Positions 1-34,038 of a stretch of 34,038 nt of DNA are shown here, one piece after another. Every line of letters starts with the position of its first letter. Positions within the stretch are counted from its first letter, which is position 1. The stretch comes from Prosthecobacter sp. (GTDB taxonomy: Bacteria; Verrucomicrobiota; Verrucomicrobiia; Verrucomicrobiales; Verrucomicrobiaceae), in the NCBI RefSeq assembly GCF_029946185.1, contig NZ_JAQSEA010000165.1:1-34038 (forward strand), given 5' to 3'. A program made the position numbers and the translations under genes. Under the pieces are notes generated by a model, which was given only the letters and a program-made list of their open reading frames with translations, did not search any database and was not told where the DNA came from.

Positions 1-336
1 GTGGATGATTCGAAGATGGAAAGCTTCATGGCGGACATGGAGCGTGAGATGGGGGGGCTGGATGAGGCGAATCCTGATCCGCGTCAGCTTGGGCATTTCA
101 TGCGCAAGATGACGGATATGATGGGGGACAAGACGCCGCCGGAACTGCGGGAGATGGTGCGGCGGCTTGAGGCGGGGGAGGATCCGGAGAAACTGGAGGA
201 GCAGTTTGGTGGGCTGGATGAAGGGGAGGCGGGGGATGCGCTGTTTTCACAGATGATGACACGGGCGAAGGCGGCGCGGAAACAGCCGGTGAGGGACCCG
301 AAGCTGTATGAGATGCGGGATTTTGTGAGGGAGTAG
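1..336 (+). CDS. C-terminal part of an FmdB-type zinc-ribbon protein (5' end outside window)
   Basis: This reading frame is open from the first base to a TAG at 334-336 and is probably the tail of a longer gene; the GTG at position 1 may be an internal codon. The visible 111 residues are acidic and Met-rich, helical in character, with a segment reading MRKMTDMMGDKTPPELREM, then EDPEKLEEQFGG and a final DPKLYEMRDF. From memory this pattern matches the C-terminal extension seen on FmdB-family putative regulatory proteins in Verrucomicrobia and Geobacter relatives, where a short Cys4 zinc ribbon lies at the N terminus. That ribbon would lie upstream of this window, so the assignment is an inference. 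The gene converges with hsdR, whose stop lies 31 bases away. Confidence 0.5.
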   Translation: MDDSKMESFMADMEREMGGLDEANPDPRQLGHFMRKMTDMMGDKTPPELREMVRRLEAGEDPEKLEEQFGGLDEGEAGDALFSQMMTRAKAARKQPVRDPKLYEMRDFVRE

Positions 337-367
337 ATGCTGGATGGTCTCGAAACACTCCCAAATC

Positions 368-3300
368 TCAGACCCACTCGGCGCAGAGAAGTTCGGCTTG
401 GGCAAGGACGGTTTTTACGGCTGCTTCCTGAAGGTCGGGAGGGTAGCCGTATTTGTTCAAGATGCGTTTCACCATGACGCGGATGCGGGCGCGGGCGCTT
501 TCACGCAGGGTCCAGTCGATGGTCACGCTCTTGCGCACCTGGGTGATGAGTTCGGCGGCGATTACCTTGAGCTTGTCGTCGCCCATCGCTTGGACGGCGG
601 AGTTGTTCACGGCGAGGGCATCGTAGAAGGCTACTTCGTCGTTCGTCAGGCCGAGATCTTCGCCGCGTTTGGTGGCGGCTTCCATTTCCTTCGCGAGTTT
701 GATGAGTTCCTCGATGACTTCCATCGTGGAGATGGCGCGGTTGTGGTAGGCGTTGAGGGTCTTCTTGAGTTTCTCGCTGAAGAGCTGGCTTTGCACGAGG
801 TTGTGCTTTGAGCGCACCTTGAGTTCGTCCTTGAGCAGCTTTTCCAGCAGCTCGGCGGCCACGTTCTTATGCTTCAGGCCGCGCACTTCGGCGAGGAATC
901 GCGCATCGAGAATGCCGATGTCCGGCTTCGGCAAACCAGCAGCGGTGAAAACGTCGATAACCTGTCCTTCGGTCGTGATCGCTTTGGACACGAGCTGGCG
1001 GATTGCGGCGTCGATCTGCTCGGGCGTCTTGCGGTTGCCGCTGGCCTGTTTGTTGAGCGCGGCTTGGATGGCTTGGAAGAAACTCACGTCATCGCGGATG
1101 GAGGTGGCTTCGTCGCTTGCAGCACAGAGGGCGAATGCGCGGGAAAGCTCCATCACCACCTGCAGCCAGCGTTTCTTGCCGTCTTCCTGTTCGAGGATGT
1201 GCTCTTGCCCAGCGGGGATGAGTTGCAGGCGCTCAGTGGGCGTGCCTGTGGTCCATTTCTTCCACACAAAGCCATGCATCAGGTCGCAGGCGATGCCGTG
1301 TTTTTCCAGCATGACGGCAATGGCCTGCTTCGTGTCATAGGTGGGGTCGCCCTGGCCGCCGCTCTCGGTGTAGTTGGCCAGAGCTTTCTTCAACTGATCC
1401 GCGAGGCCGAGATAATCCACCACCAAGCCACCGGGCTTGTCTTTGAAGACACGGTTCACACGTGCGATGGCCTGCATCAGGCCGTGGCCCTGCATCGGCT
1501 TGTCGGCATACATGGTGTGCAGGCAGGGCGCATCAAAGCCGGTCAGCCACATGTCACGCACGATCACTATTTTGAAGGGGTCCTTGGCATCCTTGAAGCG
1601 GTTCGCCAGCTTGCGGCGCTTCTCCTTGTTGCCGATGTGTGGCTGCCACTCGGGGCCGTCTTCGGCGCTGCCGGTCATCACCACCTTGAGCGTTTCCTCC
1701 GCCCACTCTGGGCGCAGCTTGATGAGGGCATTGAACAACTCCACGCAGATGCGGCGGCTCATGCAGACGATCATCGCTTTGCCGTCCATTGCTTCCGTGC
1801 GCTTCTCGAAGTGCGCCACCAGGTCTGCGGCAATCAGCGCGATGCGCTTTGGGGAGCCTACCAGCGCTTCGAGTGCGCCCCATTTCGTCTTGAGCTTCTC
1901 CTTCTTCGTCAGCTCTTCTCCTTCGGTGATCTCTTCAAACTCCGCATCGAGGTTTGGCAACTCGGCTTGATTCAGTGCCAGCTTGGCGATCCGGCTCTCG
2001 TAATAGATCGGCACAGTGGCCTTGTCCACGACGGCGCGCTGGATGTCGTAGATGGAAATGTAGTCGCCAAAGACCGCGCGTGTGTTCGCGTCCGTCTTTT
2101 CAATGGGTGTGCCGGTGAAGCCGATGAAGGAGGCCTGCGGCAGCGCATCGCGCATGTGCCGCGCCAGCCCATCGATGAGATCATATTGCGAACGGTGCGC
2201 TTCATCGGCAATGACGATGATGTTCCGCCGACCGCTCAGCTCAGGCATGGACGTGCCCTTTTCTGGAAGGAACTTGTGGATGGTGGTAAATACCACGCCG
2301 CCGCTCGCCACGGCCAGCAGCTCGCGCAGGTTCTCGCGATTCGCCGCCTGCACCGGCATCTGGCCCAAAATGTCGTGGCAGCGCTGGAACTGGCCAAAGA
2401 GTTGATCGTCCAAGTCGTTGCGATCCGTCAGAATGACCAGCGTCGGGTTCTGCATCGTGCTCTCGCGGATGACGCGGGCGGCGAAGAACAGCATGGTGAA
2501 GCTTTTGCCACTGCCCTGCGTGTGCCACACCACGCCTGCGCGGCGGTCGCCGGGCTTGCCGCCGTGCATGCGGCCCGACCAGTAGCCACCCGGGTCCTCG
2601 CGCACCACGCTAGAGTCATTCATGCCGCTGGCGCGCACGGTTTCCTCCACCGCTGCATTCACCGCGTGGAACTGATGGTAGCCTGCAATGATCTTGTGCA
2701 GCGCGCCGGTGTCTGGGTCTTCTTCAAAGACAATGAAGTGCTCCAGCAAACTGAGAAACCGCTGCCGGTCGAATACGCCGCGAATCAAGGTCTCCAGCTC
2801 CAGCGCGGTCTTCGGCGCATCGCCCTCCCCATCAATTGTGCGCCAGACCTTGAACCACTCTTGGTTGGCCGTCAGCGAGCCGATGCGGGCTTGCAGGCCA
2901 TCGCTCACCACCAGCGCCGCGTTGTAGTGCAGCAGACGCGGCACCTCTGCTTTGTAGGTCTGGAGCTGCGTGTAGGCGCTCCAGATCGTTGCGTCCTCGT
3001 CTGCGGCGTTTTTGAGTTCGATGAGAGCCAGCGGCAGTCCGTTGATGAAGACCACCACATCCGGTCGGCGGTTGTGCTGCGCTTCGATCACCGTGAACTG
3101 ATTCACGACGAACCAGTCATTGGCGCTCGCGCTCGTGAAATCCACTACCCGCGCCTTGTCCCCTTTGATCGAGCCATCCTTGCGCGGATACTCCACATCC
3201 ACGCCGTCGCGCAGCATGCGGTGGAAGGCGCGGTTGGTCTGCACCAACGAGCCATTTGCCACGCGCAGCACCTTTCTCAATGCGTCCTCACGGGCGTCTT

Positions 3301-3487
3301 CGGGAATGGCCGGGTTCAACTGGCGAATGGCCTCGCGCAGACGCCCTACGAGCACCACCTCGGCAAAACCATCCCGCTCGGCTGCGGGTTCCCCCGGAGC
3401 GAGTTGTGGACCGTGGCCAATGGCATAGCCCAGCTCTCCGAACCACGTCAGGGCGGCGTCTTCGACGATGGATTCGTTGAGGGTCAT
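368..3487 (-). CDS. hsdR: Type I restriction enzyme, R (motor/nuclease) subunit HsdR
   Basis: This is the restriction subunit of a type I restriction-modification complex (R2M2S), which translocates DNA using ATP and cleaves unmethylated DNA far from the recognition site. The 1039-residue protein has the expected length. The N-terminal PD-(D/E)xK nuclease is visible as D143 followed by E157-L-K159. The superfamily 2 helicase motor follows, with Walker A (QGSGKS, about 324-329), the DEAH box at 428-431 and the FTGTP motif at about 457-461. A long helical C terminus, presumably for assembly with HsdM, completes the chain. The ATG overlaps the stop of the preceding rhuM gene by four bases (ATGA), so it is the last gene of the hsdM-hsdS operon and is probably translationally coupled. 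No truncation or frameshift is seen. Confidence 0.96.
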
Positions 3488-4533
3488 GACTTCGGGGGTC
3501 TGGGTTTCTTCGGGCGCGGCAGCCGCTTCAGTTCTTCGGTCGCCTTGAGAAAATCGGCGTCCACCGCACGGGGCGCGGCGTCCAACAAGGTGCGATACTT
3601 AGCATACTCGATCTCCGCCTTGGTCTTTGCCTGCTCGGCGGAAATCTTCCCTGCGTGGTCCAGCAGCTCATGTTCGGAGAGTTTCAGAAACTCATCCAGC
3701 TTCACGATCCAGTCGCGCATCGTCATCACCTTCCGCTGCAGCGCGCGCAGTTCGGCAAATTCAATGTAGGCGTTCACGATGCGGTTCAGCGTGCCCAGCT
3801 CTTCACCATCGAGGTAATTCTTGGCGATGGACACATCTTCTTTGCGGATGATGCCACCGGGCCGCGTCGTCTGCAGCCCCATGAAGGGCTGCCCGGCATC
3901 CACCCGCGCGTGGATCACCTCCGCCGCCGTCTGGCCGTGCGCCGCCCAGTGAATCTTGTTCTGCACCGTGGCAAAGAACCGCTGCGACACCTCCGTATCC
4001 GGCGTGTAGTCCACGCTCATCGCGTAAATATCGAGCACCTTCTGGTAGAAGCGCCGCTCAGAGGATCGGATGTCGCGGATGCGCTCCAGTTGCTCGTCGA
4101 AGTAATCCTTCTGCCCCGTGCCCGGCGGATTCTTGAGCCGCTCGTCGTCCATGGTGAAGCCCTTCACCAGATACTCGTTCAAGCGCCCGATGGCCCATTG
4201 CCGAAACTGCGTGCCCCGATGACTACGCACGCGGAACCCAACCGCGAGGATGGCGTCCAGATTGTAGTGCTCGATGTCACGCTTGACCGCCCGCCGCCCC
4301 TCCAATCGAACTATTCGGAATTTCCGAATAGTTGCCGTCTCCGGCAGCTCACCTTCGGCAAAGATGCCCTTCAAGTGCTCGTTCACCGTCGGCACCGTGA
4401 CTTGGAAAAGCTCAGCCATGAGCGCCTGTGTGAGCCACACCGTCTCATTATCAAACCGGCATTGGATGCGCGTGCGCCCATCCTCCGTCTGAAATAGGAT
4501 GAGGTCGGAATCGGGCGGTGGATCGTTCTTCAT
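3484..4533 (-). CDS. rhuM: RhuM family protein
   Basis: A 349-residue RhuM-family protein (the Pfam virulence RhuM family, named for a gene of Salmonella pathogenicity island 3). The family has no established biochemical activity. The N-terminal 110 residues look like a winged-helix or KilA-N-type nucleic-acid-binding module, with VWLTQ at 32-36, a [10 protein letters not shown] segment at 49-58 and [16 protein letters not shown] at 89-104. The C-terminal half is helical and charged and ends in a Lys/Pro-rich tail. RhuM genes are often found inside type I restriction-modification loci, as here, so an accessory or regulatory role in defence is plausible but unproven. It overlaps hsdR downstream by four bases and the short RhuM-like gene upstream by four bases. 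Confidence 0.9.
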
Positions 4534-4940
4534 GGGTTCCTTGTGCCCGAGGTTGAAGTTTGCACTGTTCGATAACGTCGAACCGTTGCTCTCACATCCT
4601 GAGGGATGATCGCTAGCAGGCCGTAGTGCTTGGTTTGGTAGCCCTTGCCGTCGTCGGCAGTTGTTAAGTATTGCTTAACCACTGAAGCTTCTTCCAGTTC
4701 GTTGTCGCTGAAAATGCGCTTAAGGTGCTGGTTGATGGCAGGACCTGAGACATCGTGAAGCGCGGCCATCATCTTCTGCGTTAACCAGATGTTTTCATCT
4801 TCGTAACGCATTTCGACGCTGGCCTCCGAGTTGCCGACGGCAGCCACAAAGGTCAGGTATTCCGCCGCCGAAGAGCGAACCAGTGAGACGGCTGCGTTCT
4901 TTTTGGAACGACCGCCGGGAGTTGGTTTGTTTTTGCTCAT
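4530..4940 (-). CDS. Short RhuM-like protein, N-terminal domain only
   Basis: A 136-residue protein matching only the N-terminal module of RhuM: a low-complexity basic start (residues 1-20), then IWLTQKMMAALHDV at about 51-64, INQHLKRIF at 69-77, SVVKQYLTTADDGK at 86-99 and KHYGLLAII at 104-112. After residue 112, where RhuM proteins normally continue AVGYRVRSHRG, the similarity stops and a short Arg/Thr-rich tail ends at a TGA. It is thus a truncated second copy that differs from the adjacent full-length RhuM. It could be decaying after a deletion, but its TGA overlaps the next ATG as ATGA, exactly like the intact junctions of this operon, which suggests it may still be translated. Nine bases separate it from the gene upstream. 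Confidence 0.7.
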   Translation of the reverse strand: MSKNKPTPGGRSKKNAAVSLVRSSAAEYLTFVAAVGNSEASVEMRYEDENIWLTQKMMAALHDVSGPAINQHLKRIFSDNELEEASVVKQYLTTADDGKGYQTKHYGLLAIIPQDVRATVRRYRTVQTSTSGTRNP

Positions 4941-4949
4941 GGCTGGGGA

Positions 4950-5906
4950 TCATAGGCCAACAGGCTCACATCGAATGGTTCGCAAGTCATCGAATCCCAT
5001 GTAAACCATCTTAAGGCTTGGCCAGTCATAGTCTTCAAAATCCGCGATCATGAACTTTTTTATCGCTGTGATTGGGCCGCCCCAAGTCCGCGGTTCAACG
5101 GGGGCTTTCCTGCGCCAGGTCAATGCCTTGCCTTCAAAGGCGTAGCCCTGCACCAGCCGGTTGTCGATCAGTGCCGCGATGGTTAAGCTCTTTTCTCCAG
5201 GATCAGGCAAGGCCATCACCCGCATTCCCACATGCAATGGAAACTCGGCTGACACCACATCCCCTGTCGGCAGGGTCATTACGGAGCGCACCCGGTTATT
5301 CTTCTTGAATTGGCGTTCGGTCAGCAGCGGCGTCAGCGCATCTTTCTCGAACACGACAGATCCTGTGCCGGAGTTCACGTTGAGAGGTTCAGTGCGCCTC
5401 CCCGTCTGGATATTTTCCAACACGACGGTGACATCCTTCTGGGGTCCAGCCGCTTTCCACGAAAGGCGCAAGTCATCCAGATCCACCGCCAGCCCCTTCG
5501 CCCGTGAATCAACCGACTCCAAGTGCCAGCCATCCACGATCAGAGGTTGAGGCCGGGCCTGAAGATAAACGAACGCTCCCATTCCAAACAGAAACAACCC
5601 TGCGCAGATGCCATACACTACGAGCGAACGTTTGTGCTCCTGCAGCAGAACCAGTTGCAGCAGCGCAAAGTTCTTCTCGCCGACAGTACTGCGCAATGCA
5701 TGGTCACGCGTCAGTTCGATGGACACTTGCCGTGCAGGCAAGTTTTCCAGTTGGGAGCTGCGTTCCGGCATGTCCGCGCGGAGTTTTTCCACGATCTGCG
5801 ACGTGATACGGCTGCTCTCTTTTTGTGCGCCTAGGAAACGGTAAATCACGAATCCCGTTACAGCGAGCGCAGCTGGAAGAATGGCCAAGAATGAAAGCGT
5901 GGTCAT
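4950..5906 (-). CDS. Two-TM membrane protein of unknown function inside the type I RM operon
   Basis: A 318-residue protein that I do not recognise. The first 24 residues form a hydrophobic helix (about 4-24). A charged, mostly helical stretch of about 70 residues follows (about 26-92), then a second hydrophobic helix at about 94-116. The remaining 200 residues look beta-rich and extramembrane, beginning RPQPLIVDGWHLES and containing segments such as VVSAEFPLHVGMRVM. If both helices span the membrane, the N and C termini lie on the same side. Its ATG overlaps the hsdS stop by four bases (ATGA) and it is followed after nine bases by the short RhuM gene, so it is co-transcribed with the restriction system. 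It could be an accessory membrane sensor or anchor for the defence operon, or a passenger; the sequence does not decide. Confidence 0.8.
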   Translation of the reverse strand: MTTLSFLAILPAALAVTGFVIYRFLGAQKESSRITSQIVEKLRADMPERSSQLENLPARQVSIELTRDHALRSTVGEKNFALLQLVLLQEHKRSLVVYGICAGLFLFGMGAFVYLQARPQPLIVDGWHLESVDSRAKGLAVDLDDLRLSWKAAGPQKDVTVVLENIQTGRRTEPLNVNSGTGSVVFEKDALTPLLTERQFKKNNRVRSVMTLPTGDVVSAEFPLHVGMRVMALPDPGEKSLTIAALIDNRLVQGYAFEGKALTWRRKAPVEPRTWGGPITAIKKFMIADFEDYDWPSLKMVYMGFDDLRTIRCEPVGL

Positions 5907-7192
5907 GATGAGATTTGTGTTTTGAGTTTGCTGCTGACCGCCACCTCCCCGCTCAGCAGCTTCGGCAGCAGCGTGTCGCGCAGGACGGCGAGGGTGCGGG
6001 ATTGGTGGTCGTTAGCGAACATAGTGGCGAACCAACCGCTAACAATCTTCCCGAACGCTCCTTGTATCTGTGGCGGTGGAACGATAACTGGTATGCCGTA
6101 GAAGTCGTCGCGGCTTGTCGATGGAATGGCCGATCCGGAATCCATGCTGTTGATGTCGAATCGAACCAACTCGTAGTAGGCCCATTTGAGATCGAGACCT
6201 GCCTGCGGCTTGAGATAGAAAGCCGTATCGATGACGAAGAATGGTTCGGGCGAATAATGGACTCCGCGATAAGCTCCCTTTCGTCCGATGACGATTCCCG
6301 CGCTGTTGCACAAAGGTTCATCGTGAAATCCAATCGGGCCATTGGTACCAAAGACACGATACTTGCCGCAGCTCTCCCGGTAGTCGCGGAGGCTCTTGCC
6401 ATATTCCAACGTGGCAATGTCTCCCCAGCGTTTACGAGTCCAACCTTTCGGCACAACGCCATCAGTTGCGTGTTCAAAGTGTGCGGAGAAAAGGGCAGAT
6501 GTGGCTTTGTCGAGCCCGATGGGTTTGCGGCCATCAAGCTTGGCGCGGACGGGGTCGAAATCCACGAACCAGCTCTGGAACAGCGCCCGAGCCATCGCCT
6601 CCAGCGTCGCGTTCATCCGCCGGTTCAACTCGATCTTGTCATCAAGCGCCCCCAGCACAGCCGCGATGGTTTTTTGCTCGGCGGGAGGGGGGAGCGCGAA
6701 CGGCACTGCGCTCATGATCGATGTATTGAGGTTTGGCATCGTAGCTCCAACCGCATGACGAACTATCCAATCCTTGATGGCAGGGTGCCCGAGAAACAGC
6801 GAAGCGAACAGCGGGTCAACAACGCCTGTGCCAAGGCGAACCTTGAGGCAACCAGTGCCGCACAACCATCCTTCTTCGTGCTCCCTTATAAGTGACCTTT
6901 TCTCAACGTCACCGCGACGACTATAAACGATGTCGCCAGCCCTCACTCGGTGTTGCGCCAAACGATTCGCGTCCTCTTCGGTGATTCGCACAATGCCATC
7001 TTCCACGATTCGGTTTTCGCCAATGTTCGTCGGCATGATTGAGGGCACACCAACCTGAACGTAGTCCGATGCGTGCAACTGGCTTCCAAACGGACCTGTT
7101 TGAATGTTTCCACCACCGCGTTGGCAAACGTCACCAAGCGTCGTGAACTCCCAATGCTCGGGAATCTCGCCGTTGATGAGATCACCCGCCAT
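5903..7192 (-). CDS. hsdS: Type I restriction enzyme, specificity subunit HsdS
   Basis: This subunit recognises the bipartite DNA target and holds the HsdM and HsdR subunits. The 429-residue protein has the usual layout of two target-recognition domains, about 10-165 and 245-395. They are separated by a conserved helical spacer containing [22 protein letters not shown] from about 169, and then [25 protein letters not shown] to about 218. The second helical repeat ends the chain with [10 protein letters not shown]. The two recognition domains differ, as expected for an asymmetric target. Its start overlaps the end of hsdM by 11 bases and its stop overlaps the next gene by four. The target sequence cannot be read from the protein. 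Confidence 0.96.
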
Positions 7193-8831
7193 AACCCAAC
7201 TCCTTGAGGTTCGTTTTGATGGCCTTCTCCAGCTTCGCGGACTCTTTGAATTGTCCTTCTAACTCAGTGATCAAACGCGCCATCTTTTCCTCAAACGGTT
7301 CGCCATCGTCTTCGGCGTCCTCGGCCCCGACGTAGCGCCCTGGCGTCAGCACGTAGCCATGCGCGGCGATCTCGGCGGAGGTGGCGGATTTGCAGAAGCC
7401 GGGGAGGTCGTTGTACGATGAACCTGGGATTGCGGGCTGGGTGCCTCCCGCTTTGATCGATTCTGTGCGCCACGCAGAATCATCGAAGCGCCATTCATGA
7501 TAGGTGCTGACGATTTTCTCGATGTCCTCCTCTGTCAGTTCACGATGCACACGATCAACAAGGGTTCCCATCTTGCGGGCATCAATAAAGAGGGTCTCGC
7601 CTTTGCGTTTACGAAAACAGTCGGGAATCTCGTCGTCGCCGCGTTTCACTTTACGCGATCCTTTGGACTTCGTAAGGAACCACAGACAAACAGGAATTTG
7701 CGTACTGTAGAAGAGCTGGCCGGGGAGGGCGACCATGCAGTCCACGAGGTCGGCCTCGATGAGGGCTTTTCGGATTTCGCCTTCGCCGGACTGATTGGAG
7801 GACATGCTGCCATTGGCGAGGACGAAGCCTGCCATGCCGTGGGGGGCGAGGTGGTGGATGAAGTGCTGGACCCAGGCGAAGTTGGCATTGCCCTTCGGCG
7901 GGACGCCATACTGCCAGCGCACGTCGTCGTCTTTGCGGTGCCAGTCGCTGTCGTTGAAGGGAGGATTGGCCAGCACGTAGTCGGCGCGCAGATCGGGGTG
8001 CTGATCGAGGCGGAAGGTGTCGGCGTGTTCCTTGCCAAAGTCGGCCTCGATGCCGCGCAGGGCGAGATTCATGATGGCGAGGCGGCGGGTGGTGGGATTG
8101 CTCTCCTGACCGTAGATGGAGATGTCTCCGAGCTTGCCGCCGTGGGATTCGACGAATTTCTCCGACTGGACGAACATGCCGCCGGAGCCGCAGGCGGGAT
8201 CGTAGATGCGGCCTTTGTAGGGGGCGAGCATCTCGACGAGGAGGCGAACGATGCACTGCGGGGTGTAGAACTGCCCGCCGTTTTTGCCTTCGGCACTGGC
8301 GAACTGCGTGAGGAAATATTCAAAGACGCGGCCGAGGACGTCCTTGGATTTGCTGGCAACATCGGCGAGGCGGATGGAGCCGATGAGATCGATGAGCTCG
8401 CCGAGGCGGTGCTTGTCGAGATCGGGGCGGCCGTAGTTTTTATTGAGCGCGCCTTTGAGGCGGGAGTTGTCGCGCTCAAGGGCGTCCATGGCGTCGTCCA
8501 CGATCTTGCCGATGGTGGGGAGCTTGGCGCTGCCCTGGAGGTAGGCCCAGCGGGCGGCGGGCGGGACCCAGAAGACGTTTTCGGCCTTGTACTCGTCCTG
8601 GTCTTCGGGATTGGCCCCGGCGTAGTCGCCTTTGCCTGCGATCAGTTTGGCGTGGTGCTCTTCGAAGCTGTCGGAGATGTATTTGAGGAAGATGAGGCCG
8701 AGGACGACGTGCTTGTACTCGGCGGCGTCCATGTTGTTGCGCAGCTTATCGGCGGCGAGCCAGAGCTTGGCTTCAAAGCCGAGATTGGCGGAGGAGGATG
8801 AGTCGGACTTGCTGGTTGCTTTTCTTGCCAT
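7182..8831 (-). CDS. hsdM: Type I restriction enzyme, DNA methyltransferase subunit HsdM
   Basis: N6-adenine DNA methyltransferase subunit of the type I system; with HsdS it methylates the host recognition site. The 549 residues start with a Ser/Lys-rich leader. The HsdM N-terminal helical domain ([20 protein letters not shown], about 23-42) follows. The SAM-binding motif DPACGSGG lies at 211-218, preceded by GQFYTP at 186-191, and the catalytic motif IV NPPF lies at 289-292. It is the first gene of the operon. About 410 bases of hairpin-rich, non-coding DNA separate it from the LysM gene upstream, so the operon promoter should lie in or just before the A/T-containing stretch directly upstream of the ATG. 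A GGA-containing sequence about 15 bases upstream may serve as a weak ribosome binding site. Confidence 0.97.
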
Positions 8832-8955
8832 GCGGGGATTTTCCTATCCAAGCGGGGAAAGGTTCGGATGGCAAGGGATGAACGGAGGGAAAGCGGCGTC
8901 GCGGCGGCTTGTGTCACCGCTACGTGGTTCCACGAAGTTTGAGAAGGGGGCGGTT

Positions 8956-9054
8956 CCGGGGGCTGACGCTCCCGGCTACGGTTATGCCAGCCCTCCGGGC
9001 TTTCGGAGGGAGACGCAGGGCGGGCGGTTGATCTCCCGCACCCCTGCAAGGTGC
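8956..9054. repeat. Cluster of three hairpins (REP-like intergenic element)
   Basis: Three consecutive palindromes occur here. The first pairs CCGGGGGC (8956-8963) with GCTCCCGG (8968-8975) around a four-base loop with one G-T wobble. The second is a perfect 7-bp stem, CCCTCCG (8991-8997) with CGGAGGG (9004-9010). The third is a 5-bp stem, GCACC (9038-9042) with GGTGC (9050-9054). The arrangement of a GC-rich hairpin, a short TACGGTTATG-type linker and a second GC-rich hairpin resembles intergenic repeats common in Planctomycetes and Verrucomicrobia genomes (recollection, not a search). None is followed by a T-run, so they are not simple terminators. Confidence 0.6.
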
Positions 9055-9166
9055 GACCTTTGGTGAAAGGGGGCGCGTGATGGGGGGACTCAGGGCTGGC
9101 TGCGCTGCGCGCTGGGCTGAGTCTGGCGGCCCTTGAGGTCGCGAGGGACGGGGACCGTTGGCTCTG

Positions 9167-9230
9167 CTTTGTTAAGCGTCTGGGGTGAGGCGGAGGGTTT
9201 CCTTGTTCCGCAGGAACAAGGCTACTTTAC
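9167..9230 (+). repeat. Dispersed 60-bp repeat, copy 1
   Basis: This stretch matches 20117-20178 in the same orientation. Both begin with TTGTTAAG, continue through a similar G-rich segment, and carry a 9-bp palindrome CCTTGTTCC/GGAACAAGG (arms 9201-9209 and 9213-9221, loop GCA), followed by CTACTTT. The palindrome arms are identical in the two copies and the loop differs by one base. Both copies are intergenic, which suggests a mobile or hairpin-selected element. Confidence 0.75.
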
Positions 9231-9245
9231 GGCAGCGGAAAGTGA

Positions 9246-10571
9246 TTAGCGGCTGCTGACGGAGACTGCGCCCATGGCGGGGACCATGATTTCGTCGCCT
9301 ACTTTGAGGGTGGAACCGGGGTTGAGGCGGTTCATCTCGCGAATCTGTTCGGGGGTGGTGGTGAACTGGGTGGCGATGGATTCGATGGAGTCGGCGCTGT
9401 CAACGCGATAGGCGAGGATGCCGCGGTGGGAGTCGGAGGTGTCGGGGCCTTTGGGGGCGGCGGCGACGACGACGGGGGCTGGGGGCGGCGCAGTGGGCAT
9501 GGGTGCGGGGGCGGCGAATGCGGCGGAGGGAGATGGTGGGGGGGCGCTGGGGGTGCCGTAGCCGGGGAGGGGGATGGTGTCGGAGGATTCAGCGCGTGGG
9601 GCTGGTTTGGTCTTGGAGGCGACGGTGACGGTGGTGGTGCGGCCGGGGATTTTCAGGCGCTGGCCGACGATGATCATGTTGACGTTCTTGATTTTGTTGG
9701 CGCTGGCGAGGGTGACGGCGGTGAGCTTGTGCTTGAGGGCGATGGCTTTGAGGCTGTCGCCTTTTTTGACGGTGTAATATACGGGTGAACTGACCTGTAC
9801 GGTGGACGTGGGTGCGGAGTAGCTGCCGCCGCCGGGGGTGGAGGGGGTGTAGCTGACCTGGGTGGTGGGGGAACTGAGGCGGTGTGGGGAGGGGATGAGG
9901 AGGGTCTGGCCGACGTGGACGTCTTCTTCGGTCATGCGGTTGAGCTGCTGGATCTCGCCGACGCTGACGCGGTGGGTGGAGGCGATGTGCCAGAGGGTGT
10001 CTCCGGGACGGGCGATGTAGGTGGTGTGTGCGGCGAGATCGGTGCCGCCATCGTAGCGGGTGCTGGATTTGCCGCTGCGTTTGATGCTGCTGACGTCGCG
10101 CTCGAGTTCGCCGATGCGGATGTTTTGGACTTGGTCGCTGTCGCGGATTTGGGTGCCCTGGCTGGTGAGGTCGCCGGGGGGGCCGTAAACTTTGGGGCGG
10201 GGCGGGGGGCCTGCAGTGGGCTTTTTCGCAGCGGTTTTTTTGGTGCTGGATTTGCTGCTGGTGGCGGGCTTGCGTGTGGAGGTTTTTGAGGTGGAGGCTT
10301 TCGGTGCGGTGCCGTATCCGGGTGGGTAGGTGTAGCCGGGAGGGGGGGGATAGGTGCCGGGGTTTTGAGGACGGCCGACGGGAGCCTGAATCTCGGCTGC
10401 GGATTGTCGGGTGGCTCTGGTGGATGGCTGCTGGTAGCCTGCGCCGGGATAGCCAGGAGGGGCTGGCTGGGCGTAGGCAGGGGGGGCGACCGTGAGCAGT
10501 AGGGCGACTGCGATGCCCCAGGAGAGCGCGAGTGATCTCAGCACAAAGGAGGCAGGGCAGGGCGTCTTCAT
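9246..10571 (-). CDS. Secreted protein with three LysM domains
   Basis: A 441-residue exported protein, predicted to bind peptidoglycan. A signal peptide ends near AYA-Q at about 34. A Pro/Gly/Tyr-rich and then Lys/Thr/Ser-rich linker fills about 35-130. Three LysM modules follow: about 184-227 (YIARPGDTLWHIASTHRVS), 265-309 (YYTVKKGDSLKAIALKHKL) and 387-431 (YRVDSADSIESIATQF), joined by Ser/Pro-rich linkers. No catalytic domain is present. It is transcribed divergently from an N-acetylmuramoyl-L-alanine amidase, so it may recruit or localise that enzyme, which has no binding module of its own. The start is ATG at 10569-10571, with no Shine-Dalgarno sequence; a promoter placed seven bases upstream would give a leaderless mRNA. 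Confidence 0.9.
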   Translation of the reverse strand: MKTPCPASFVLRSLALSWGIAVALLLTVAPPAYAQPAPPGYPGAGYQQPSTRATRQSAAEIQAPVGRPQNPGTYPPPPGYTYPPGYGTAPKASTSKTSTRKPATSSKSSTKKTAAKKPTAGPPPRPKVYGPPGDLTSQGTQIRDSDQVQNIRIGELERDVSSIKRSGKSSTRYDGGTDLAAHTTYIARPGDTLWHIASTHRVSVGEIQQLNRMTEEDVHVGQTLLIPSPHRLSSPTTQVSYTPSTPGGGSYSAPTSTVQVSSPVYYTVKKGDSLKAIALKHKLTAVTLASANKIKNVNMIIVGQRLKIPGRTTTVTVASKTKPAPRAESSDTIPLPGYGTPSAPPPSPSAAFAAPAPMPTAPPPAPVVVAAAPKGPDTSDSHRGILAYRVDSADSIESIATQFTTTPEQIREMNRLNPGSTLKVGDEIMVPAMGAVSVSSR

Positions 10572-10577
10572 ATGGCT

Positions 10578-10621
10578 ATTGTAGAAAATTCGATTGTTAA
10601 TTCAAACAAATATTTTATATT
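10578..10621. promoter_or_regulatory. Overlapping divergent promoters between the LysM gene and the amidase gene
   Basis: A markedly AT-rich segment in otherwise GC-rich DNA. On the minus strand, TACAAT (10578-10583) lies 16 bases downstream of TTGAAT (10600-10605), resembling sigma-70 boxes, with the LysM-gene ATG seven bases further on. On the plus strand, TTGTTA (10594-10599) and TATATT (10616-10621) are also 16 bases apart and point to the amidase. The -35 elements are adjacent, so the two genes may be co-regulated. The boxes were judged by eye only. Confidence 0.5.
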
Positions 10622-10635
10622 TACGAATATTCTTT

Positions 10636-11433
10636 TTGAAATTTTACCCGTTTATCACTCTGAGCCTGCGGACGGTGGTCGCTTTTTCGGCCCTCGCGGG
10701 GAGTGCTTTTTCGCTGGTGTGGCTGGAGCAGCGGCAGGCGGCGGCCCCTTTACCGAGTCAACGGAGGTGGAATGAAACTTCGCCTTTGGTGGTGGTGGAT
10801 GCGGGGCATGGGGGGCATGACGGCGGGGCGGTGGCGAACGGGGTGATTGAAAAAAATATGAGCCTGGACATCGCCAAGCGGGTGATGAAGGAGCTGGAGG
10901 CTGCGGGGGTGCGGGTGGTGATGACGCGGAGCGGTGACCGTTTTTTGTCGCTGGATGAGCGTGCGGCGCTGGCGGGCGAGCATGGGGCGGACGCGTTTGT
11001 GAGTGTGCATCTGAATACCGAGGGGGAGGGGAACGAGGCGGAGGGGATTGAGACTTATTTTGCGGAATCCAGGGCGCTGTCTGCGCGGCAACTGGTGCCG
11101 GGGGGAGATGGCCGAGGGCAACGGGCGGGGGGGAGTGCTGAATTTGCGAGCAGGGTGCAGCGACTGGTGTGCGATGCGACTGGGGCGGAAAACCGGGGGG
11201 TGAAGGCGCGTGACTATGCGGTGGTGGCGCGGGCGGCGTGTCCGGCGGTGCTGGTGGAGTGCGGGTTCATCACGAGCGCGAGTGAGGTGGTGCGGCTGAA
11301 GGAGGCGGGGTATCGTGATAAGGTGGCGGACGGGATTGCGCGTGGGGTGGTGCTGTTTTTACAGACGCAGTCGGCTCAAGCGCCGGTGGTGGCGGCGGTG
11401 CTGAAGGCAGATGGCGGGAGTCGTGGGCGCTGA
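10636..11433 (+). CDS. N-acetylmuramoyl-L-alanine amidase (AmiC/LytC type, Amidase_3)
   Basis: Zinc amidase that cuts the bond between MurNAc and the stem peptide during cell separation and wall turnover. The zinc and catalytic residues are all visible: His in VVVDAGHGGHDGG, Glu in VIEKNMSLD, His in FVSVHLN and Glu in VLVECGFIT, in the order usual for Amidase_3. An N-terminal hydrophobic stretch (TVVAFSALAGSAFSLVWL) should act as signal or anchor. The start is uncertain. The frame is open from TTG at 10594, but the likely promoter covers that codon, so TTG 10636 (used here) or GTG 10675 is more probable; none has a good Shine-Dalgarno sequence. The neighbouring divergent gene encodes a LysM protein. 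The stop lies 16 bases from the convergent PEP-CTERM gene. Confidence 0.92.
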   Translation: MKFYPFITLSLRTVVAFSALAGSAFSLVWLEQRQAAAPLPSQRRWNETSPLVVVDAGHGGHDGGAVANGVIEKNMSLDIAKRVMKELEAAGVRVVMTRSGDRFLSLDERAALAGEHGADAFVSVHLNTEGEGNEAEGIETYFAESRALSARQLVPGGDGRGQRAGGSAEFASRVQRLVCDATGAENRGVKARDYAVVARAACPAVLVECGFITSASEVVRLKEAGYRDKVADGIARGVVLFLQTQSAQAPVVAAVLKADGGSRGR

Positions 11434-11449
11434 GGGCACCGCTTTGAAG

Positions 11450-14400
11450 TCAGGGTGCGACCGCGCCGGGTGATCTGCGGCGGCGGGCTGCGAGGGTGGC
11501 GAGGGCGAGGAAGAGCAGGATGGTGCGGGAGGGTTCGGGGACGGGGGCGATGAGGAGGATGCCGGTGGTGTAGATCTGGCTGAGGTCCCATTGGAGGGTG
11601 ATGTCGAGCGTGGGGAGATCAAAGGCGGCGAAGGTGCCGGTGACGGGTACGCTGAGGTTCGTCCAATCAAAGAGCTTCCATTGATCATTGGATGTGAAGC
11701 CGGTGAGGCTATTGGGGTTGGAGACTTTGAGGGTCGTGCCGGTGCCGAGGGTGAAGGTGCCGGTGACGGCGAGGATGTCGGCGGCGCTGGGATTGAGGGT
11801 GTTGTTTTGGCCGACGCCTGAAAAGAGGTCGAGGACGAGGGTGGAATTTTGATCGAGACTGAGGGTGCCGGTGCCGGAGGTGACGAGCTGCAGGATGCCT
11901 GCGCTGGTGGCGGAAGGGATGCCGACGCTGAGTGTGCCACCAACGATGGTGATGGATTTGTCTGCGGCGGCGGCGATGCGGCCGTTTCCGCCCAGGGTGG
12001 CACCTGCAGAGACGGCCACTGCGCCGGTGCCGGTGGCGGAGCCGGTCATGGTGGAGTTTCCGACGAGCAGAGTGCCGGCGGTTACGGTGGTACCGCCGCT
12101 GTAGGTGCTGTCGCCGGTGATGATCCAAGTGCCAGTGCCGGCTTTTTCGAGTTTCACGCCGGGGGCGGTGGGAGAGGAGGTGGCATTTCCCATGCCGACG
12201 ATGGAGTTGTCGCCGGTGTTGGTTCCGCCCAAGGTGAGGGTGCGCTGGGCGGTGTTGGCGCCGCTGGTGGTGAAGGCGGTGGTGAACTTGACGGTGCCGG
12301 TGCCGGTGTTCTCGATGGTGCCGTTGACGAAGGTGGTGTTGGTGACGGAGCCATTGGCGGCGAGATTGACCACGCGGTTGGTGACCGAATCGGTGCTGCC
12401 GGTGTAGCGCAGCGTGGCTGAGATGGTGCTGCCAGTGACCGATGCGACCCCGGCCGCCAGATCGATGATGGAGTTTGCGGCGTCAAAGTCGCCGGTGCCC
12501 AAGGAGCTTGCAAAGCCGGTGTTGGCGAGCTTTTGAACTTCGAGGAAGTCCTTGTTGATGGTGGTCTTTCCCGCATAGGTGTTGACGGAGCCTAGCTGGA
12601 GGGTGCCGTCATAGAGGGTGAGGGTGAGGTTGTTTTCATACGTGCCGCCGCCGCCAATGATGCCATTGCGAAAGTCACGCACGACACCGGGTTTGTGATT
12701 GGTGAAGCCTGACAAGGTGGAGGAGCCGCCCACGACTGAGTTGGTGGTGCCGGTGCCTTCGATGCTGAGGGCACCGAAAAGATTGACGGCGGAGGTGCCG
12801 CTGCCGATGACGAGCTTTGCGCTGGTGGTGCCCGAGCCCAGGATAAAGTCGATGATGGAGTAAACCGGATAAAGAAGCGTGGTGCCTCCAGCAAGGGTGG
12901 AGACGTACTGCAGAGCTCCTTCTTGAATGCGTGTTGCGCCCGAGTAGTAGGCGCTCGGGAAGTTGCCCTGATTGTAAATGTTACCGGACTCCATGATGAC
13001 GGTGCCGAGTCCGGCTTTGACAATGGTGGTGGCGACAGGGGTTGCTGCGGCGTTGTTGGTGATTTTGGAGCTGATGCGGAGGGCACCCAAGGTATTGTTT
13101 TGGATGATGACGAGCTCGGTATCACCGGATGGAGTCCGCAGAGCGCCGACGGAGATGAGCACGTCATTGGCTCCCACACCGGGTGTGACAAGGATGCCGC
13201 TGGTCGTGAGGTATTTGGTGCCGTTGGTCGTGTCTGAGAGTGTCGTGAGTCCGCCGGTGTTGGTGTTGAAGCGGAGGGTGGTCACCGTGGTGTCCGCGCT
13301 GATGCTGGTGCTGGCGGTTACGTCTGCATTGCCGCTGAGGCTGGCGGTGGTGTAGCCGCCGGTAATGGTGGACAGGCCGACAATGTTTTTAGAGGCGTTG
13401 GCCGTGGCGGTGGCGGCCCAGTCATTCAGGCCCACGGTGGCGTAGGGCACGAGGCCGGAGGTGAGCAGGGTATCCGTGGTGCCGGTGGTGGTGGTGAAGC
13501 CTGCGAGTGCGGTGCTGTCAAACTGCACAATGGCGTATGCGGGGCGGGTGATGGTGGTGAAGTTCACTTTGACGCTGGTGGCCGCGTTTTGATCGACCGA
13601 CAGGGTGTACTTGCCGGCCGTGGTGAAGGTCAAAGTGGTGAAGGCCTGGCTGTTGACGGTCGCCGTCTTGCCGGTGACGCGGAGGGATGAGCCATTGCTC
13701 ATGGAGAGGGCACCAATGGTGCCGGTGCCGGTATAAAGGATGTTGGTGGCGGGCGCGGCCAAACCGCTGAAGTTTAGCCTGAGCGCTCCATTGGTGACGG
13801 TGGTGATGCCACCATTGGTCATGCTGGTGCTGAGGGTGAGTGTGCCGGACCCATCCTTGAACAGGATGGGCGTGGTGCCGGTGATGGTGCCGGTGATTTC
13901 CGTGTTTCCAGCGCCGGAGAAATACAGGGCGATGCTGGTGGTCTGGGCGACAATGCCGCCGCTCAGAGTCAGAAGTCCTGTGTCCGATGCGATGCGTGTG
14001 GAGGACTGGGCGCGGATGACGCCGCTGATGATGTTGCCGTCGCTCAGGCTGCGGATTGAGCCGTCAAGGGCGATGCCGTGGCCATTGGTCTGAATGCCCT
14101 CCGCCAGCGTGATGCCGCCAGAAATATTGAGCGAGGCACCGATCATGATTTTGGTAAGGCTGGCCGTGGGGGCTGCCACACCTAGCGCTGTATTGTTACG
14201 CACTTCCAGGACGCCGCTGTTGACGATGACGTGGCCCGAGAAGTCGTTGGCTCCGGTGAGGATCGTGCGGCCGGTGCCATTGAGGATCAAAGTCGTGGCC
14301 CCGGTACCGTTGTTCCTGATAAGCGAGTTGATGATCAGACTGCCGGTGGAGGAGAGATTGGTGAGGTAGAGCTCGCCTGCCACATTGTTGGTTGTGCCGC

Positions 14401-16066
14401 CCGCCATTAGAATACTGGTGTCTCCGAGCGTGCCGACTGTGAATTCTTGTGCGCCTTTGATCATCTGGATGCCGCCCAACGTGGCCAATCGCAGTGTATT
14501 CCCACTGCCGATGTCGAGGATGCGGGTGCTGCTGGCATCCGTCATGGAAACGGTGGCGATGTTGGTGGTGCCGGAAGCGGTGACTGCTCCGGTGGAGGTG
14601 GCGGAGACGCGCAGGTTGGCGGTGGCGGCATAGCCTGGCAGCACGCCAATGGCTGTGCCCGTCACGTGGTCGAGGTTGCCGGTGTAGAGAGAGACTTTAC
14701 CGCCGACGAGGGAGGCCCAACTGGCATTGACTCCATCTCCTGCGATGTAGGTGGCCCAAGGGCCGAGGAACGTGTCAGACAATCCGCCATAGGTGGCGGT
14801 GATGCTGCCGCTGGCTGGCCCTTTGATCGAAAGAGAGGTGAAGGCAGAGCGGGTGATCGCGCCGAGATTGAGATTGGCGGTGCCGCTGACATCCGAAATG
14901 ACTTCCACTCCGGTACTGCCCTGCTGCAGGGTGAGCCCGGAAAAGGTCTGGCTGTTGGTCTCGCCCACGGCGCCGATCATTTTCAAGGTGGTCGCGGAGG
15001 CTGTGCCACCAACGAGGACCAGCGTGTTGGCCGTGACGCCGTTGTAGAAGATGTTGTTGTCCGGGGCCGTGGCGGAGGCGAAATTTAACACATTCACGCC
15101 CCCTTCACCCGTGTCGCTGGTGCTGAGCAAAGCCGTCAAAGTACCAAAGGTGGTGGTGCCGGTGTAGTTGCTGGCACCGGAGTAGGTCATTGTCACTGGA
15201 ACAATGGAATTGGCTGCCACCGTAGCGCTGCGAGTGAAATTTTTGCTGCCTCCAGCCGTCTCGGTGATGGCGGAGGTGATGGCTGTGGACACCACATTGA
15301 CGCTGGTGTGAAACCGCATGTTGCCGCTGAGGGTGATGGTGCCGGTGAAGGTATTGCCGGTACTGTCCACGCGAATGGCCGGGGAGGTGCCTGCTGCGGT
15401 GATGGGTGTGGAGAAGATGGCGTTGGTCACGCTGATATAAGCCGTGGACCCGGCTTCCACGACGATGCCCGACAGGCCGGTGATGCTCGCCGGCCTGAGG
15501 ACGGCGAAGACGCCACCTCCTGCGGCGGAGCTTTTGAGGGTGAGCGTTCCCGTCAAATTGGGATTGGCGGCCGCCAGGTCAAAGAAGGCTGCCAGGGTGC
15601 CATCTGCCTTGGCAATTGTCAGGTTGCTGCCGATGAGAGGCACGTTAAACCGCACATAGTTGCCGCTGCTGTTGGTGGCGTTGGTAGAGATATTGATGGT
15701 GGCCCCGCTGCCAAGATTGACTGAACCGGTGCCCGAGAATTGAAAGGGGGCTCCGCTGAGCGTGCCACTCAGGGGCAGAAAATTGAAGCCGGCAACGCTG
15801 ATGGCTTCGTTGACGGTGATGGTGGCACCGAGGGTGGAGTTCAGAGAACCAAACTGGGCAATCGCGGTCGGGTCCCAGGGCTGGTTTGACGCGCCATTGT
15901 ACCAATTGTTGTTCGTGTTAAGGTTTGTCCACGTTCCGGCCACGTTGTCGATTACTCCGAGGGTGCCGGGAGTGCCGTCCCAAGTGAGGAGTGTGGGCTC
16001 GGCCTCAGCGGAAATGCTGAGGCAAAAATAAAAGAGCGCGAGCAAGAGGCAAAAAGGATGACGCAT
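11450..16066 (-). CDS. PEP-CTERM protein with autotransporter-type beta-strand repeats
   Basis: A 1538-residue secreted protein. A signal peptide (about 1-21, ending near ISAEA) is followed by a very long Gly/Thr/Ser/Asn-rich region. Its irregular repeats are of the form GTGTWIITGDSTYSGGTTVTAGTLLVG, as in the autotransporter-associated beta-strand repeat family, and predict a beta-helix. The C terminus is a PEP-CTERM sorting signal: VPEP (PEP at 1510-1512), a hydrophobic stretch TILLFLALATLAA and an RRRR cluster. This implies processing by an exosortase encoded elsewhere and export to the outer membrane or matrix. There is no autotransporter barrel, so it is a sorted cargo protein. No frameshift was noticed. 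It converges with the amidase gene. Confidence 0.9.
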   Translation of the reverse strand: MRHPFCLLLALFYFCLSISAEAEPTLLTWDGTPGTLGVIDNVAGTWTNLNTNNNWYNGASNQPWDPTAIAQFGSLNSTLGATITVNEAISVAGFNFLPLSGTLSGAPFQFSGTGSVNLGSGATINISTNATNSSGNYVRFNVPLIGSNLTIAKADGTLAAFFDLAAANPNLTGTLTLKSSAAGGGVFAVLRPASITGLSGIVVEAGSTAYISVTNAIFSTPITAAGTSPAIRVDSTGNTFTGTITLSGNMRFHTSVNVVSTAITSAITETAGGSKNFTRSATVAANSIVPVTMTYSGASNYTGTTTFGTLTALLSTSDTGEGGVNVLNFASATAPDNNIFYNGVTANTLVLVGGTASATTLKMIGAVGETNSQTFSGLTLQQGSTGVEVISDVSGTANLNLGAITRSAFTSLSIKGPASGSITATYGGLSDTFLGPWATYIAGDGVNASWASLVGGKVSLYTGNLDHVTGTAIGVLPGYAATANLRVSATSTGAVTASGTTNIATVSMTDASSTRILDIGSGNTLRLATLGGIQMIKGAQEFTVGTLGDTSILMAGGTTNNVAGELYLTNLSSTGSLIINSLIRNNGTGATTLILNGTGRTILTGANDFSGHVIVNSGVLEVRNNTALGVAAPTASLTKIMIGASLNISGGITLAEGIQTNGHGIALDGSIRSLSDGNIISGVIRAQSSTRIASDTGLLTLSGGIVAQTTSIALYFSGAGNTEITGTITGTTPILFKDGSGTLTLSTSMTNGGITTVTNGALRLNFSGLAAPATNILYTGTGTIGALSMSNGSSLRVTGKTATVNSQAFTTLTFTTAGKYTLSVDQNAATSVKVNFTTITRPAYAIVQFDSTALAGFTTTTGTTDTLLTSGLVPYATVGLNDWAATATANASKNIVGLSTITGGYTTASLSGNADVTASTSISADTTVTTLRFNTNTGGLTTLSDTTNGTKYLTTSGILVTPGVGANDVLISVGALRTPSGDTELVIIQNNTLGALRISSKITNNAAATPVATTIVKAGLGTVIMESGNIYNQGNFPSAYYSGATRIQEGALQYVSTLAGGTTLLYPVYSIIDFILGSGTTSAKLVIGSGTSAVNLFGALSIEGTGTTNSVVGGSSTLSGFTNHKPGVVRDFRNGIIGGGGTYENNLTLTLYDGTLQLGSVNTYAGKTTINKDFLEVQKLANTGFASSLGTGDFDAANSIIDLAAGVASVTGSTISATLRYTGSTDSVTNRVVNLAANGSVTNTTFVNGTIENTGTGTVKFTTAFTTSGANTAQRTLTLGGTNTGDNSIVGMGNATSSPTAPGVKLEKAGTGTWIITGDSTYSGGTTVTAGTLLVGNSTMTGSATGTGAVAVSAGATLGGNGRIAAAADKSITIVGGTLSVGIPSATSAGILQLVTSGTGTLSLDQNSTLVLDLFSGVGQNNTLNPSAADILAVTGTFTLGTGTTLKVSNPNSLTGFTSNDQWKLFDWTNLSVPVTGTFAAFDLPTLDITLQWDLSQIYTTGILLIAPVPEPSRTILLFLALATLAARRRRSPGAVAP

Positions 16067-16379
16067 GGAGAAATGGGGGACTGTTGCTGCTCCAAGCAGA
16101 AAACCAGCCCATGCGCGGCCTGTGAGCCCTACTGGGCATAATAATACTATGATGAGGCACCATCGATTTCATCGTGATCAGCTCGGGTCCTCAGTCGCTG
16201 ATTTATTCCGCAGGTCTCCTTATGCGGTGTCACTTTGAAACAAGAACCTAGGTTAATTCGTTGGAGCCAACGGAATCAAGTTGATCGTGAGGGGCTGCGT
16301 TTGATCAGCTGATGCGAAGCTGCAAGGGGCTGGGGCATTCAGAGGGAGAGTATTTCTGGTGATGTTTGGAAGCGCGAGA
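16067..16379. other. Spacer upstream of the PEP-CTERM gene
   Basis: About 310 bases without a supportable gene. It is less GC-rich than the flanks and should contain the minus-strand promoter of the PEP-CTERM gene, but no convincing boxes were identified. It ends at the target duplication of the MITE-like element. Confidence 0.5.
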
Positions 16380-16687
16380 GGCTTGTCATGAATGGCACTT
16401 GATTAAGGCTGGGCGTCGAGAAAAGCATCCATTCACTAACGAAGCCGAAAAGTGTCACGGAGCGCGGGACTTTAGTCCGCAGCAAGTCGTCCGCGTGGGA
16501 CGTGTGATGGCTCATACTGAATGTCGCAAACACGGTGATGTCGGGTGTCGCGAAATCAGCATGTCAAAGCGGGGCAGGTGTGTGCTGCGGAGTGCAGCGG
16601 AATAAATTCCGCGCTCCTCGGAGCGCTGCGCGAAAACAGTGAGTTTCACGATCTACGCCCTTAATCAAGTGCCATTCAGGCTTGTCA
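16380..16687. mobile_element. MITE-like element, 290 bp, with 20-bp terminal inverted repeats and 9-bp target duplication
   Basis: The element spans 16389-16678. Its left end, TGAATGGCACTTGATTAAGG (16389-16408), is the exact reverse complement of its right end (16659-16678). Similarity between the ends continues imperfectly for about 10 more bases. It is flanked directly by GGCTTGTCA at 16380-16388 and again at 16679-16687, a perfect 9-bp target-site duplication. The interior holds no credible gene but several palindromes: GGACT/AGTCC (16467-16478), GCGGAAT/ATTCCGC (16597-16612) and GCGCTCC/GGAGCGC (16611-16626). This is the signature of a non-autonomous transposon mobilised in trans. A 9-bp duplication fits several IS families (for example IS1 and parts of IS4 and IS5), so the parent family is undecided. 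Confidence 0.88.
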
Positions 16688-17497
16688 TTTTATTGCGCAA
16701 GTTTCAACAAGGGCGTAAATCACCGGGTCTTGTCCGCCTCACACGCCATTCCCGTCTCGAACGCACGCTACGCACTGTATGTGCTTGTGCTGTGCGTGTT
16801 TGCTTCGGCGGCATTTTATGGAGTGTTTGCCGCAGTGGAGTATCCGTGGAACTGGAGCGGGGTGTGGCAGTATCGGCAGCAGTTTGTTTATGGCTGGCTG
16901 AGTACGATGGGGCTTTCGCTGGTGGCGATGATCGTGAGCATTGTTTTTGGCTTTTTGTTGATGCTGGGGCGGCGTGCACCGTGGATGCCGGTGCGGATGG
17001 GCTGCGGGAGTGTGGTTGAGGTGGTGCGCGGATCGCCGCTGCTGGTGCAGCTGCTGATTGGGCACTACATCATTGCGCAGGCACTGAACATTGATCAGCC
17101 GCTCTTCACCGGGATCATTTTACTGGGCTGCTTTGAAGGGGCGTATCTGGCTGAAATTTTTCGGGGTGCGGTGGAGAGCATCAGTGCCTCACAGCTTGAG
17201 GCGGCGCGGGCGGTTGGATTTAGCAAGGCGCAAACGTATCGGTTTGTGATCATACCGCAGGCGCTGCGAAGGGCGCTGCCGGGTACGACGGGCCAGCTGG
17301 TTTCGCTGATCAAAGATTCTTCGCTGCTTTCGGTCATCGGCATTGAGGAGCTGGTGCAAAAGGTCAAGATCATGAACGCTGCGAACTTTGCTCCTTTGGA
17401 GGGCTATCTGCCGCTGGCGCTAGCGTACCTCGCGGTGACACTGCCGCTCTCACATCTGGCGCGTCGTTTGGAAGGGAGGTTTGCGTATGAAACTTGA
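16682..17497 (+). CDS. Amino-acid ABC transporter permease (HisM/GlnP type)
   Basis: Inner-membrane permease of a polar amino-acid uptake system. The open frame gives 271 residues with about five hydrophobic helices (about 30-52, 70-95, 112-134, 140-160, 243-258). The cytoplasmic EAA loop reads QLEAARAVGFSKAQTYRFVIIPQ (171-193), where the ATPase docks. The frame as drawn begins with TTG at 16682, inside the right target duplication of the MITE, so the first 15-25 residues are doubtful. A later start such as TTG 16730, just before ASHAIPVSNARYALYVL, fits the family better. It overlaps the ATPase gene by 11 bases. No substrate-binding protein gene lies beside it, so the transported amino acid cannot be named. 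Confidence 0.9.
   Translation: MSFYCASFNKGVNHRVLSASHAIPVSNARYALYVLVLCVFASAAFYGVFAAVEYPWNWSGVWQYRQQFVYGWLSTMGLSLVAMIVSIVFGFLLMLGRRAPWMPVRMGCGSVVEVVRGSPLLVQLLIGHYIIAQALNIDQPLFTGIILLGCFEGAYLAEIFRGAVESISASQLEAARAVGFSKAQTYRFVIIPQALRRALPGTTGQLVSLIKDSSLLSVIGIEELVQKVKIMNAANFAPLEGYLPLALAYLAVTLPLSHLARRLEGRFAYET
17474..17479 (+). promoter_or_regulatory. Ribosome binding site that fixes the ATPase start
   Basis: GGGAGG lies seven bases before ATG 17487, making that codon the start rather than the in-frame TTG at 17481. It is one of the few clear Shine-Dalgarno sequences in the window and lies within the end of the permease gene. Confidence 0.7.
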
Positions 17498-18224
17498 AAC
17501 GCATGCGGTGACGAAGCGCTATGGAGCACACGCAGCACTGGACGGGGCCTCTTTTACCACGGGTGATGAGGCGCGTGTGATCGCGCTGCTGGGGCCTTCG
17601 GGTGGTGGCAAGTCCACGCTGCTGCGGGTGCTGGGCAGCCTGCTGGTGCCGGATGAAGGGCATGTGAGCATCGACGCGAGCATGCTGCCGCATGATGAAG
17701 ACGGGGCTTTGAATGAGCGGCGTGGCAATGGCTTTGTGTTTCAGGGCTACAATCTTTTCCCCCACCTCACGGCATTGCAAAACATCACGCTGCCGTTGCG
17801 GGAAGTGCATGGGATGAGCGAAACGCTGGCAACGCAGCGTGCGCTGGAGCTGCTGCATCGTTTGGGGCTGGCAGGGCATGAGAACAAACGGCCGAGCCAG
17901 CTTTCGGGAGGGCAGCAGCAGCGTGCTGCCATCGCGAGGGCTCTGGCGCCGAAACCACGGCTGCTGCTGCTGGACGAGCCGACTTCCGCGCTGGATCCGG
18001 TGATGACGGGAGAGGTGCTGGATGTGGTCCGAGAACTGGCTGAGGCTGGGCAGAGTATCATTCTAGCCACGCATGAAATTAGCTTTGCGCGCAAGGTGGC
18101 GGACTGGGTGGTGTTCCTGGCGGCAGGGAAGGTGGAGGAGTCGTCCTCTGCCGCTGATTTTTTCACGCGGCCGCAAACCGATCTCGCACGGCAGTATCTC
18201 GAAGGATTGTCGAGGTATCGGTAA
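17487..18224 (+). CDS. Amino-acid ABC transporter ATP-binding protein (GlnQ/HisP type)
   Basis: ATPase subunit that powers the permease encoded just upstream. The 245 residues carry the complete nucleotide-binding motifs in order: Walker A GPSGGGKST (about 33-41), a Q-loop in FVFQGYNLFPHLT, the ABC signature LSGGQQQRAAIARAL, Walker B LLLLDEPTSALDP and the H-loop THEISFA. The FQxxNLFPHLT form and overall length fit the polar amino-acid family. The start is ATG 17487, preceded by GGGAGG. It overlaps the permease gene by 11 bases, so the two are translationally coupled. A substrate-binding protein must be encoded elsewhere, or has been separated from this pair. Confidence 0.95.
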   Translation: MKLETHAVTKRYGAHAALDGASFTTGDEARVIALLGPSGGGKSTLLRVLGSLLVPDEGHVSIDASMLPHDEDGALNERRGNGFVFQGYNLFPHLTALQNITLPLREVHGMSETLATQRALELLHRLGLAGHENKRPSQLSGGQQQRAAIARALAPKPRLLLLDEPTSALDPVMTGEVLDVVRELAEAGQSIILATHEISFARKVADWVVFLAAGKVEESSSAADFFTRPQTDLARQYLEGLSRYR

Positions 18225-18318
18225 TAACAGGTGCGATTTGACGGCGCAGGCAGGTGATCAGTTTCTTTTTCTAAAGTTGGTACGCGCAGTTGTGGAAGCA
18301 GATGCGATCTAAGGGTCT

Positions 18319-18489
18319 ATGAAATCATTTTGCTGCATTCTTGCCACCCTCGCTGTGTCCCTGACCGTTCTCTCTAGCTGCAAAGAAAAAGGTCCGGCTG
18401 GAAAAATCGGAGACAAGATTGATGATGCCACTGACTCACGTCCTGCTGAAGGAGTGCGTGATGCCGTGGAAAAGGCCACTGGCAATTAA
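18319..18489 (+). CDS. Small lipoprotein, 56 residues
   Basis: A short gene easily missed by length filters. ATG at 18319 opens a frame ending in TAA at 18487-18489. The product begins MKSFCCILATLAVSLTVLSSC, a short basic N terminus, a hydrophobic core and a lipobox ending in Cys21. A polar 35-residue mature part follows, containing GKIGDKIDDATDSRPAEGV and then RDAVEKATGN. This is entericidin-like in size and general design but not recognisably homologous. Similar small lipoproteins with a DxRPAEGxxDAVE motif exist in Verrucomicrobia, as far as I recall. A rho-independent terminator follows 90 bases downstream, supporting a transcribed unit. Function unknown; probably an envelope stress or structural lipoprotein. 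Confidence 0.75.
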   Translation: MKSFCCILATLAVSLTVLSSCKEKGPAGKIGDKIDDATDSRPAEGVRDAVEKATGN

Positions 18490-18798
18490 GCTTGGTTCGG
18501 TGATGCCGACATTGTTTGGCAAAGCGTGAACTGCTCCGTCAAGGTTTGACCTTGAGAGGAAAGATCATTTTGAGGTGACCCAGAGAAGTGCTTGCGAAAG
18601 CTCGGCTCCTCTGGGTTTTCTTACGTAAGGTTGTGGGCTTTCGTGAATGCGCGGGGAGATGGCAAAATCTAGGCAAACGGTGTTTTCCCGTGAAAATGGA
18701 AATGGTGTACGGTCAGCGTCATCCGCAAGGACGAACGAAGAGTCGCGAACTTTTTTGGTGCCCTTTGTTCGGGGTGTCCACCCATTCCATACTCTCCT
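18490..18798. other. Spacer with a terminator, upstream of the metallopeptidase
   Basis: About 310 bases without a gene. A small palindrome TCAAGG/CCTTGA lies at about 18539-18555 and a terminator at 18578-18622. The rest presumably holds the promoter of the metallopeptidase gene; no clear boxes were identified. Confidence 0.5.
18578..18622 (+). terminator. Rho-independent terminator after the small lipoprotein gene
   Basis: ACCCAGAG (18578-18585) pairs exactly with CTCTGGGT (18609-18616). An inner stem GCTT/AAGC extends the hairpin, and TTTTCTT follows. It is placed to end transcription from the lipoprotein gene. Confidence 0.75.
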
Positions 18799-19920
18799 GT
18801 GAAAACCTTCTCGTGCTCCTGCGGTAATCCGCTTTATTTTGAAAACACTCTCTGCCTCAAGTGCCAGCATGAGGTGGGCTTTGATCCTGCTGCGATCGAC
18901 ATGTGCTGCCTGGATGAGACAACGCCCTTGAAGCACTGCGCCAATGGAGCGGGCAATCTGCTGGCCTGTAACTGGCTGGTCCCGAAGGATGGAACTGAGA
19001 CTTACTGCGTTTCCTGCAGGCTGTCCCAGCTCATTCCAAATTTGTCTTCCGCCAACACGGCGCAGTTGTGGATGAAAATGGAAGGAGCGAAGCGACGTGC
19101 GTTGTTCTCAATGCTTTCGTTGGGAATACCTTTGCAGCCGTTGCATGATCCCAACGCCAAGGGGGCCGTCAACGAGCATGGGCAGGCGGTGCCGCTGGCG
19201 CTTTCTTATCGAATCCTGCAACCGCTGCCGAATGCTCCGGTGATCACAGGGCATGATGCGGGTACGATCACGTTGAATCTGGAGGAGGCGGACGATGCCA
19301 TTCGTGAGCGCAACCGGATGAATCTGAATGAGCCTTACCGCACCTTGCTGGGTCACTTTCGCCATGAGATCGGGCATTATTATTGGAGCATGTGGTTCGA
19401 GAATGATCCCAAGGGTGAGGAGGTTCTGGGGGCATTCAGGGAGCTGTTTGGGGATGAGAGTGCGGACTATGGAGCGGCAATGAATGCGTATTATAGCAAT
19501 GGAGCGCAGGTCGGATGGCAGGAGCGGTGCATCAGTGCTTATTCCACGATGCATCCTTGGGAAGAGTGGGCGGAGACCTGGGCGCATTATCTCCACATGA
19601 TCGACGCGCTGGAGTCCTTTGAGTCTTTGGGATTGCGCAAGAGCGCTGCGATGCCGAAGGAGACAATTGAAAAAATAGTGCCGCTGCCGAAGCCTTTTCA
19701 GAGCGCACCCGTGGCTGAGTTCACCCACAAATTGCAGACCTGGCTGGAGATCACTCCTGCCATCAATGAATTGTCCTCAAGCCTAGGGCATAACATGTCA
19801 TACCCGTTCGTGGTGTCAGCGCCGGTCGTGAGGAAGCTGTTCTTCATCCATTGCATGGTGAAGCGTCAGGTAAATGAGGCCAAAAATCAGCCATCAACTG
19901 CTGCGACCCAAGCGAGGTGA
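18799..19920 (+). CDS. Putative zinc-binding metallopeptidase with N-terminal zinc ribbon
   Basis: A 373-residue protein resembling the putative zinc-binding metallo-peptidase family (Peptidase_Mx type). The N terminus carries paired cysteines, FSCSCGN (C6, C8) and CLKCQ (C19, C22), a probable zinc ribbon; further Cys pairs occur at 36-37 and 70/73. The central HFRHEIGHYYW contains an HExxH site (H189, E190, H193), and the downstream HPWEEWAETWAHYLHM (about 252-267) would supply the third ligand. No signal peptide is visible, so it is probably cytoplasmic. The start is GTG at 18799; an earlier ATG in frame was not found. Substrate unknown. No co-transcribed partner is evident, since the flanking spacers are long. 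Confidence 0.82.
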   Translation: MKTFSCSCGNPLYFENTLCLKCQHEVGFDPAAIDMCCLDETTPLKHCANGAGNLLACNWLVPKDGTETYCVSCRLSQLIPNLSSANTAQLWMKMEGAKRRALFSMLSLGIPLQPLHDPNAKGAVNEHGQAVPLALSYRILQPLPNAPVITGHDAGTITLNLEEADDAIRERNRMNLNEPYRTLLGHFRHEIGHYYWSMWFENDPKGEEVLGAFRELFGDESADYGAAMNAYYSNGAQVGWQERCISAYSTMHPWEEWAETWAHYLHMIDALESFESLGLRKSAAMPKETIEKIVPLPKPFQSAPVAEFTHKLQTWLEITPAINELSSSLGHNMSYPFVVSAPVVRKLFFIHCMVKRQVNEAKNQPSTAATQAR

Positions 19921-20116
19921 AAAAGAGGCACAGCTGCGAAGCTGGCTAAAAATCAAAAATCCAAGACATCGGCCGGCTTTGTGGAGCGCCGCACAGAGGA
20001 TTGCCTTTGGCTCGGTGCGCGGGGTGCGGACCTCTATGGGGGATGCCTGTCGGCCTTTCCTACACGCGATCTTTGGCCGTGGTTGCTGCCACTTGATGAT
20101 TCAAGTGCTCTAGTTC

Positions 20117-20178
20117 TACCTTGTTAAGAGTTTGGGATGAAGCGGCGCGTTCCTTGTTCCACAGGAACAAGGCTACTT
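20117..20178 (+). repeat. Dispersed 60-bp repeat, copy 2
   Basis: Partner of 9167-9230 in the same orientation. The palindrome arms CCTTGTTCC (20152-20160) and GGAACAAGG (20164-20172) are identical to copy 1, with loop ACA instead of GCA, and are followed by CTACTTT. The upstream 35 bases are similar but diverged, with a one-base length difference. It lies between convergent genes. Confidence 0.75.
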
Positions 20179-20290
20179 TGCTGCGCCAGTATAGTAGCCA
20201 TCCTCGCTCTGCGAGATTAGGCATGCGTGACCCTGCTTGCACTGCGTTCTCACAAGTCGATGACGTGTTGGCCTGCGTGAGCGGTGGGTA

Positions 20291-20309
20291 CCTCTCGCGG
20301 AGCGAGAGG
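20291..20309. repeat. Perfect 8-bp hairpin
   Basis: CCTCTCGC (20291-20298) pairs with GCGAGAGG (20302-20309) around the loop GGA. No T-run follows on either strand, so it is not an obvious terminator. It is part of a GC-rich spacer between convergent genes. Confidence 0.55.
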
Positions 20310-20389
20310 ACTCCTGTGCGCTTCGCGCTAGGCGGAGCGGGGGCGAACACGACCTAACGAGGGGCATTCACAACTGCGCCATGGGGGGC

Positions 20390-22354
20390 TTAGTTGTTGA
20401 GCGCGGAGGTTGGCTCGGGGGTGGTGGATGGTGGCTCGTCGCCATTTTTGACCTGTTCCACGAGGCGCTTAATGCCGTCGCGGGCCATCTCGCTAAGGGG
20501 GTGCATGCTCTTGGCCTTCAAGTACCATGCGATGGCGGAGCCGACCTGCTGTTTTTCCTCCTGCTGGCGGGCGTTTTCAATGGCGGTGACGAACTCACTG
20601 GCCTTCACGCCGAGATCTGCACGCATTTTGCTGAGGACGGGATCGTCGGGAAAAAGCTTTGATTCTTTCTCCACTTTTTCCCATGCGGCGGGAGGGCTGC
20701 TGGCGGCCATTTCCTTGGCACCGCCGAGGATGAGTTCCAGCCGGCCCATGTCCTTGAGGACTTTTTCAAGCTGCTGCTTGCGGGTGAGGTCATCGGCGAC
20801 GGCGGCGATGAAGGGGGCCTGGTTTTCGAAGATCTGGCGGTAGTTGCGCTGGCTGAGGAGGCGGTCGAATTCCATGAGCGCCTGGGACTTCATGTCGGTG
20901 GACTGCATCATTTGCTCGCTGAGCTGAGTGACGCGGGGATTGGTGGGCCAGATTTCAGCGGCCGTCCTCATCTCCTTCTCCATGGCCACGGCATCCTTGC
21001 TGCCCATGGCGGCATTGGCGTTGTTCACGTGGAGGTTGCTCATGGTTTTGGCGGTCTGAATGGCGGCGAGAGGCTTGGCGTATTCAAAGTCGTCGGAGGC
21101 GGCGCGCAGTTCAGTGACGACTACCTCGGCGCTGGCATAGTCCTTCATTTCCAGGAAGGAGAGCAGCTTGTTTTTCTTGCGCACGAAGTCCAGCACCTTG
21201 GTCTTTTCAGACATGGGCAAGCGACGGATGCGAGGGAGGTATTCGCCGACGGCATAGGCTTCGAGCAGGCGGTTGCTGGCGCTGTCCACATCCCGGCGGG
21301 CGACGAGATTTTCGAAGGAGACGAGAGATTCATCGACGCTGCGAATGGCCTCCAGGGAGAGGCCGTCGATCATGCTGACGGTGGGAGGGACGCCGAAGCT
21401 GCTGGAGAGGAGCTTTTGCACGTCGCTGTCCTTTTCGAGCTGAAGGATGCTTTCGCCGTCGCGGAAGAGATTGGGGTAGAAGCGGCAGGCGATGACGGCG
21501 TGCTCAAAGCGGCGCTGCATGAACATCTGAATGATGAGGGCCTGAAACTGGATCTTGCTGGTGACTTCGGAGAGGCCCATGGCGGCCTCATTTAATTTGG
21601 TGCGGGCTTCGATTTCAGCGATGCCTTTGATGTAGCCGGAGGTGCGGCCGACGGTGGCGCTGTTGTTCTGCTGAGTCTGTGCATTGTTCTGCTTTGAGCC
21701 GTTTTTGGAGGCGGGGCCACTGGCGTTGGCCAGGGGGGTGGCGTTCATGCCCATTTCCGCATTCCATTCGAGCTGCTTGCGGCGATCCATCATGGCGACG
21801 TTGGCGAGCTTGCGTTCGTTGACGCGTTTTTGTGCGGTCCACACATCCCAGATGGCATTGGCGACGGCATTGCAGAGGCCGCCGTCGATTCTTGCTGCGC
21901 CGGCCTCTGGCAGAAGGGCGAAGGCCTTCATGACTTCGGGGCCGCGGGCCTGCGCCTTGGTCACAGGATCGGGCGCCTGTTTGTGAGTGGGGGCGAGCAG
22001 TTCCATGATCTGCGCCATGAGATCACGATAGGCCTGGTCTTCGGGGCCGTTGGCTTCCGGGGTGGTGAGATAGGTCTCAAAGCGGGAACGCATGAGGCGG
22101 TTGTTGGTCACGTTCCAGAGCTTGCCGTTGAAGGCGACGTTCTCGGAACCGGGATCCGCCATGGGCATGTTGTTGAGACCGGTCTGGGTGTCGGTCTGCC
22201 GGTCTGAGGCGGAACCGGGCACCATGTTGTAATTGTTATTGGAGTTGGTGGTCGTGGTGGCCGGGGGAGCACCGACACCGGTGCTGCCAGGGAGGACCTG
22301 GGCGCTGGCGGGACAGAGCGCGGCGAGGACAAGGGCAAAAGTTAGGCGCTTCAT
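20390..22354 (-). CDS. Secreted protein of unknown function, helical/TPR-like
   Basis: A 654-residue exported protein that I do not recognise. A signal peptide (about 1-18, MKRLTFALVLAALCPASA-Q) leads into a Thr/Asn/Gly-rich linker to about 70. The rest is predominantly helical and charged, with an Asn/Gln-rich insert near 218-235 (KNGSKQNNAQTQQNNSA). The last third has repeats of helical hairpins reminiscent of TPR motifs, for example AIAWYLKAKSMHPLSEMARDGIKRL near the C terminus. It is probably a periplasmic scaffold limited to this phylum. It lies 12 bases downstream of a small membrane protein gene on the same strand, with which it likely forms an operon. Confidence 0.8.
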   Translation of the reverse strand: MKRLTFALVLAALCPASAQVLPGSTGVGAPPATTTTNSNNNYNMVPGSASDRQTDTQTGLNNMPMADPGSENVAFNGKLWNVTNNRLMRSRFETYLTTPEANGPEDQAYRDLMAQIMELLAPTHKQAPDPVTKAQARGPEVMKAFALLPEAGAARIDGGLCNAVANAIWDVWTAQKRVNERKLANVAMMDRRKQLEWNAEMGMNATPLANASGPASKNGSKQNNAQTQQNNSATVGRTSGYIKGIAEIEARTKLNEAAMGLSEVTSKIQFQALIIQMFMQRRFEHAVIACRFYPNLFRDGESILQLEKDSDVQKLLSSSFGVPPTVSMIDGLSLEAIRSVDESLVSFENLVARRDVDSASNRLLEAYAVGEYLPRIRRLPMSEKTKVLDFVRKKNKLLSFLEMKDYASAEVVVTELRAASDDFEYAKPLAAIQTAKTMSNLHVNNANAAMGSKDAVAMEKEMRTAAEIWPTNPRVTQLSEQMMQSTDMKSQALMEFDRLLSQRNYRQIFENQAPFIAAVADDLTRKQQLEKVLKDMGRLELILGGAKEMAASSPPAAWEKVEKESKLFPDDPVLSKMRADLGVKASEFVTAIENARQQEEKQQVGSAIAWYLKAKSMHPLSEMARDGIKRLVEQVKNGDEPPSTTPEPTSALNN

Positions 22355-22366
22355 GACGGTGTGGGT

Positions 22367-22774
22367 TTACGCTTTGATAAGTTCGAGCACTTCGAGCACG
22401 CCGGTTTCCATGACGCGCACTTTGAAGATGTAACGTTGGCGGCGCTGGATGTTGGCACCTTTGTAATCCGATGGCACCCAGACAGGAACGAAAGTATGGC
22501 CTGAGCCGTCGCTAATCTGCAAGCTGAAGAGGCGGCCTTCGGCACTGCGCCAGTTGTCGAGCCGGTCATCCACGACGCCTTCGACCTTGTATTCGTTGCC
22601 GCTGAGAGCGGTGGCGTTTTCCATGAACTCATCGGCGCTGAGCTCGGTGACGCCGGTCATCGGATCGGAGGTGCGATGCATCAAAAAGTAGCCACCGACG
22701 CCGACGAAGGCGAGAATGGCGATCAATCCCAGCCAGTGGGTGGGGCGGACTCCAGATTGGGCACGGCGTGACAT
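22367..22774 (-). CDS. Small single-TM protein with a possible OB-fold domain
   Basis: A 135-residue protein with one N-terminal membrane helix (about 13-31, HWLGLIAILAFVGVGGYFL) and a compact beta-rich domain. The order of segments, YKVEGVVDDRLDNWR, LFSLQISDGSGHTFVPVWVP and RYIFKVRVMETGVLEVLELI, resembles periplasmic OB-fold proteins of CcmE or tRNA-anticodon type, but this is a structural guess and no haem ligand is evident. It is the first gene of a two-gene unit with the secreted 654-residue protein downstream. Upstream lies a divergent promoter region shared with a small plus-strand gene. Confidence 0.75.
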   Translation of the reverse strand: MSRRAQSGVRPTHWLGLIAILAFVGVGGYFLMHRTSDPMTGVTELSADEFMENATALSGNEYKVEGVVDDRLDNWRSAEGRLFSLQISDGSGHTFVPVWVPSDYKGANIQRRQRYIFKVRVMETGVLEVLELIKA

Positions 22775-22876
22775 GGGAAGATCAGGAAGATTTGGGTGGT
22801 GGGATAAGTGAAAGGCAGGCTAAAAATCGACGACAATCGCTGGCTGTCCAATCCAAGATGAAGCAGGTTGGCATGC

Positions 22877-23095
22877 ATGGAGGAATCCGTCAGAACTAAT
22901 ATCCGCACTTATCGCGATTCGTTTCAAGGAATCGGATGTGGCGCCGGGTGCATGGTGCATGTGGTTTTAATATGCTTTCTCGGGCTGGCGGTGCTGGTAT
23001 GGTGCATCAAAAACCGTGCCTGGGAGCTGAGCGTGACGGTGGAGATGCCGGCGGAGAAAAAAGCCGTGCCGGAAGCGGAAAAGCCAGATCCGTAA
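22877..23095 (+). CDS. Small single-TM protein, 72 residues
   Basis: ATG at 22877 opens a frame to TAA at 23093-23095; a TTG nine bases earlier is a less likely start. The product has a polar N terminus, a Cys/Gly-rich GIGCGAGCMVH motif leading into a hydrophobic helix (HVVLICFLGLAVLVWCI) and a charged, Pro/Lys/Glu-rich C-terminal tail (VEMPAEKKAVPEAEKPDP). Nothing identifies a family. The membrane helix with charged ends supports a real small membrane protein, but its short length makes the call moderate. It converges with the L,D-transpeptidase gene, 16 bases away. Confidence 0.5.
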   Translation: MEESVRTNIRTYRDSFQGIGCGAGCMVHVVLICFLGLAVLVWCIKNRAWELSVTVEMPAEKKAVPEAEKPDP

Positions 23096-23111
23096 GGGTG
23101 GCAAATGTGGA

Positions 23112-23720
23112 TCATGGCGCGTCAGGAAGTGCAGCGCTGCTGCCGCGGATGCGAACTGGAGTGCCAATCTGGGCATGCTCCCAGATCACCTGCTGCGGCT
23201 CGGCGGGGGTGCGGATGCAGCCTTTGCTGGAAAGCTCCCCCGGCTTGAACTCGCCCTGATGAATGCCGACGCCGGGCCAGGTCAGGCGCAGCCAGTGTGG
23301 CATTTCATAGCCTTCGTAGCGGGTGCCGGGCGGTGGCGGGCCGCGATGCTCCCAGGTGCGCCATACGACGACCTCATGCGTGTCTGGCTTGACGAATTTA
23401 CCATAGCGGTTGGAAAACTTTGTCGGCAGTTTTTCGAGTACTTTGAAATCGCCGGTGGGTGTGGGCGTGGTGTTCCGACCCGAGGAAATTTGTGTCACCA
23501 CGACGGCGACCTTGTCTGCATTGAGCAAACGCATTTCCTGCGTGCTCAGGTCGATTTCGATGCTTGCCGACGCTGGTTTCAAGGCGGCAGCCGGGGCGGT
23601 GTCGATGTGATAGACCGGTTTGGGAGCCACCGCTGCGGCTGGTGTGCGGCGTTGCAGCAGAGTGCAAGCGGGCAGGAGACCTAGCGCCAGCAGAGCAAGC
23701 AGTCGCAGGGGGGAGGGCAT
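23112..23720 (-). CDS. L,D-transpeptidase lipoprotein (YkuD family)
   Basis: Predicted L,D-transpeptidase acting on peptidoglycan stem peptides. Starting at ATG 23718-23720 the 202 residues open with a lipoprotein signal, LLALLALGLLPAC (lipid-attachment Cys19), which decides this start over the longer open frame. The YkuD domain runs from about 52. It contains ISSGRNTTPTPTGDF (about 78-92) and the catalytic segment GIHQGEFKPGELSSKGCIR, with H154 and nucleophile C168. It is the last gene of an envelope operon, four bases after the DUF4359-like gene. It may crosslink peptidoglycan or attach a protein to it; the acceptor is unknown. Confidence 0.9.
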   Translation of the reverse strand: MPSPLRLLALLALGLLPACTLLQRRTPAAAVAPKPVYHIDTAPAAALKPASASIEIDLSTQEMRLLNADKVAVVVTQISSGRNTTPTPTGDFKVLEKLPTKFSNRYGKFVKPDTHEVVVWRTWEHRGPPPPGTRYEGYEMPHWLRLTWPGVGIHQGEFKPGELSSKGCIRTPAEPQQVIWEHAQIGTPVRIRGSSAALPDAP

Positions 23721-23724
23721 GCCC

Positions 23725-24015
23725 TCAATTCTCGCCACTTTCGGCAATGTCAAAAAAATTCCCTGCGATACCCCAAGCCAAGTCCGTGCGTGGCAGAATG
23801 CCTTCACCACCGATGTAGTAGCGGCTGAAGATGATGTAGTTGTCACGGTATACGCCGGTGCTGGTGCCGGCGGAGAAGATGGAGGCGACCTTGAGGCTTA
23901 ATGAGCCGGCGATACCGTGCTTCTGCTGCATGTAGGTGCGGAATTCGGACTCGGTGGGATTGGTGAAGGCGAGAACAACGGACAACGAGATGAGCAGGAA
24001 GAGGATGATTCTCAT
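23725..24015 (-). CDS. Small exported protein, DUF4359-like
   Basis: A 96-residue protein with an N-terminal hydrophobic signal or anchor (MRIILFLLISLSVVLAF) immediately followed by TNPTESEFRTYM. It later carries YRDNYIIFSRYYIG and AWGIAGNFFDIAE. The NPs-E-F start after the signal, the NYxIFSxY segment and a terminal GNFF agree with my memory of DUF4359, a small exported domain of unknown function. It overlaps the YnbE/YdbL-like gene upstream by four bases and precedes the L,D-transpeptidase by four, so it is firmly within the operon and is likely periplasmic or attached to the inner membrane. Confidence 0.75.
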   Translation of the reverse strand: MRIILFLLISLSVVLAFTNPTESEFRTYMQQKHGIAGSLSLKVASIFSAGTSTGVYRDNYIIFSRYYIGGEGILPRTDLAWGIAGNFFDIAESGEN

Positions 24016-24575
24016 GGTTTGGGTGTGGCTGGCGTGGTGGTTGGCTGAATGGCGGGGGGAGTAGTCTTGGCTTCGACTCGTTTTAACTCAAACGAACCGG
24101 GAGTGTTGCCTGGAACTTCGATCCATTCGCCGGTGCCGGCCTGTTCGCTGCGCAGGCGCCACTGCTCGTCCTCAATTTCAAAGAGAGGACGGTTGGACTC
24201 CTTGGCCTTCTTGCGCATGAGCAGCATGCGGTCTTCATTTTCGGCGGCGACGGCTTTTTTCACCTGTGCGCCCCATTCGCCGGAGGGTACTTCACGGATC
24301 TGGAGGAGACCGCGATGGTCTTCGCTGACGAGCTGGTTGTTTTTCAAGGTCTGGATTTCCTGCATGCGATTGCGCATGCGATCGGTGGCTTCGCTGGCGT
24401 TTTTGAGAGCCTCTTTGTCCTGCGGTTCGTCGCCGCGGTACTGGTAAACATCCAGCCGCATGTTGAGGTTCACTTCGAGAGGCTTTGGTGTGGTGATCGG
24501 CACCTCGGGCAGTTTGCATGCGACCAGAGCGACTGCGAGAGAGCAGAGGATGAGTCTTTCAGCGTGCCAATGCAT
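24012..24575 (-). CDS. YnbE-YdbL fusion lipoprotein (DUF1318)
   Basis: A 187-residue lipoprotein (lipobox LVAC, Cys20). Directly after the lipid anchor comes ITTPKPLEVNLNMRLDVYQY (27-46), which resembles the small E. coli lipoprotein YnbE with its PI-INMNVKI strand. Residues about 70-156 resemble YdbL/DUF1318: a QLVSEDHRGLLQIRE region, NEDRMLLMRKKAKESNRPL, and GTGEWIEVPG in place of the usual GxYVQxxGxW ending. A Thr/Pro-rich tail follows. In E. coli ydbH, ynbE and ydbL are three adjacent genes, YdbH and YnbE form an intermembrane phospholipid bridge and YdbL acts as helper; here the last two appear fused. The start ATG 24575 is chosen because the signal begins there. It overlaps the ydbH-like gene by 17 bases. 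Confidence 0.72.
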   Translation of the reverse strand: MHWHAERLILCSLAVALVACKLPEVPITTPKPLEVNLNMRLDVYQYRGDEPQDKEALKNASEATDRMRNRMQEIQTLKNNQLVSEDHRGLLQIREVPSGEWGAQVKKAVAAENEDRMLLMRKKAKESNRPLFEIEDEQWRLRSEQAGTGEWIEVPGNTPGSFELKRVEAKTTPPAIQPTTTPATPKP

Positions 24576-27500
24576 CTGCGGTCTCGGATTTGAGTGGTTC
24601 CACTTTCCAGCGGTGATCATAGACATTCACTTCGAACTTGCGCGAGCCCTTCGGGCCGGAGAAGCGCAGATGTCCGCGACCCTCACGTCCGTAGAAGCGT
24701 GCTTTGCCATCAATGTTCTCATACTCGAAGTCGCGCAGCGTTTCCAGTCCGATGCGGGTTATTTGATCGCCGATGGTGCCGGTGAGGGCTTTTGGCAGAG
24801 ATTTGATCACGTTATTGAGGGCGGCGATGCTGAACTTGCCATGGGAGCGGTTTTTGAATTCTGCGTCTCCCTGATACAGCTCGTTCTTGTTTCCAGTCGC
24901 GATGATCTTGCCCTGGACCTTGCCGTCGATCAGAAAGTACTCTGGAAACAAGGTCGTCGTTATGGGCTGCAGGTCCACATCCGTGCCGGCCACCCAGCCG
25001 TCCCAGGTGAAGGTTTCGTCCAGATAGATGTCGAACGCGCCGTTCACATAACCGCCGTAGGCCGAACTGCCGAACAGGCCGTAGATGCCATGTGCGTCAT
25101 ATGTCACGCTGAGGTGGGCATTTTCGAAGTGGAGCTGCTTCCAGCGCAGTTGCTGGACGGAGAAGGTCTCGGTCAGATTGTTGCTCCGGTCTTTCAATGG
25201 CAGATTGAAATGCACCAGGCCTTTCATGCCACGGAACTCGAGCTTCAGATCCTTCAATGTGTAATCGTCCGTCGGAATGTTGAATTGGGCGTCGAGCTGG
25301 CCGCTTTCCAATTTGGAGGTGAAGCTGAAGGGAAACGGACGGCTGATGCCTGCGAGCGGCACGCCCTTGGGCGCGATGATCAGCTTGCCGTCGGTGACTG
25401 CCAGGGTGTCCACCTGCCAGCCTGGGGCGGTGGGTTTGGGTGGCTCGGGGGGGCCAAAGGTTGCATCGGGTATGGGGGCTTCGCCGTGCATGGATTTGCG
25501 ATAGTTTTCCACATACCAGAACAGGTCTTCGCCGACATAGAGAATGGGGGAGACGATTTCGACGCGGTCAATGCGGCGGTGCAGCAGGCCGTCGAGCGTG
25601 TAGTTCACCTGGATGACATCCATTTCCGCCACGGTGCGCAGTGCTTCGTGAGGGGAGGGGATGCGCAGGCGTGTGAGCTGGATGGTCTGGGGCTCCACAT
25701 TCTTTGCCAAGCCGTCCAGATCGAGAGGTGTCTCATTGGCGGCGAGGTTCACATCAAAACTCACCGGTGGCAGACCTGGTGCGATGCTGACCAGCGTTAT
25801 GCCCAGCTTAACCACTTCGATTTTCCCTGCGGTCCAGCGCGCAGCCGTGGCGTCTGCTTTTTGCTCAACCACTGCCGCATCACCGCTGAACAAAGTCATG
25901 AGTGGATCTCCCAGCGCCACGTGGCCTTCTTGGATTTTCAATGATTCCAGACGCTGTGTGCGCCACATTTCCGGCAGCGATGCCAGAGCCTCCACATTCG
26001 CGAAAGTCAGCACGGGCAAGGTCGAGCGTTTAGGAATGTACATCTGCGCCAAGTGTATGCGCAGATGCTGCTTTGACTGCTCTGTCGTGATCGCAAAGTG
26101 AGTGGAGGATTCCAGGCGCTCCGCCAGTTGCATGGCGATGTCGAGTTCGGCATCGGTCACTGTCAGCGAGCCGAACTGCAGTTGCTTCCACCAGGGCAGG
26201 GCAGGTTTGAGCGATGTCTCCACCGGTGGTGTTTCGATCTTGTCAAACCAGGGGCCGTTTTCGGGGTTAAATGTCAAATGAGGCGTGTTCAGCACCAGCG
26301 ATTCGACCTGCCACAGCTCACGAAAGCTGTCTGGCACCACCTCCAGTGTGGCTGACTTTGCCTGAACAAATGGGGGTGGCTGGGCGCTGGTGTCTTTGGG
26401 ATTCCAACGGAGGGAAACATCGGTGAGCGTCAGTTTTTGCTTCACGGCTGAGCGCAGTCCTGCTGGGGAAATGCCCAGTGCTTCCAGGTTCGTGCTCCAA
26501 GCCAGTTCACCTGCCACAGGGGACAGTTCTGTGGGTGTTAGTTTCAGCGTGCCGTTTTGTACCTGCAGTGCATCGATTTTTGCCTGCCATGCAGAGGCCT
26601 GCTTGGATTCGCGTTTTGGCAGCAGGGCGGATTCGAGTTCAGGTGTCCACTCGACGACTGGCTTTTGCAGCAGCGCGCGTTCGACATGCCAGAGGCCGTT
26701 TAGGTCCTGGGATGCTTTCAGGTCAAGGGAGGTGGCGGTGATCTGACCTGCGCCGGTGAGGGGCTGCAGGTGGAGGTTTTTCAAATGTACTTCATGGGTG
26801 CCGCCTGCGAGCAAGCCGGCGTTGGAGAATCTGATGTCGCGCCCGTCCCACTCAAACTGCAGGCCGCCGCGCAAAGGTGGCAGTTTTGCGCGGAGCGCGG
26901 GGCTGAGCTGCTGCAACCAAGCGAGATCAAAATTGCCGTTCTTGAGCGAGGCTTTTTTGATGTTGATTTCGCTCCCGCGCATTTCGGTTTCCAAATGCAT
27001 GCTGCTGAACACGGCCAGGCCGTGCCACTCGGCCTGCTGCAGGTCTGTGATCACGGTTTTAAACGAAGGTGATTTGCTGCCGCCAACCTCCAAATCCTGT
27101 ACCTTCTGCGTGACGATGACACTGGAAAGGGGCAGCCAGTTTTCATCGCGCACGACGAACTTCGTGGGTGCCAGGTCAATCAAGTCGAGGCGCCAGCGAA
27201 AGGAGGAGGTGGCCGTTGCTGTGAGGGCGGCGGGTTGCGGTGGAGAGGGAAGCAGCCAGGCGAGCGGTACATCAACCACTGCATCCTCCACTTTGAGGCC
27301 GCCGAGATTTCCTTGGGATAGCTGGCTCCAATTGGGCCGCCACTCCAAGTTGGCGACGCTGGAAATGTGTTTTGAACTGGGAAGGTCGAGGGTGCTGACC
27401 TCCCGCACGTGCAGGGCTCCGTCGTGCCAGTCGAGGGAGACGACCTCGACCTGCATGTCGCCGAGAAACCGGTGCAACAGGGCATTCGCGAGGGGGACGC

Positions 27501-27615
27501 GTTGGTGCCAGGCCAAACCGACCAAGAGGGTGAGCAGGATGAGGCCGGTGAGTCCGAGACGCCAGGTCCAGCGCCATAGGCGGCGGCGTTTGGAGATGGG
27601 GGCGGCGGATTTCAC
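24559..27615 (-). CDS. YdbH-like AsmA-type intermembrane lipid-bridge protein
   Basis: A 1018-residue protein with a basic N terminus, one membrane helix (about 19-36, RLGLTGLILLTLLVGLAW) and a very long beta-rich periplasmic part, as in AsmA-like bridge proteins. The C-terminal third contains repeated beta segments such as LKLEFRGMKGLVHFNLPLKD, GGYVNGAFDIYLDETFTWDG, LIDGKVQGKIIATGNKNELY and a final GHLRFSGPKGSRKFEVNVYDHRW. This layout, and the following YnbE/YdbL-like gene, support YdbH rather than TamB or AsmA itself. By analogy with E. coli it would carry phospholipids between inner and outer membranes. It is the first gene of the four-gene operon; the promoter should lie in the 166-base gap before the divergent DUF6702-like gene. 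Confidence 0.72.
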   Translation of the reverse strand: MKSAAPISKRRRLWRWTWRLGLTGLILLTLLVGLAWHQRVPLANALLHRFLGDMQVEVVSLDWHDGALHVREVSTLDLPSSKHISSVANLEWRPNWSQLSQGNLGGLKVEDAVVDVPLAWLLPSPPQPAALTATATSSFRWRLDLIDLAPTKFVVRDENWLPLSSVIVTQKVQDLEVGGSKSPSFKTVITDLQQAEWHGLAVFSSMHLETEMRGSEINIKKASLKNGNFDLAWLQQLSPALRAKLPPLRGGLQFEWDGRDIRFSNAGLLAGGTHEVHLKNLHLQPLTGAGQITATSLDLKASQDLNGLWHVERALLQKPVVEWTPELESALLPKRESKQASAWQAKIDALQVQNGTLKLTPTELSPVAGELAWSTNLEALGISPAGLRSAVKQKLTLTDVSLRWNPKDTSAQPPPFVQAKSATLEVVPDSFRELWQVESLVLNTPHLTFNPENGPWFDKIETPPVETSLKPALPWWKQLQFGSLTVTDAELDIAMQLAERLESSTHFAITTEQSKQHLRIHLAQMYIPKRSTLPVLTFANVEALASLPEMWRTQRLESLKIQEGHVALGDPLMTLFSGDAAVVEQKADATAARWTAGKIEVVKLGITLVSIAPGLPPVSFDVNLAANETPLDLDGLAKNVEPQTIQLTRLRIPSPHEALRTVAEMDVIQVNYTLDGLLHRRIDRVEIVSPILYVGEDLFWYVENYRKSMHGEAPIPDATFGPPEPPKPTAPGWQVDTLAVTDGKLIIAPKGVPLAGISRPFPFSFTSKLESGQLDAQFNIPTDDYTLKDLKLEFRGMKGLVHFNLPLKDRSNNLTETFSVQQLRWKQLHFENAHLSVTYDAHGIYGLFGSSAYGGYVNGAFDIYLDETFTWDGWVAGTDVDLQPITTTLFPEYFLIDGKVQGKIIATGNKNELYQGDAEFKNRSHGKFSIAALNNVIKSLPKALTGTIGDQITRIGLETLRDFEYENIDGKARFYGREGRGHLRFSGPKGSRKFEVNVYDHRWKVEPLKSETADALAR

Positions 27616-27781
27616 GTTGGCAGAATATTATGAAGTGGCGTGATTGAGCCGAACTGTTTTTACCGCAGATTCAGGAAACCCGCAGATTATTTCATGATTC
27701 AGGCATCGGGCATGACTGTTGGAGGCTACTTGGGGTGGCCCGGCTTGCGTATGAGGAGGCGGGGACTAAAGTCTGGGCTGC

Positions 27782-28309
27782 ATGCGCGTTTTGTCAGTCA
27801 TTCTCTTTTTTGTGGCGGTGACGTGTGTTTCCGCGCACTCGGTTCATACTTCCACGGCGGAGGCGGAGTACAATTTGAAGACGAAGAAGCTGGAGGTGAG
27901 TCTCACGGTTTTTGTGAGTGATTTGGAGCTTGCGCTGATCCGGCAGAGCGAGCGGGAGATGCGCATTGAGAAGACGCCTGCGGCGGAATTTGATGCGCAG
28001 GTTTTGGCGTATCTCGTGAAGACTTTTGTGGTGACGGATGCGGCGGGGAAGGTGTCGAAGATGGAGTGGGTGGGGCGGGAGATGGCTGATGTGAGCGCGA
28101 AGAGTGGTGATCCGGCGGTGGTGCTGTTTTTTGAGGTGGTGATGCCGGAGGGGTTGCAGGGCGGAAGGCTGCAGAACGCGGTTTTTAGCGAGATGTTTAA
28201 AGATCAGATCAACCTGCTACGGCTACGAGATGGTGATAAGAAAAACGAATTCTCGTTCACGCGCGAGCATCCATCCAAGATGCTCAATGTGCGCGAGATT
28301 ACGCCTTGA
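27782..28309 (+). CDS. DUF6702-like exported protein
   Basis: A 175-residue exported protein with a signal peptide (MRVLSVILFFVAVTCVSA-HS). The mature part starts HSVHTSTAEAEYNLKTKKLEVSLTVFVSDLELAL. It ends with FFEVVMPEGLQGGRLQNAVFSEMFKDQINLLRL and FSFTREHPSKML. These agree with the DUF6702 family as I recall it, whose members begin near HP/HS, carry a TEI-YN-K-LEVS-R-F-DD pattern and end with a beta-strand set. Function unknown. It stands alone, divergent from the ydbH-like operon and followed by a long repeat-bearing spacer. No strong Shine-Dalgarno sequence precedes the ATG. Confidence 0.8.
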   Translation: MRVLSVILFFVAVTCVSAHSVHTSTAEAEYNLKTKKLEVSLTVFVSDLELALIRQSEREMRIEKTPAAEFDAQVLAYLVKTFVVTDAAGKVSKMEWVGREMADVSAKSGDPAVVLFFEVVMPEGLQGGRLQNAVFSEMFKDQINLLRLRDGDKKNEFSFTREHPSKMLNVREITP

Positions 28310-28398
28310 GGAGTTGATCTCATAAAACGGTGGCATCGTGGCTCTGTCATGGAGCTGAAGAGGCATGCGGCGGGGCGTGTTGTGAACGCTGCTGGTGG

Positions 28399-28449
28399 GC
28401 GTGATGTGCGGCGGGGCGATGGGTTTGCTTCCCGGTTCTGGTGTTGATA
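28399..28449 (+). repeat. 51-base direct repeat, copy 1
   Basis: Matches 28593-28643 with two mismatches in 51 bases; both end in CTTCCCGGTTCTGGTGTTGATA. An adjacent segment beginning TGGAGCTGAAGAGGC (from 28350) is also repeated at 28568, but copy 1 has about 25 extra bases between the two parts. Confidence 0.9.
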
Positions 28450-28450
28450 A

Positions 28451-28513
28451 CCCAGGGGAGCACTCGCTGAGGCTCGGCACCCCTGGGCTGTATTACGGAA
28501 GGCCGTTGGCCTT
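28451..28513. repeat. Double-hairpin intergenic repeat (CCCAGGGG/CCCCTGGG type)
   Basis: CCCAGGGG (28451-28458) pairs with CCCCTGGG (28480-28487). After a CTGTATTACGG linker, AAGGCC (28499-28504) pairs with GGCCTT (28508-28513). This two-hairpin arrangement with a CCCTGGGCT-TATT linker resembles an abundant intergenic repeat of Planctomycetes and Verrucomicrobia (recollection). No T-run follows. Confidence 0.65.
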
Positions 28514-28592
28514 CAAGGCAGGCATGGGGTGGGAATCATGCTCGGGGTGGGTTATTGGCCGCAGTAGTGGAGCTGAAGAGGCTTTTGGCGGG

Positions 28593-28643
28593 GCGTGATG
28601 TGCGGCGGGGGGATGGGTGTGCTTCCCGGTTCTGGTGTTGATA
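28593..28643 (+). repeat. 51-base direct repeat, copy 2
   Basis: Second copy of the repeat at 28399-28449, differing by C to G and T to G substitutions. The two copies bracket the double-hairpin element. Confidence 0.9.
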
Positions 28644-28743
28644 TAGCGGTTCGCAAAACTCATTTCCGCTTAACAGGCTGTTTCTTGCGCGCAGATCATG
28701 GGCTTTCTTCTTCGCTCTCCTGTGTCGAGCTACGAAGGACAGG

Positions 28744-28838
28744 TCGACGGCGGCTGGCTGAGGACAGCTAACCCTACCAGCACTGGGCATGCGCGTGCCT
28801 GGTGCGAGGTAGGGGCTTCGTCCTCCAAGCGCCGTCGA
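28744..28838. repeat. Head-to-head inverted repeat pair (GGTAGGG...GCCGTCGA)
   Basis: Reading the minus strand of 28744-28778 gives GGTAGGG, then CTGTCCTCAGCC and GCCGCCGTCGA. The plus strand of 28808-28838 gives GGTAGGGG, then CGTCCTCCAAGC and GCCGTCGA. The two are diverged inverted copies separated by about 29 bases, together able to form a long imperfect stem. Confidence 0.6.
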
Positions 28839-28999
28839 GCGTCGCCCGGTGCCGCTTTCCGGAAATCAGTTTTGGGAAACGCTATAACTGCGGTTTGCTC
28901 AGGACAAGCTTAGCAAGCAACGGGTGCAGCCTGAGTGAAGAGACGCATGGGTGTTCATTCCACTGCTTGGAATGGATGGATAAATCAGTGAACCAAGGA

Positions 29000-29683
29000 C
29001 TATTTATAATTGGCCTGGAGCCATGAAAGCAGGTCCGAGAATCCTATGCCAAACCCTTGTTCGGCGAGATAGGTGTCATAATCGCGGCTTTCGACGAATC
29101 CGGTCGAGAATCTTCGAAGGCTCCTGGATGCTCCTGCAAACTGCCGAATAGCCGGACGAGGTGCCACATGTCTCCCGTGCGGGTGACGCAATGCATCTAA
29201 GGATGCATCCACTGTCCCGGCGCATTTTAAGAGCATTGTTTTGATCTCGTCGGGAACCGTAAACTTATCCCCATTTTTTGCTGCGCTGGCATCGCGAGCG
29301 CGAATATAACTCGGGAGGATGGCCACGACATCCGTCCAAGCCAATGCCAATGCATTGATAGCTGGCTGGTATTGGGGATCTAGGCCGGCGTCGCGAAAGG
29401 CGACTGGAATAGAGGGCGTCTTCAGTGTTGCGCCTGCTTCGAGGAGTTCAGGTTTTGGAATCTCGTTTAACAGACCGATGATGCTGCTGAAGCTTTCGTG
29501 ATGGTAGGCTGCGGTGGCTATGGCGCGCAGATTGGATCCTTTTTCAACGACGACTGTCGGAGATGCCGGGGATGGAACGTCGGCGATCTCTACTTTTGGC
29601 AATGGCGGCACAACGACCTTTGCAGACTGTTTGCCGCATCCAGAGAGGGCAAGCAGCAGTGCGATGGTGACATTTATGCGCAT
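29000..29683 (-). CDS. Lipoprotein with a LysM-like domain
   Basis: A 227-residue lipoprotein (lipobox LSGC, Cys16) with a Pro-rich linker. A LysM-like module follows at about 44-92: TVVVEKGSNLRAIATAAYHHESFSSIIGLLNEI and then LLEAGATLKTPSIP, fitting a LysM of about 45 residues. The remaining 130 residues are helical and of no recognised family, ending LSWLQANYK. It is likely attached to the outer membrane and may contact peptidoglycan. No operon partner is seen: the upstream and downstream spacers are long and repeat-bearing. Confidence 0.75.
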   Translation of the reverse strand: MRINVTIALLLALSGCGKQSAKVVVPPLPKVEIADVPSPASPTVVVEKGSNLRAIATAAYHHESFSSIIGLLNEIPKPELLEAGATLKTPSIPVAFRDAGLDPQYQPAINALALAWTDVVAILPSYIRARDASAAKNGDKFTVPDEIKTMLLKCAGTVDASLDALRHPHGRHVAPRPAIRQFAGASRSLRRFSTGFVESRDYDTYLAEQGFGIGFSDLLSWLQANYK

Positions 29684-29776
29684 AGGGATTTCAATGAATA
29701 CGTATCAGCCAAAGAGTGGAGCGAGGATGTTGCGGGCGACTTTGATGGCTTGCATGCGGGCTTTGAGGGGGCAAGG

Positions 29777-29808
29777 GGTCAAGAGGTCAAGAGGTCAAGA
29801 GGTCAAGA
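29777..29808 (+). repeat. Tandem octamer repeat (GGTCAAGA) x 4
   Basis: Four perfect head-to-tail copies of GGTCAAGA. Downstream, GGTCTTGACAACCTTGAC (about 29821-29838) contains TCTTGAC and CCTTGAC, complementary to the octamer, so the array can fold back. The exact octamer periodicity suggests slippage-type length variation. Confidence 0.9.
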
Positions 29809-30117
29809 GTCGTGGGGTTCGAGGTCTTGACAACCTTGACTTACCTGATGGCGGGGCTGCTGTGATGACCGCCCGAGTGGGTGGGGCTTTTGTGGCCGGT
29901 GTGTTTGCGGGCACGCTCGCGGACGGGCGGGCTGTCGCCACACCCATCCCACGAATCACTCGTGTCCGCTCACCCTTGCCTTTGACTTACTTCGTTCGCC
30001 CTTCGCTGCGCTGAGGTTCCTCCAAGGAGATCTTGGGGCATGCCATATCATCCGCGGGAAGAGGGGATTCGCTTTGGGGCCGGTCTTGCTGTTCGATATT
30101 TGGCGGTTTTTGGGCAC

Positions 30118-30145
30118 AAAAAAGGGCGGGAGTTGAATCCCGCCC
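30118..30145 (-). terminator. Rho-independent terminator after clpP
   Basis: GGGCGGG (30124-30130) pairs with CCCGCCC (30139-30145). Read on the minus strand, the stem is followed by six T (the A-run at 30118-30123). It lies 17 bases beyond the clpP stop and terminates the kinase-gdx-clpP transcript. Confidence 0.9.
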
Positions 30146-30162
30146 TCTTGAGTGAGTCTGTG

Positions 30163-30819
30163 TTACTTGGCTTCGCCAGAGATGTCTTTTTTGCCTTCGA
30201 GGACTTTGTCCACGAGGCCGTATTCGGCGGCCTGGGCGGCGGACATGTAATTGTCGCGGTCGGCGTCGCGCTCGATTTGTTCGACAGACTTGCCGGTGTG
30301 GTGGGCGAGAATGCGGTTGAGGCGCTTTTTGAGGCCGAACATGTATTCGACGGTGCGCTCGACGTCGCTGGCGGTGCCGCGTGCGCCCCCGGAGACCTGA
30401 TGGATCATGATGTCGGAGTTTGGCAGGGCGTAGCGTTTGCCTTTGGTGCCTGCGGCGAGGAGGACGGCGCCCATGGAGGCGACGAGGCCGATGCTGTAGG
30501 TGCAGACGTCGCAGGTTAGGAACTGCATGGTGTCATAGATGGCGAGGCCGGCGGTGACGCTGCCGCCGGGGCTGTTGACGTAGATGTTGATTTCCTTTTT
30601 AGGGTCCTGCATTTGCAGGAAAAGAAGCTGGGCGATGATGAGGGAGGCCATGGTGTCATTGACCTCGCCGCCGAGGAAGATGATGCGGTCCTTCAGCAGG
30701 CGGGAGTAGATGTCATAGGCGCGCTCGCCACGGCCTTCGGATTCGATGACGGTGGGGACCATGTAACTGGCCTGCGGGGCGATGGAGGTGGGGAAATCGG
30801 GGTATTGGCTGTGGGTCAT
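30163..30819 (-). CDS. clpP: ATP-dependent Clp protease proteolytic subunit
   Basis: Serine protease that forms the double-heptamer chamber working with ClpX or ClpA type unfoldases. The 218 residues include [17 protein letters not shown] (82-98), the nucleophile in [11 protein letters not shown] (Ser115), His140 in IMIHQ and Asp189 in [17 protein letters not shown], a full catalytic triad. The N terminus is longer than mature ClpP, so a short propeptide may be removed. A clear terminator follows. Upstream on the same strand, 58 bases away, lies gdx, so clpP is probably expressed from its own promoter or as the last gene of the kinase operon. No clpX gene is adjacent. Confidence 0.97.
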
Positions 30820-30877
30820 AACGGGAATGAAGAGGTGGGGTGGGGGATTGTCAAATGTGAGGGATGTTTTAGCGGGA

Positions 30878-31204
30878 TCAGGTCTGGGAGGATGAGGCCA
30901 GTTTCAGGCCGACGACGCCAGCGACAATAAGCAGGATGCATACGAGCCGGGCGACGGTGCGGGGTTCATCAAAGATGTAAAGGCCGATCAAAGCGGTGCC
31001 GACTGCGCCGATGCCGGTCCAGATGGCGTAGGCTGTGCCGATGGGGAGTGTGCGCAGAGAGAGCGAGAGAAAGAAAAAGCTGGCGATCATGAGCGCGACG
31101 GTGATGACGCTGGGCCAGAGGCGCGTCCAGCCGGCGGTTTGTTTTAAACCAACAGCCCAGGCAATTTCGAGCAGTCCGGCGATGATGAGGTGGAACCAGG
31201 GCAT
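30878..31204 (-). CDS. gdx: Small multidrug resistance family guanidinium exporter
   Basis: A 108-residue four-helix SMR protein of the Gdx/SugE subtype, which exports guanidinium in exchange for protons as an antiparallel dimer. Visible are the membrane-embedded Glu in [13 protein letters not shown] (about residue 13), a Trp/Gly-rich [14 protein letters not shown] motif (about 57-70) and the final [13 protein letters not shown]. The start is ATG 31202-31204, because the longer open frame adds a non-family Pro/Arg-rich extension. It follows the kinase stop by 13 bases. An AGGAGG lies inside the kinase gene about 26 bases upstream of this ATG, too far for normal spacing. No guanidine riboswitch is visible and there is no room for one. 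Confidence 0.92.
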
Positions 31205-31217
31205 GATGGAAACGAGA

Positions 31218-33137
31218 TTACGCTGCAAGCCTCCTGTTGGGCGTGCATTTAGCGCTGCGGCCGACGGCGGCCAACCTGGCCGATGTGGGAGAGGAGTGCG
31301 GTGAGATGGAGGTCTTGGATGATACCTTTGCCGCACGCTGCTTGCGGCGGGCGATGACATCGTCGCGCTTGATGCGGACGGCGGCGGCGTCGGTCATGCG
31401 GCCTTTAGCGATGACTTCCTTTTCCAGAGCAAGGAGGACTTCGATGTAGCGGTCGTAGAGTGGCAGGGATGAGGCGTCCTTTTGCTGTGCGTATTTTTTT
31501 TCCGCTGTGCGGTAGGCGTTGCGCAGATTGACCACGGACCGGTGCAGGCTGGAGGGGTCGATGGACGGCATGAACTTATGAGTGGTGAAGCGCTGTCTTT
31601 CTTCACGCAGGGCGAGTGCTTCATCCAGCCGCCCGGCCTTGCTGACGTCCTGTGTGGCGCGGTCAAGCGCGGTGGAGTAACCCGTGCCCAAGGTGTTGAG
31701 CTGTTCGGTGTAGGCGGTGTTCACGTCCCGCTCAAAGGCGGTCTGAAACTGGGATTCCAACTGAGCGAGACGGTAAATGATCGGCTCGTTGGTGGTGGAG
31801 GGAGTGGGCGGTGAAACTGGGGTGATGGTGGTGCGTGGGGTGGCCGGTGCCATGACGGGTGGTGAGATGCTTGAGGGAGGAGGCCTCACAGGCGGAGGTG
31901 TGACCGTGGGTGGCAGCGGTTTTGGCGTGGGTTGCGGGGAAGGGGCCGTGGCGATCTTTGGCGTGGGTGCCGGGGAAGGGGTGGTCGTCGTCTTTTCGGC
32001 AGACTCAAGCGGATTGGGGTGAGTGGCGGGGTGCTGGCGATTGAGGATGAACCAGCCGCCGACACCGAGCATGAGCATTGCGGCGATGACGTAGGGCAGC
32101 GTCGAAGAGGATTCGGCTTTGGGTGGTGGCTCATACGGCTCATGCGGGGGCATGGTGCGCTGCTGGGCGGAGCCGGGATTGCGTGAGGAGGGGACGACGG
32201 TGCGGCCGGGGATATGTGGCGGCTGCTTGGGCAGGACGGCGCTGGATTCCTGGCCTGAGATGGCGCGGGGAGTGGTCAGGATCACGTCGAGCGCCTGACG
32301 CAATTCGTGGCTGCTTTGATAACGCTCCTCGCGATCATGCTCCAAGGCGCGGCGGACGATGGCGTCAAAGCGGGGGTCAATGCTTTGAAATTTTTGTGAC
32401 GGCATTTTAAACATGCCGCGTGGGATGTCGCCGGTGAGCATCTGATACAGCATGACGCCGACGGCATAGATGTCCGCGCGGCCGTCCACATCCGAGCCGT
32501 ACATGAGTGTCTCCGGTGCCACGTAGTCGGGTGTGCCCATGGCCATGCCGGTTTGAGTGAGGCCTGAGTTCTGAGTTTTGTCGGAAAGCTTGGCGAGGCC
32601 GAAGTCGGCGACTTTGACGCGGCCTTCGATGTCGATCAGGACATTGGAGGGCTTGATGTCACGATGGACGATGCCCTGCTTGTGGGCGTAGCCGAGGGCA
32701 TCACACAAATGTGCGGTGATGGCGAGGGCGTGCTCGGGGGGCAGCTTGCCTTCACGGGCGATCATACGCTGGACGTCGGTGCCATCGACGTATTCCATGA
32801 CGAAATAGAGCTGGCCGTCGGCGGTGCGGCCGAAATCATACACGCTGACGATGGCGGGGTGATTCATGCGGCCCATCAGGCGGGCCTCGTTTTTGAAGCG
32901 CTCGGCGAAGGCAAGATCCTGCCGTTCGATGGCCGGGGGGAGCAGTTTGATCGCCACGGCACGGTCCAGACTGAGCTGGAGGCCTTTGTACACCGCGCCC
33001 ATGCCGCCACGACCGACGAGCATGTGTACTTCATACTGTGGCAGTATGGCCTGCAATTCCTCCGGCGTGGGCGGTTCCCAGCGCCAGCCGCCGCCGGTGG
33101 TCTTTGGCGGAGGGATGGGATTGAAGGAATCACTCAT
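31218..33137 (-). CDS. PknB-type Ser/Thr protein kinase with one TM helix
   Basis: A 639-residue Hanks-type kinase with a complete catalytic domain. The glycine loop GRGGMG is at 42-47, the ATP-binding Lys64 in VAIKLL, HRDIKPSN at 158-165, DFG at 178-180 and APE at 207-209. A Pro/Ser-rich juxtamembrane linker leads to one membrane helix (about 347-366, YVIAAMLMLGVGGWFIL). The outer part begins with a Pro/Thr-rich stretch and continues with a helical domain of no recognised family. It is probably a receptor-type kinase sensing the envelope. It is divergent from prs and followed by gdx after 13 bases. The signal sensed and targets are unknown. Confidence 0.94.
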   Translation of the reverse strand: MSDSFNPIPPPKTTGGGWRWEPPTPEELQAILPQYEVHMLVGRGGMGAVYKGLQLSLDRAVAIKLLPPAIERQDLAFAERFKNEARLMGRMNHPAIVSVYDFGRTADGQLYFVMEYVDGTDVQRMIAREGKLPPEHALAITAHLCDALGYAHKQGIVHRDIKPSNVLIDIEGRVKVADFGLAKLSDKTQNSGLTQTGMAMGTPDYVAPETLMYGSDVDGRADIYAVGVMLYQMLTGDIPRGMFKMPSQKFQSIDPRFDAIVRRALEHDREERYQSSHELRQALDVILTTPRAISGQESSAVLPKQPPHIPGRTVVPSSRNPGSAQQRTMPPHEPYEPPPKAESSSTLPYVIAAMLMLGVGGWFILNRQHPATHPNPLESAEKTTTTPSPAPTPKIATAPSPQPTPKPLPPTVTPPPVRPPPSSISPPVMAPATPRTTITPVSPPTPSTTNEPIIYRLAQLESQFQTAFERDVNTAYTEQLNTLGTGYSTALDRATQDVSKAGRLDEALALREERQRFTTHKFMPSIDPSSLHRSVVNLRNAYRTAEKKYAQQKDASSLPLYDRYIEVLLALEKEVIAKGRMTDAAAVRIKRDDVIARRKQRAAKVSSKTSISPHSSPTSARLAAVGRSAKCTPNRRLAA

Positions 33138-33279
33138 GGCGGGGCTAGGGAAGTGCGTGCCGGTTTGGTAGTGGAATAACCGCTAGAGGTACGAGAAGTT
33201 GTCACGAAGCACAAGCTTTGAGACGTGGAATGACGCGATGGGTTGATTTGTGTGACGGCCTCGCCTAACTCCGCGACCC
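33138..33279. promoter_or_regulatory. Divergent promoter region between the kinase and prs genes
   Basis: A 142-base gap separates the minus-strand kinase start from the plus-strand prs start, so both promoters must lie here. The segment is more AT-rich than the flanking genes. I could not assign -35 and -10 boxes with confidence and saw no strong Shine-Dalgarno sequence before prs. Confidence 0.4.
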
Positions 33280-34038
33280 ATGAATGAAAGTCTGAAGATC
33301 TTAAGCGGCTCCGCCCACCCAACGCTGGCGAAGTCGATTGCCGAAAACATGAACATTGATCTCTGTGCTGCAGAGCTGACCACTTTTCCGGACGGTGAGA
33401 CTTTCGTGCAAATCCATGAGAACATCCGCGGTGGGGATGTCTTTATTGTGCAGCCGACCTGCCCGCCGACGAACCAGAACCTGATGGAACTGCTGATCAT
33501 GGTGGATGCCGTGCGCCGCGCGAGCGCGAACCGAATCACTGCGGTGCTGCCATTTTTTGGCTATGCCCGGCAGGACCGTAAAGACCGCCCGCGGGTGCCG
33601 ATCACGGCAAAGCTGGTGGCGAATCTGCTGGTAGCGGCCGGGGTGAACCGAGTGCTCACGGTGGACCTGCACGCCGGGCAGATTCAGGGCTTTTTTGACA
33701 TTCCTGTGGATCATCTTTATGCGGCCCCCGTGTTGATGAAGACGATCCGCGAGCGCGAGATCGGCGATCTTGTGGTGGTCTCTCCTGACGTGGGGGGCAT
33801 CAAGATGACGCATGCTTTTGCGAAGGCGCTCGGCGCCCCGATGGCGATCGTGGCCAAAAATCGTGTCAGTGCCGAAGAAGTGGAGGCGCACAGCGTCATC
33901 GGAGACGTGGCGGGAAAAAACGTCCTGCTGGTCGATGACCTGACCGAAACCGCCGGGACGCTCACCGCTGCGGCCGATCTGCTGCTGAAGCACGGGGCGA
34001 AAAAGATTTATGCCGGGGTCTCGCACGCTGTGCTGGGT
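33280..34038 (+). CDS. prs: Ribose-phosphate pyrophosphokinase, N-terminal 253 residues (cut by window end)
   Basis: Makes phosphoribosyl pyrophosphate from ribose 5-phosphate and ATP for nucleotide, NAD, His and Trp synthesis. The frame opens at ATG 33280 and runs off the window end. Visible are FPDGETFVQI (about 36-45), the flexible loop PFFGYARQDRKDRPRVPITAKLVANLL (91-117), DLHAGQIQGFF (129-139), SPDVGGIK (168-175) and the PRPP-binding loop VDDLTETAGT (218-227). About 60 residues of the usual 310-320 are missing. It is divergent from the kinase gene. Because it has no stop inside the window, a scan for closed open reading frames would miss it. Confidence 0.96.
   Translation, partial: MNESLKILSGSAHPTLAKSIAENMNIDLCAAELTTFPDGETFVQIHENIRGGDVFIVQPTCPPTNQNLMELLIMVDAVRRASANRITAVLPFFGYARQDRKDRPRVPITAKLVANLLVAAGVNRVLTVDLHAGQIQGFFDIPVDHLYAAPVLMKTIREREIGDLVVVSPDVGGIKMTHAFAKALGAPMAIVAKNRVSAEEVEAHSVIGDVAGKNVLLVDDLTETAGTLTAAADLLLKHGAKKIYAGVSHAVLG

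Follow-up and report, generated by a model that had tools for sequence, protein, structure and literature searches.

RESULTS

An intergenic element with inverted ends and an 11-bp target duplication

The window, by which we mean the whole 34,038-nucleotide stretch of Prosthecobacter DNA analyzed here, is contig C165 of an assembly of 6.19 Mb in 317 contigs that is 95.9% complete. The element under study sits between divergent genes, with a 1,538-aa autotransporter-like ORF carrying a PATR repeat on its left (11450-16066, minus strand) and an ABC transporter permease and ATPase on its right (~16697-18224, plus strand). No ORF in our list of those of at least 80 aa lies inside the element, and one begins at position 16639 in the right arm and continues into the neighboring gene. 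Within 16689-16760, the conserved block of the downstream ABC permease begins only about 20 bp past the right-hand copy of the target duplication, without an obvious ATG start codon in the window. The parts of the element are listed in Table 1.

Table 1. Features of the element and its flanks, in window coordinates
Feature	Position	Strand	Remarks
Left target duplication copy, AGGCTTGTCAT	16379..16389	.	Repeat search; flank comparison of 47 elements
Left terminal inverted repeat, 19 bp, GAATGGCACTTGATTAAGG	16390..16408	+	Similar ends on IS4-family insertion sequences
Left subterminal stretch	16409..16423	+	TCG at 16416-16418, where insertion-sequence left ends have TCGT
REPIN-like core, 159-bp hairpin-forming repeat	16459..16617	.	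Two inverted palindromic units
First REP-like unit, GGAGCGCGGGACTTTAGTCCGCAGCA	16459..16484	+	
Second REP-like unit, inverted	16594..16617	-	GCAGCGGAATAAATTCCGCGCTCC on the plus strand
Right subterminal stretch	16644..16658	-	Also left-end type; ATCGTGAAA read inward
Right terminal inverted repeat, 19 bp	16659..16677	-	
Right target duplication copy, 11 bp	16678..16688	.	

The sequence TGAATGGCACTTGATTAAGG at 16389-16408 recurs as an exact inverted copy at 16659-16678, and GGCTTGTCA flanks both ends as a direct repeat, precisely as reported in the original prediction, which had taken these signals for a 290-bp miniature inverted-repeat transposable element (MITE) with 20-bp ends and a 9-bp target duplication. 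If mismatches are allowed, the inverted repeat can be followed for 35 bp, with 80% identity. A shuffle test that covered the 34-kb window and arms 60 to 3,000 bp across returned a single pair of 14-bp perfect inverted arms flush with a perfect 9-bp direct repeat, compared with none in 50 mononucleotide shuffles. The assignment as a MITE stood, but the 9-bp duplication was abandoned, given that a flank comparison of 47 elements (43 MITE-sized or shorter, together with four insertion sequences) fits 11 bp. Measured from the GAATGG boundary, the mean identity between left and right flanks was 0.77 at 11 bp and did not exceed 0.33 at 7 to 10, 12, or 13 bp. A perfect 11-mer duplication was present in 11 of the 47 elements, and in the subset with at least eight of the nine inner bases equal, the outermost target bases agreed in 17/19 and 19/19 elements. 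The first T and the last A of the 20-bp repeat are therefore part of the target, and the element itself comprises 288 bp (16390-16677) with perfect 19-bp inverted ends. The repeat search likewise gave a direct repeat of 11 bp at 100% identity. Base counts over the nine inner positions in 43 elements, plus the outer positions, indicated a preferred target close to ATGCCWGGCAT, which is approximately palindromic.

At seven distinct places, of which two belong to Ghiorsea by sequence, a pair of outward-facing ends abuts on a single shared target copy, as scored on the ends. The usual outermost target base and the first eight end bases of the genus elements, read together as TGAATGGCA, resemble the inner target TGCCWGGCA, and this likeness of sequence may favor back-to-back insertions that share one target copy.

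Dispersed copies and a near-empty site

A search of the host's own genome with the 290-bp query returned 51 matches, eight of which were full length, including the window copy. Their identities were 100 (window), 92, 91, 91, 90, 89, 86, and 86%, with a ninth match starting at position 20, and several of the full-length copies have intact or almost intact duplications. The search for further ends that had been proposed for the host genome yielded 55 occurrences of the 20-bp end at up to three mismatches, compared with none for a reversed-pattern control. With the end pattern TGAATGGCACTYGRTTAAGG at up to two mismatches, 68 occurrences were found in the own genome. Counting this one, 13 of 37 genomes contained the pattern, and all 13 belong to the genus. 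A search that covered the own genome and 55 relatives and scored up to 13 candidates in each gave full-length matches to the MITE in the own genome only, with just ends or cores elsewhere. The element is thus short, has inverted ends, a target duplication, and dispersed copies, lacks a transposase gene, and shares its ends with an autonomous element (see below), which are the properties by which MITEs are recognized.

Two further kinds of element carry similar ends. A 120-bp palindromic mini-element at G000:C282:4818-4937 (L125) has the same ends and consists of two MITE right arms, with ten terminal-repeat matches lying within about 4 kb of that contig. In the Ghiorsea MAG JAUZSH, elements of about 286 bp at L265:4997-5282 and L270:1299-1583 have related ends, CGAATGGCACTAAGTTAAGC, and an 11-bp duplication that is perfect in L265. 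The interior of the Ghiorsea elements matches none of the cores described below, and they may be a separate MITE with ends of this family in a different phylum.

The gene downstream of the element was matched in 44 other genomes, and among the 29 of these compared as loci, only G028 also aligns upstream. The element is absent from the syntenic site in G028, where a single target-like 11-mer, ATGTTTGTCAT, was found. The expected empty site in a relative was recovered in part: the single 11-mer agrees with it, but only 9 of 11 bases equal those of the window duplication, and G028 lacks about 57 bp that precede this duplication in the window (16321-16378). G028 is also a different species rather than a sister strain, and its site counts as near-empty, not clean.

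Insertion sequences with the same ends fit the IS4 subgroup

The proposal that full-length insertion sequences with these ends and a transposase should exist was borne out within the genus. A PF01609 search of 48 genus genomes led to full-length insertion sequences between such ends in G030 (1,623 bp), G026 (1,624 bp), G060 (1,610 bp), and G064 (1,542 bp), flanked by 11-bp duplications that are perfect in G026, G060, and G064 and match at 10 of 11 positions in G030. Similar ends were seen in G009 and G024, with flanks that do not match. The three transposases tested against NCBIfam match NF033592 (IS4 family) with 208.5, 188.8, and 206.8 bits at a cutoff of 115, and the two tested against Pfam match PF01609. 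An alignment of all four transposases revealed a conserved catalytic motif, Y-(2)-R-(3)-E-(6)-K, which reads YYRRWSIELF[YF]RD[VI]K in G030, G026, and G060 and YRQRWQVELYFDDIK in G064. According to Table 1 of PMC2266710, the IS4 subgroup has ends of the form -AATR--------WTW----, a length of 1,400 to 1,650 bp, the YREK motif, and duplications of 10 to 13 bp. The four insertion sequences all agree with that table in ends, length, motif, and duplication range, so that by these sequence traits the parent fits an insertion sequence of the IS4 subgroup within the IS4 family. Escherichia coli IS4, the type of the subgroup, has related ends, TAATGCCGATCAGTTAAGG, whereas its transposase InsG, the sole reference protein, is only 23 to 25% identical to the three parent transposases compared with it.

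Matches to the transposase profile of the parents, often fragmentary, occurred in 19 of the 48 genus genomes. Among named sequences, those nearest to the transposase come from Verrucomicrobiaceae and Verrucomicrobia genomes assembled from metagenomes, with more distant ones in other phyla. The host's own assembly contained no match to the IS4-type profile at E values up to 1e-10; as far as the assembly shows, the MITE is therefore an orphan, and its supplier of transposase appears to have been lost from the host or to be missing from the assembly. Candidates for a parent closer to home did not hold. The only PF01609 match in the own genome was a weak one on C126, and its surroundings (L131 and L176) contained no terminal repeat at up to five mismatches. 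The strong end matches in G012 sit at contig ends, with the interior outside the assembled contigs, and no transposase-like ORF was recognized alongside a 69-bp match at 80% on contig C9 of the same genome.

With sibling copies, transposase-bearing insertion sequences that have such ends, and one relative without the element, the idea of a transposed, non-autonomous element was upheld. That the insertion is fairly recent, as was also proposed, is weakly indicated: an intact duplication speaks for it, but the sibling copy closest in sequence is 92% identical and no such transposase was found in the assembly.

Most sampled MITEs have two left-type ends

The two ends of the parent insertion sequences can be told apart. 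Left ends begin with TTAAGG followed by TCGT about seven bases further inward, whereas right ends begin with TTAAGC followed by a different sequence that runs into the end of the coding sequence. We scored 41 MITEs, which are the 43 sampled paired elements minus the two from Ghiorsea, with a left-end score that was trained on just six left and six right ends and applied to copies that are not independent within one family. By this score, 38 of the 41 were left-left, and in the remaining three one end scored between -2.8 and -5.6, compared with -28 to -46 for real right ends. As judged from sequence, then, most sampled MITEs have on both sides an end like the parent's left one.

The core is a REPIN-like repeat that also occurs alone

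The original prediction had noted an interior without a transposase but with several palindromes. Both observations are correct, and the palindromes are parts of a repeat that can be found by itself as well. This core consists of two inverted units, GGAGCGCGG...CCGC, that form a hairpin; the fold of 16459-16621 gave a z of -3.74, and the whole element as single-stranded DNA folds better than shuffles, with a z of -5.70. No match to the element was found in Rfam at E values up to 1. In 26 of 38 stretches (36 fetched for a match to the core or core unit and two for end matches), the core or its unit occurred without any terminal-repeat-like sequence at up to five mismatches of 18, some of these stretches ending at contig ends. 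An alignment with 12 other copies showed that similarity ends sharply at the core borders. The core unit was present in 19 of the 48 genus genomes, often as inverted pairs with unit starts about 135 to 138 bp apart and sometimes more, and had 44 matches in the own genome at up to one mismatch, MITE-borne copies included. Units far outnumbered end matches in G008 (5 versus 0), G022 (7 versus 0), and G005 (28 versus 1). Like a REPIN, the window core is thus an inverted pair of palindromes that forms a hairpin and has many dispersed copies. Four tandem window-type cores with a period of about 202 bp lie at G000:C135:1-1000 (L188), without terminal repeats and preceded by short direct repeats.

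Pieces of a second, unrelated core adjoin some RAYT-type genes

When the 43 paired elements were grouped by interior, 24 carried a second core type and nine the window type, so that 33 of 43 had one or the other of these unrelated cores; three further interiors accounted for two, two, and one elements, and five matched none. These 43 are the elements in loci returned by the earlier searches and not a census, and the core queries came from the same set, so that self-matches are counted. They include three short elements of 120, 144, and 164 bp, and the 120-bp one was assigned to the window core type (type A) on a 21-bp match only.

A 316-bp MITE with the second core had at least 130 matches in 11 of 56 genomes, 19 of which extend to one end of the query and 111 of which do not. 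Among 20 second-type stretches chosen by hand as core-only matches, nine had a terminal-repeat-like stretch nearby and 11 did not, compared with a chance expectation of about 0.13 per locus, suggesting that MITEs with decayed ends probably account for some of the free second-type copies.

RAYT-type genes (PF01797) had 480 matches in 47 of the 48 genus genomes. We examined 50 of these, namely, the best 30 and another 20 picked from five genomes. Pieces of the second core lay 114 to 362 bp from the gene in 11 of the 50 loci, compared with 1 of 29 and 0 of 30 control loci that were not genome matched (Fisher P = 0.001), and the matches span 24 to 65 bp of the core, which is its palindromic part and not the whole. 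The window core type was found at none of the 50 loci, 30 of which were also scanned by unit pattern, and RAYT genes were accordingly set aside, in this sample, as partners of the window core. A RAYT gene flanked by the same REP, as known from REPINs, was therefore seen for the second core and not for the window core.

DISCUSSION

Our analysis identifies the element, with high probability, as a 288-bp MITE that would be mobilized in trans by a DDE transposase of the IS4 subgroup and that is built from two inverted left ends around a REPIN-like hairpin repeat. The ends, the 11-bp duplications, the sharing of ends with insertion sequences, the left-type character of both ends, and the free occurrence of the core can each be read from the DNA itself. 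By analogy with the family, an IS4-type transposase from an autonomous copy that is now absent would most likely bind both ends, excise the element, and insert it elsewhere with an 11-bp stagger in a cut-and-paste reaction. The founding step is presumably one in which two inverted left ends came to flank a REPIN-like repeat, after which the whole moved as a unit; alternatively, the repeat may have entered an already existing left-left MITE later.

We considered that the element could instead have arisen by internal deletion, keeping a left and a right end of the insertion sequence, and have received a REPIN-like repeat in its interior afterward. MITEs are usually explained by internal deletion (PMC3189936), and the sharp core borders are what an insertion would leave. 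This origin is nevertheless unlikely, given that 38 of 41 MITEs are left-left and that the other three lie far from the scores of real right ends; moreover, no core-free MITE with the window arms was recognized among the own-genome matches, save the 120-bp element with two right arms on C282. It is somewhat less likely again that the core is the plain interior of a MITE family and that free copies are MITEs with decayed ends. Such decay would account for the nine of 20 second-type cores near a terminal-repeat-like stretch, a frequency above that expected by chance, but not readily for the 26 of 38 window-type stretches without a terminal repeat, the genomes with five, seven, and 28 units and hardly an end match (G008, G022, and G005), the loss of similarity at the core borders, or the second-type pieces that adjoin RAYT genes.

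Position and structure could also suggest a fixed regulatory or terminator segment, kept for its hairpins between the divergent autotransporter-like and ABC transporter genes, and the strong single-strand fold agrees with that role. A segment of this kind would not be expected in multiple copies with target duplications, to be absent from the syntenic site in G028, or to escape Rfam, and we consider it very improbable. As a MITE, the element may nonetheless influence the neighboring genes.

Beyond this locus, the MITEs of the genus could have been founded repeatedly when a REPIN-like repeat was caught between two left ends of an IS4-subgroup element. Such chimeras would be able to spread in two independent ways, through a DDE transposase that works on the outside and, for the commoner core at least, through RAYT-type processing on the inside. 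We advance this only tentatively. If repeated trapping did occur, the bias toward left-left pairs would suggest that the left end is the better substrate. The common view derives MITEs by internal deletion, whereas many of the MITEs sampled here are left-left around a separately dispersed hairpin repeat, for which at least two unrelated repeats have been used. The origin of bacterial MITEs thereby becomes testable within one genus, and the arrangement, in which one selfish repeat seems to be carried within a second one, suggests that a further vehicle is open to REP-type repeats. In Verrucomicrobiaceae genomes, such elements can be annotated by their 11-bp duplication together with ends that resemble GAATGGCACTNNNTTAAG and a target that approximates ATGCCWGGCAT.

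MITEs, IS4 elements, and REPINs are each already known; what is new is the placing of two left ends around a hairpin repeat. In the open-access literature that we surveyed, including passages of PMC3733652, PMC10969869, PMC2817692, PMC3116915, PMC2229807, PMC3189936, and PMC6382973, we found no left-left IS4 MITE with a REPIN core. Compared with the IS4 subgroup, the element differs in having no transposase, and the elements here differ in their palindromic preferred target. The bacterial MITEs RUP, Nezha, and ERIC, which are among those named in PMC3733652, are alike in their size of about 290 bp, inverted ends, duplication, several copies, and gene-free interior; here, the same end of the parent is echoed on either side, and the middle is a REPIN-like repeat that is dispersed separately. 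The REPINs, or REP doublets, of PMC3116915 share two inverted short palindromes with a spacer, a hairpin, and many dispersed copies, and pieces of the second core adjoin RAYT genes as REPINs do. Unlike REPINs, the repeat in our element is enclosed by the terminal repeats of a DDE-type insertion sequence, the window core had no adjoining RAYT gene in 50 loci, and the unit starts in many free pairs are about 135 to 138 bp apart, compared with 71 and 110 bp given there for Pseudomonas. A parallel to a second kind of repeat inside a MITE is the MITE reported from Porphyromonas gingivalis (PMC4596501), which holds a minisatellite, whereas the element described here holds a separately dispersed hairpin repeat.
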